Assembly: GCA_015179025.1 (NCBI GenBank)
Contig: WHUX01000062.1
Location: 122,001 to 186,000, forward strand
Origin: Terfezia claveryi
Lineage: Eukaryota > Ascomycota > Pezizomycetes > Pezizales > Pezizaceae
Direction of reading: 5' to 3'
DNA length: 64,000 nt
A model generated the notes under the pieces. It searched no databases. It was not told where the DNA came from and saw only the letters and a list, made by a program, of their open reading frames with translations. Numbering within the stretch: position 1 is the stretch's first letter; each line of letters opens with the position of its first letter. The position numbers were made by a program, and so were the translations under genes. Positions 1 through 64,000 of the stretch are shown piece after piece.

Positions 1-2656
1 TGAATGCTTCACTTCCGTACAAAAACAAAAGAATTGATTTCTCTTATTTGCTGGGAACCTATACGTTGATCATCTTATGCTGAAAAGAATTTTGCAACCA
101 ACGTACAAGTACCACCCAGACTAACAAAATAGTAACAGTCATTAGCATACCACTCCTTACGGTACCACGAATAGTAGAGCTATGTTCTGTGGGGCCGTCA
201 CCATGTGAGAAGGTCTCAATTATTCCATTATTCCAGGGACTCGATGTATCGAATTTCATGCTCACGGTGGATGCCAGTGGGAGGTGTTGGTAGATAACGG
301 GGCATCAAAAGGGCGCCTGTCAAAATTGCGCGATCCACTTAGAATGGCATCACTGTTCCCGCCGTGGGGAAGCATTGACCCTTGTCGTAAATTATCCCCC
401 CATTGAGATAGTGAGAACCGTTTCAAAGGAGCTAACGGTCCATAAAGCCAGGTCTAAGACCAGTAGCCTATACAAGGCCCAATAACGTTTGTCCATGAGT
501 CTGAAGTGAACAATACAAAGCTCTTTGCACAAGCAACACGGAATAACCCTGCTAGATCCGACCTATGAAGTCTGTTGGAGTGGTGGCGCGGGAGTGTTTC
601 ATAGTCCCCAGTTCTCTACCCCACATGGCTTTGGCTGTCATTGTTGTGAGAATCGAAAAGATTGCCCGTTGAACTTCCGTTCACATCATCGTGCACAGAT
701 CATCCGCGTTTCAGAAGTATTAAACCCCCTCCGTTGATACCTCGGAAAAACTCGTTTCGCAAGCGAGAATTGCCAGGACCAGGCGCCTGGCCCAATTTGT
801 CGGAGCCATGCGTTGAACATGAATGCGTAAGCAATGCATCCCTCGACATGTGTAAAGTTAGGTTGCCACGCGTATGGTGATGTAAATCTAGGACATTATT
901 TGCTTGCTTTTTCGTTCTAAGAAAGTATTAACACGGGTTTAATTAGGCCGCTATCACTTCAACAGGTAGGTTCTGACTTCACGGAGCAGATAACCAGTGG
1001 CTGAAGATGTCAGTGACGACAAGCCACGAAGCTGCTATCCCTTACCCTGAACCCAGTCACGCTGCAACCAAGAGGATATAGTTCAGCCACGCACCACGAA
1101 ACGATATTTGCATTGCCAGGGGGCTAGATTGAGGTGTAGTGCATATGGTATACAGCCTCGGACCGGCAGTTGACCTCATACTGCTATCCAAGATCTCAAT
1201 AAGGTTTGCGCATGGTTTGTTAGTGAGAGTTCTCGTTTGAGATCCAGCAGAGAGCTGTGACCTACGAAGATTGTGTGAAGATATTGACATATGCGAGGCT
1301 CAGGGGGGATCCAGGCACGGTCCCTGTAAAACTCTCCAGCAATCTTTCAGCCGATTTCCCCGTACCGTAAGTGTGTGACCTCTTGGTCTGTGTCTTTCAG
1401 TGTTGTGTCGGTACAGCCCAGCAGCATTAAGCTATCTGTTGGATTGCAGAAGCATATGGTGTATGCGGGTAGTCTGGTCAGTGTGCAAGGTGGATATTTT
1501 CATGATGAGGAGTAGCCTCGTTGAGGAGGCCATAACGACTTGCAGCAGTACCTCTGGGCTTGGCACAAACGACCAGCGGAAGGTTATAAGGTTAACAACA
1601 TATATCTACAGTACAGGTAATCAATCATCTATCAACAGGAATGTCGTTAATGCCCCTCAAGTATAGTCCTCACGAGGCCTCGCATATTGCAACCAGCTGC
1701 CCATCATATACCGTTGTCCCCAGTAGCCTGTCAAACCTACCTGTGTATAAAGTAGTGAGCCAAGTATCTACGTAAACGTTTACGACTACTTGAGTATTTA
1801 CAGTACTCAAGTCTAAATACATTTACATCACGGTTTTCAATATCTGGTTGGTCCGCGTACAGACTTTTAAAAATAAAAAAAGATTTCTGGCTGGTTGCAC
1901 TTGTAAACGGGAAGGACAATAGATTATTTCGTGGTACGGGGGGTTGTGCCAAGCAGACTAATTTCGTGGTCAGCCGGCCTAGATTAAAGAGGCATGGCCT
2001 CGTAATTGCTGCGTCAGCAAAGCTATAATTGGGCATGCTAAGATTTATATAGTCCGCCAGAGCAAGTCCCAAAACTTGTGTTAGCAAGCTAAATACAAGC
2101 AAGCTCCAGCTTCTGTTAAGCTGCTAGTCTGGTTGGCACAAGCCGCTCGGTGGGGGTTAAGCTGCATTGACAGGCCGATGCCACGGGCAAAGAGCTTGGA
2201 TAGGTCAAGGTCAGAACCGTCTGGCGACGTGGGCGTTGGTAGTAGCACATTTGGAGCCTCCTTCCAGCGGGAAGTGCAATTAAGGACTTCAATCAAGCAC
2301 CACAGATGATCATGCAGAATGGTTCAGGCAGCTGGATGAGGGCTATATAAAACCGTCTACTTGTCAACAGCAAAGGGCATGGAAATGGAGGAGGGAATCA
2401 AGGTGGTGGTATTGGCTGTTTAGAGTTTGCATTCTTTGGTATCGGTTTGGGCAGATCTGGAGTAAAATAAGTTTTTTTAGTGACGCGCTTAAGTAAAGCT
2501 GAGTAGATGATTTGACATTAAATATAGATCATACATACCTAGGTATTTGGCGGTATTTATCATGCTCGAGCCATTTTTAAATGCGAATTCTTGAGAGGCA
2601 TCGATGCTTGAACGAAATAATTAATTTATTATTAAATATCCCTACTCTTTCCATTT
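1..2656. other. Gene-poor, repeat-like stretch at left edge
   Basis: I see no convincing gene. The open frames here are short, lack splice partners and resemble no family I recognise. One 68-codon frame on the minus strand (59-265) has a hydrophobic stretch but nothing else to support it. The stretch contains a likely small inverted-repeat element (1940-2144), listed separately. Confidence 0.6.
1940..2144. repeat. Candidate ~200-bp MITE with TGTGCCAA(C/G)CAGACTA ends
   Basis: The left end (1940-1960) reads GGGGTTGTGCCAAGCAGACTA-like, and the right end (2125-2144) is its near-perfect inverted copy, TAGTCTGGTTGGCACAAGCC. The ends face each other as transposon terminal repeats should, about 205 bp apart. 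The same end sequence recurs at about ten places in the window. I could not find a clear target-site duplication, so this could be two independent copies of a dispersed motif. Confidence 0.45.
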
Positions 2657-2925
2657 TGTTGGAATAATACTTATGGGTGTCTTGATGAACTATGATCTTG
2701 GCATTCTCGTTCTTTGTTGTCTTTGTTTTCCTTGACAGAACTGCCGTCCTTTGTCTATTCTGTTGCTATTGTTCTGACGCTGTTCTTTATTACAGTGGCC
2801 TATTTAACCCACTCTGAAAGTCCTCTCTGTATTATGAGATTAAATATTTGCAAGCAAGTACTGTAATACAGCCCAAGGAACCATCCGTCATTTATGCCCC
2901 GCTCATTCCCTGTGACATTTCCGCA
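2657..2925 (+). repeat. 5' LTR of copia element
   Basis: It is 269 bp long and aligns by eye with the right LTR over shared blocks: TGTTGGAATA, ACTATGATCTT, AACTGCCGTCCTTTGTCT, CTCTGTATTATGAGATTAA and GGAACCATCCGTCA. It has a single copy of the GGGTGTCTTGA motif that is expanded in the right LTR. Confidence 0.85.
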
Positions 2926-2932
2926 AAACTCA

Positions 2933-4100
2933 CATTAGCGGCCGTATTGGATTGGGAAATCATGCAGTTGGATATTTAAACTGCCATCCTATATGGTACA
3001 CTTCAAGAAGAGATATATATGGTATTACCTGAAGGGTTTGATATTGAAGGGAAGGTTTGCCTTTTGAAAAGTCTATATATGGTTCTCGAGCTTGGTATCA
3101 AGATAATTGACGAATATCTATGTGGAATTCTAGGCTTTATAAAGTCAACAGCTGAGTCAAACCTTTATATTCTACCAGCTTATCAGCTATATCTTATTCT
3201 TTATGTGGATGATATCTTACTCTTCTGTTATAGTCAAGCTAGAGCTTAAGATATACGAGACAAACTATTTCGGAAATATCAATTCACCATACAGACTACA
3301 TTGAAGACATACTTTGGGAGCAAGGCATGAGCTTATGGAATCGCAACGGAACCCACAATACATCTTCTATCACTGGATTCAAGTTCATTAGATACCAACA
3401 AGTCGCTGGATTCAAGTTCTTCAGACACCAATAAAAAGACTTACCAATTACTTATTGGAAAGCTCATGTATACCATTATTGGCTCACGACCACATCTTGC
3501 TTTTGCCACAACAGTTCTAGCAAAATTTGCTGCTGCTCCTACAAATCAATAATATATGGGAGTATGCAAGCGGGTTTTAAGATATCTGAAAGGCACAACT
3601 TCTATATTCTAATAAGTCATCTGTATTGGCTATACAGACTTAGACTACGGTTGAGATAAAAGCAAGCGAAAATCTGCATCTGGTTATGTGTTCAACTTTC
3701 GCTTGAGTAGCTATTAGCTGGAAGTCCCGCCAGCAATCCATTGTTGCTCTCTTTACAACTGAAATGGAATATATAGCTGCAACTGAACCTTGTAAGGAGC
3801 TTATTTGGGTTAAACCGCCTACTGTAAGATCTTTCAATTCCACGGCTTCTCAATGAAATTACACCTGGACCTCCTCTCCTATACATTGATAATGAAGCTG
3901 CTCTCGCACCTGCTAAAATCCTATACATCATAACCGCACCAAGCACATTGATATCTGTTTCCAAAATATTAGATCAGAGGGTGAAGCGGGATCCATTAAT
4001 CTTCAATTTATCAGTACAAAAGATAATTTGGCGGACATTTTAACCAAGGCTTTACCGGGAGCTACTTTTGAAGGACACCGAACAGGAATGGGAGTTTCTA
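2933..4100 (+). pseudogene. Copia pol remnant (RT and RNase H)
   Basis: Translation in several frames gives copia landmarks. An RT block reads EEIYMVLPEGF (around 3010-3045). The catalytic box LYVDDILLF lies near 3200-3225. RNase H and C-terminal blocks follow (SGYVF near 3680, a TTEMEYIAATEPCKELIW-like stretch near 3757-3810, and DNLADILTKALPGA near 4022-4062). Stops and frameshifts interrupt every block, so no functional enzyme can be made. Everything N-terminal to RT is missing. Confidence 0.85.
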
Positions 4101-4276
4101 TTATTTCTACCTAATATTCTGGCACTGTTTTGTCCTAATTTTTTTCCCACCCGGTTTTTTAGGTTTTAATGAGCTAGTTGTCTATACGCTTGGTTCTAAC
4201 CATTTTTTTTTTGTATGCCCTTGCAACTGTGTTGATAGTATGCAGAGCAAGGTGGTGTTGGAATATTAGTTACGGC

Positions 4277-4354
4277 GGGTGTCTTGAACGGGTGTCTTGA
4301 ACGGGTGTCTTGAACGAGTGTCTTGAACAAGTGTCTTGAATGAGTGTCTTGAAC
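4277..4354 (+). repeat. 13-bp minisatellite x6 inside the LTR
   Basis: Six head-to-tail units of GGGTGTCTTGAAC fill exactly 78 bp. The first three are identical and the last three differ by one to three G-to-A or C-to-T type changes. The partner LTR has only one unit, so the array arose after or during insertion of this copy. Confidence 0.95.
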
Positions 4355-4572
4355 TATGATCTTAGGATTGTCCAACACCTCGTTGTTTGTTGTCTTTGAT
4401 CTGCTTGACAAGAACTGCCGTCCTTTGTCTCTACTGTCGCTATTGTTTTTGATGCTGTTCTTTGTAACAGTGGTCTATTTAAACCATCCAAAACCTCCTC
4501 TCTGTATTATGAGATTAATATGCAAGCAAGTACATACTGCAATGCAGCCACAAGGAACCATCCGTCACTTAT

Positions 4573-4614
4573 TCCTCATGGCCCCCCTAATGGGGCCGCG
4601 TAGGAGTAACAAGT

Positions 4615-4645
<31 letters not shown>

Positions 4646-4647
4646 TT
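4573..4647 (+). mobile_element. 5'-truncated LINE tail nested in the 3' LTR
   Basis: About 75 bp reading TCCTCATGGCCCCCCTAATG, then GGGGCCGC, TAGGAGTAAC and a long A run. The 10-bp sequence CGTCACTTAT is duplicated on both sides (4563-4572 and 4648-4657). This is the signature of target-primed insertion of a heavily 5'-truncated non-LTR element. The same tail occurs at 57650-57713 and 62420-62493. Confidence 0.85.
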
Positions 4648-4692
4648 CGTCACTTATGCCCCGTTCATTCCCTGTAACATTTCTACACATTT

Positions 4693-5676
4693 CACTCTGA
4701 GGTGAAGTCATAGGTACTACCTGAGAGAAAGGGGTCATGCCAACAAACTTGGAAAAATATCTTTTGTTGGATGTTGACGGTCAGGTAGCAGATGCGGTTG
4801 CCGTCACAAGAATGTGGCGTTAATGAATAGAGGTCTGAATAGACGCCACGTCGTGTAACAAACTTACCCTCAAACCTTTATCAAACTTCACCTCAGACAC
4901 CATTTTCACTGTTTGAAATCAAACTTCACTCCTATCCACTCCTCCGAGTGGGACGTTTAATCATAGTGAACTTCTAAGAACTTCTATTAACTGCACACCC
5001 GATTTCCCAGGGATCTAACACTGTTTCAACTGATTTTGGTGACCTCATGAGTGTGAGATGCACTTGAATGCTTGCACACCTAGATAGAATTTGGAGTAGG
5101 AGTAGCAAGAGATTCAAAGGATGCGTCTAAAAGCCTGTCCAACAAAAAATTTAAAATCATGGAAAATATTCCCCGGCGTCTTCGTTTTGAACTTCCTAAC
5201 CATCTTCACTCGCGCTGGAAGCCTATTCTTTTCCGGCCTACGGTATATGCACATATCCCCAATCAGCTGATGACATTTTACGCTGCAGAGATTTGGAGGA
5301 GTGTCCAATCGCACTGCTGTGTGCCGAGTTCTTTCAAGAACACTCCGGAAAAGGGGTGCTGGACAATTGGGATAATATACTTCAAATATGTGATCGGATG
5401 ACACTGTTATGGGATTGGTCTAGTTCCAGGCAGTCCAATAAAAGAACAAACTATACATACCAATCTTCCTTACAGTCTTAGACTGACAGTGCCCCTTCTC
5501 CTATTGATATATGTGACGTTGCTGCCCGCTGGACTCGGGTTCCCTACCTACTATACCTCCTCATCTCTAAAAACACTTCTCCTTCCTCTTTACTTTCTGT
5601 TTCATTCAAGAATATAACTCTAAGAAGCAGAAACTTCTTTTTTGTCTTTACTAGGCTATCGACATACATCTTCAAT
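4693..5676. other. Intergenic, upstream of the pheromone receptor
   Basis: I found no gene. A degenerate copy of the dispersed GTGCCAACCAGACTA motif lies at 4730-4750. The last 150 bp before the receptor start are C/T-rich, as fungal promoters and leaders often are. Confidence 0.55.
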
Positions 5677-7287
5677 ATGTATTCCGAGTTAGCCCTATAC
5701 AAGACCCTTTCTGGGTTGGCCGTTGCAGCATCAATTCTGCCGCTGATATGGCATGTCAAAACAAAAAACATACCTGCCATCTGCCTGATCATGTGGATTG
5801 GCATGTTCAACACAATCAGCTTTTTGAATGCTTTTATTTGGAGTGGAGACATCTTCAAAGCATGGGACGGAAAAGTCTTCTGTGACATTGAGATTAAGTT
5901 TATTATTGCTGCCATGACAGGAGAGATGGGGTCCATCGCCGCCTGTGCAAGGAATCTTGCCAATATCATGAGAGATGATTTACCTGTTGTGAAGACCCGG
6001 GCGGAGAAAAGAAGGCAGTTAATCATAGATTTGTTGTTCTGCTTTGGGGTCCCGGTCTGGATGATGTCGATTCATTATGTGATCCAGCCGGGCAGATATT
6101 GGCTCATCGAGGTTATAGGATGTACACCAACTGTGGATAATTCATGGCCGAGTATTGTGCTAGTTTTTATTTGGCCTCCAATAAGTGCTCTCGCGGCTAC
6201 GTACTTTTGCAGTGAGTTTTTCCATTCCTCTCATTGAATGGTCACCAGTCCTAAGCTGAGATATATTCCCAGTCCTTGTTTTCATTCGTCTCCGCCGGTA
6301 TCAAAATGAGTTTGACAATATTCTCTCCAATTCCACGAATAAGACTACGAAATCCCGGTTCTTACGTTTATACATTTACTGTTCTGGTCTCATACTCTTC
6401 CTCCTTCCAACTACCTTCTATACCTTTTATCGTGAACTGAATGTCGAGCGCTTGCCTTATGACTGGAAACTCATCCATGACCCAGTAATGTGGGCTGATA
6501 TCTACAGGATTCCGACGAATGGGAAAGTGGCATTCGATAAGTGGATGATTATTGGGGCAGGTCTTCTGTTATTCTTGTTCTTTGGGTTTGGGCAAGATGC
6601 AAATACCATGTATAAGGACTGGATAGTGAAGGCCGGCCTGGGCAAATACTGGGAGAGGATGCGAAAGAACAAAAAAGAAGAAGCAAGAAAGCGACATTTC
6701 GTGAATGACTGGAGCGGCAATACGAAGAAGGAGAAAATCATAACCTCTGGAATCATGGGTTTGGCGGAGTTGAATTCCCTTGGTGATGATGATGATGAGT
6801 AAGTTTTTTTCAAAACACATATTAACAATTGAACTCAGCCTTTACTGATTCGGTTTCTAGCCCTGAAATTTCAACAATCTACATTGCGGAATGCTCAGGC
6901 AACTGGAAACAGAGTGGTCAAAAATCCCCTCCCTCAAACTCCGCCACTCCACAAACTCGATTGAAGAGCCCCGGCAGCCCCCCTCCTCCGTTGGTGAACT
7001 TAGATGAAATCACCCATATGCACACGTCAAACTCTTTAGCCAATGATTTTGAGTTTCAGTCAACACCGGCCGGAAATGGGGCCGCGCAGGGTGACAAAAT
7101 GCCACGTTCATGCACGATGCATGAAGATGGTGTGGAACATCACGCGAATGAGAAGCCAGGTGGTGCATCCTCCTGTCAACGGCAAGTGGGAAATCTCCGG
7201 AAAGGGAAGGCTAAAGCCGATGGCGCCTCAACCTCAGAGTCTTCGTCGATCATGGTTGAGACGGAAGTAAGAGTAGTATGTACTTGA
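5677..7287 (+). CDS. ste3: STE3-class (a-factor type) pheromone G-protein-coupled receptor
   Basis: A plasma-membrane receptor for the lipid-modified mating pheromone, expected to signal through the heterotrimeric G protein and MAP kinase pathway. The exons are 5677-6211, 6273-6798 and 6861-7287 (495 aa). Both introns are about 61 bp with GTGAGT or GTAAGT donors. The first two exons carry about seven hydrophobic segments, STE3-type loops (an LRRYQNEF-like third loop after segment five) and a charged post-TM7 region. The last exon gives a soluble Ser/Pro-rich tail of about 140 residues after an Asp run. If the second intron were retained, translation would stop after DDDDE with a shorter tail; both forms are possible. 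No mating-type gene is in the window. Confidence 0.9.
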
Positions 7288-8655
7288 GAAAGTTAATTTA
7301 TTACGGTAAATTCCTGTTTCGTCGGGTTGAAGCTTTGTACTGTTAGTTATGGGTTGTGGGTTGCTGCTGTCATGTATGTATGCTGCGCTGTCCCGTGTGT
7401 ATGTACATATATGCGGTTACCCTGAAGTATCAGGTCAGATTTGCAGAAGTTCTTTTATCTTGTTCTCGATTTAACAAGTAGCTTGTTCCATCCCATTTCA
7501 CTACTCTCATAATAGAAGGATCAAACCTTTAAACCCCCTTTTTCCCTTTTATTCTTAGTTATTAACCTTAATCAATCTCTAGTCTTTGTTTTGTTGCTGT
7601 CCACTAGCCGATTGTGCCAACCAGACTAATTTAATAAAATCACAGCGACAATCGGCAAAAGCGAGTGTTTTCTTTAGAAAAACACAAAAGTAAATAATTC
7701 TTGATCTGAATTAGCATCCACATTTCGAATTACCAAATACATTGTTTATCCAGTAAAGAAGCTGTTTATATCAGAAGAACTCAGCCTAATTGCTGAAATA
7801 CTAAGGGCTAATTGCTGAAATACTAAGGGATTCGGGATTAGGTAGACGCGGCTCAGTCGGCCTGCAAGTAAAACCCATATCCATATCTCCTCTTGGGTGC
7901 CAGGTACCTATATATCGGTAACAAAAGCCGCCGTTCTGGGGCCAGGGTAAAGTAGATAGAGGCTTTAGTCTGGTATAGAAGATACCTTCATTGCCTATTG
8001 CCTAAAAGATAGATAAAGCTTGATCTTCTATCCAAGGGGTGATGCCAACCAGACTATCGTAACTCCTAGGCGCACACGAGTACTGAGTTTTTATTATTAT
8101 TATTCTTAAGAAAAACTCGGAACTGTAAAGCCGCCCACAGGGGCTCAATTTGTGTGCATTTTATTCGACTGCTCACTCAACTTCATCTCATGATAATGAG
8201 ATTAGGGTGGTGTGACTCACTAGAACTCAGGGTAACCCAAACTATATTCTGAAGCAATACAAATGTATGCATAACGTTACATCTCCTTTTCTGAGAAAGT
8301 CGAATGTTACATATATATTGCTAGAGCAAGATGCAAGTCTATCATCTAGGGCATATAATGCAGCCCCCTGGCCATGGCCATACAGAGCGCAACAAGCTAT
8401 CTACAATCCCCACCACTAACATTATGCAGATCATTGTACCGAGGGGTTGTGCCAACCAGACTACTGTGCCATATAAATCAGAATTCTAGTTGTAGAGGTC
8501 CAGAAAACCCCTTTCCAGGTGTAATAAGATCGATTCATGAACAACATGCAAAATAACTCCCCTTTTCTCATTTCTTTGTTTATCCTGCCCACCATTCGCC
8601 CCCAAACACTCCCCTTTCCAAACCTTCTCCCCACATCATCACCCCAACCCCCCTC
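7288..8655. other. Intergenic with three copies of a dispersed motif
   Basis: I see no gene. The motif TTGTGCCAACCAGACTA occurs at 7612-7628, as a variant at 8035-8056, and at 8442-8461, all in the same orientation and about 410 bp apart. Sequence between the copies is not similar by eye. A TTACCCTGAA motif lies at 7417-7426. Confidence 0.6.
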
Positions 8656-9238
8656 TTACTTCTCTGGAATCTCCCATCTATTCCACCCCCACCACCTCCT
8701 CCTCACCCTCGCGCCGAGGCCCCGTCCAAGAAACCTCGCACGACTATTCCACGCCCTCCACCCCGCCATCCCCAGACTAAAAACCATGCCCTGCACAAGA
8801 GGAAACACAACCTGATCTCTAATCGTAATCAAGAATATCCTCCACGAATCTCCATTCGCAGAGCCTATACTCGCTAGATAGCTCTGCTCGAATCTGAGGT
8901 CAGGTAGGGGGGGGAGATGTGCACGGCGATGGCCGTGGGAGGGGTCGTGGTGACGGTGGAGGATGGATGAGGAGATGGATGCTGTTTCTTCGGCGTCGGC
9001 ACCGGTTTCGGAATCGAGGTCGGAGTGGTCGATGTCATGGGTGGATTTGTGTTTTTTGAGGGGTGGGGGGGGAGTGGTGGAGCGGGAGAGGTCGGTGTGG
9101 TGACGTTTAGAGTCGAGGGACGAGGAGGGGTTTCTACAAGGCAAAAATGATTAACCCAATAAGCCCCTAAATGTGTTATCAGGCCCAAACATCGACTGGG
9201 TAAACTTACAGATGTGAATCCTGCACCACAGACTCCAT
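8656..9238 (-). CDS. Small fungal membrane protein, DUF1770-like
   Basis: Exons 9238-9210 and 9133-8656 give 168 aa. The intron has a GTAAGT donor and a CCTTGTAG acceptor and restores frame. The N-terminal half is Ser/Pro/His-rich and acidic. The C-terminal part has LPPLPDLRFEQSYLAS, then SWRIFLITIRDQVVFPLVQG and a hydrophobic segment ending in GWRAWN, then a basic tail. From memory this pattern belongs to the fungus-specific DUF1770 family of unknown function. The frame stays open upstream of the chosen ATG (through a PTIAESTPIF stretch), so a further 5' exon is possible. No function is proposed. Confidence 0.6.
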
Positions 9239-10150
9239 CGCAAATATCGGTGTAGACTCCGCTATCGTTGGGCCTTGAAATACTATGGTTTATTTCCCTC
9301 TAATGCCTTCCCTCCTCACTTCTAGGTGTTTGATCTACTGATGCCGGTGGAGAATGCCGCTTGCTCCTTTAGCGGCGGGTGCTACCAGGTGACAAGGCCC
9401 TTCAGCATCACGTGCTACAGGGGAAAAATAACAACTAACCAATATTCTCTGGTGGCTGCAATCGTTTTGGAACGATGGGAGGTTGGGTGCTCTCCTTGTT
9501 CTCCGCCTGTCCTTAGATTGCAGCAATTGATAATGGGAAATCTAATTCCTTTCCACTTTCGCTGTAAAATGCAAGTATCGAGATATATAATATGTGGATG
9601 ACTTCAGCCAGTTAAAGCTCGCCGCTGTTCCAATATAGTAGGCTACAAATCTCACCTGACCGACTTGCATTGCTTCTATGTATCCGGTCTAAGAAAAGTA
9701 TTCTGAAATCTAGTCGCACAACTACACATTTTGAACAAGTGCTCCATCCACACAGCCAAAATTGAAAGCTTAATAGAGATTACCGAATTAATCATGCCTT
9801 TACACATAGAATGAGTTTGTAAACAGTAACACCTAGACCCCTTGTTTCCTAACTTATCGTTTCGTTCTGCTTCCAACTTCAACAGACCGTAACAATATAA
9901 CTGTCTCCTTTCATCAATACCCGGCGATATAACGGCAAAACTAGGTACAAATAAAGAAAAAAAAATTGGCACGTCAGTGAGAAAGAGCAGAAATAACACA
10001 AACCGAGATACTTGAAGGGTCCCAATAAAGTAGGGCTTGGGGAAACTAAAAGAAAGGATTTCCAGTATAAACCAGGAAATGTGTGTGCATAGACATATGC
10101 GAAAGTAAATGAAATGTAGTGCATATGAGTGAAAAGTTTTGTCACGTGAT
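9239..10150. other. Intergenic between two minus-strand genes
   Basis: I see no gene and no recognisable repeat. The part nearest 10150 is probably the 3' untranslated region of the TM198-like gene. Confidence 0.5.
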
Positions 10151-13100
10151 TTAGCGCGTGCTGGCTGCTGCCTGGAGCTTTCTCATTGCTTCCCGATGGG
10201 CATTTAACATAACCGGAGTTCTCATCCTCTCCTCAACCAATGCAGTCCGATGCACCTTCTCAGCTTCCTTTTCCTTTTTGAAGAACGCCGCTTGTTGCTT
10301 CTCATTCAGAGCTTCCAGTGCTTGTCTCTCATTCCATAGGGCTTTGGACTGCTGTGAGATCTGGGCATCCTGCTTCAAACTTTCTCTCCATGTATGGAGA
10401 AGTTGGGACTGCTTTACCACTGCCCCCGCTGTAGGCGATGGGGGGCTGGCACCAAAACTGTTTCGTGGGCTAAGCTGGGGAATTGGGGTCTGGGTACGGC
10501 TCTGCGATTGACTAAGGAGGTATTCGCGGCGTTGGCTAAGCGTCATATCTTCCATATTTATAGGAGTTAACCTATTAGTATTCATGTTATATACTGATGC
10601 TGTATCGCCCATATTCAGTGGGGTTTGACGGCCACTAGGAGAGGCAGCTCTTATCATCTGCTCTTGGACAAGCAAGTTCGGTCTCATCTTGAGCATGCTC
10701 TCTCGTCTGCCAATTAATGTACTCTCATATGGGATCCCGGGAGTAGGTGACATTGCCCGTGAGGGGGGATGAGGTGATGTTAGGTTCTGAGTGACGGGTT
10801 TCTCGATAACAGGTGCTTCACCCACTGGGATGATAGGTATCAAGGTTGACTTCGATATAGGCTTGGAAGGCGTGACCACTGCAACAGGAGGTAGGGGGGG
10901 GGTTGCTGCAGGTGTTGCTGTAGGTGTTGGAAGAGGGGCTGGTACTGGTATGGCGTGCGGGATTTGGGCAGTGACCGCAAAGGTCAAGGGTGTCTGAGCT
11001 CTTGGAGAATGTTCATGGGATGCTCTTCGTGACTTTGTTAAGTTGGGTCTTGATTCGGAGATCGTGGTCTCTCGAAGCTGAGTAACAAGTACAGGGACGG
11101 GTGCTTCTTCTGGCACACCCTCTTCCACGTAAGGAGTCAGATCATCCAGTTCAACCGCCTCAGCATCTGCGAGATGTTTCGCCCATTCATTTGTCCTATA
11201 TGTTTTATGAATACGAGAGCAGTGGTTTTGAAGGGTCTCTAGATCCGCGAAAGAAGCAGGCTGAGAGCTCATTTTATCCCCTGAAATTACCGACGATATT
11301 TTTAGTTCTCCTGATACCGTAGATGCAACCCTTCGTTCCTCGGACGTTATGGATGACACTGTGCGCCCATCGGGTGGTTGGAGCTGTGTGGGAGAATTCC
11401 CCGTTTCTTGAGCTTCACCTTCCATACCCTCTGGTCTAATACCCATGGTCCCTCCTCCGTTTTCTTCTGCGGGATTTGAAGCCATCAACGCATTATCGCC
11501 AACAACACCGTCTGAGTTGGAATTTTTTTCTGCAATTCGCTCCACTTCGGCTATAGCTTCCTGCGCAGGCAGGATCTCGGTTGAATCAGGAAGGACTTCA
11601 AAATTTTCAGTGACTTTCTCCTGGTTTTTTGAAAGGCCTTGCAAATGAGCTGTATGGGTGATAGTGTCCGCATAGGTTGCTAGAGACATGGCATCATCTA
11701 GGCAATCCTCTTCATCTGGAATATACGGAACGTGCTGTCTAATGAGAACAGGTGGCGGAGGGGGAGAAATGACTTCCAGTGAGGGAACCATCTCTTGTTC
11801 TTCCACCTGTTCAGCTATTACTTCAAGGGCTTCTCCTTCGATAGCAGCCTGCGTCGACATTCGTTGCCCCTCTGGTGCAGAGGTAACAGCCAGTCCAGTG
11901 TAAGTGACCATTCCATTAGCGTCCGCAGTAGTTTCTTCAATATTCCCTCCTTCTATTCGCTGCCTTGCCATTTGAACGTGTTGGTCTCTGTCCTGCTTCA
12001 TGTGTTCTGTCTCAGCACAGCCACCCACCTCTTTGATCCGGCCTTCTTCTGTCAATGTGGCCCTAGAGTCTGTTTGTGATGGAGCAACACCACTATCGGG
12101 TCGGGTTTCTTTGTCGTGACCATCTACATTACCATATATTTTCTCCCATTCGGCCCTTGCTCGTCGGTCCTCCTCTTCAACCCGTCTCCCAACGTCTTCA
12201 TTCAGCTTTTCAACATCCTCCTGTTCCTTAAGTTTCTGTGCTCGCTTCTGATCCCGGCGTTCCTTTAGAATCTTCCACAACTTCATCTGAGACATAATAC
12301 CGAAAACTGTGATGAGGAGAATAATGGCAATTTCCACTCGCATGCCACGTGTATGAGGGTAGGTGTCAGTGTTGAGCGGAAACATGGATGAGTTGAGATC
12401 TGACGCGGTGTTAGTCGAGATATGTAGCCTACTTGTACTAGAGAAACAAACCCCAGATATATAACCAGAACTCCTTCAAACCAGCTCTCGAGAAGCAGTC
12501 GATACCGAGTACTACGCTCGTGGCGCCTGAGAATGCACATGCACTTATCAATGCATATGGCTTTGTAACACGATGGAACGCCAGTCCAAATACTACTAGG
12601 CTGAACACGGCTATCATGATAAGTTTCCCATATGTATTAATTATGAGGCCACCGGGCTTCAGAACGAGAACTGTCCAAAGAAGAGGTTAGCATAAGAGGC
12701 AATTGGAAAGAAAAGTCGAAGCTTACACCACATAGACAAGCAAAATCCCCCAAGCAAGCACCCCAACTTCTCTGTGACTTCTGGAAATATAACGGCTATG
12801 GCCCCAAAAAACAACCCAGTAATCGTTGCCGCTACAACATATGCTCCCTGTATCGCATCCTTAACCGGTGGGTTCATGACGTAGACAATTAAGACCTGTA
12901 AGGACTTAGCATTCCATCCCGGTACCAATGGATAGCTTTTTACCCACTGTCACCCCCAAGCTGCACAAGTAGGCCACAGATAGAAAGATCTGGAGCCTGT
13001 ACTCAGCACCGTCAGCCTCAAGTCTTTTGAATAACACAGATTGAAGGTTCCGAGTCTAGATCTAAAGTATACCCACTTCGTCTTCTTGATTCCAATCAAG

Positions 13101-13657
13101 CACAATGGAATCCCCGCCAACATCAAGAGCACACCCGCAACAGCAATTCCAGGAGTAACTTCAGGCATTATCGGTAGCCCAAAACCACTATATACTGGGA
13201 TTGTATTCGGATCTTGGGGGTAGAACAAGTCAGCCTGTGCCAGGAGCAACTCCACAGCCACTTCTCGTTAATACCCCATTCCCATCCGCTTCCCTCTTCG
13301 AGATTTCGCTGTCGACGGCCATGTAGGTGGAAAAAATCACGTACCTAAATCATCGTGCCCCCCATCCTGGATCAAGGTAGGAACCGGTTCCCGAGTCGAG
13401 AAGGAACTTGTCTGGGGCCTCACTGAAGTCGGGGTGCCTGACTTTGGAGCGGATGTAGTGGATGGAGAATAACCCGAACCGGTAGTAGACGTTATCACCG
13501 CTGAGCTAACCACCGATCCACTCACGCCATCCTGTCGTTCCCGAAGGACAGCTCCACCGACAACAACATCACAACAAACGAATGCTAGAAGAAAGAGAGC
13601 CAACAAACGAGAGGAAAGCGATGGTGGCCTGTTTGAGGAGAAGGGCGTGAGATACAT
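10151..13657 (-). CDS. TM198/TM7S3-like (DUF4203) membrane protein with long cytoplasmic tail
   Basis: Six exons (13657-13345, 13212-13073, 12989-12948, 12895-12727, 12670-12452, 12399-10151) give 1043 aa in one frame. Residues 1 to about 30 look like a signal peptide (SSRLLALFLLAFVCC) and a Ser/Thr-rich linker follows. Exons 2-6 encode about seven hydrophobic segments typical of the TM7S3/TM198-like domain, with landmarks such as a CLLGGF segment, LKPGGLI and FKEFWLYIWDLN. After the last segment comes a Glu/Lys/Arg-rich coiled-coil stretch and about 600 residues of Pro/Ser/Thr-rich, probably disordered sequence, ending in a second charged helix. The third-exon donor (GTGGGT) is the weakest junction. 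An upstream in-frame ATG at 13750 would add 31 residues. The molecular function in fungi is not established. Confidence 0.82.
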
Positions 13658-16600
13658 TGCGATGTCGGTCGAGATTCGCAGCTTAGCAACTCCACTTGCC
13701 AATATCCCTTGTGACTGTAACGAAGAAGAGTGAAAGACAGAAAGGGCCACTCGGCTTGATACTTTAAACGAGTGAGTGTACTCTTGTCAAGCGAGTGTTT
13801 TATTATCATACGACTCAGCTGAACTTCTTATGCAGTCATCACAGGCAGGTAGACACGATGCCAACGCCGATTGACTTATGCAACTGCACTGTAGAGTCCT
13901 CGTATACACGCCAATGGTATCGACTATCCTACAGGGTAGGCTTCAGTCAGCCCAAGCAGTCTTTAGGCTGAGAGAGAAAACGGCAGGCTGGAAGACAGTG
14001 GGAGTAACTTGCTAGATAACAACTACCAATGGCCACTGAAGCTGTCGACCCCCAAAAAGCTGAATGTTGCCGAGATGTGATAACTAATTTTGCTGCACAA
14101 TGGACGGAAAATGGAGAAAAAGAGAGGACTCGGTCCATGGGATGGGTAGTGAAGAAGAAAATAGAATGAAAACGTTCGTTCTAAAAGGAAGGGGTTCCGG
14201 AGAAGATCAACTGGTATGACCACCCAAACAGAGCCTGCTCCCGTCCGCAGGTCCTAAGTGACTGGCTGCTCCCGCGTGCTTACAAAATTGATATCACGAT
14301 TACGTCTAATGAGGGATAGTCCAAGCAAAATCGAGAACTGTCCCCAGTCAAAACTTCGCACTCGTCACCTCAATTTAAAATTGACAGTTAAAGCGTAGCA
14401 TCGCTACACCTTGGTTGGGATTGGTGTAACTATGTGAAAAAGGTACGTACCTATCCCTGCTAGCACCTTCGGACTTGAAGTGACATTGGTTATCGTAGAC
14501 GGCCAAGTTCTGTATCTGGCTTCCTTGCCCTCCGGACTCGGTATTCCATCGAATCGGGGTTCATTCCCTTCAGGTTGTTGGCTTCTGTATATATTGTCTG
14601 GCGTCCTTGAATCGTTAGAACACCTCCAATAACCATGCTCCCGCTACACCCCCGCGGTTACGAGCCCCTCATCTTCATTCTTAACAACCTGCTCAGGAGG
14701 TTCGCATCAAACGGCACAAGTGGCGACCGCCGAGCTCCATACTTGGAGCCTCACATGTCTTGAATTCAGAACATTATAAAAAGCAAAACCAGTCGGTATA
14801 CCAACCGGCGTGATACAACGCTGCCACTGCAGACTGCCCTTAGTAGTAAGACATGATTGCTACCCAAAGCGGTATCCATGCTAGCTGTATTGAGTCATGA
14901 AATGGTGATCCCCACTATCGCGGGATGAGATCGCTCGCCATCCCACGCAACCGGGTTTTGCAGCCAGGGTCTGAGCACATGCAAGCCCAGGCAGGTACGA
15001 GGTGAGTAGGTAGTTTGGTTACGAGGTGAGGTGTAGAATACATGTTGATTTAGCTACTTATGGGTAAGTACGTGAATTCACACACTGGCCCGTATCTGCT
15101 TGCTGTTGGCTTGGCGTGTCAGCTCTTTTATGCAATGCCTCGAAGGTGATGCATTTGAGGGTAAATCAAAGCAACGTACAGAGTAACCAAGTATGAATTC
15201 ACTACCTAGTTGGTACCGTAGTACTTGGCAACAATCAACAATTGGCATTCACTAAATCGCCGTCTGGTGCCTGCCATATTTAGTCTCGTACCGCCATACT
15301 ACCAAATTGCGCCTGCAGATCAGGCCTAGCGAAGGAGATCTGGCTTACGCCTTTGGTGTCTGTTCGCTGTCCAGGCACTAGCGCAAGGACCTAAAAGGGG
15401 CAATTAGACTGAAAAGGTGCTAGATACGACAGTTTGGTTCCACGTACCCTACAAAGAATCATCGCCGCAGTTATGCAGTGGGCTTGACATCGTCTGCATA
15501 TGTAGGTATGATAGAGATGCTTCCTGTGGAATTCAATACGGTATACCGTTTGGGGTACGAAATAAGAACTGCAATTTGCAGGATTTGTTAATCTCCACCT
15601 TCACCCCAGGTAACACAGACTCCTGTTGTTGGTTCTCTGCAACTATTCCATTTTTATGAATCTGGGAAATTGCGGTAAGACCAGGGGTATGTAGGTTTGA
15701 TGCGTGGGAGAATGTGGCCCCACAGACGCGAGCTATTGGTGCCCTTGAACGGGCTGAATAGGTAGTCTGGTTAGTGAATAGGTATCAATTGTGGATCCGG
15801 ATCGGGGCGAGCGACTAATGCGCTGTCACGTCACAGCCGCTCAGCTGGTTTTTACCTCGTGAACTTGGAGTTCTAAGGTACAGCAGTGGCTCTGCCAGAT
15901 ATCGATCATGTACTTCTGTGACAAAAGACGAATACCTAATAATAACTAGAAGTTGAGTGCGGCTGGAGTTGACGTTTGTTTCTGTACGAAACCTTAAGAC
16001 CCGTAGGAATTGAGTTCGGCAACCACGTTGACCAGCATGCACCAGCCTCATGAATTTAATGCCAGTGGGAGCGCAAAGTTCGACTGCAGGTGCAATGCAC
16101 AGGAACATACGAAAGCAAATGGCGATACCGGTAGACGACAAGCCAGACATAACGAATTTAAATTAGCTGATCTTGAATGTACACAGTCTGGTTGGCACGT
16201 GTTCTCGTGCCAAGACTCTTTGTATCTGTCACAAAATAATTAATTTGTCGCCAGCTAAGAGTTGGCAGGATGGGTTCGAGACTAGGCAGGATCGAGACTA
16301 GAGTTGGCACGACTTCCTGTATTACTAATTGCAGAGACACAAATGCAGCTAGCCCCTACCGGTAGCCCATTGCATTCGCGATCCTTACATACCAGTACAC
16401 AAGCGAGACTAACCAGTACATAGTAGCTGGCTGGCATTAGTCTACGTCAGGAATATAGAGGGTAACCAAAGGTGGCCCAGTAGATAAAAGGCCAGAACTG
16501 AAAGCCTAACAATCATTAAAAATCAATACAAAATATATTTAATATCAGCAAACTTAAAATACAGAATGGTCATAGGTTACCGGTAACAATTGGTCAAACG

Positions 16601-17242
16601 CAGGTCACATGACCTAGAGGAAGCAACCTTGGCATTCTTTCAAGTACGGACTTCTTCACAATACCGTATCTCTGATGTCTACCGAGAAAACTGGTGAATA
16701 AGACCCCTTGTCTGTATCTGAATCATACTTTCAAAATCAGAGTCAAGGACGCTATCTGCCCACAACTAGTAACGCGCCTACCACAAAAAGGAAAGAGCAA
16801 AGATACAGACAAGGAGTCTTATTCACCAGTTTTCCCGGTATATACAAGAGGATAGGCCAGAGTGTGGGCCTCTCACTTCTGAATCACGCTACAGGATGCT
16901 TTATAGGTTGATCTGTTCATTTATTCAGGTGCGTTACGTATGTACCAGTATTGCTCTGTAGCGGTTTATATACCACTCTAGTCACTCATTATCCCAGCTG
17001 TGGTGGTACTAAGTAATGGACGGACTGACTCTCTGGAAACTCGTATCCTCTACGAGTCTAACCTATTCCGCACATGTGCATTATCTAGTGCGTCTTCTGA
17101 TTACTAATTTCACGTGGCCGAAAGAATACTTTTTCTCCAATTGACCAATTGCACCCCACCAAGATACCTCATCCGAATTCCCTTATACCCAACGACATCT
17201 ATCTTAACCCTTCAACCTTCATCCCCACCCGAATCAAAAACC
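13658..17242. other. 3.6-kb gene-free stretch
   Basis: I see no gene. It holds a 157-bp fold-back element (16682-16838, listed separately) and copies of the TAGTCTGGTT motif (15752 region and 16185-16199). The last 140 bp before 17243 are the likely SSB leader. Confidence 0.6.
16682..16838. mobile_element. 157-bp fold-back MITE with 38-bp inverted ends and TA duplication
   Basis: The left arm (16682-16719) and the reverse complement of the right arm (16801-16838) match at 36 of 38 positions, starting CCGRGAAAACTGGTGAATAA. The spacer is 81 bp. TA lies directly outside both ends (16680-16681 and 16839-16840), as in Tc1/mariner-type insertions. There is no coding capacity. The high arm identity suggests a fairly recent or selectively maintained hairpin. 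Confidence 0.8.
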
Positions 17243-17885
17243 ATGTTCCGCCCTATTGCCCGGACCCTTCTCAACACCTCTCGTCGAACGTTCTCTTCAA
17301 CCTCGACAGCCCAGGACGTTGCCAAGCTCGTCCTCTGTGGGCGTGTTATCAGAGATCCGGAAACTGCCGAAGGGCACAATGGATCAACGTTTTTGAAGTA
17401 CTGTGTTGTGACGGCGTATGGATCGGGAGAGGCGAGGAAGTCAACTTTCTGGAATGTGGCCGTATTCGACGAGAAGCAGAAGGAGTTTGCCTCTAGGCTT
17501 ACGAAGGGGTAAGTTATTTTCATTTGTTTCAGGCTTGGTGGGCATTCAGGGGATCAGATAGAATAAAATGGTAGCATTTGTGCTTTGGGCGGGGAATGTT
17601 TCAAGTGTTGAGTCTTGGGCTAATACAATCGATGCAACGGGGGGATGTAGTGCCCTCGTCTACGTTGATGCCGACATCGAGTGCAAGCAAATCCCCGATG
17701 AGAATGGGAAGAATCAAACCTACATCAACTTGTTTCAGAGTGAGTTCCGCCGCACGATTAGGGGTGTCATATTGAAGGAGAATTCATCGATCTGACTACC
17801 TTCCTCCCTAGGAAACATGAATATCTTAATCTGGCCCAGGGTCCCCTCTCCAGAAGGCGCAGAGGAGACACCAGCTCAAGCTTAA
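17243..17885 (+). CDS. RIM1: Mitochondrial single-stranded DNA-binding protein (Rim1-like)
   Basis: It binds single-stranded DNA in mitochondria during mtDNA replication and repair, as an OB-fold tetramer in the bacterial SSB family. Exons 17243-17508, 17651-17739 and 17812-17885 give 142 aa, close to the 135 aa of yeast Rim1. The N-terminus (MFRPIARTLLNTSRRTFSS) is a typical basic, Ser-rich mitochondrial presequence. SSB landmarks follow: VAKLVLCGRVIRDPE, STFWNVAVFD, TKGALVYVDADI across the first intron, and a C-terminal NMNILIWPR. The 142-bp first intron has a CTAAT branch, and its acceptor is fixed by reading frame. The tail is short and lacks the acidic DDDIPF-type tip of bacterial SSB, as expected for fungal mitochondrial forms. 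Confidence 0.9.
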
Positions 17886-20800
17886 GTTTTTGCGGCAAAG
17901 TAACTTTGCAAGGAAGACATGAGATAGAAGCGGATCGGGGCTTGTATGAAATGTGGTTTGAGTATGTCGAGCTGGGTGTTAGGGATAGATGTGGGAGGCC
18001 TCTACTATAAATAGGAAATCTACCATGAAGGTATCTGTTTTACCTCTGATATGATATGCCTATGCATGTGGATTTTATTTCTTTCTTTCTTTCTTTCAAA
18101 TATCAAAAATAGTATCTAGGAAAATCTCATACATCTTTCTGAGGTTTGTGATGGTGCCTTAAATGCCATTTTCTAGGCGTTTTACGTGACCCCTTTGAGT
18201 CTCTTGAACTCCATCTTTCTTTCTATTCTACCCCCCAAAAAGGCCTATCACGTTCGTATTTTTCCTAGACGTCCTCATAGCCATCCCCTCCACCCCCATT
18301 ATGATATCCCTTCCCTTTCTCCTCAGCCGCCCTTACGCCTACGGCAGTCGCCGCCCATACCTCCTTCAAATCTAAGCAGATACTTCCCCTTCAAGGAGGC
18401 TGTCGAGAGTAGGGACTGCAGGGGGTCATATGGTTGATTTATTGCGTGGCTGGCTCTGCGGGGGCTAAGGATTGAGTATATAGGCTATGAAGCCCATTCT
18501 TGATCGCCACAAAATAATGAAGAAGAGAGGTATTCTGAGTGTGTTAAACCCCATTGTGAGGAAGCTAAGCCCAGAATTCCAGACTCCGCTGTAGATTTCG
18601 GGTATTGGGAGCCTGTAATGGGATAAGGATTCAGATTAGAAGTTACAAGATTGAGTGTGGGATACGTGGTAGGCGTAAGTTGGCACCGATACGGTGGGCT
18701 ACTCTGTTGACCTGAGTCTCTAAGTACAATTGTCGTTCTGTTAGTGTTACCTTGAAGTGTCTATTCTGTCGGCTAAACATGATTACACCTCATCCTCTAC
18801 TCTCGCCCAATGCCCCTTGATTAGATTTAAGACTATGTACGTAGATTCGTTTGAATTATCTATAGCGGAATGATATAGAATTTGTGCATATTCGGAGCAG
18901 GGCACGACTTTCAATTCTGAGGGTAACACAGATCTGGATCTGACAGTTCAAGGTATATTTTGTGTGAGTGATTGAGTCAGAGGGAGATGCCAGTCTGCCA
19001 GTATCTCGCCGCATGGAGTGTTGCGGTAGTATGGTTGGTTCCTCACAAAATACCCTTTTCCGGTTTCTGAGAACTATGTATGTCCCTTCCTATGGATTCC
19101 TCTGCAGGCAGCCGTTGTTGGGGTACCAATATAAGTATAGTTTCTAGTCAGGGTTTACTGAGACGTGGTAGTCGATATAACTCAAGCACGACTGGGAAGC
19201 GCGAGACTATGGGTGCGAGGCTGAGAGAAACTAGTGTACTGGCCAGACATTCGTACAAGTGTGCGAGACGAAGTACTTGCTCAATTGAGTGGAGGCTCAA
19301 TATTGGTACAAACTCACTTTAAGTAACATTTACCTCACTGATGGCCACAGAGAAAGGTCTGGTAGGTCTAATGGTATGAGGCCTGCTAGAAAAGCCTATA
19401 CACCAAACATCCTACCGGATGAGGTTGGTGATCTGGGTTTCGAGCCCCAGTCAAATCATCAGTTTCTTTTTGCTCCTTTGTGACTCTATGCTGTGTTTCA
19501 TATAACGTAGTATCTACAACAATAGACTGGTTTCACAATCTTCTTATTAGGGTCCAATATTCAACAAGGAAATTCAAAACCCATCTGGTTCCATTCAGTC
19601 TTGCTACTGTTGCCTATCTACAGATCCTGCATTTCTTCTCATAACCTAGACATCAACTTTGACAGGCACTGCTAGGTTAACACCCAGCTGATATCAGTAT
19701 TTAGAACAATATGTGACCTTCAGTTATCGGAGTATTACATCACTGCATTTGACAAGAAAGAAAGATGCATAGCTGGCTGTGTTCAGGGTAACGGTGAACC
19801 GAGCCAGTCGTCAACCTGATCAGATTCGGAGTTTGAGTCATAAACATATCTATTATCACACTTTAACATGAAAAGAAACAGATGGGATTCATCTTACCAC
19901 TTCTCTTATATCCCTTGTGTTCGATTTTTCTTTTTTTCTTTCTTAGTAGCTATATCGTCACTCTAATTGTGACGAACGAACCAGCGCCTTCGAAATATTC
20001 CAACATCAAACAAGCATTCATGTGCAACTCGGGTACAGAGGGCACTAAGCCCTATGGACAATCCTGCATCATTGCTTATTTCCTAGCCACGCTAGATTTG
20101 ACATAAGGCTTATCGATAACGCGTCTATTCATTCCAGGGATCAAGATCATAGTGCATGGATCATCACTTATAGAACGAAGCGAGGAACCCCCAATCTCTT
20201 CTGCCAATATCAAAAGTAGACAGAAAACGCCGAGGGTCACGGGTAGTATCATGAAATGTGTTCTTCCAGTTTTGTATATTCTCAAAGCTAACCCTGTCCT
20301 ACCCAGACCAGTCGTCTGATATCCTTCAGCAAAATCCTACAGTTGCCTGCTTTTGAATCCATCTTCGATCCCTCCATGGACCCATCCAACCTCAGCTACG
20401 CAAAGCAACTTTTTATACAAAGTCAACGTAAACGAAAAAACCGAAAAAAACCCAGTTCCCCGTGGTGTCAAATATAATACAATCCCATTCCCACAATCAA
20501 AGCAAAGTCTCAAACAAATGATAAACTAAAATACAAGGAGCGAATCCATCCCACGCAGCAGAGCTAACCCAAGGTAAAACAAAAAAAAACAACAAAACCT
20601 GCTACAGACAGTTAACCAGACATAACCCAGCATAACAAACATTTTCCGCAAGTCATATCAGGCCGTTCGTTAAACCGCAGAAAGAGAAAGACGCGTAACA
20701 CGCATAGTCAAGGGGAATCGTTAGCAGAACGAAAGGAGATATGATGAAAAGACAAGGAAACCCGCCGCGAGGGCGCGTTCTACCATTCTCTTCTTTCACT

Positions 20801-21125
20801 TCCGGATACCGTCCTCTGCATTCTGCGCAAAAATGATATGAACCATGAAACACAAATCCAACCATGGAACTAATTGCCCAAATCAACCCGGTAATAACAC
20901 ATAAAAGAAGTAAAGCAAACAGGAAGCAATAAAAGTACAATGTCAAGAACGCAAATTGTGACATCAGGATAGGGTATATGTAATTCAATGCTAAACAGGA
21001 ACCAGGAAAAGATCCAACACGCCGAACGATACTATTCCTCGTGTTCTACCCAACACAGTTCTTTCCAGAACCTAGAGCCTAACGAGGCAAGTACGCTCGT
21101 GGAAAATACAACAGGAAGCCATTTT
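17886..21125. other. 3.2-kb gene-free stretch
   Basis: No credible protein gene. It contains a tRNA-like sequence (19356-19457, listed separately) and a TTCAGGGTAA motif at 19782-19791. A 111-codon hydrophobic frame on the minus strand (20653-20988) sits just downstream of the Myb-like gene and is more likely its 3' untranslated region. Confidence 0.55.
19356..19457 (+). pseudogene. tRNA-like sequence (tRNA relic or tRNA-derived SINE head)
   Basis: A 7-bp acceptor-like pair (GGTCTGG with TCAAATC, one mismatch and two wobbles), a 4-bp D-stem with an 11-nt loop (GGTC TAATGGTATGA GGCC), and a perfect 5-bp T-stem (CTGGG/CCCAG) can be drawn. The T-loop has 8 rather than 7 nt (TTTCGAGC), and about 49 nt separate the D and T arms, so an intron or decay must be invoked. 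I cannot place an anticodon with confidence. Confidence 0.25.
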
Positions 21126-22142
21126 TCATCTCCTCTCACTATCTTCCAGCATTTTTCGCTTCGGCGCGGCTCCAGCCCCCCCCATGAGGCTTTCCACAAT
21201 CATTTCCCACCTATTCCCAACCGCCCTTGGGTCCCTCCCGAGGCTCCTTGCACAGTCGGCCCAATCCCGGGGTGTAAGTCTCATTTTCTGTAGGACCATC
21301 TCAACAAGAAGTCGGTCTTCGGCATTGCTCCAATCGCGAGCACTGTTGTCGGCCTGTGCAGATGGGGTAATTTCCATTTCCATCTGCAACCTTTCCTGGT
21401 GTGGTGAAGGTTGGTGAAGTGCTGAGAGCTGCAAGGCATTCGAAGTTGAAGCAATAACAGGTTGAGGTAGTGTTTCTGGGCGCGTTGAGTCGATCCTCAA
21501 TTGCCGGCATCGTCGGTTGAACTTTGTCGCTCTTGCCGATTGATTTATAGTTGAAACGGGCACAGTAGCCAATCTTGGACGTTTCTGACTCTGCACTGGG
21601 ATGTGGTAAAATCCATCATCCTCATCACTGTCGACATCTGATTGGCGGCGCTTATTCCGTCGCATTGGTGTCTTCGGTACACGCAGCACGTTTGACTTCC
21701 TTGGTGATGGCGTTTGTGGGGCTTGAGTAGCTGAGGGTACTGCGAGTCTGTTTGGCGCGCTACTTGAGGCAGGTGCTGATTGTGACACGCGATCTCGTCC
21801 CGTCGCGTCTGTTGATGGCAATGGTGAAGCTATTGCACGATTAAAGGCATTGTGCGTCTGGGTAGTCGCGCTGAGCTGGCTCGAGGACACGGAGGGGGAC
21901 GCGCTCCGCGGAGGTTCTAATGAAAGGATTTGGTGCAGCTTCTTGCACGTCATGAATATTCCCTCTACCGCGCTGGTTCGGAGGGAAGCATCTTCTCTAT
22001 CGATTGCTGGAGTGTGAGCAAAAAGAGCGACTTGTGGAATGCTAAGCGTTGCATGTCGTGGAACGGGGGACAGAAGCATGCTTGTAGAAGATGACGGAAG
22101 GGCGCGACCACCGTCACAGCTCAAAGCACTGGGAAGAAGCAT
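21126..22142 (-). CDS. Myb/SANT-like domain protein
   Basis: A single-exon gene of 338 aa. Most of the protein is Ser/Pro/Arg-rich and probably disordered, with an acidic VDSDEDD patch and basic clusters (RRNKRRQ, SQKRPRL) that look like nuclear localisation signals. The conserved part is C-terminal, about residues 265-318: RDWSNAEDRLLVEMV, then LTPRDWADCARSLGRDPRAVGNRWEMIV. This has the spaced tryptophans and helix-turn-helix pattern of a single Myb/SANT repeat. It is likely a nuclear DNA- or chromatin-binding protein. I cannot name an orthologue or target. Confidence 0.72.
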   Translation of the reverse strand: MLLPSALSCDGGRALPSSSTSMLLSPVPRHATLSIPQVALFAHTPAIDREDASLRTSAVEGIFMTCKKLHQILSLEPPRSASPSVSSSQLSATTQTHNAFNRAIASPLPSTDATGRDRVSQSAPASSSAPNRLAVPSATQAPQTPSPRKSNVLRVPKTPMRRNKRRQSDVDSDEDDGFYHIPVQSQKRPRLATVPVSTINQSARATKFNRRCRQLRIDSTRPETLPQPVIASTSNALQLSALHQPSPHQERLQMEMEITPSAQADNSARDWSNAEDRLLVEMVLQKMRLTPRDWADCARSLGRDPRAVGNRWEMIVESLMGGAGAAPKRKMLEDSERR

Positions 22143-25100
22143 GATGATGGCTAAATTTGATTTATGCTGTTGCGGGTTGAAATTGCTGACGAGCCTGTGA
22201 TTGAAGTCAGTGGGGGGTAGATTCGAGAAACAGGCAAAGATTCCGTTCTACTGAAGCGAAACGAACGGAGAAGGGAATGAGTGAGAGGAGGTGCCGGGGG
22301 GATTATGGATAAGAGATGGACTAATAATATAATGAGTAATATTAGACCAGATCCAGGAACAGCGCGATTTTCGTAGCCTTCGCTCAAGACTGGGATACCC
22401 TGATACAGTGGAGGACTGACCAGGCATGAGGCAGGGGGGGGAGGGGGGGGGGGGAGGTTTTGGTTTTAACGCACCTGGAGTAGAGGTGGTGGTGTGAGTT
22501 GTCTGCACGCTGCAACGCGCGCTGAGCTGTCAAGGGAGAAAAACGAAGGAAAAAGAGAGGAGATCTCGAATGGCGGGCGTAGATTGCAAGTCCCAAGGTG
22601 AAGAAATTTCGAGGCGCAGTAACAGGGGAGCGGGTGGCCTTACTGGCCTTTTCACCACCGGAATTGATCGATATCGAGGAACAGAGGCCGAGATGTGCGT
22701 GGAGATGATGCCTCGGGGTGCGTGAGGGCAAGAATCTTGCGTGTGGTTCTATGGTTTCGTTCAAAACGTTTATTCAGGTAACGCTGCACGACCGTACTCT
22801 TTCACCGTCCAAAATTGACTGCTAAAAGCATATAGTCAATACAGCTCGTCAACAGAGCTGGTGGTTTTATCATATCCTCTCCAGTGCCCGCCGACGTCGA
22901 CTTCTTCCCATGACACAAGTGCACGCGCGAAATGGATGGCCCATGACCTGGCCAGTTAGGTGCCAGGAATGATGATTGTCGGTAATGTCAGCCCCCGCAA
23001 GCGTAACTGCACGCCAGCAAGCGATTGCAGTGCCCGAGAGGTGGCCCGGATCACTGCAACACTCTAAGTATGTACATTGGTACGTAACTCCGTCCCTCCT
23101 CCCATGAGAGTACTCTTAGAGCTATAGGCTTCAGGTAGTCTGGTGCAGCCGATGTTGGAGGAGAAGCAGCTTTCGTGCTTTGTTAGGGTTGAATAGAGAG
23201 GTTTTGCACCTTGTAAAATTGACAGTAACTACAGCAACCAGACTAGCTAATGCACCTGCCAGGTTTGTGCTTAAGACCGACAGGGATAAAAAGATGTCAA
23301 CTTGACATCGATGTCAAGCAGAAATCTGTGGACGACATCGGAGGATCTTGGCATTGTTGTCCACAACAAATATCTGAAAATGGTTAGCCTTTGTATATTA
23401 GTATCAAAATGCCTTACGTGTACCAAATAATTCAAACATCACGTATACATATACTTATACATATTTTCGTACACATACTACACGTATCAAAAATGTCACA
23501 AACCCCATTCCCTACCGACCTAGTATACCAAGATATAGAGGTGGCCTATTATTATCTTCTTCTTCATCATCGGAAGATTCCGCCTGCATATACTGCCCAC
23601 CAGCAGTACCCCCAACATATGCATGTCCGAGTCTCCGCCATGTTTGTCTGTCATTATTGCAGGTTGCTGCTTACTAAAGAGATATCAATCAGAGTTTGCA
23701 AAACCTCTTATTCTGTACTTTCATGCTTACTAGGATCAAAGTGCGCTACATGGGTTGTGAGATATCTAGCGTGCAAGGGTGCAAAACCTCTCTAATGAGG
23801 ATTCAATTTGGACAAAGAGGTTTATAAACTGATATGTGCAAGGTTTACAGTGAATAAGCCTCGGGAGTTGCATGCAATTGGAGGTCATGCTGCAAAAAAA
23901 TACATAATCGCAATGATTGGAAGGAACCTATCCTCGAGTGCACCACGGTGCGGCCATTGATATGTGCAGTTGTGCGCGTGCAGTGCTGTGCGCATCGACC
24001 AATGAGGGGTAATCTAGTGCGCGTTCACCAGAACTATTCGGACGTGTTTGCAAAGGAACATGAACGCTGCAAGTGGGTATGATACGTAAAAATGTATCAG
24101 TGATGACCACAGTAGGTACTGATTGCTCCATTCGAGTTTCAGGGAATATTCCTAGCTGATAAATATTAATGATATGAGATGATATGACCCACATTTCGGA
24201 AGGTTACCTACTGGGCCCATGGTACTGATGTCGATTTGAGAAGTCACACGGACAAGTACCTACAGTAAATTACGTACATGTGTCATGGATGGAAGCTAAA
24301 AGTGAGGGATATATAGCGCCTGCGAGGGGGAATGGTTGCACCGGTTTACACTGCACTGTAATTTGGTGATGATGACGGGGGATGTACTCTAGAACATAAT
24401 TATACGTTAACAGCAAGAGTACTAGTGGGGTTGGTGTTTTAATTCATATTTGAAACTCAGATGTGACGCGTAGAATGAGATCGCTAAGCATGAGACTTTT
24501 TGCAATAGTTACATAAAGATTAAGCCCGACTTACTATTTAGCACTGCTGTTTTCACCGCCATTCTAATGCAAACCCCCCCCTTCCTCCCCCCGTGTATGT
24601 GAATCCGTTTCAATGATGTTTGATACAAGAATGGCTTTTGAGGGTAACAGTAGCACGGGTTGGTTGGACATACCAATAGTTCAGCTTTTTTGTACGTTAG
24701 TCTTACTGGAGTGAGCGTAGTTTCCATGCCTGGGCTAGTTTTGTTGGAGATGGTCATCTAATTCCCCACACTTTCAGTTCTTTGTATGTATTGTATTACT
24801 ATGTCTGTCACGGTGTTATCTACTACGTAAATTGAGAATAAACTCCCCCCTTCCCCCCTCGCCTGTCTTTTACCATGTGTATCACATAGGCTATAAACTA
24901 AACGAGGTAGGTATCCACCCCCCAGCTATTGTGGGAGAATAGGAGAAGAAGTAAATACTAGCACTTGAAATAGAAAGCCTCGATTCTGGGCTATTTAGTT
25001 CGCCGTACATGTTTGTATATGGTGTTTCATTTATCCCATATATATATGGATGCTACGCATACTTAGACAGTAAAAGTTCCGGCTCATAATATGTATAAAG

Positions 25101-28100
25101 TCATCCAGCGAATGAAACCCGCTTCTCGTCTTTATGCATTTTGCCTTGTCTCGTGGAATCTTCCAATAAGCACGATTCAGGGTAACATTACCAGAGGTTG
25201 TAGACGCTTTAGCCCCTACAAGTACTCCCTCCGTGTAACAACACCAGCGGACTATTTCAGACTAAACAGAATACCTAGGTAGACAGGATCCCCTTTGAGG
25301 ATCACGCGCACATTGTTTGCCCTGCAGCCGAGGATCTCCCCTGCAGATTTATGCAAACTACATCATCTCCTGATCACTCGCTACACCTCAAGTCAGTATT
25401 CACGTCCGTCATTGCACAACCATGTCGGTTAGACTCCCCTGTTAATATCCTAGAATAACCATAAACAACGGTCAGGTGGGGTAATTTTCTTGCTCGTCAA
25501 TCCATGAGCGTGATGGATATATTTCATCTCATCTTTGTCTGGATGCAGCCAGATGATCATGATCTTTGGGAAAAGAAAGAACAAAATAAAAAAAATAAAA
25601 ATAAAAAAAAAAGGCATGAAACATCGAGTTATTACCAGGCCAAGCCAAGCGTGCTTTTTATTTCAAACAAATCACCAACCTGGCTTTCACGCCTCTCCAA
25701 TAGGAAATATTGATATTGCAGCATGACGCGCAACGTACACGTCCTTTTAGGGATATTTATTTACATGATTACATTTCCTCTTCTGGCCTTGACTGAGTTG
25801 CTGCGCAACAACCCCGCGCATAACCATTATTTGAAATATATCCGCGATCCTCAAACCCTAGTCCCTGTAATGTTGCAAATTACCAATGGGGGCGGATCTT
25901 CGGTGCATGTCTGGTTTTGGCTGATGCAGTTCAGTTCGACATGGCCATGCACGTAATTCGTTAGGCGTGGAATGTAAGTCTAGGAGAAGTGTGGATTCGT
26001 GCATTGATTTTACATTGATTTGTGCTCATGATCAGTTTGAAATTTTGCGAGGTAAAAGAACTAAAAGAACAAGGGGAGTTGGAAGAGTGTTGCTTTTTTC
26101 GTACCTCCGGATGATAACTATGCCAAACTATATATGTATACCTTACCTATAGATTGTTGCTTGACATCGGTACACAGAATGATATCGGGGTAATCTGCTA
26201 AGCTCTTGTGCTTGTTTCACCGGGTATACTACTGTACTGTACACACGTTTTGTTGGCGGGAATAATCGATCGACAGAGGCGCGCGCCAATGCGGCGCAGG
26301 TTATGTACCAAATGTGCCGGTGTTTATGCTTTTCTGGGCTGGTGACTGATCTCCGCCTCGATCCTTTAACAATGACTTCCTAGGATTAAGTAGCTCGTCA
26401 AATCTTTTTGCCCTTATCTGAAGCTATGTACCTGGCTATCGTGCCCACAGCCCGAGCTCATCCGTGCACAAGAAGACGTGCGGGGTTCGCTTTGGTTTCG
26501 GCTATGGTTCCATGCCGGCGTGAACGTGCGCGAAACAAAAAAACAAAAACAAACGTTAAACGTCAAAATGTCATCAACTGTACTAGTAGTACCTAGGGCC
26601 TTGTGGACGTACACTCTGCTTTAGCATTTTATTCACTTGGATTGTTTATAGCTGGGCGATTATGAGGAATTATAACTATGGTTCTGTTACAGATGAAATA
26701 ATATTTCCAAGATTGATCTCACGATGGCTACTTACCAACAAACAACAAAAACACCTAAACGGGCTGAAAATAGGTGTAATTATATAAATCAGCTATATTT
26801 GCAATAATTTCAACCCTGAATGTTCAAAATTTGGTTATAATCCCAGGGCCGACTAATCAGGACAGTTGTGCAACGGCGTAAAATAGTTCTGGGTTGAGTT
26901 TGAGCGGGCAACTAAACTAGGAACTAAACTAGTGGTAGGAATGCCAGCTGCCGAAAGGAGGATAACCATATTGTCGTATAACCCACCTAGAATAGTTCGG
27001 TGCTAAATATACCTACCTCATTAAAGGTTCTACCCAGGTACTACCCAGGTACTACCCAGTCTGATTGGCTGTGTGCGTTTACACATCTCGTATCAGAATA
27101 CAACCCCCTGCTGGAACAATAACCCATTTGGCCTGGAACAAGGAATATTGGACTATGCCTTACCTACCTACCTTGAGTGACCGGAAACCTGAGCTGACTC
27201 GGTCCAATCACAAACATTTGTGTCCATTTAAGTGGCCATTGTTGGATAACTTGGGCAGGCTACAGTAGGGCATGGGACTAGAAACCTACTGTAGAGCAGG
27301 GAAGTGTACAATTCATGCTCTGGGTGTGAGTGCTGCTAATAGGTGTTCAGCCAATGGAACGCAATGATATCAAAGAGAAATGGTGATGTGGTCAACATGC
27401 TGGAGGTGATTCGATTGATTTAAGAGTTGCGATAACCACGTGCGAATCACACTATAGCCCTAACTGAGACTGTAGGTGATTTGTGAGTTAGGGGTACTTG
27501 CATATGTGCGAAGAGGCACATATAATACGCAATGTTTGGAACGGAAACATTTCAGTTCTACCGGTATGCCGCATCTTGTGTCAAAGATGGGGCAGGTAAC
27601 GGGCTTGCATACTCTATTCCCAGGTGGCCTGGTCAACATCGGATATGTATACCCAATTGTAAAGCTGAGACTCGGGGCTTGAAGCAGCTATTATAACTAA
27701 GGAGTTATTTGAGACAGGTGGCGTTCGGAGATACAGTCGCATCATATCTTCCTGCCGATCACTTTTTTTCTCAAACTGTAGATCTGCAGCTGACTCCTGA
27801 CCATCTCCATAGACGAAACCTCTTCAAGTCCGTCCACTTAGCGGACGGCTCTTTTTGATTTTGCTGGAGAATACTCGAATTAGCCTCACAAATTCCTGGG
27901 GCCGGAGGGGGAAAATAAACCTTTGTATATATACAGATCTCACCGACCTCTTTCCTTCGCCGCAATACCCTTACTTCCCCACATCCACAACTCTTCCCTT
28001 CCAATTTACCTTCATTATTTGCAGAGCTAGTCTTTGTGTATTTTGTTTCATATTTACTCAACGGTATTTCGTTCCTTTTTTTCGCTACTTGCATTCTATA

Positions 28101-28442
28101 CCAATAAGGTGAATCAGGATTCACCTGGTGCTACATTTGACTGGTTAGAAAGAGTGTTTGGGCAAGAGACGTATATAAATTTACGTATCCTGTCATTGGT
28201 GTCACTTGCGACATCAGTTCCCAACTAGACTCACGTGTGGTGGCTCAGAGTTCTGGTAGAACGTGATACCAGATCTTTTCTCCTTTACTTTTATATTCAC
28301 CAAATCTTCATATCATTTTCTCTTCACACATTGTATTCTGCACTAGCTGGCTGGAATTTTTTCAATATTTTTCTGTTTATCCTTAGCCTGAATAACCACT
28401 GCCACATCCGGACGTACATACGACCACCACAAACAAATAGAG
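22143..28442. other. 6.3-kb gene-free stretch
   Basis: Nothing here convinces as a gene. Notable contents are a G-run with few interruptions at about 22434-22454, copies of the TAGTCTGGT motif near 23138 and 23230, a TTCAGGGTAAC motif at 25175-25185, and a short 11-bp tandem repeat, GGTACTACCCA x about 3, at 27028-27059. All open frames are under 135 codons and compositionally poor. Confidence 0.6.
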
Positions 28443-29419
28443 ATGGCATCAAGGGCCCTCGCCACCAACTCCTCCATCCCTCCATCAAGATTCACAAGAA
28501 CCGGTCGCTACCCCTCACCTCCCCCTCCGCAGCTTCAGGCTCAGACCCAGGGTACGACAGAGGAAGTCTCCCCAGTCTCTCCTCGCTCCGCCCCAGCCTC
28601 GCCTATTCGTGTGTGGGCGCGCCCCTCCTTCTCTGCATTTGATGAGATCCACCTCGAGTCTCCCCGGGAGCTACAGCCTCTCGGATTAGGTCTCACTACC
28701 ACAACAAGACCCACCAGCGAGACTTTCAGGGAGAATTTCAATCGGTTCAATAATATCCCTCCTAGAGGGGGTCTTGGAAATTTGGGGAATTTGAGAAGGA
28801 GTGATAGCAATAGCAGTACGAGCAGCAGGGGAAGCGCAAGATCGGCGAGATCGAGTGTGAGTAGCTCGGGGGGGTCCCCGGAGAAACCGCCGGCGTATGT
28901 ATCTACGACAGAGGCCAAGGCGGAGGAAGTGAAGGAACCTGCGGAGAAGTCGACGGCGTGGAGGCACTTGAGTAGGTGGTCGCCGCTGATGTGGATACAG
29001 CTGGTATGTTTTATTCCCCTTGTTTCACTCGCTCTAATGGTGAGGCAATGGCTGATTTGCTGTAATAGCTCTTCTTCCTCGGTATCCCAACTTTAACGCT
29101 CACCTGGACCGTTTCCCTTATATACTTTACTCTCATACCCCGCCTTTTCCCCTCTAAGGGGAAATTACTCGATGACTGGGTTCAGGAAGGGGTAGAACGG
29201 GATAACGCCACTGCAATCCAGGAGGGAATAGCGATACAGGGAACAGAGTATATGGACATCAGGAGGAAAATGCGGACTTGGGAAGTAGCCACTGCCGGAG
29301 CAGCAGGGGTAGTCTGGACGCTCTTATGTGTAGCAGTTGGCATTATTGCTGTCGAGGTCACGAAACAGGGGGCCCGTAACCCGGATTATGGAAGTGGGGA
29401 TGTTGTTGGGGAATTTTAG
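28443..29419 (+). CDS. Fungal integral membrane protein of unknown function
   Basis: Exons 28443-29003 and 29069-29419 give 303 aa, with a 65-bp intron (GTATGT donor, GTAATAG acceptor). The first 180 residues are Ser/Pro/Arg-rich and probably disordered. A membrane segment spans the splice junction (SPLMWIQLLFFLGIPTLTL), and a further hydrophobic stretch (WTVSLIYFTLI) follows at once. Then come a soluble Glu/Arg-rich loop and a last hydrophobic segment (AAGVVWTLLCVAVGIIAV), before a short tail. I do not recognise the family. Confidence 0.72.
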
Positions 29420-31550
29420 GGTTTGGGATGATTTTCACGAATTATGAAAGAGTGGGGCAGGCTTTTCTCCCCATCACCATTTATTTATTTACCTTTCACC
29501 TACAGCGGTGATATGGGGGCTGTTCGCCAAATATTCTATTTCCCTGTTTTTTGTTGGGTGTTGATCACCATTGTCATAAAGCTCATTATTGCTCATGCAA
29601 TATGGTTTTCCTTTGTATGTATATCTGTGTTTACATATCCAGGCGTTTTTTTGGGGGTCTGTACATGTTTCTTTTTTCTTTATTTTCTCCTTGATTGTCT
29701 TCTTTTCTTGCTAAGGATTCACGGTGCATATGGAAAGTAATTTACTCTAGTAGACTAGTAGAAAGGGGATTAGGGATAGTGGGGGGTTTATACATACACG
29801 CATAATGGGAATTTAACTAGTGAGGGTAACTGGTTGGAAGGGGAAAAAAGAAAATAAAAAAAGTTAAAACTAGGTCGGGTGGAGATCTTAATATTAAAAT
29901 CTTTTGGTTTTTTCTTGGGAATATGAAAAGTTTATTCTCTATTGGAGAAAAAAAAAAGAAAAAGAAAAAGAAAAGAAAATGGCATGGTTTTGCAACTGTT
30001 TGGGAATACATGAGCGTCCCAAGGGAGGGAGGACTGAAAGGGGGGGGGGGGGGAAGGTGGGGTGGGGACGGCTTGCATTCTTCAATTTCTCTTAAATATA
30101 TACAGGCTTGCCAAGATAGACATATAGATATAATTTATATTCTTACTGCATTTTTGTGTGTGTTAATGTGTTTTTTAGTTCAATCTTTTATTTTTATTTT
30201 TATTTTTTTTCAGTTATATATGTTCGCGGGCAGCATATGCCGCCCGCATACCCACTGTGCCGCTCACGGGCAATTTAAATAATTACCCAATTTGGTGTAT
30301 AATGCACTTGTATTGATAAAGGTTTACGAGTACTGATTTACCCAGAAAAAAAGAAGAATTGATAACGGTGAGCTATCCCAGCGACTGCAATAGATTCATG
30401 TATTTCACAGTCGATTAGACCTCCATCTAACATTCCAATTTGGTACAGCTAGAGCTGAGAGGTTAATACAGTCATGATCTATTAACACTTTCGTATGCCA
30501 ATAAATTGAGAATTTCAGATTAATCTTAAGGTATCGGCAACAACAATTAGAGTAGAAGTTTTTGCAAACATCTGAAACGAAAAACCATCAGTAGTTATAG
30601 ATGCCTGGTGAACTGTGGTTTACGGAGCAGTTAGAGTAGGTCTTTAGTTAGGTGAAAAGTTATTAGATACGCCATACTTAACACAATTAATAGGATCTAG
30701 GCTGTAATTTTGAAATAGCTTTGCACATAGCCCCTTTATTATCAGGTTTGGCAATATCACAACTGCAAAAAAAATTGATTATTTGTTGTAGCATCGTGCC
30801 AATTTGATTTCCTATAAACTCTGTAAAACAGCAATCTACCTGTTGTATAATTCTAGGTAGAAGCTGCTTCGTTTTTAGTTTAAAAATCGAGGAATTGAAG
30901 TACCTTAGCAATCTGCGTATAAATAAGTAACCTGCAATTAAGAAAGTACCCGTTTTTCGTTTTGCACCTTACCTGGATCCTATAAGTAAGGAAAAGCTGG
31001 GATTTTTCTAGGGTAAAAAGATTGCTCAAAACTTCACTGAATTCCACATAGCACATCGATATTCAGCTATATAGCCCCGAACCCTAAGAGCCCCGTCTAT
31101 TAGAATCCCCGTACATAAGAAATTAATTTTCAAATACCTGTACGTATTGCATAGGAAGCGCTGCAGATTTCTACGATAGCAATAAATTCAGTACCCTCGT
31201 CTCCATTCCATTCATCATCAGAGATGAAGGTTGGTGAGTTGTTAACTACAAAAGCATGTACTTCATCATTTGAAGGGCTTGATGTAATTTTTTCCGGAAT
31301 TCCCCTTGCTCAGTGTCTGCTATCTCCCACTAATCAACAGGAAGGGTATGTAAGTGTGGATGGGGTGGTCAAAGATGACTTCATAGGGTGTTTTTTTTTG
31401 AGTGTAGCAGAATGTTTTGTTCGACTTACATTTACCAAATTGAGGAATTATTATTAATTGCCCGCGACCGGCACAGAACATATATTATATCTAGAATTTC
31501 TAGGCAGCAGTCCCCTCCCGGGAAAAAAAAAAAAAATAAAATAAAATAAA

Positions 31551-31680
31551 TTTGTTGCACTTCAGGGTAACATAACACCTACCCACCCACCCACTTTCAG
31601 GAAAAAAAAAAAAATTTGTTGCACTTCAGGGTAACATAACACCCACCCACCCACCCACTTTCAGGAAAAAAAAAAAAATA
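31551..31680. repeat. Tandem duplication of a ~64-bp unit
   Basis: Two adjacent units start TTTGTTGCACTTCAGGGTAA at 31551 and 31615. Each contains CATAACACC, a CCCA-repeat run, CACTTTCAGG and an A-run. They are nearly identical apart from one C/T change and the CCCA and A-run lengths. Both carry the TTCAGGGTAAC motif that recurs elsewhere in the window. Confidence 0.9.
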
Positions 31681-32004
31681 AAAAAAGGTACTCGTGTGAG
31701 CCTCCCATCCGGGGGGTTGGGGGGGGGGATGACAAGCCACCCTGAATCCCGGGGTAGATCGAAGGTGGGGGGAGGGGGATTAAAAACAGGAACTACATAA
31801 TCCTGTATATGGCAAAAGCAGAAGTTGAGAGTTATGTATGTAAGTGAGGATGAAAAAAAGATCCTGTGTGAGAAGGCGAGTGGGTGAGTTGGTTTTTTTT
31901 GTTTGGGGGGGAGAGGAAACCCACCCCCCCCCAAAAAAAAAAAAAAAGGAATAGGCCTTATATGTTACGTCCGTGCATCCGTACTTCCGGTTTCCGTATT
32001 CTTG

Positions 32005-32005
<1 letters not shown>

Positions 32006-32049
<44 letters not shown>

Positions 32050-32050
32050 T
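32006..32050. repeat. ATT trinucleotide microsatellite
   Basis: About 14 uninterrupted ATT units, followed within 10 bp by a poly-G run. Confidence 0.95.
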
Positions 32051-32601
32051 GCCGGGGGGGGGGGTCCTAATCAAAACAACAACCAAGAACGCAAAAAAAG
32101 AAAAAATAATGCCACCCCCATATATAGATTACACTAAGAAAGCTAAAGCTAAGAAGCTACGTAATGCGTGCCTGTATATGTATATATTCCTCTCTCTGAA
32201 CTCATCACAAGAAATATCTCAACTCACTCAATTAATCCTCGTACATCATCAGGAAAGCGACTTCAAACCCCCCCCCCAAAAAAAAGGAGGAAACACTAAA
32301 GTGTACTAGCAGTATATACACATGCTCATAGAAGCAAAGAAAAAGAAGAGGAAAAGAAGAAAAATCAAGAAACAAAAAAGCCCCCGAGGCCAGTGCAACC
32401 GCCAAAGGTAGATAGATAGATATTAAAAACCCTTACAACGAAACCCTGGAATCAACCAACGCCCCGACGTGAATTGAGGGGAGTATACACCACACCAGCC
32501 CCCCAAAAAGTCTTTGAAAAAAAGGGAAACCATCACCAATGCTCGCGCTCGCTCGCCTGCTTACTAACCCAACGGCAATATCTGTATCTCACCCTTTATC
32601 C

Positions 32602-35448
32602 TCATGTATCTTGCGTCCTATCCGCCACCAACTTCGACGACTCCCCCTTTTGCGCCTTCTCTTTATCTCCTTTCCCCAAAAGCCCCAACGCCTTCGAGAG
32701 CCTCTTCCATGATCTTCCTTCCTTATCTTTCTCCTTCTCCTTCTCCCTCCCTTTATCTTTTTCTTTGCCCTTGCCTTTCGCCTTATCTTTCTCTCCGTCG
32801 CTCACCGAGGCACCAGCAGTAACTGCTACTTCCGGCAACGAGGGCGTCGACCCTGTCGTGCTAAAACTAACCACATCGCCCGCATCCTCCTTCCCTCGGG
32901 CTTTATCCTTATCCCTATCTTCCTTCTTATCTTTCTCCTTGTCCTTATCTTTATCTCCCCCACCTAGTATACCCCCCCACACCCTTTCCCCCCAAGTCGG
33001 ATTATCCTTACTCTTACTCTTCTTCAGCGGCTTCTCGAGCTTTCCATCCTTCTGCATCTCCTCCTGAACCTCTAGCTCCTTCAGATCCCTGCGAAGCTCA
33101 TAACTCTTCCTACCAGCCAGAAGGCTCAAGCTAGGCATACTGGACCGCTTCTCCCTCTTCTCCACCGCCAAGGACCTGTCCCTGGAAGTCTCTATACTCG
33201 CTCTCTGTCTCTCACTAACAGATGCACTCCTGACATGGCCAGGTGATGAATCTTTCCCTTCCCGAGAGAATCCTCTAAATAGCCTCGAACTCTTCCTACT
33301 AGGGGGGCCATCCGTCTTCCCATCCATACTCCTACCCCGCTCCGCAGCTTCTGGCTCTAAGAATCCTCTCGATACAGGCCTCATCCCTGGTGTAAGGGGT
33401 AGTGTAGCAGAATACTCTGGTGGTGGTGTCCGTGCCTCCTCCGGAGTTGGTGCGAAAATTTCCGGCATCAGAAGTTTCTTCTCCCCAAGTGAAGAGGCTA
33501 AGGAAGAGCTTGAGGTGCGGCCTGATATAGCTCCATCTGCCAAGCCCGATCCTTCAAGCTCCTCATCGATAGGCGCAACCTGGTAAAAAAGCAAGTACGG
33601 TGTCTCCTCATCAAACGCCTTCTGATGATCCACATATGTGACTTTCTCTTGTGCCAAATCATCAAACCGCAACCACCTCCCCGCATCACTCTCCGGATTA
33701 TCGTCCCCACGTACTAGAGCAACGTAGTGCCCACTCTGGACACTCTTTCCCCGGTGGCACACAGCGGATTTTAGTACGAGCTTAAAGTTTCCATAGACGG
33801 AAGCGGACGCATCCATTTCATCATCCGACACGAACTGAGGTAAAGGAATTTCAAGTGGAATCTCAACTTTGGTGTCAATGCGGGTTGCTTGTCCTTGTGC
33901 CGTCCAGGCATATCGCTTCAGACATAGACCTATTACGGGCCTTTTGGTCGCAAAGTGTTGAGTGAACGAAGACTGCTCATTCGGCAGCCCCTCGGTGTAG
34001 AACGGCAAGACTGAAAAGAAACACCACGCTGGAACCAATGCCTCCGCAGCCTTGTTGTGCAGGGTGGCCTGTCGTATCAGTGGTGGTGGTGGCTTCACCG
34101 TTATGGGTGTGACCGTAAAATTGGTGGGAGTGCTGACGGTCGGTGATGTTTGGTTTGATCCTAAATCAGCTGTTTCTATGTGCATCGCTCCTCCCTTAGA
34201 AGAATCAAAGGAGTACATAGAATCTATCGTCTGTTTTCTTTCTAACTCTCGTGTCACCTCAATACGGTTGCTGAAATATTCTATTCCACAACTTCGTTAG
34301 TAGAAACTACAGTCATTAATGTCATCGGACACAAACCATCCAAGCAAGCCTCCAACTTCACCGGCTCCCCATCAGAATTATCTGGAATCGCTAAATTCAG
34401 GAGCCTCTCAGACACAAACCGATGGTCATCATCCGCCGCTTCCTTCCCGCCGTGGGCCACGTCCATTTTCAGCGTGAGTAGAGGGAGATCCAGCTTCTCC
34501 GTTATAAATGTGAATGCTTCGGATGCATCTTGTTGCTTCAAATTCGCGGCCTCTTCCCACCCGCACGTAGCGATTGAGTCTTGAAGTAATTGCATCTAAA
34601 GGACCAACAGAGTCAGTGCCATGGACTAGCTCATATTCACGAAATCCCTTACTATATCTGTTGTAACAAGCCTTCCTGTACGGAGAAGGTTCACGAATAA
34701 TCGTATCATGGTACTCAGACGCCGTCTGGGCTCGTCATCGAAGATATTGTAAAGCATGGCCTTTCCATAAGTCAGTCAAAGAACCCTGCGAAATGTGGGG
34801 CGACAAACCTCAAACGAGTCCAGTCGGGCAAACAATGCAAATAGTAGCGAATCCAAATAGCATGTGACCTTGCCATTATTCTCTGCCCCAAGTAGACGCG
34901 TTGTTCGGTTTATATCTTTGACAATTCCGCATATAGATTCGTCGTGCAGTATGAGCAAACTGCAAGAGTTAGTCAAAGCAATTCACTATCCGATACCCCA
35001 AATTTCGGGAACGTACTCAACAGCTTTATCCACATCCCCACTTGCATATTTCCCTCGAAGAACATCTCTGATTTTGTCGTGTGCATCTGGCAGATCAATC
35101 GCGTATGATACCAGATAGGCGTTGATCTTCTTAATCTACACGCATGTCGCATATCGAATTGATTAGCACAACCCAGCCTAGGACAATCTCACTCTACATA
35201 GAGGATCCAAACCTTCAAGCTCTCTTCCTCGTCTGTTAACTTGGTGCCTGACTTATTCGCTCCTCCATAGAGGTCCGCGGAAAACGGTTGCTATCACCAT
35301 CCAATCACAAAATCAGTAAAATGTTTTGATCCCAAACAAATGACGTAGTCCCGTCAAATTGCCGCCTTTGTCCCACAACGCTAGATTCCAGACATACCCG
35401 TCTCTTTTTAGCGCCCCTAATACTCTGCCAACGGGTGAGAGACTGCAT
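32602..35448 (-). CDS. Ubiquitin carboxyl-terminal hydrolase (USP family)
   Basis: A cysteine protease that removes ubiquitin from proteins. Seven exons (35448-35398, 35290-35213, 35135-35017, 34959-34809, 34760-34653, 34595-34333, 34270-32602) give 812 aa from the first in-frame ATG. The Cys box reads GKVTCYLDSLLFALFARL. The QQDASEAF motif follows. The His box reads QSGHYVALVRGDD, ending with DEETPYLLFYQ. After the domain comes a long Ser/Arg-rich and then Lys/Asp/Glu-rich tail. The donor at 34333/34332 (GTGTCC) is weak and was chosen because it joins CLDG to NRIEV in frame. Upstream of the ATG the same frame encodes a hydrophobic stretch (AAILSFTIVAAAAGG), which could be a membrane anchor if an earlier start exists. 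A leader intron (donor 35910, acceptor 35538) is plausible. Confidence 0.87.
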
Positions 35449-35537
35449 CACAAGTAGGCCGACTGATCCGCCGGCTGCTGCGGCGACGATTGTAAAGGAG
35501 AGAATGGCTGCTGTGTTTCCTGCTGCCTCTGGATGGG

Positions 35538-36514
35538 CTGAATGTCGCTTATTTATTTATTTGTTGACTGAGGGGTGTAACTAGTTTCTGTCGAGTCCAG
35601 GTGTACGCAAGCATATATTGCTAGCGAGGGACCGATGTTGTTCAACAGAATCCAGGCCCACGGTAAGTCAGGATGCCGACAGAGACAAACAACAAAAGGC
35701 TGGGGGGGGGGGAGGGCGCGCCGTGTATGGTATCCAGCAGCGTATACGGCTGAATGCTGATGCGATATTGCTCTAGGTAAATTATGATCCAATTTAGCGT
35801 ACAGGGTACCTCTGCGGTTTCGGCAGCGCGCCTCAGGCGTCAAGAACAGGTGACAGGGCCACGGGACGGATGTCTTTGAAAGATGTAAAGAGTTTAGATG
35901 AGCAACTTACCTGGATATGCTGAATGGTTGAATGCGGGGTGGAAGTGACTGATGGAGGGGGGGATACTGCTCTGCTGCTATGCTGCCGAATCTCACGCCT
36001 TGGAGAGATTGGCGGGGACAGTTTCTATGGACGGTGCAATGTAGCGTCTTAACATGATTGGTGCTGGAGGGAAACCTGTGTATCTATCACGGTTTAAATA
36101 CTGGCAAGGACAGGACAGTTCGGGGCAAAAGGGAAATGGCCAACTGAATGACTGAATACACTTTAATTTGGCTTTGTGACCGAAGGGCTGCGTGTAGACC
36201 TGTAGACCTGTAGACCTGTAGACCTGCAACATCTCCACATCTCCATATCTCCACATCTCCACATCTCCAAATCTCCGCGTGAGTTGTACATCACCAGGGC
36301 CTTCAAGGGCCTATCACGAGCCTGAGGGACTCCACACCCCTGTACGTGCTACTGTACTTACCTGTATCTTATCAATCTCATCTTATCAATCTCATCTTAT
36401 CTAATCTCTCTCACGGCCCGAAAATATTTCGGTCTTAGAGCTGCAACTGTTGATTGCTGCGAATCAATTTCCTCCCCTCCCCACAACCTCAAAACCATCA
36501 TTGCCACTGCCACG
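35538..36514. other. Divergent promoter region with minisatellites
   Basis: It lies between the divergent USP and uL5m genes. It holds the probable leader exon of the USP gene near 35911-36000, a G-run at 35702-35712 and two adjacent 8-bp minisatellites (36193-36276, listed separately). Confidence 0.6.
36193..36276. repeat. Two adjacent 8-bp minisatellites
   Basis: TGTAGACC is repeated four times exactly (36193-36224). After 4 bp, ACATCTCC is repeated six times with single-base variants (36229-36276). The two arrays have the same unit length but unrelated units. Confidence 0.95.
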
Positions 36515-37671
36515 ATGGCATCAAAGAGCTTTGCTGCGGGCCTCCTGCGCTCCTGCACCCGCCCATCACCTTCGCTGTCTTCACCATTGCCATTCTCCCT
36601 CCCAATTATCTCCCCCTTCCCCGTCCGATGCATCTCCAAGTCCGCCCTCGCCCGCCGGAAAACCCGAGAGCAAAAATCCCAAACCACACCCGCAGGGTAT
36701 CTCAATCCCTCCCCTGACGTTTCAATTCACATACACTTAACTAAAACACTCCCCTCTCCCCCCCCCAAAACCATAATACAGATATCAATACCGTCCACCA
36801 CGGTACTATCTCGGACCGCTCAACCCCGTGCAACCACCCCCCCCTTCCTCCCCCTTCTCCCGAGAGTTTATCCCCGGCCCATTCACCTCCGAGCGGCTGC
36901 ATGACCACTACCATAACACCATCGCGCCTGACCTCCTCGCGCTGACGTATGACCACCTCCCCCACGACTACACCCCCAAGGCCAAACAACCCCGTCTCCG
37001 GCCCTGGGACGACGCCTCCCCATATTACAAGAACCGACCTCTCCGCGGGCCCCGAGGAGGAAACACACTCCGCCTCCTCACCCCCCCCCGGACATTCAAA
37101 AACATCCCACGGCTCACGGGGATCACGGTCCATTCTATGGTGAAAGGCGCGCTCGTGGACTCCGATTACATCGTCGTAGCGGGGATGGCCGTCCAGGCAA
37201 TCACGGGTGTCCGCTCAACGGTCTGTTACGCAAAAGCACATATTGCCCCCTGGGGCCTCCGCGAGAATAAACCTGTTGCTGTGAAAGCGACGATTAGGGG
37301 GATGCAGGCGTGGAGGTTTCTAGCGAGTTGCATCGACGTAGTGATGCCGAGGATTAAGGATTATAAGGGGGTGAAGGGGAGCACCGGGGATGGGAGTGGG
37401 AATTTGATGTTTGGGTTTACGCCGGAGCAGATGGCACTGTTTCCGGAGATTGAAGGTATGTTGCTTGCTTTCTTTTTGCTCCACTGTATAAATAAAGGAT
37501 TTGTTGGCTAATTTTTTTTATGCGGCGAGATAAGTGAACTACGATATGTATCCCCCGAAAATGATCCCCGGCTGCCACGTTACAGTACATACATCTGCGA
37601 CGAACGACTGGGACGCTCGTCTGTTACTTACGTCCTTTGGTGTTCCCTTCTATGGGCGGTTGGTGGACTAG
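36515..37671 (+). CDS. MRPL7: Mitochondrial large-subunit ribosomal protein uL5m (MRPL7)
   Basis: It is a component of the mitochondrial ribosome central protuberance that contacts 5S-equivalent and tRNA regions. Exons 36515-36696, 36782-37455 and 37535-37671 give 330 aa. The N-terminus is Ser/Arg-rich with hydrophobic residues, as in a mitochondrial presequence. After the first intron the frame reads YQYRPPRYYLGPLNP, then SERLHDHYHNTI. The L5 core includes FKNIPRLTGITVHSMVKGA, a block with QAITGVRSTVCYAKAHI, KPVAVKATIRG, and the C-terminal FPEIEVNYDMYPPKMIPG joined across the last intron. The ending, TSFGVPFYGRLVD, is typical of fungal MRPL7. Both introns keep frame, so the structure is well supported. 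Confidence 0.92.
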
Positions 37672-39086
37672 AGAGCATAAACATTACCCATCTTTGTAAA
37701 ATACATTTCCATAAAGCGCACGAAAAAGTATGGAGGATTCTACTTGTAACTAGATTCATTTTGCGATTCTTACCCTTTTGCCAACTTCAGGGTAATATTA
37801 TGGACATCCAGTTCGTTGCAAATATGTAGGCAAATTAGTTACCTTGTGCATATTTATGCTGCTTATTCAGCGGTTATCAAACCCCTCTTATGGCTTCCAA
37901 AAAAAAAAAAAAAAAAAAAAAAAGGAAGATTCAAGCTTCTAGCTATTAGCGCGTTTTCCGGGGGTTTGTTTTTGGTGGGGGGGAAGCTAATATAAAGCAT
38001 AATATAGTGAAGCAACCCAGTAACCTCCCCTCAGCGCGTGCTTCTGCTTTGCTGTGGGTGTGTATGAAATAACATCACCACCGACCGGGCTTGAAAAAGA
38101 AAGTCTTCTATGGTGTAGCAATGACGATGTATGTAGGCCTTGAGGGCTCGGCTGGCTGCTGGGGGGCTCGGTATGAGGCACACAAGGCTTGTCTTGAGGC
38201 TGCTCGGCACGACTTCCATTTGTACTAGTCTTACAAGGCTAGCTAGCACACGGCAATAAAGGCCTCAGACTTTGGATTTCAGTGGCCTGCCTGTTGAATA
38301 CGGAAGCAGCACTGCTACTATAGTGTGGATGTTTACGTGAGTGCATGCCCCCCTAGCTGTGCTATAATACCCTATAAAAACATGAAAACACCACCATACA
38401 AAACCCCCAAAACAGGCGTAGAAAACTCAAAATCAAAATCAGAAAAATGGTAAAATAATCATGTAATTATAAAAAAACGATATTTCATTGACCATGAAAC
38501 CATAATAACCCATATAGAGGGAAAGAAAATCCACCCCACCCCAATTACCAGCGCCTGAATCCCCATAAAAACATAAAAGAACGACAAAGTAATATAATCG
38601 CAGGAAAAGAAACAGAGCAGCACCTCCAGACAATATGAAATATGAATCTAAAAAAAAAAAAAAAGAATCAAGAAAATAATCACCTAATTATTCGTGACAC
38701 CAGGGACCTCTTCCGGTCAATATTCGCCGTGATGAGGTAAAGTCGTACTCGCATCCCAATCCCCCTCTGTAAAATGGAAATACCGTTGGTGGAAACACCA
38801 CCCTTAGTTGAATGTGTCCATTTGAGTGTTGACTAGTCCAGTCCACCTAAACCAATCGTTGGAAGCTGTGAGCAACATTCACCCTCAGAAGGCTGTCTAT
38901 CCTTATATAACTCCTCCAATAGTGACAATAATGATGCCAAAAAGAGTCAACCCAGGTATTACGTTTGAAATGGAATCAAAAGGCGCATCTCTATAATATA
39001 TCGATGACTGATGACGTGTTGAAGAGTCCATTGCTAGAATCACCCCCTCGTGAAATTCTAAACAATGCCTATTGCCTTGCATCCAT
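37672..39086. other. Intergenic between convergent genes
   Basis: No gene seen. It includes a TTCAGGGTAA motif (37786-37795), a 24-bp A-run near 37900 and AT-rich sequence near 38360-38690. Both flanking genes end here. Confidence 0.55.
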
Positions 39087-40432
39087 CTAGAACTTTCCCT
39101 TCTTCACCTGCTGGATGAACGCCTGGATAGTATCAAAATATCCCTCCTCCCCCACGGTATCATTGTGCGTCCCATTAGGAAACTCCTTGAAAATCTTTAC
39201 CGGGCTGACACAAACCTCATGGAGAACCCTCATATGGTCCGGTCTGTGCCACACTCCAGATTAGCAATTCCTCCCATAGCTAAACCCTCGTGAAGTTTTG
39301 GATAAACTTACGGAACTAACTCATCTTTCCCGCCACTCAAAAACAATACCGGGCACTCCTTAATCTTGGGCAGCGTCGTTTCACTCGGCCACACCTGATG
39401 GCACATCTTTGCTAGGTATCTTGCCGGAGGAAATGCCGTTGGAATTAATATCCTCATACTCCTAAAGGTATTCTCTAAGATAAGTCCTGAGATCTTATCC
39501 TGATTCTTGTTCACAAGCTGGATTGATAGAGCACCTCCGAGGGATTGTCCGTAAAGAACGATTTTGGTGTCCTTAGTCCGTTCGGTTTTGAGGAGGTACT
39601 CAAGGGCGGTTTGGGCGTCTATTATTAGGCCTTTTTCACATGGGCGACCGGTGGAGAGACCGTAACCGCGGTAGGAGAGCATGAACTGTTCAGATGTTAG
39701 TGCAAGCCCTGGAGCCATAATATGAAACCGTAACAGGCAAGGGTGCAGTACAATATTAAAGCCCATTTGCTCAGAAAACATTCGGGCAATTGGAAGGCGA
39801 TGGCCCTGTGAAACTCTAGTTAGTGAATCCAATGTTTAAGAGGTTGAATGGAACTCACAATATTCCCTGCATTTCCGTGCAAAAACAGGACTGTGACTCC
39901 CGGATCTTCTTTCTTTGATGAATAGAGCAGATAGCTGTTCAGCTTCTCCTTGTCCGGAGTGGTGAGAGTCACCTCCTCCCAATCCGAGATTTCATACTCA
40001 TCTGGTCTGGGGACTTTTGTTCGTGCGCCCTCTGGAAGGTAGCTTGGGTAGATTAAAGAGCTATTGTGGTCATAAAGTTTATGTTAGTCTGAATCTTCAT
40101 AATATGTTCGCCAGAAATGCCATTAAAGTTTCTCAATTAATTTTGGTTGAGAGCTTCCTGCAGGTAAGCAACCAACACTTTCGCCGGAGGTAGTGTATCT
40201 AACAGCCGAAAGCAATTTTTCCTTGCTCATTTCAACCAGCGCGTGCCCAGTCCAAACAATTAAATAGTAAAATATCAGAGGCCGGCCCAGATACGTACTT
40301 TTGCTTGAAGTACAAGAGCGTCGAGAGCAGAAACGCAACAGTCGTTGAAGCCACGGTTACTAATCTTAGTGAGTTGTAGATGAAGCGGACAAGTGATTGT
40401 ATGTCTGTCGGAAACGACAAGAATTGCGACAT
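39087..40432 (-). CDS. BEM46/ABHD13-like alpha/beta hydrolase
   Basis: A membrane-anchored serine hydrolase of the BEM46 family, linked in fungi to polarity and hyphal germination; its substrate is unknown. Exons 40432-40299, 40060-39859, 39805-39752, 39685-39312 and 39243-39087 give 306 aa, the usual family length. Residues about 17-40 are a membrane segment. KQNSLIYPSYLPEGAR follows across the first, unusually long (238 bp) intron. The oxyanion motif is FLHGNAGNIGHRLP, then SYRGYGLSTG. The nucleophile elbow is YGQSLGG (Ser). The Asp lies in KDELVPP and the His in GTHNDTV, so the triad is complete. All splice joins are in frame. Confidence 0.92.
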
Positions 40433-43334
40433 GGACGTGCGACGAGACTGGAAGGGTTTTCGTGTGTTGACCAGAGAAGAGGGAAATAAAAAAGGTAACC
40501 GGTCGGGGGAGGTAAGTTGTGGCGGAGGGGGGGTGTTTATTGAAAGGGGGCTGGGCTGGTTCGTTCGTTGATGAAGCGAAACTGTGGAGGAGAAGGAGCT
40601 GATGGAAGTGGACTAGGTAGTAGTACATGTGCCGGAGGTGTGTTTGGCTTTGATTCAGAATTGCCACTCATGTAAATTCCATAAAACAAGGGTAAGTACC
40701 AATCTTGAAGCAGTCTGCTCTATTACTTACATCCAGCACCAGTAACCAAATAATAAAGGTAGCAAATATACAGATCTCGCGGTTAGAGATAGCAAATACC
40801 TCCGATCATGCAGCTGGCATGGATTCGTTTCTAGTGTAGCCCCGAAGATCCCAATCAGTTCATATTGTACATCAACATCATGGCATCAATACACAACTCG
40901 TGGGTAAGGAAGTTGAGCAGGATTGTTCTCTTAGCCATTTTGATATCAGAATTGAACCCTTAAAGAAATGAGAAAAGTTCTACATACACTTGTAGCAGCC
41001 GAAACATAAGCATCATCAGCTGTTGTATATCGAAATGAAGGGAGCAATAATGAGGCGAGCTTACCACCTTAATAAATAACCAACTGCTGTACTCCGTACC
41101 ATGTGGCCAAAGTCCATACTACTTATGTCACGTGGCAAAGATCTCCCGGTGTCTTGAATTGCAACTCAGATATGAGAATCGTACAATCTGTGCCTGTTGA
41201 TCATGTCAGCGCACAAAATTATTGTACATAAATGTCATAAATACTGTACGAATATTCCTGTCATTTGGGTCCCTGCAGCTTCTCTTGACTGAAAGGGAGA
41301 ATACGAGGTGATGGATTATGTAGTCGTTTGTATCAGTCTCGAAGAAACGTCTAATCCATTGTTTCATCAGGGGAAAATATTCCGAAGTTGTATCCTTTAG
41401 GCCGGAATTCCCTAGGTAACGTCTGCTAAGGAGCAGGATCGGAGCACTACAGGGACCAACTGATGATATGTATTTTGTATGTGAGAATATGCTGGACACC
41501 CTAAAGGTGGCATTTCTTCCACAGGTGTTTTTGATAATCCACCGGTTGTCCTCTCCCACTGAGCTCACTCTAGTCACAAAATCCAAGGTGCTCTATGAGG
41601 CTTTCTTTCCTCCTCTCCTTCAATCCTTGGGTCCTGAAGCTTTTGGAATTCAGCTCTAAATTGGTCCTCCTGTTTCTTGATTGCATTGTCTCCACTGTTG
41701 ATTCAACTCTCATGGTTCTCGACGATGGGCTAAAATTAGATCATATGTGCTCGATTACTGAGCGGCAAGAATCACCTATGACCAGCCTTTCTTACCTTGT
41801 TACCTTGTTCATAAGCAGGGATATAGGAATTTTGAGGTTGCGAACCACAGAGCGCGGCCGGCAGACCAGTCTTAGGCATCTCTGGTTGTCTACGCCGGAA
41901 GATTTGATTTATCTCATAGTAGTGTCAATTTCAGAATCCATACATAAAGCTCAGGCACGGAGTAGAAAAACTGAGGTACAAAAACCTCAGCGACTATGCG
42001 CCGTTGAATTTGACAAGGGTTAATTTAATTTGCAAAAGAGTCCGTACCTAATACCTACGTCATGTGACGATATTATGAAGGTAGGGTATATGAAATGTAG
42101 CGCAGCACCTCCCATGAATCTGAAGTGCACTGTCATTTGCGATCTCCCCAAACCCTCGTTAAGCCAATGGGAGTCCACCCGAGCCCTAGACTGCTGGCAA
42201 CAAGTGGACCCATGCATCTGGCAGCGGCTTACACGTGGGCCGAATCCGAACCTGCATACTTAAGCAACTTAGCTGTGGATTTTCATAAGAAACGTTTGGG
42301 GAAGGGATTTATCAAGCCAGACTAGGGATTTATATGTAGCTCGCAAGAGCGGTGGTGGGCTGAGCAACTGGGGGCTCAAACGGAAATATCAAGATCCACC
42401 GTGTGTTCTTCCAGCTACGGCCTGGCCCTTTTCCCAAGTACGAGATAGTTGCAGCTGGCTGCCCAACCAAAGGTACAGTAAACGCAGACGAAACCTGCGG
42501 GCTCTGTTCGATGAGATCCCCAGATCAGATACGATAGCTGGCAAACTCTCCGAGTGCCTACCAGAGGTGGAGCAAGGAAGCAAGCTGGCGTCAACCAACA
42601 TACGCTGTTAGTAGAGAGCCGTTCCAATTTCGGGGATGGAGAACCGACGCAGAATATGGGTGATTGGTACCGGGGTATGGTGGACCTTTGATCTGCAGGG
42701 GAGAGCCTTCTGTTCTCCACGACGACAGCGGGCGCCAAGACTCGGCTTGGGGCCGATACGCAAAGAGTATCGCCTTTGTAGACGAAAAGTAAGCTCGCTG
42801 TATGAGAGTCGTTAAGCATTCACGGCGCCGCACCCATTCATGGTGATCGTCCCATTCAGCAAAAAAAAAAAAATAAAAAGGTGAATAGCAGTGAAAAGGA
42901 TCAATCGATTACCCCAGCCCCCATATGTTCCATCTCCTCCTGTCATTGGGTCCCGTACATCAGATTTCTTTCCATTCCTTTTCTGTGGTTGTCCGCCTGT
43001 TCCATCCCTTATACCCATACTTTTAGTACCTGGAGATTGCGCTTCATTGAACACGCGCACTCAACCAAGCTCTCTTAACACGGCCTTCACCACCGCGTAC
43101 CCAACCTTAGCCCACCATCGTTACCTAGGATTCCAACTCTCCAACGCACGACGTCACACTTCTATTAGCTCTACGCTCTTTACGTTTACGCTGTCGAATT
43201 GACTTCGTTGTCACCATTGGACCAGGGTGGGACTCTGTCTGGTAATTTGTCAGGTTGGATAGGAAGGAGGGGGTTAAGGGTCCTTGAGCGTAGAGGCAAC
43301 ACTTTTTACACAAACTCTCGCAGCGGAAAGAAAA
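40433..43334. other. 2.9-kb gene-free stretch
   Basis: No gene I can support. Overlapping frames of 60-142 codons at 41200-42830 occur on both strands with no domain or splice logic. The final 130 bp is probably the Set2 leader. Confidence 0.55.
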
Positions 43335-46300
43335 ATGGGGGAGCTCATAGAAGAACGAGGTGGCGAGGATGTCAAGATGGAAAACTCTGTCGTCAAGCTT
43401 TCACCACAAATGTTCACTCCTGACACTGAAGAAGCCCTAACCAAATCTACGACACAGCCACGGAGCACACGGGAGTCAACCATGACCGACGAAACGGACG
43501 GAATCAAGAAAGAGGTAAAATCTGAAAGCCCAGATTCAGATACAAAATTTGGGCGAGGTATGTCGACTATGAAGATGTCGCGTAGAACACCCCCTCTTTT
43601 CAGTCACCTGCCCTCTGCTACTGAGGAAGCCACGAAGACTTTCACAGTCATTCAGGACTCTATATACACCGCAAAATACCTAGGGGACTCTGGACAAGAT
43701 GAAGCAATGTCATGTGACTGTAGATCCTCATGGAGTGAGTTCAAAATCCTACAAGCTGATGAAAAGTTTCCTACTAACCGCACGTAGACGGCTCAATCAA
43801 TGAAGCTTGTGGTGAAGACTCCGATTGCATCAATCGACTGACCTCCATGGAGTGTTTCGGCACTGCCTGTGGGTGCGGGGCTGATTGTCAGAATCAACGG
43901 TTTCAAAACCACCAATACGCGGATGTCGACGTTATCCTTACCGAGATGAAAGGATACGGTATCAGAATAAATCGAGACACACCAGCCAATACCTTCATCT
44001 ACGAGTATGTTGGGGAAGTCATAGATGAGGCCAAATTTAGACGGAGGACGGAGCAATATGCCAAAGAAGGCATCAAGCACTTTTACTTCATGTCTCTCGG
44101 AAAATCAGAATTTATTGACGCCACTCGAAAAGGTGGTCTCGGGCGCTTTTGCAATCACTCATGCAACCCAAATTGCTATGTCGACAAATGGGTTGTTGGA
44201 GACAAACTGCGAATGGGTATTTTTGCCAAGAGAAGTCTTAAGGCAGGGGAGGAGTTAGTTTTCGACTATAACGTCGACAGATATGGTGCTGATCCACAGG
44301 CTTGCTATTGTGGAGAGCCGAACTGTATTGGATACATTGGTGGTAAGACGCAGACCGAATCTGGAACTAAGCTATCGCACCAGACCCTTGAGGCACTTGG
44401 TCTCGACGACGATTATTCTTGGAGCACTGTGACAGCAAAGAAGAAGAAGCCAAAGAAGGGTGAAATTGACGATGATTACGTGCAGTCTATCCAGCCAAAG
44501 GCATTAGAAGCCTCTGCAGTCAATGGCATTATGTCAAGTCTGGTATCATGCAAAGAAAAGTGGATCGTTATCAAACTACTCAACAGGATTCACGCCAGCG
44601 AGGACCCTCTTGTGCAGGGACGTGTTCTGCGGCTGCACGGTTACAGTATCATGAACAACCTTCTAGTGAAATGGAGAGATGAAAAGCATATTATCATTAC
44701 GATTCTGGAAATTCTTGCTAAATGGCCCAGGTTAACAAAAAATAAAATATCTAGCTCAAAAATTGAGGGGACAGTGGAAGAGATATGCCAGAAAAACGAA
44801 GATGCCAAGGTGCAGGAGCTCTCTAGGGAACTTTTGGAGTCATGGGCGTGCCTACAGTCAGCATACCGTATTCCTCGAAGAGCTCCTGGTGTTGAGAATG
44901 CAGCTGAATTCTCATTCGATGAAGGGAGGCGACAACGTGAGAAGTCACCCACCCCGTCGGATCGGCCATCAACACCAAAGCAACCACGTAACAGTGCACC
45001 AGCGAAGCCATTTAATCCACCAAAGGGCCCTGCGAACGCCACTCCTGCGGGGCAGATACGACAACCAATAAATCAGCCCCCTCCCCCCCACCACCTTCAA
45101 TACCCACTGGACACATTATGCCAGCATCGACGAATGGGGCACCTTTACCTAGGGGCTGGTGGTGGCATAAAGATCCACGGGGGGTCAAATTCTTCTATAC
45201 CTCAGACTATTCAAAGATACAATGGAACCATCCTTTAGATCCATCACTCTTTCCACAAACTACTGGGATTATCAAGCGGCGTGGATTGGAAGACATCATA
45301 CAAGCCTGTCAACAAGAGTACGCAGAGACTGCTGAGGCTAAAATGAGGGCAGAAATCGAGAAGAAGGCCTTAGAAGAAGAAGAGAGACACAAAAGGGAAG
45401 AAGAGCGGCGGAAATATGAGGAGGAGAGGCGAGAACGGAAAAGAAAGGAGCATGAGGCGAAAAAGTTGAAAAAGAAAAAGGAGGATAAGTTTAAGAGCAT
45501 TGAGCCGGAGTTGGCCCGGAAGTTGATTGCAAAGACTGTGAGTTGATGACGGCCTCATGGCTTGATGCTGGCCTCGTTAACAAGCATTTAGCACGGAGTG
45601 ATTGCCTTCGAGGTGGCAAATGTTTACCGCCACAAATATAAGTGGAATTGGCCAAAAGATGACTTCAAACTTCTTATGAAAGGGGTATGGGAGAGCTACA
45701 CATAAAACATGCCTTTGGCTAATACTTTTTTTAGTTTTCTTACAAGCTCGCTGATCGTACACTCGAGAAAGGCGGCAAATACGCTGAACAACCCGGTATC
45801 GCAATCGACAAAGAGTATAGAGGCCGCATAGAAGGACATGTAAAGCAATGGATGAGGGATGAACGGTATTGTAAGAAGAAGCTTGAGCAATTTAGGAAAG
45901 AGTATGCACAGCCTGGTACCGACGGGGAATCTCCAGCCGGGGCTAAGCTCGGGCGTTCAAGTTTTCAACCATCAGGATCTCAACCAGGATCGAGTGGGGG
46001 CACAGAGGATAGTCCTATGGTAAATGGCGTGAATGATGTAAAGGTGAGGGCGGACGAAGGGAGTGCACAATCTACCCCCGCTTCAAGTTTGTCGCCAAGA
46101 AAACGGAATAGGGAAGATGAAGATGGCGGGGCCGGTGGTGATAACCAGGAGATGGATCAGAGTCCCAGGAAGAGATCGAAATCCAGTAGCCCTGCGTATG
46201 TAGAGTCGCCACCTGGGTCCACGGCTTCACAGCGAATGGAGACGTCGGTTCAACCGGATTCGCTACCACAATCACCTGGAGTGGCAGAGGTATTACAGTT

Positions 46301-46490
46301 GTCTCTTCCAGTGATGGGGACACCAATCAAACGGGAAAGGGAAGAGGATAACGGAGATGGGGATATTGAGATGAAAGATGGATCGGAGGAGCGGGTAATC
46401 AAGAAGGTCCGATCGCGGTCAAACTCGGCATCCCGTGGGTTTGAGAACGAGATGAAACGGCAACCCGCTGTGGTTCATACAGGGGCGTAA
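43335..46490 (+). CDS. set2: Histone H3 lysine-36 methyltransferase Set2
   Basis: A nuclear SAM-dependent enzyme that methylates H3K36 while riding on elongating RNA polymerase II. Exons 43335-43734, 43788-44987, 45056-45537, 45592-45684 and 45735-46490 give 976 aa. The Cys-rich AWS region spans about residues 126-165 (SCDC, ACGEDSDC, RLTSMECF, CQNQRFQ). The SET domain follows, with FCNHSCNPNC and a FDYNVDRYG end, then a post-SET CYCGEPNCIG near residue 305. A WW domain lies at about 563-593 (GWWWHKDPRG, KIQWNHP). A Glu/Lys/Arg coiled coil comes next, then an SRI-type C-terminal region at about 690-775 for binding the polymerase tail. The 44988-45055 intron (GTAACA donor) was inferred because the frame changes there. 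A C-run length error near 45076 is the alternative. Confidence 0.92.
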
Positions 46491-48751
46491 GGAAGCTTGT
46501 AGGGATTGGAGTGAAGGAGATCTGGAATCTGGATATTTTACCATTGTCAGGGGATGACGCCATCAGCACTAAACGGGACCACTTATCCAGTATGTTTCGG
46601 TTAGGAGGGATGAAAGACGTATATATATGGAACCAACGAAATTGTTGCAAGCTACGCTCCCAGGCAAAATATATTTCCAGCTATTAATGAGGAGATAACT
46701 ACGCCAAATGGAGTTCGGAATAGCCCATTGATACATGGTTGCATTGTGTGATGATGTAACTGGTGTTGTGTTTTTCCATTATTTGGGGGCTCTGTACATT
46801 TTTTCTTTTGTACTGTTCTTGGAAGGGTTGTTCATTTATCTTCTTCACATATCTGCTTCCTCTTCATAGTTCGCTGAAGGACATTTACTCCTTCATGTAT
46901 TAGCAATTTGGGCTTTTTCATATATTTCTTCTTGGCCTGTCTCCTACTCTCGACCTCCAAATGGTCAACTCAGAAGGTGGCGCTTGCATGGGCATGGCAG
47001 ATGTTCGCTAACTTTCCAGGCCTAGCCCAGCTCGCTCTTTCTCGGGGATCTATGGACCTAGTCTGGAAGGAAAACCTTTTCTTCTTCATTTACTCTCATG
47101 GCCAAATACTCATCATTTGGTACTAGTCACTTTTATTCATCACTTCATTGTATATAACCTTCTGAGCCTGCATGTGTTACTTTGGTTTTTATCTGCGCAT
47201 ATAAGGGTTCTGGCGTCATTTTTGCTGTTCATTTCATTAATGAAAATAGGGCGTGAGATGGAAGACTAGGAAGTGAGGGTCTTGTAGACAACAGTCTTTG
47301 GGACCCTTCACGGGATTTGTATAAAGTTTGATTTTCATTTTGCCTCATTACAAATTTCAGATCAAGTCACATTCAACCTTCCCGGCTCGGCTTCCCGCTG
47401 TCAACACCTCCGGGCGACGAGAGAACCACCAGATCAAATTGAAGCTTGAAGACTCTCAGGTGTCCAGATTTGTGGTGATGTAGTAGAAATAGCTAGTTTA
47501 TTCCACTGTGTTAAAAGGGGGAAGGATTTTGAGAGAGTCGGATTGTATATTTTGTATAATAGATATGACAGTGGTGATTCAGAATGATACGAAGGTCTTG
47601 AATAAATAAGCTACAGGAAAAACAGGCCAGGCTAAGGGGGAAAGCCTTGATGAATAATTGAATACAATTCAAAGGAAAGAGGACCGTGAGTTGCTACTCA
47701 GAGGGTACACACTTCAGGGTAACCGTTTTAGCACCAGACTACCTACAATATAGGATCCCGGAGGGAAGAGAGAATGTCAATTATTCTATTGAATAATTGA
47801 TTTTTTTTCGTTCCGACGCTCCCAACAGTGAGTTCCATTGAGAATGTCCCCCGCCGAGGAAGATATGATGGCTAAGATATGAGGAAAAGTCGGAAAGACT
47901 GTCTCCCTGCTCTGCACATGTTTGCACGCACTAACTGCACCTAAGAAATTGATCGGACACTCGTTGAGGATTTTGCTGCACTGCGCATACGAAATTGCGA
48001 AATGGGGTGGCTCCTAAAGGCCTGCCTTAAAGAAAGGCTCATTCTACAACATGTTGATCTTTAAGGCTCCGGCGGCTCCACTCATTTTCACAATCGACGA
48101 CTGTGATTTGACTCAATGTAGAGACATTTTATCTAGGGGAAAGATGTATACTGCCTTCTTGTCTTATTACATATGATGGGGACCTAATCTATTCACTCAA
48201 TTGCTATTGTATACTTACCATACGAGTATGGAACATAGCAAGTCCATTTCTATTGCGGTGTTTCCCAGGAGTCCAGGGTAAGTAATTGGTTGACGCTTAT
48301 TCTCTCCAACTATTAAACCAACTTCAAATATAATAGTACCATGTTTGATAACTTCTGGTAATTCGACTTCGGCTTTGATTCCTCACTCGGATGCTCGAGG
48401 AATGTGATAACAGGTGATAATTCAAGTGGAATACCTACACACTCGCTTAAGTGAACTTGGCCTTACATCGATCTTAGGCTAACCTTGTCCCCAAAAAGGG
48501 AACACTTGTAAACACGGGAACGTAACTAAGACTACAGAAGGATGTTCCGACACCGCATAACAGCTATGCTAAAACCACTCGAATCGAGCATGAGTTCAGG
48601 GTAATTACGTAAGTTTCGTTTGGGTTGTAAATCTGGTGGACACTCTTTTTTTTGACATTAATTCATTTATTTATTCTGAAGCCTAGTCGCTTAACCGTAG
48701 CCGTCATTGAGACGATATTTAGGGGCACCCTGAAGTGTTCCAGCTTTTCCT

Positions 48752-48900
48752 ACTCCGTACACAGCCATCCATTGATGGCACTGGCACTCCCATCGGAAGA
48801 CGGGGCCCATATCGTGTTCCATTGCCCCAGACACCACACAGAGAGGACCTAGACTGACAGAGAACAAGGAGACGAAGAAGCATGGGAAGCGTTCTTTTCC
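48752..48900 (+). mobile_element. Possible non-LTR retrotransposon C-terminal fragment
   Basis: One short frame contains EDGAHIVFHCPRHHTER, which resembles the Cys/His pattern at the C-terminal end of fungal LINE reverse transcriptases. It is like the better-preserved GQHIIFDCPRFRR at 57185-57225. A stop follows directly. The fragment has no poly(A) tail that I can see. Confidence 0.4.
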
Positions 48901-50455
48901 TATCTTCAAGAGTGGGAGTATAGTGCGTGGGGGGAAGGTCTTTACACACCCGGGCGCTCGGGGTGGCGCTGGGACTTTCCCTACACACCTTTAGAACAAT
49001 GCATGCATATGAATGCATCCCCCATCTCTCGTAAGGAGGTTGGAACAAAAGTCTTTTCCTCCTTCCTTCTTGGAAAAGTGGTGCATATACACATATATGT
49101 ACATATATGCATGCATATATTTTTATGTTAGCATATGCAACCTTGTTGCAGTACTCAACCTTACACCCGGCATCAATGGTGGCATGAATTGCACTTTATA
49201 TGGCCTCAGTTAAGTAACTTCTTACACACTTGCGAACACCGTCTTTAGGGGCTCCCTTTTCTTCCGGCCTTTGGGACCAGCTAAGATCGCGATATCCATA
49301 CTGATAATTTGGTCCCTCCGCAATGTCCTTCCATTCTTCAGCGCTAAGTTCCTCCATATCCTCCTGCATGCCAACAAGTGACATCAGATGTACAACCTAG
49401 TTTTCTGGCAATCCGGCAGCAGAGCATTGGAAGAGGGACCATGCCTTCTTATGGCGCCTGCCAGTCTCCTGAATGCGAGCTGCTACTCAGGGCGGATTGC
49501 AATCAAATACCCTTCCGCTACAATCACCTGCAGTAGTAGTGATTGATATGGAGAACACACAAAAGGAGCCGTGGAGGATATAATAAGACCACAGATGCGC
49601 CAACGGCGCAGGGCTCGAAAGCAGCAATGAAAGCACAAACAGCGGGAGCAGGCCCTTTTTTTTTTTTTTTGAACTCAGTACTGTACTCTGTATCTCGTGT
49701 GCGCAACCTTAAGGGCCGCATGACGAGCAAACATAGCCATACATGCAATTCCCATGTAGGAAGCAGGAAAAGACCTTTGTTGCGCCTCCGTACAGAATAA
49801 GTCTTTTCCTCCATTTTCGTTGTACTCTTCACGGCTATGATGACAATGCTATTCACATCAGCCATGTAGTGATGAATTACGTTTTTAATGTCACCCGCAC
49901 CTAGGTACCCTGAATGCCTTATTTGGATGTGGAAAATTGTTTTACAAATGTGTCCTATGAAGATTACGGCTAGTGCATTAGTGTTGCATATGTTGGCTGG
50001 CCCTGCATAAGCTTCATTAATGCAGCATCCCATATGCGACATCCACAGCAGGTAGGTAATATGTTTACTTACTGTACATAGATCATCCCCAAATATGCAG
50101 ATACTGTATCCGTATACATATGAAACATGGGTGATGTCACGGCTCCTTGAGCGCTAACCAGATGGAGCACAAGTTTGAAGATACATACCTCGGATACTTA
50201 ATGCGTAGTCCCTGCCTATATCGACCTAAATATGTAATCTAAGAGGCTAGGCAGAAGAACCACGTTTAGCACCACATGGCACGAGATTAACCCATGTCAA
50301 AACTTAACCAGATTACATCTGAGCAACATGTCGCTTTGATGATTGACTATGCCTTCCACTTACCCCAAAACACAAATAGAAAAAAGTAAGGACAATAGTA
50401 CAAGCTGGCCAGGAAGAGGCTTAGTGGAAGGAGTAGAGTTGGGCAGGTGCACAAG

Positions 50456-50475
50456 AGGGGTCGTGCCAACCAGAC
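50456..50475 (+). repeat. Left arm of a 20-bp inverted repeat flanking the viperin gene
   Basis: It reads AGGGGTCGTGCCAACCAGAC and is the exact reverse complement of 53520-53539. It belongs to the dispersed GTGCCAACCAGACTA family. No matching target duplication is visible outside the pair. Confidence 0.85.
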
Positions 50476-50681
50476 AAGGCGAGGTGCCCTCCGTTATAAT
50501 TAGCAAAGTGGTAAAAGAAAATCGGAAGGAAAAAAACAATGTTCGTATAACAATGAGAATTGAGAAAAGGTAAGGAGTCTTGAGCACCAGAATGCTATGG
50601 ATGTTGACATCTTAAGGAGAAATAATAGGCCATGGTTTTTGTAATATATACCTCGAGGATACGGAAACCGACGAACAAGCG

Positions 50682-51665
50682 TCACCAATCCAAATCCTTC
50701 CTCTCCGGGCCGTTACAAGACTCTCCCCCTTTGCCTCTAGCAACATCTTTTGACCAATCATATACCCCTCCACGCTCCTTAAACCCACTTTCATCCCACT
50801 TAACATCGAGTAACGCTTGCTGAACCCCAATCTCAATGATTGGCTTGGTTGGAGAACCCCGATCCACAAACCGGAGGTATTCATCCAAAATTAGATAGGA
50901 TGAAGCCATTAGTCGATTTGGTTCGGGTACGAAACATTTATTGTGGGAATGGGCATCACAGAAGCGTTGAAATTCCTCATCCGTGAGCATAAAATCAGAT
51001 GCATCCCTCAGTGCCTCTGGTGTCGCATACTGATTATTCTCCCCCTTGACGATTAGCACCTGGAAACACTTCCATCGAAATGGAGCAAGGTCTTGAATTT
51101 CCCTGTTCATGTCCTCCTCAAAGTTGAATTTATTAACCACCGTGTTGAGCTTGAACCGAACGTTGTACTTTTTGCAGAGAGCTGCAACATTTTGCACGCT
51201 AGCTAGGTGATTTCCCGTCCCTCGCCCAATCCGCTTATTGGTTTCCTCATCAAATGAATCACAGGAGACGGCAATGATATCGATAAACGTGTGATATTTG
51301 AAGAGGAAGCGTTCATTGACCTTGCTTCCATTAGTTACAATGGAAACAGACTCAAGCTTCAACTCTTCTTTGCAGAACTTGACTAATTCACCGAGGAATT
51401 GAGGATAAAGGAATGGCTCGCCACCAGCAAAGTTGAGCTTGCGCATTCCTTCATTCTTGAGGAGGGCCAAAGCATGTTTTGCATCCTGGAGGCTGGGTAC
51501 GTGTGAAGTTTTGGCGGTGTGGAAGCAAAATCCACACTCGTAATTACACTTCCGGGAGAAATGAAAGTTGACCGAGATAGGAATAATCCGACGATGGTGT
51601 GAGGCGAGGTGGTAAAAAAGGAGAGCCAATAGCGCAAGAATTATAAGAAGAACTATCGGATGCAT
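50682..51665 (-). CDS. Viperin-like radical SAM enzyme (fungal RSAD2 homologue)
   Basis: Viperins use SAM and a [4Fe-4S] cluster to dehydrate CTP to ddhCTP, a chain-terminating nucleotide; some fungal members also accept UTP. This is a single-exon gene of 327 aa (human form 361). Residues 3-21 form a strong hydrophobic helix, a likely ER or lipid-droplet anchor. The radical SAM cluster motif is C40-x3-C44-x2-C47 in FSRKCNYECGFCFHTAKTS, and the SAM-binding GGEPF lies at 81-85. Other viperin landmarks are SIVTNGS, AVSCDSFDEETNKRIGRG, KLNTVVNKFNFEEDM, FRWKCFQVLIVKGEN and SYLILDEYLRF. The protein ends in KDLDW, keeping the C-terminal tryptophan needed for cluster loading by the cytosolic Fe-S machinery. 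A basic insert sits just before the end. The neighbouring nucleotide kinase supports a role in nucleotide chemistry. Confidence 0.95.
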   Translation of the reverse strand: MHPIVLLIILALLALLFYHLASHHRRIIPISVNFHFSRKCNYECGFCFHTAKTSHVPSLQDAKHALALLKNEGMRKLNFAGGEPFLYPQFLGELVKFCKEELKLESVSIVTNGSKVNERFLFKYHTFIDIIAVSCDSFDEETNKRIGRGTGNHLASVQNVAALCKKYNVRFKLNTVVNKFNFEEDMNREIQDLAPFRWKCFQVLIVKGENNQYATPEALRDASDFMLTDEEFQRFCDAHSHNKCFVPEPNRLMASSYLILDEYLRFVDRGSPTKPIIEIGVQQALLDVKWDESGFKERGGVYDWSKDVARGKGGESCNGPERKDLDW

Positions 51666-53952
51666 CGTGGAAGGTAACTTATAGGAGTTACAAGCTGACT
51701 TTGGTTCAACTTTGCCTAGAAAAAATCAAAGATTATCACTGGTGAGAGGGGCGAGTATAGGTAAGAAGTGTTACTTATGGAGTAGTTGCTTAGAATGTGT
51801 GGCCTCGCCGAGGTGATTGTCAATTGGAGCGTAGGCAGCAATGTCTATAGAAATATCTATCCTTACGGTAACTCGATCAAACGCTCAAAGGTTATAGCCC
51901 AGGCTAGGCCTCCAAACGAAAAACAAGATGCATGGTGCTTTTATTACAACTCTGGATGTGTCAGTGAGTGGGGAATCGTTTGCGGCACCGGATCTAGGAC
52001 CCCATTACGAATTTAAAAAGTTCTCTCATGATGGTCACCTACACCACCAGGCCAATTAACAAGGACCTTTATCGTGGCTAAATGTGATATCGCTCGGTCT
52101 GTTATCAATAGTTTTATCAAGCAGCAGTTTCCCGGTTCAGGCCTTCCCTACTGGTCTATTAACGAGCACACCTGCAAGGCTGATATCATGATATCGATGC
52201 CGGAATATACCAATAACAATCCATATTGCAAAGATCCGCGTGCTTCTTGTTAAGACCCCTCGCGAATAAGACTCTAGGGTGATTGGGACTGCTCTCGATG
52301 TGAAATACCTGGGAATAAGACCAATCTGTATGTACACAAGGAGGATTGAGGAAGAGGACAAGCAGGAGAAGCCTCGTAGAAATCCGCGAGGACTCAGGTA
52401 TAATACCCTAATTAGATGGCTGGTGACTGGTCCCTTGAATAAGGCCTACGCTATGTTGAAGGCCCGACGAAAAAAAACCTAAGCATAGATGGGGAAGCCT
52501 GTGATTAACGCTCAGGTCTTACAAGTTTTTACGATATTGATATTCATTTCCTAATTCAAATTCTGTAACCTGGGGAATGGGAGGGTAGCTATGACACGTC
52601 CTTATCTTCATGGAAGGCCTGGCGGGTTGCAGCTTCATAAGTATGTCTATATGCATAGAATTACCGTATGGGAAATTACTTTGTTCGGAACCCTACAAAC
52701 ATTACTGGTTTGTTCAGTCCCCGCTAGTTAGGCGCAGACGCACAAAAACACGATGTGGAAGAGCAACCGCTCATAGGCGGGGAATGTTTGTTAGGCACGC
52801 CTCGCCTTCCTGGTTGTACGTATACATATACGAATATAGGCAGGCCCGCAACTGGAACTAGAATTGGAAGAAAATGTACAAAGCCGATGATACTGAGACA
52901 TCCTAAGCCCAGGCATAATTCTTAAGAGTACTCAATTTACAAGCATACCCTCTGAGCGGAATACCAGTATACAGTACGAACAACCAGGGCCCTGGTGCCA
53001 TTTCTAACACAAAGGCTTCCCGCAGTTAGTGGCAGTCAATGGAAGAGGTAGTGAGACAACTGATCTATGACTGAGGACCCTAATGTGAGTAAATAGCTAC
53101 AATGGAGGGATAGAACTAGACCAGGGAGCCAGGAAACCAGAAGGCCTTAAGCGGCACGCATAGACATCACAAACACCAGTATTCAGGAACCCCATTGCCT
53201 ACATGTATGGCAAACCGAAATACCTAAATTAGCATAGACAAGTGTTGAGAAGCCTTACGTATTCAGGAAGTATCTGGGACGCATTAAAGAGGCCGCGGTT
53301 AGGCCTGCCTGCAGGTAGGCTGAGCGCGGCTCTTCTGCAAATGGGAATGATAGCCGACAGGACAAAGACAGTCAGTTAGCCATGATAATTTATGAATAGC
53401 ACTGTACGTAGGTACCTACTATAGTGACGGACAGAGGAACCCAAATTGCAGATGGTTGCGGTACAACTAAAAACATGTAATCTAGAATGCGGTACACCTG
53501 GTACCTATATGAAGTCCTAGTCTGGTTGGCACGACCCCTCCTGTGGGAGCATGAAGTCCCGGATTGAAGAGGAAATGACGAGGATTTACAGTACGTTGGA
53601 CCTGTGTCATATTCAGATAGGGCAGTCCCGGGGTTGGACAATCTATCGGTAATCCGCTGCCTCGTCATAGATTGGATGGCTTGATCAATTGAATAGGGGT
53701 AATGGGAGAGCCCAAATTTTTTAATGTGGCACGAGATCATCAATCTGTGAGGTGTACGACCAATAAGCAAATTCTAATCAATAAGTATCACAATAGGTGG
53801 GGGGAGTAATGCTACTAGCAAATATATTTCTGATACCCCTCTTTGCTTGTAACCGATCCAGTTGGTTTTGCCCTTGTATCTCTCAATTGTTGAACTTCTC
53901 CATTTGATAGGCAATAACAAAGCTCAGAATCTAAATCTGATCATCTGAAAGC
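51666..53952. other. Divergent region between viperin and kinase genes
   Basis: This 2.3-kb spacer would carry both promoters. No gene is clear. Two decayed open frames (about 52031-52253, without an ATG, and 52279-52482, Lys/Arg-rich) resemble nothing I know. The right arm of the 20-bp inverted repeat lies at 53520-53539. Confidence 0.55.
53520..53539 (-). repeat. Right arm of the 20-bp inverted repeat flanking the viperin gene
   Basis: It is the exact reverse complement of 50456-50475. Together the arms bound 3084 bp that contains the whole viperin gene but not the kinase. Confidence 0.85.
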
Positions 53953-54834
53953 ATGGACTGGAAGCAAATAAACATATTCTTCATCTTGGGTGCGTATTAA
54001 GCTTATTTCAAGTTATATAAACGTAAACTACCAACTTACTATCTGTGTTTTCTCCTCAGGCGGACCTGGATCAGGAAAGGGCAGCATCTGCAGCCGTATT
54101 CTTACCGACCCCGGCTTCCAAGGGGTAGCACATGTATCCATTGGGGATGTTCTTAGAGTGGAAATTAATCAAAAGGGGGTGGATGGCCCCTTGATTGAGC
54201 AGACAATGAAAGATGGACAGTTACTCCCTTGGACGATGATTTTACACTACCTCCAGAAAGGCATTGATAATATGGTGAAGGAGACTGGGAAAACGTGCAT
54301 CTTGTTAGATGGATTCCCGAGGACAGTCCCTCAGGCAAAGCTATTTGAAGAACTAAAGGTGAGATAATTATGTTCATCAGTTATTTGTCGGGGCTAACTG
54401 GATATATAGGAATATAAATGCCGCGATGCAATATTGCTCCATTGCTCCAAGGAAGAAATGTTGAGGCGCACCGCCAACCGTCAAGACACATATCAGAGAG
54501 TTGATGATAATCGCGCTACGGTGCTTAAGAGAATTGAGGGTTACTTCGCGGAGACAGTACCAGTGGCTGAATATTTCCGAACTCAAAAGAGATTGATTGA
54601 GGTATACTTGACTTCTAATGCCTGAAACTGATACTTGCGTTATCGGGATTAATGCATGGAGTCCTTAGGTGAGTAGCGAGGGTACTGCCGAGGAGACATA
54701 TGCACAATTGCAACCTCTGCTTCAGGTGAGAATCTAGCCTGCAATTGGTTATGTTTTGGATGGGCTCGAGGTGTCATTTTTACAATGCTAATATTTTGTA
54801 TGAATTTTAGGAAAAATTCCTACAAGCCATCTAA
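53953..54834 (+). CDS. UMP/CMP (adenylate-type) nucleoside monophosphate kinase
   Basis: It should transfer phosphate from ATP to a nucleoside monophosphate, probably UMP or CMP. Exons 53953-53989, 54060-54358, 54410-54601, 54669-54725 and 54811-54834 give 202 aa, the length of yeast Ura6 or human CMPK1. The P-loop is GGPGSGKG (residues 13-20). The NMP-binding part reads HVSIGDVLRVEI and GQLLPWTMILHYL. The Walker B-like strand reads CILLDGFPRTVPQA. The LID has RRTANRQDTYQRVDDN, where UMP/CMP kinases usually have a Gly two residues before VDDN-type Asp pairs; here it is Gln. Small introns with GTGCGT, GTGAGA and GTATAC donors are all in frame; the last two exons are tiny and less certain. It is divergent from the viperin gene, and I infer a specialised kinase rather than the housekeeping copy. 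Confidence 0.85.
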
Positions 54835-55485
54835 TCACGAATTCACAGAATAATTCACCTCTGGCGGTCCCCTTCTATAGCTGTATAATATTCATTTAGG
54901 CTATGTTCGCTCAACATGATATGATATACTAGGGGGGCCAGGGAGTTAAGGGTTGCAATTTCTTCATGCTCAAGAGAACATAAACTATGCGGATAATATG
55001 GCTTAAATAAACATGGACTCTATATCTACGGAGTACTGTACGGATACTTAGTAGTTCAAAAGTTCATGCATAGCATTATATTCAGCTTGAGCGGGAAGAT
55101 TGACCACTTTAGAGTAAAGCAAAAATTTTCTTGCAATTGGAGGCCTGGCCTGTATCATTCCGCATTGGGGTTCTAATCCCTGTATGAAATTAGGATTCGG
55201 GCGGATATGCATTTATGCCATATACATACATGTTTGATGAAGTTTGCATACCATACCTGCATAGAGGTACTGGTATTGAATGGGAACGCATAACGCAGCC
55301 CTGCCCAGGGATGCAACCGGATTACTTCAGGACTGCTAACTTAGACACGATGCCACACTCCCCACTCCTAGCCTCGAAGCCTTTACCACTCCGGACTTGC
55401 ACTACACATCGGCGTGGGTTCGAATTCGTTTGACCAAAACCAACCCCAACCACAAACAGTTACTACCGACGTGCAGCAAAGGAAT
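54835..55485. other. Intergenic upstream of the CYTH gene
   Basis: No gene seen. The CYTH reading frame is open back to about 55414 without an ATG, so a short 5' exon in this stretch cannot be excluded. Confidence 0.5.
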
Positions 55486-56100
55486 ATGGCACTCAAACAA
55501 GCCCTTCGCGAAATCGAGCAAAAATTTACATTCAATCGCCATCTCCTGCCCCTGCTACGTACAAACTCCGGCAAACCGCCCTTCACCCATCTCACACCCT
55601 TCAAACAAACCTGCTTCCACGACGCATACTACGACAACAACGCACGTGTCCTAAGCATGAATACCTCTGGGGCTATTTGGCTACGAAAGCGAGATGGCGA
55701 ATGGCAAGCCAAGGTGACCAAAAGAGTGAATGAAAATTTCCAGAAAGCCAGTTACCAGGAAGTCTCGATTGTTTCTGAAATTGAGAAGCTTATTGGAAAC
55801 TATCTTCCTGGGTGCCCGGGGGTAAAGAGTAACTTTGGCTTGCAGCCATATTGTCAGTTTGCGACGGATAGAACGGAGTTTACGGCTAATGAGAGGTTTA
55901 CGGTTGCGTTGGATACGACGGATTTCGGGCACGATGTGGGAGAGGTGGAGGTCATTGCGAAGGAGGGGGAGGATGATAAGCAGGTTATGACGGAGATTGA
56001 GAAGTTTGTGGAGGAGTATCAATGGTTTTTTAAGAGCGGGGAGGGGAAGCCGAAGGGGAAGATGTCAGCGTATTTCGAGAAGTTTGGGGGTTGGCCGTAA
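55486..56100 (+). CDS. CYTH-domain triphosphatase, thiamine-triphosphatase-like
   Basis: CYTH (triphosphate tunnel) enzymes bind and usually hydrolyse organic triphosphates or polyphosphate in an eight-strand barrel; animal members hydrolyse thiamine triphosphate. This is a single-exon gene of 204 aa from the first in-frame ATG. The signature E-x-E-x-K is at residues 9-13 (EIEQKF). It is followed by DAYYDNNARVLS, then the basic IWLRKRDGEWQAK, then FATDRTEF, and DTTDFGHDVGEVEV near the end. These match thiamine triphosphatase in order and spacing, and all key charged residues I can place are present. It lies 0.65 kb downstream of the kinase on the same strand. The true substrate is unknown; a nucleotide triphosphate is conceivable given the neighbours. 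Confidence 0.85.
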   Translation: MALKQALREIEQKFTFNRHLLPLLRTNSGKPPFTHLTPFKQTCFHDAYYDNNARVLSMNTSGAIWLRKRDGEWQAKVTKRVNENFQKASYQEVSIVSEIEKLIGNYLPGCPGVKSNFGLQPYCQFATDRTEFTANERFTVALDTTDFGHDVGEVEVIAKEGEDDKQVMTEIEKFVEEYQWFFKSGEGKPKGKMSAYFEKFGGWP

Positions 56101-56479
56101 AACAAGGGAGTTCTGTTCGAGGGTTTGATTGATGCCCGAATGTGTTTGTCGGTATACGGATGGCAGGGGAAGGATGATAGGCAAGAGATGACGGGTATTT
56201 CAAAAGCAACTAATAGACCCACTTTTCGATGTATGTAGCAATACATCGAGCAGGGCAGTCACATGTTGACTGTCAGCTTTCGTCTCCTTCGTAGACCTCC
56301 TGTTCCCGTGCCCAGGCCAGTGTTTTCGAGCTCTATATAGGCCAGAAATTTCTACAATTTAAACATGTACAACTACCTGCCTTAGGCCATGCGGGGCGAG
56401 TAAAGAGTCCATGAAACATAAAAAAAAATTTCCACAGTAGCTGCGCGGGCGGCTAGTCTGGTTACTGGAATGCAAATTC

Positions 56480-57713
56480 TGCCACTATTCCTAGTCGGGT
56501 TGTTCTACACCCAATCATCATTCAAGAGATTATCGACCCAAGCTCTGAGAGATCCAAACACCAGGCCTATTGGCTCGCTGAGATAGGGTCCATCTGGAAG
56601 AAGGGTGGAGGGGTTTGCTTCACCGATGGTAATGGTCGAAAGGGGAAAATTGCTAGCTAGCACATGGCGGCAGGACCGACTCATACGGTGGGTATTTGTG
56701 GGGTTCAGCCACGGTGGCGGACGGAGAGCTTCATGCAATCCAGCTGGCTCTGAGCGCGGAAGACTCGGATATGCTAGCCTTTCTCTCGGATTCCCAGGCT
56801 GTGATACAGGCCATCCGCAATATTGGCCGAGGCACAACCCCCAAGGTCGAGTATAGAGATTGAAATCAAAGCATCCCTAACCCCTTTCGTGTCAACCAGC
56901 CAAAGGAGGGTGTTGTGCCAACCAGACTAATCTTCGCCTAGGTTAGAGGCCATATAGGATTGATGGTAACGAAGGGGCCTGCGAGCTGCCTCCAAAGCCA
57001 TCAGAAAGGAAGCCAGGACCAAGGCGGGGTTCGGAGTAAGAAGGTGTGAATGGGGACGACAGACACTTCAGCTTACACCTGGGTGCGGACAGCTCAAGGT
57101 CCCCAGAAGAGCTGGCTACATACACCAACATCGGCAAAGAAGAATCCAAGGCATTCGAATGTGGATACCCGGTGGAGAGTGGACAGCACATCATCTTCGA
57201 TTGCCCACGGTTCAGACGCATCAGAGCCAGTCTCCTAGGTAGGGGCAAATGCAGCTGGGGAGGTCTGGACAAGCCGGAGTGGAGGAAGGAGGTGAATGAA
57301 TCCTTTGAGGCCACGGATGCCTTCTTTAATCTTATATTTCACGAGCTCACCTAATATTTGCGATCAACTATCTTGATCACGAGCTCACCTAGTCCTTCTT
57401 CCAGCTATGGGTTCTTGAGTTCTTTCACGGGTCCATTGGGGTATCTCCAGTTAGTCTATGAGTTCACGAGTTCTTTTGAGTCCGTCGGGATTTTCCTTGT
57501 TGCTTGTTCCCGGGTGAGGTTCAGTCAGGTCCCTCGGGGTCATCGGACATAGGTCCGTTAATGACAGCATTGTGCCTCGTTCCCCTTTGAAGTTCATGTA
57601 CCTTGGCAGATTAACTTGCCTTGTCCCTGAATCCACCCGGGTTTCCCGGCGCTCCTCATGGTCCCATTAACGGGACCGCATAGGAGTAATGAAATTTGGA
57701 AAAAAAAAAAAAG
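56480..57713 (+). mobile_element. Decayed non-LTR retrotransposon (Tad1/I-like, with RNase H)
   Basis: An RNase H-like stretch reads DGELHAIQLALSAED and SDSQAVIQAIRNIG (56719-56820). The motif GHIG followed, after a frameshift, by GIDGNEGA lies near 56951-56985. A tryptophan expected just before it is a TAG stop, a change a C-to-T mutation would give. The C-terminal Cys/His box FECGYPVESGQHIIFDCP is at 57158-57211. A 3' untranslated region follows, ending in GGGACCGCATAGGAGTAA and an A-run (57650-57713). The 5' limit is not clear, and nothing can be functional. Confidence 0.8.
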
Positions 57714-58060
57714 GCACTATACCCAATTAGACTACCACAAGGCAGCACGTACTTAACTACACGTACTTGTACTTGTACTCTGGTTACACGACTCTTCGTC
57801 TTTCCTATCTCCGACCTCACCCCTGTATTGACTCTTGTCGGGTATCCACCTCTCCTAGATACTTTCCCTCATACCAGGCCGGTTTTCTCTATCCTCAATG
57901 GCGATGCTGTTTGCTTCCTGGATCAAGGTACCACAACAAAAAAAATATCGTATTTCACAGTCTTCCTAAGCACGACCCCCTACGGGCACAGGGATTCTCA
58001 ATGCTTACAGGGAATGCTGACTGATATCTGCTGCAGCGAGCATTATGTTATTTTGTGCTA

Positions 58061-58663
58061 CAGTATACTCTCGATATAAGAATATCGTCCGGCGGGGGGG
58101 GGGGGGTATATTCTTATATCGAGTATATTCTTATATCAAATATCAGGGTAAATACTAAAGGTGTACATCATATAAAAGAATTAACGTGAGGTAGAGGAAG
58201 GACTAGGTACATTGTTTGGATATTAATCTTCAAACCAACGTTTGATGCCTCGCCATGTAAGATCAGGATAGGCATTTGCATAGTCAGATATCTCCTTGCG
58301 TTCTTCTTCAGTCCACCCTTGACGTTGCAATGCACCACTAGTAGACATATCGAATTAGTTTTTGAGTTCGGAGGTGGTATTGAAGGTGTATGTAGCAGTA
58401 TTGTATGTCGCGGTGTTGTGTTTGGTGGCGTTGTGTGCCTATGGTTGGGGTATTTCTTATCGTTAACCTTCCTATTACAGCTAGGCTGTTTACATATTAC
58501 CCAATCAGGTACTCTTGGTATAAGAATACCTTAGTAAACAACCTCGAAAAAATAAGAATATTCTTCTATCAAATATATTCTTATTTTGTATGGGGGCGGG
58601 GGGGGTATATTCTTATATCAAGTATATTCTTATATCACATATTCTTATATCGAGAGTATACTG
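58061..58663. mobile_element. 603-bp pogo/Tigger-like element with perfect 25-bp inverted ends
   Basis: The left end (58061-58085) starts CAGTATACTCTCGATATAAG and is exactly inverted at 58639-58663. TA flanks both sides (58059-58060, 58664-58665), the target of Tc1/mariner/pogo elements. Subterminal repeats of TATATTCTTATATC and G-runs lie inside both ends. A 41-aa frame inside resembles the start of a transposase DNA-binding region (next entry). It is non-autonomous. Confidence 0.88.
58223..58348 (-). pseudogene. 41-aa remnant of a transposase-type DNA-binding segment
   Basis: An ATG-to-stop frame inside the 603-bp element contains GWTEEERKEISDYANAYPDL and ITWRGIKRWFED-like sequence. This resembles the N-terminal helix-turn-helix (Psq/CENP-B class) of pogo transposases, with the last helix ending in an aromatic W-F. 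It stops at once, so it is a truncated relic or a very short DNA-binding peptide. Confidence 0.4.
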
Positions 58664-58740
58664 TAACTACTAATAATTCTACAGACGCTGCTCAAGCCTT
58701 GATGATGCCACTCCACCTGGAATTCCTTCCGTTCGGTCAT

Positions 58741-59763
58741 TTATCTACTAAATCTGATACCCTTGCGAAAGATATAACTATCCCAGTTTATATCTGTGAA
58801 CCACTTTACCTCACGATAGAGCCTACAGAGGTACTTGTGGGACTTCGTGGTCGAGGATCCGTTAGAAGTAGACGCCCAATCATTTGTTTGACAGTCCTGC
58901 ACCGTGTGAGCAGAGGGAGCACAACATGCAACGAACCAAGTCAGACTTTCAGGTGATGGGAAACCTACTTTGTTGCAGTAGTGTGCAGTACGACATTTCG
59001 CGCAGAAAAGTGTTGGAGTGCCACTGGTGCTTTCCTTACAGTGGTAGCATGCCGGAGTGAAACTAGGGAGTCTTTGGGAGACGATGATATCGTTTGCTAC
59101 GAGGAGCTCGTCTAGGGAATACGGAAGCACCTACTGCTGTCAATATGATCAAGATTCTGCTTAAGGCTAGTGGTTTAGCATACATACCTTGAAGGTAGGC
59201 CGTTCATCGCCGTCAATACGAAGTCCACAAGTTTCGTTTTTATCCTCAAAATCGCGGAGTTCGGGATAAACAATCACCAAAGTATGTCCAACCTTCAAGG
59301 TCACACCATCGGCCTGAGCCTCTGTAATCGTACCAGCTGGGTCGCCCTGTTCCCACTTCCAATCACCCATCCACTTGGGGCGCCCAAGCCCATAATGCTC
59401 GAAATGGAACCAAACTGGTACACTGTTACCGGCTATGTCACGTGTCACGAGATTCAATCGGGCAACTCGTTTCATATCTGTTATCTCACCGAAGTAGGCC
59501 CAGTGTTTCTTAGGCCGGAACGACCCCGCGTTACGGTCCCACCCGAAATAGTTTTTGTCAATATCATCATCATGCGGGAGGTTCGCGGCACTAGGGAAGT
59601 GGTATCGATTGCGAAGTGACGTAACAACCTGGCCACTCGCATTAACGGGAGCCTTTGACCTTGATATACCTGCTGGATTTGTGGTGTGCGAGTTTCTCTC
59701 CGTATCATGGAAAGGGTTCGGAGTGAGGCGAGGGAGCCAGGTTATATCTCTAAAACAAGCCAT
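58741..59763 (-). CDS. MYND zinc-finger protein
   Basis: Exons 59763-59188, 59130-58969 and 58896-58741 give 297 aa. The MYND finger is split by the second intron. CYHCKES, FCAKCRTAHYCNK and, after the join, DCQTNDW and HKYLC provide the Cys/His ligands in the usual order, with an insert (ASTSNGSST) before the last His-Cys pair. The N-terminal 190 residues form a soluble domain with FHFEHYGLGRPKW, then LKVGHTLVIVYPE and an RIDGDERPTFK end. This layout, a domain that ends in a PxL-like segment followed by MYND, occurs in many fungal proteins of unknown role. MYND fingers mediate protein-protein contacts. The gene ends 77 bp from the pogo-like element. Confidence 0.83.
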
Positions 59764-62700
59764 GGCATCAACACTCTCGGATGGGATGATCTGGTTGGAA
59801 GACCTGTCTGGAAAGGCTTGTGAACCTGTTTGAGGCCGAATACTCAGGGGGAAGAGAGATGGAGATCGCTTGTGTTGAGTTTGCAGAGCCTGGGGTCAAA
59901 AATATATAGTGGAAGCTTGCATCATCTCGTTTGCCTGGCCCTTTAGGCTATCAAGGCACTACCGGTAGTCACCAAACAACATCGTTCCATGTTCCATAGC
60001 TAAGACTAATCTGGCTATTCAGGGCTTTGCCTAAAAGAAGTCCTTCGAATTCCATGGGCACGTATCAGGACGATTTGCGTCCTTATATCAACCAAGGCGA
60101 ACCGTGCTCTCCGACATTGCTGCCTTAATCCCGTTTACAAACGATAACATGTGTTCACTTATGTAACAGCAGTATCTTACTGCTTAGGCTAATTTTATGA
60201 GTTCGAGTTTTCCGGTTCTTGCCCATCAGTTTTGGTCTTCAAACTACTAACTTGAAAATCATTCTGCCCTCAACTGTGTACTTAGCTACCTCTATGATAT
60301 TCTTACCTTAAGCACTGCACAATAAAATCAAAGTAGCGCGTCAACCCCGGACTTGGCTAATGAGAAGGAGATCAAAAGCACATTATTTGTGGGATTCTCC
60401 TGCGCATTCATGGCAATATCGGGCGGGGAGCGACATACGAAACTTGAAATCGAAGAGTGAATGGGATGAGCTTGGCTGTATCAGGATTAAATAGGGTAAT
60501 GCAGTTTCTGTTTAGCTTCGTAATACTGCCATTTCACTGAACACTGGTGCAGTGTGGTTAAGTCCTGGATCATCAAAGTCGTCACGTGATTTTACAAATG
60601 TTTCTCTGCTAACAACAGCGTAACAGCAATGCGATGTAAGAAATACTCTCGCCGGCTGTCCGCAAGTGGAAAGTGACGGTGTACTGGATAAACAAGGATC
60701 ATACAAGGATCTAGTTTTAAGTCTTTAGAGCACTAGGACCATAGCAATAAGTCTATAGCGATACCTCAAATGGCTCCGCTGAGTGCAATGAAGCACGAAT
60801 TCTATATTCTCTATTAAGATTCATCGCCTTATAACCCCGTAATCTTACATGCGAAAGGTGGCTAGTATGTATCTGTTTTCTCATTAAATGGAGATGGAGT
60901 TAAATAAAGTGTAGGGCCTTGACCTTGATCACTTCTAGTATAACGGTATAGTAAAACCTACTCATAGTGACTGCGGCTTCCCCAACCTACGACATACATA
61001 TATGCATACTAGAACTTTACGGTTAATCTAGTTGGTCTTGATGTACTTAGGTTCGTCGCATCATTTTACAGGGCCTAGAATCTATATTTACTTCCGGAAT
61101 GCGGGCGTTGTAGTGGATGGGCCAGCGGTATTACCCTCTTATTGCCCCTCCAGCCGCGTAAGTTTTCCCAGTAAGGTTTAAAGATAAAAATAGAACTATA
61201 TCAAGGTAGTAAAAAGAATTTGGTAAGAAGAAAGAACAAACAACTCAATGTCAAGTCTTTAAACGGAGGAGGTGCATATTAAAAAGAGAAAAAAAGGAAA
61301 CAAGTCCCAAAGGTCTCCGATGCAAGTTTTTATCCCCTAAGAACATGGCTTTGATTGAACGTGACCAACAAATGAATAACACTAACCAGTTTTTGTAAAG
61401 TGAGAAGAGTATTAGTACCAGTATTCAAAAAACACATATTTATCAATCCGCCCATGGATACCTATATTAAAGGAGATTTTCCTATTCAAACCGTATTCCT
61501 CAAACTACCAATATCCACCATCTCCACCGACCACTTCATACTATCCCACACCTTCCAGACGTTCGATCTTCCCGGATCCCAACTCTTTTGCATATTTTCT
61601 TGCAACCTTCTCCAAACTGCTTCAATGTCCCCTCCATCCCATGAATCTTCTCTTTTATCTTCCTTAATCGGTCCTCACCACTCCAGACTAACTCAGAATT
61701 TTCTCTACAACTTCATCGTGTAGCAACGGGAGGAATGTGGGTAGAGTTGTTAGCTTTACAGCAAGTGATTGGAATTCTTGGGGGAACTCCACGCGCGGCA
61801 AAGCCGCATTGGCGGTAGGTGGTGGGCGGGAGTTGGGAAGTCTCCGTCGGAGCTTCCAAGAGAAATGATATACATATATATCAAGTTATGACGTATATGT
61901 ATATCTAAGGGTGTTAGAAATGCATAACTTAGTTGGAAGTTCAGATTGTTCTCGCTCCTAAGTGGGGCTGAATTGTTGTTATTACTCAAAAGTCTCGTGC
62001 CAGGCGCATTGTATCTGAAACTTGACTGCATTAATATCTGCATGCGAGGCTCATAACTTTTGTGAATTCGAGGGCGGATTTTGGATGGAGTTTGAGCTCA
62101 TTATGGAGTTTCTATCAGACTTGTAAACGGCCCTTCAGCTGCCCTGGTGAACTTTTTTGCCATTTTTGCAGTTTCCGAAACGACTTCACTTCTAGAGACT
62201 ACTGTGCCTGTCCAGGACCTCTTACATACAAGCTAGTCCTTTTTAGTTTATCTCTTTTCCGCGAGTCCTTCAGTTCGTCAAGTTGGGGTTGAGGCTCAGT
62301 CAGGCCTTCGGGTCATCGGCTAGTCCGTTAATGACAGCATGGGGCCTCGTCTCTATTCGTGTACTTAGTTTGCGTGAGGTTGGCAGATTAACGTGCCTCT
62401 CCCTTGAATCCACCGGGTTTCCGTGTGGCTCCTCATAGCCCCCCTAACGGGGCTGCATAGGAGTAACAAGTATTTTAAAAAAAAAAAGAAAAAAGGACCT
62501 CTTACATATCTAACAAATAATGAATATGAGACTATGTACTTTTCCCTTAAGTCGAAATTTTCCACATTGGGTTACCAGTATAAGTATACTCGGTTTTTAA
62601 CATCCCAAGAGGTCCACTTTTGACGATTTTACCTGTGTTCTGGCTGTTCTACCAAGACTTTTGTCCAGGGTCTGTCTGTACTTATATCCTTCTATAATCC

Positions 62701-64000
62701 CAATATTTCGGTAATAGGACTTAATTCTATTAAGATATTGAAATTATGTCTGATAACTTATCCAGATCCCCGCACTGGGCTATGTAACTGTAATGCACCT
62801 ATTTCACCTCAACTGATGTAGAGTTTACGGTGACGTGCGCGGCAGGTATATTTGTAAACAGAGCAGCCAACAGCGGCTCAATAGAACTGCAAAGGGCCAT
62901 GGAGCGTACGTTTGATAATTATAGCGATGACCCTACATCTCAGCAGAGTTAAATCTGGCATGCGTGTATGATTACTACGTTCGGAAATAGTGGGCCAAAG
63001 GCGGTGAGAGATTAGCGGACGTTGGATTTGGCCCGAGTGTCTCGAGGAGGTGGTTGTGGTGGTCTAACTCTCACCATATTCGGCTGGGGGTTCTGATTAC
63101 AGATACTGAAATCTTCCTCTGTTTATGACTGATATATGGAGTACCCATTAAAGCACAAGAATTAGAATCGCGGTTAATGCTAATGCTATTTCAAGGAATT
63201 AATATTTGGGCCAGAGGTAGCAGGTGCTTTCAATTGTGAAATACCTACCCAATTACAAGGGCTAAAGCGTATATGTTTACATGTGCGGTAGGTGCTCAAC
63301 GTTTACCTTTATGCCTGAACTGCATGGGAGAGCAGAACACCTTGTTGATTCTGGCCAAAATCATAAGACAAGGTTTGAAACGGGCATGATTGAACATGGC
63401 TGTTTGCTACGATACCGTACCATAGTATACTGGATACTAGTTAAGGTGAAATTTAAAACCGTGGACCCCACATACCTGTTGGAATACAGATATAGTCTAG
63501 CTCTGTCGGTGCACAACATGCTGAAGGCAGAGGTTTCTCGGATACAGTTACTTTCGGCAGCCATGCTGGCAAAAAAACAGATAGAAATAACTAACTGAGC
63601 TAGGCTTGATTCCCACATGAGAATCTGCCGTTAACTGCTCATATAAATGCGCGCGAGGCTCTGCAAAGGGATTTCCCGCGATTCACCCTAGGGCCCCAGG
63701 GCTAGTGTCCAGAGCAGTGGTGTTATATGACACAGCCTAACTGCCTATGGCCACGGCTCATGGCGCGATTCGCATGAGGAGCAGCAATGCTCACAGAAGA
63801 GTCCTGTCTGGAGGCTGGTATGGTACGCATACATGGGTTGCAGAGACCTGACTCTTACCAGTGTGGTATTAGAAGCTGGAGAGGGATTACCCATCTTCAG
63901 CGGATAAAGGCGCTTGGATGGCCTTCCCAGAAAGGTGAACACCGAACTACAGCAAAAGCTCTGGGGTCATAAGAAGGCAATTGGTGCATGCGCTGACAAA
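59764..64000. other. 4.2-kb gene-free stretch at right edge
   Basis: No supportable gene. It holds a LINE/SINE-type insertion (62229-62493, listed separately). A frame that stays open near 63776-63890 and another at the very end (reading KLWGHKKAIGA) could belong to a feature beyond the window, but I cannot identify one. Confidence 0.55.
62229..62493 (+). mobile_element. 265-bp truncated LINE or SINE with 15-bp target duplication
   Basis: AGGACCTCTTACATA occurs directly before (62214-62228) and after (62494-62508) the insert, which ends in an A-rich tail. The insert shares most of its sequence with the 3' part of the LINE at 57490-57713 (GTCCGTTAATGACAGCAT, TTGGCAGATTAAC, CTCCTCATAGC, GCATAGGAGTAAC). 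It is a clean target-primed insertion of the same family. Confidence 0.9.

Follow-up and report, generated by a model that had tools for sequence, protein, structure and literature searches.

The desert truffle Terfezia claveryi carries a viperin gene that lies head to head with a divergent NMP kinase; both genes are intact, and the kinase is an extra copy that carries the known catalytic residues. Our best reading of the sequence comparisons is that this pairing would be independent and clade-limited, with an NMP kinase different from CMPK2 and from the bacterial families. We hypothesize, with a chance close to even, that viperin and kinase form a small nucleotide-defence module of desert truffles in which the kinase would feed the nucleotide supply of viperin. 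The window analysed is a stretch of 64,000 nucleotides, positions 122001-186000 of contig C579 in an assembly of about 72.6 Mb, and its features of interest are as follows (coordinates within the window).

50682-51665, minus strand: gene for viperin (RSAD2/SAND), one exon coding for 327 aa, recognised by its open frame and by model and structure matches
51666-53952, no strand: gap of 2,287 bp separating both start codons, with no recognised gene (DNA search of the genome)
53953-54834, plus strand: NMP kinase with a short lid, a divergent member of the adenylate-kinase family (PF00406); 202 aa from five exons, catalytic residues retained
53990-54059, plus strand: kinase intron 1, interrupting the P-loop segment ILG/GPGSGKGS (break after ILG); deposited protein identical
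54359-54409, plus strand: kinase intron 2; four metagenomic exon-2 fragments read into intron-like sequence there too
54602-54668, plus strand: kinase intron 3; deposited protein identical
54726-54810, plus strand: kinase intron 4; deposited protein identical
55486-56100, plus strand: CYTH-domain (thiamine-triphosphatase-like) gene, single exon, 204 aa, possible third member

The original prediction had placed viperin (-) and kinase (+) head to head about 2.3 kb apart, and this was borne out, with 2,287 bp from start to start. When the gap was compared with the genome in a DNA search skipping very common words, it matched only itself and one 36-bp stretch, the dispersed repeat. Rfam at the gathering threshold returned no match, and PHROGs gave weak matches only (best E 0.00073). 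A sigma-70 scan of the gap found 7 sites against 5.0 expected, a bacterial promoter model that is not meaningful for a fungus. Identical 20-mers stand on both sides of viperin, at 50456 (-) and 53520 (+). Because they point outward, have 325 copies in the genome when up to 2 mismatches are allowed, and share only about 28 nt among the copies compared by eye, the idea that viperin is the cargo of a mobile element was dropped.

The viperin passes the equivalog model NF038283 (243.1 bits, cut-off 180) and matches the solved viperin chain 6b4c with E 1.1e-120. It misses TIGR04278, a model of the kind 'exception' (372.5 bits over residues 24-307, cut-off 450), which we take to be aimed at animal viperins and for that reason did not treat as defining the whole family. 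The protein has the cluster motif CNYECGFC (CxxxCxxC), a hydrophobic run near residues 4-18 and a C-terminal LDW; the three cluster-motif cysteines are invariant across 16 aligned viperins, while the final Trp is not. It is the sole match when the genome is searched with its own sequence, and a scan of the genome contigs with a fungal viperin alignment gave 63 pattern matches with no relatives among them. Viperins are common in fungi according to the matches listed, among which the named ascomycete viperins are mostly 54-63% identical to that of the truffle. Both CTP and UTP are substrates of a fungal viperin (PMC9642334). In the literature searched, we found no paper on a role of fungal viperins against mycoviruses.

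The kinase gene runs from the ATG at 53953 to the TAA at 54834, and its spliced product is 100% identical to the deposited 'adenylate kinase-domain-containing protein [Terfezia claveryi]' (P0001). The match to PF00406 lies above the cut-off (103.7 bits), and the protein has the NMP-kinase fold. The original prediction of a UMP/CMP-type kinase stands as far as NMP kinase is concerned but not for the type, since the UMP-CMP kinase/Ura6 model TIGR01359 is not passed (136.7 bits vs cut-off 207.6); nor is TIGR01360 for adenylate kinase isoform 1 (131.2 vs 284.1 bits), and UMP/CMP specificity is not something that this sequence allows to be called. At the base-pocket position where Ura6 has Ala and AK1 has Thr, all five truffle copies covering the site carry Ile, and in both full-length copies Gln replaces two glycines found in the lid of yeast Ura6 and AK1, so the substrate of the kinase may differ altogether. 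The Gln in DGFPRTVPQ was considered as an adenylate-kinase mark and dropped; it decides nothing, because the Ura6 of yeast and that of the truffle share it.

A PF00406 search of the genome gave 6 matches at 4 places, namely the viperin-side kinase, a Ura6 (C59) and two longer-lid adenylate kinases (C123, C13). The viperin-side kinase is thus an additional copy besides the ordinary Ura6 and two further adenylate kinases. A tree of 31 rows chosen by hand unites the truffle kinases with support 100/100; their stem measures 4.5 changes per site, and they fall outside the Ura6 group. That group has 14 rows, 8 of them metagenomic and assumed to be fungal, and its own support of 89/90 is not firm. 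A quick tree of 124 rows gives a stem of 3.6 and joins the truffle kinase pair, with support 84, to four metagenomic rows on long branches; here too the pair lies outside Ura6. Stems of 3.6 to 4.5 make the deeper placement of the kinase unsafe. In the AU test, a position inside the wider Ura6 group is not firmly rejected (p 0.065) and one with AK1/AK5 is not rejected (p 0.31), so an AK1-like (AMP) origin of the kinase would be as possible as a Ura6-like one. The reading in which the kinase is simply this fungus's own orthologue of Ura6, set beforehand as the refuting test, could draw on yeast Ura6 being its best solved match by sequence, but we give it next to no probability, since the conventional Ura6 on C59 clusters with that of Tuber (support 96/94) and the AU test rejects joining it to the truffle kinases (p 0.011). 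A homologue of CMPK2, of the thymidylate-kinase family, was also discarded: the protein belongs to PF00406 and has no match to PF02223, the thymidylate-kinase domain, at E 0.001. The thymidylate kinase of the genome lies elsewhere, on C446, away from viperin.

With the full kinase as query, the close relatives among the matches listed (120 of 7,893) were Tirmania nivea (86% identity) and two metagenomic fragments, and none of these matches from outside the desert-truffle group exceeded 38% identity. With exon 2 as query, four matches reached E <=1e-12: the same two fragments, P0241 (70%) and P0242 (88%). The close relatives among the matches listed are therefore Tirmania nivea and four metagenomic fragments, 70-88% identical; the fragments stop exon 2 at a common boundary and so share the gene structure. 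Linkage in these relatives was deduced from kinase and viperin contigs of identical size, an approach that holds in T. claveryi, where the deposited kinase row of 289,196 bp is C579. In Tirmania nivea the kinase and viperin rows are both on 1,433,899 bp, pointing to one scaffold, though a size match does not give the distance. The kinase fragment P0241 and the viperin P0125 (76% identical) are both on 5,502 bp and both from source lgn, and hence both genes would lie within 5.5 kb. When, for control, the sizes of 117 other kinase rows (P0001 and P0002 were deliberately omitted, and one further row is also missing) were compared with those of the 120 viperin rows, none coincided. The chance size matches expected from the 237 pooled contigs are about 0.0015 for the four fragments against the seven nearest viperin contigs and 0.025 against all 120 viperin contigs.

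Of the seven nearest viperin rows, five (P0121, P0123, P0124, P0126 and P0127; contigs of 15,277, 41,792, 18,480, 38,676 and 88,668 bp) lack a size-matched kinase fragment, and the unmatched fragments are on 928, 6,438 and 11,223 bp. Size matching is weak for absences, as gene calling in the bacterial style readily overlooks an intron-split kinase and the contig given is the longest of each cluster. Kalaharituber pfeilii has a viperin of 60% identity, and no such kinase of this species is among the 120 of 7,893 kinase matches listed; Tirmania is the only named ascomycete of the viperin matches listed that also appears among the close kinase matches listed. We conclude that the pair very probably recurs in Tirmania nivea, where identical contig sizes point to one scaffold, and, by identical contig size and source, very probably also in a third lineage. 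Among the matches listed, the pairing is very probably limited to a small desert-truffle clade. A pairing conserved in ascomycetes, as had been proposed, finds narrow support from size matches in Tirmania nivea and the third lineage but is not supported ascomycete-wide, given the identity limit among the matches listed.

In vertebrates, CMPK2 has been proposed to refill the nucleotide pool that viperin uses, and the truffle kinase would do this job as an independently recruited kinase of another family. Viperin would turn a pyrimidine NTP (CTP and/or UTP) into its 3'-deoxy-3',4'-didehydro form, and this ddh-nucleotide would terminate the RNA chains of mycoviruses. The extra diverged kinase, kept beside viperin in the clade, would most likely phosphorylate NMPs to NDPs, and the resulting CDP and UDP would replenish the NTP pool drained by viperin, with both genes possibly co-regulated via the shared 2.3-kb gap. 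The enzyme activities, the base preference, the co-regulation and the antiviral purpose of the pair are all inferred.

Several observations weigh against this supply of nucleotides by the kinase. Adjacency alone is weak, since no gene is without neighbours and related species inherit the same ones, and the recurrence depends on contig-size matches, which leave closeness in Tirmania unestablished. The unmatched viperin rows and Kalaharituber pfeilii count against it as well, and so does the viperin itself, which matches the PADLOC pVip models but scores best on the one for viperins not associated with kinases (224.5 vs 204.4 bits). The Ile in the base pocket and the Gln in the lid suggest a substrate that may differ, and the tree is equally open to an AMP-using ancestry. 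The main rival, which we consider somewhat doubtful yet serious, is that a lineage-specific kinase came to lie beside viperin by chance and has simply been inherited there within a young clade, with no functional link. The close kinase matches listed come only from near relatives, Tirmania alone among the named ascomycetes shows up in both sets of matches, the region contains dispersed-repeat copies, and the five viperin rows without a size-matched kinase agree with such a bystander. Yet a nucleotide kinase is a neighbour worth noting where PF00406 has 6 matches at four places in 72.5 Mb, and the third lineage, already at 70-76% protein identity, is by size match linked within 5.5 kb. We prefer a kinase that feeds viperin, at roughly even odds.

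The kinase could instead act downstream of viperin, re-phosphorylating or salvaging ddh-nucleoside monophosphates or, together with the CYTH triphosphatase-like protein, balancing ddhNTP and so protecting the host. The Ile for Ala/Thr in the acceptor pocket and the Gln for Gly in the lid would fit this, as would the CYTH gene with its ExExK motif, which begins 651 bp past the kinase, matches PF01928 with 31.3 bits as the sole match in the genome, and has a thiamine triphosphatase as its best solved match. CYTH proteins, however, commonly hydrolyse thiamine triphosphate or polyphosphate, and we regard such a downstream role as improbable. A little less improbable, though still unlikely, is that viperin acquired an NMP kinase for a third time, independently and from a family other than those of animals and bacteria, that acceptor pocket and lid were remodelled for ddh-nucleotides or their precursors, and that CYTH would serve as third enzyme of a fungal antiviral module; the CYTH gene may or may not be a third member of the group. 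If viperin and its kinase are functionally linked, as in the nucleotide-supply reading that we prefer, viperin and a nucleotide kinase have come together in evolution on at least one further occasion, this time with a kinase of another family. That would argue that, wherever it is active, viperin depends on a dedicated supply of nucleotides or on handling of its product. The truffle pair would also offer a tangible entry point to the chemistry of antiviral nucleotides in fungi.

The known viperin-kinase pairs offer both likeness and difference. In human, RSAD2 and CMPK2 lie side by side and are transcribed divergently (PMC12889620, a preprint), and in chicken CMPK2 adjoins viperin in the opposite direction (PMC9132166); the truffle viperin likewise stands beside an NMP kinase in divergent orientation. 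The pairing is nevertheless not the same one, contrary to what had been supposed, since PMC9132166 describes CMPK2 as having an N-terminal targeting part and a C-terminal thymidylate-kinase domain, whereas the truffle kinase belongs to PF00406 and has only 202 aa. In the literature searched (titles and abstract openings, subscription journals mostly outside), no fungal viperin-kinase pair was found. The enzyme of Thielavia terrestris (PMC9642334) and the viperins of Trichoderma belong to the same viperin/SAND family as that of the truffle; for these no kinase neighbour is mentioned in the passages and listings consulted, and a close kinase homologue is absent among the 120 of 7,893 matches listed. 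With Ura6/UMP-CMP kinase and AK1 the truffle kinase shares the short-lid fold and the catalytic residues, but it stays below both curated cut-offs and forms its own clade on the long stem. A viperin at E 1e-20 occurs in 12 plasmid records, all of which were inspected over 3 kb on each side. In six of them (4 cyanobacterial, 2 Pseudoalteromonas) the upstream neighbour is annotated as a kinase; the other six have no annotated kinase within 3 kb, in a gene table that is incomplete, and three hypothetical neighbours scanned from these records included no kinase. The truffle viperin thus resembles the prokaryotic pVip of Nostoc, Anabaena, Sphaerospermopsis and Pseudoalteromonas plasmids in adjoining a nucleotide kinase, but the pVip-side kinases lie upstream on the same strand in an operon-like manner, and all six match PF02223 and PF01712, of the thymidylate- and deoxynucleoside-kinase families, and none PF00406. 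The truffle pair thus follows the plan of the known pairs but with another kinase family, and by these family assignments we infer that it is inherited neither from the vertebrate nor from the bacterial pair.

The nucleotide-monophosphate kinase is followed by a further gene, and both lie within a stretch bounded by a dispersed repeat:

55486-56100, + strand: gene for a thiamine-triphosphatase-like protein that has a CYTH domain and the motif EIEQK
within 53518-56929: copies of a TA-edged dispersed repeat of about 28 nt (TAGTCTGGTTGGCACGACCCCT...)
57040-57354, + strand: open frame beyond this stretch

The CYTH gene starts 651 bp past the kinase stop codon and perhaps belongs to the same nucleotide-handling group; when it was searched against the genome, the single match was the window gene itself. 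The kinase and CYTH genes are bracketed by two facing repeat copies that resemble terminal repeats (21 nt, 90%). The repeat 20-mer occurs in 325 genome copies at <=2 mismatches, compared with 0 for the control, and in 6 copies inside the window at <=3 mismatches. The sequences flanking the copies are apparently unrelated to one another. On visual inspection the open frame at 57040-57354 resembles the degenerate end of a retroelement; it gave zero Pfam matches at E 0.001.

Elsewhere in the window, the following frames were recognized:

5482-6237, + strand: STE3-type pheromone receptor (PF02076, E 4.5e-57)
6260-6802: open frame that may continue the receptor frame
43778-45238, + strand: frame with AWS, SET and Med26-like domains (Pfam), a combination resembling that of Set2 histone methyltransferases

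Among plasmid-borne viperins, three Moraxella/Acinetobacter plasmids (L025, L048 and L049) carry an LRAT-type gene directly upstream of viperin and have no annotated kinase, in a gene table known to be incomplete. The LRAT-type assignment comes from Pfam in L025 (E 2.2e-21), from annotation in L048, and in L049 from a gene layout as in L025, both being from one strain.
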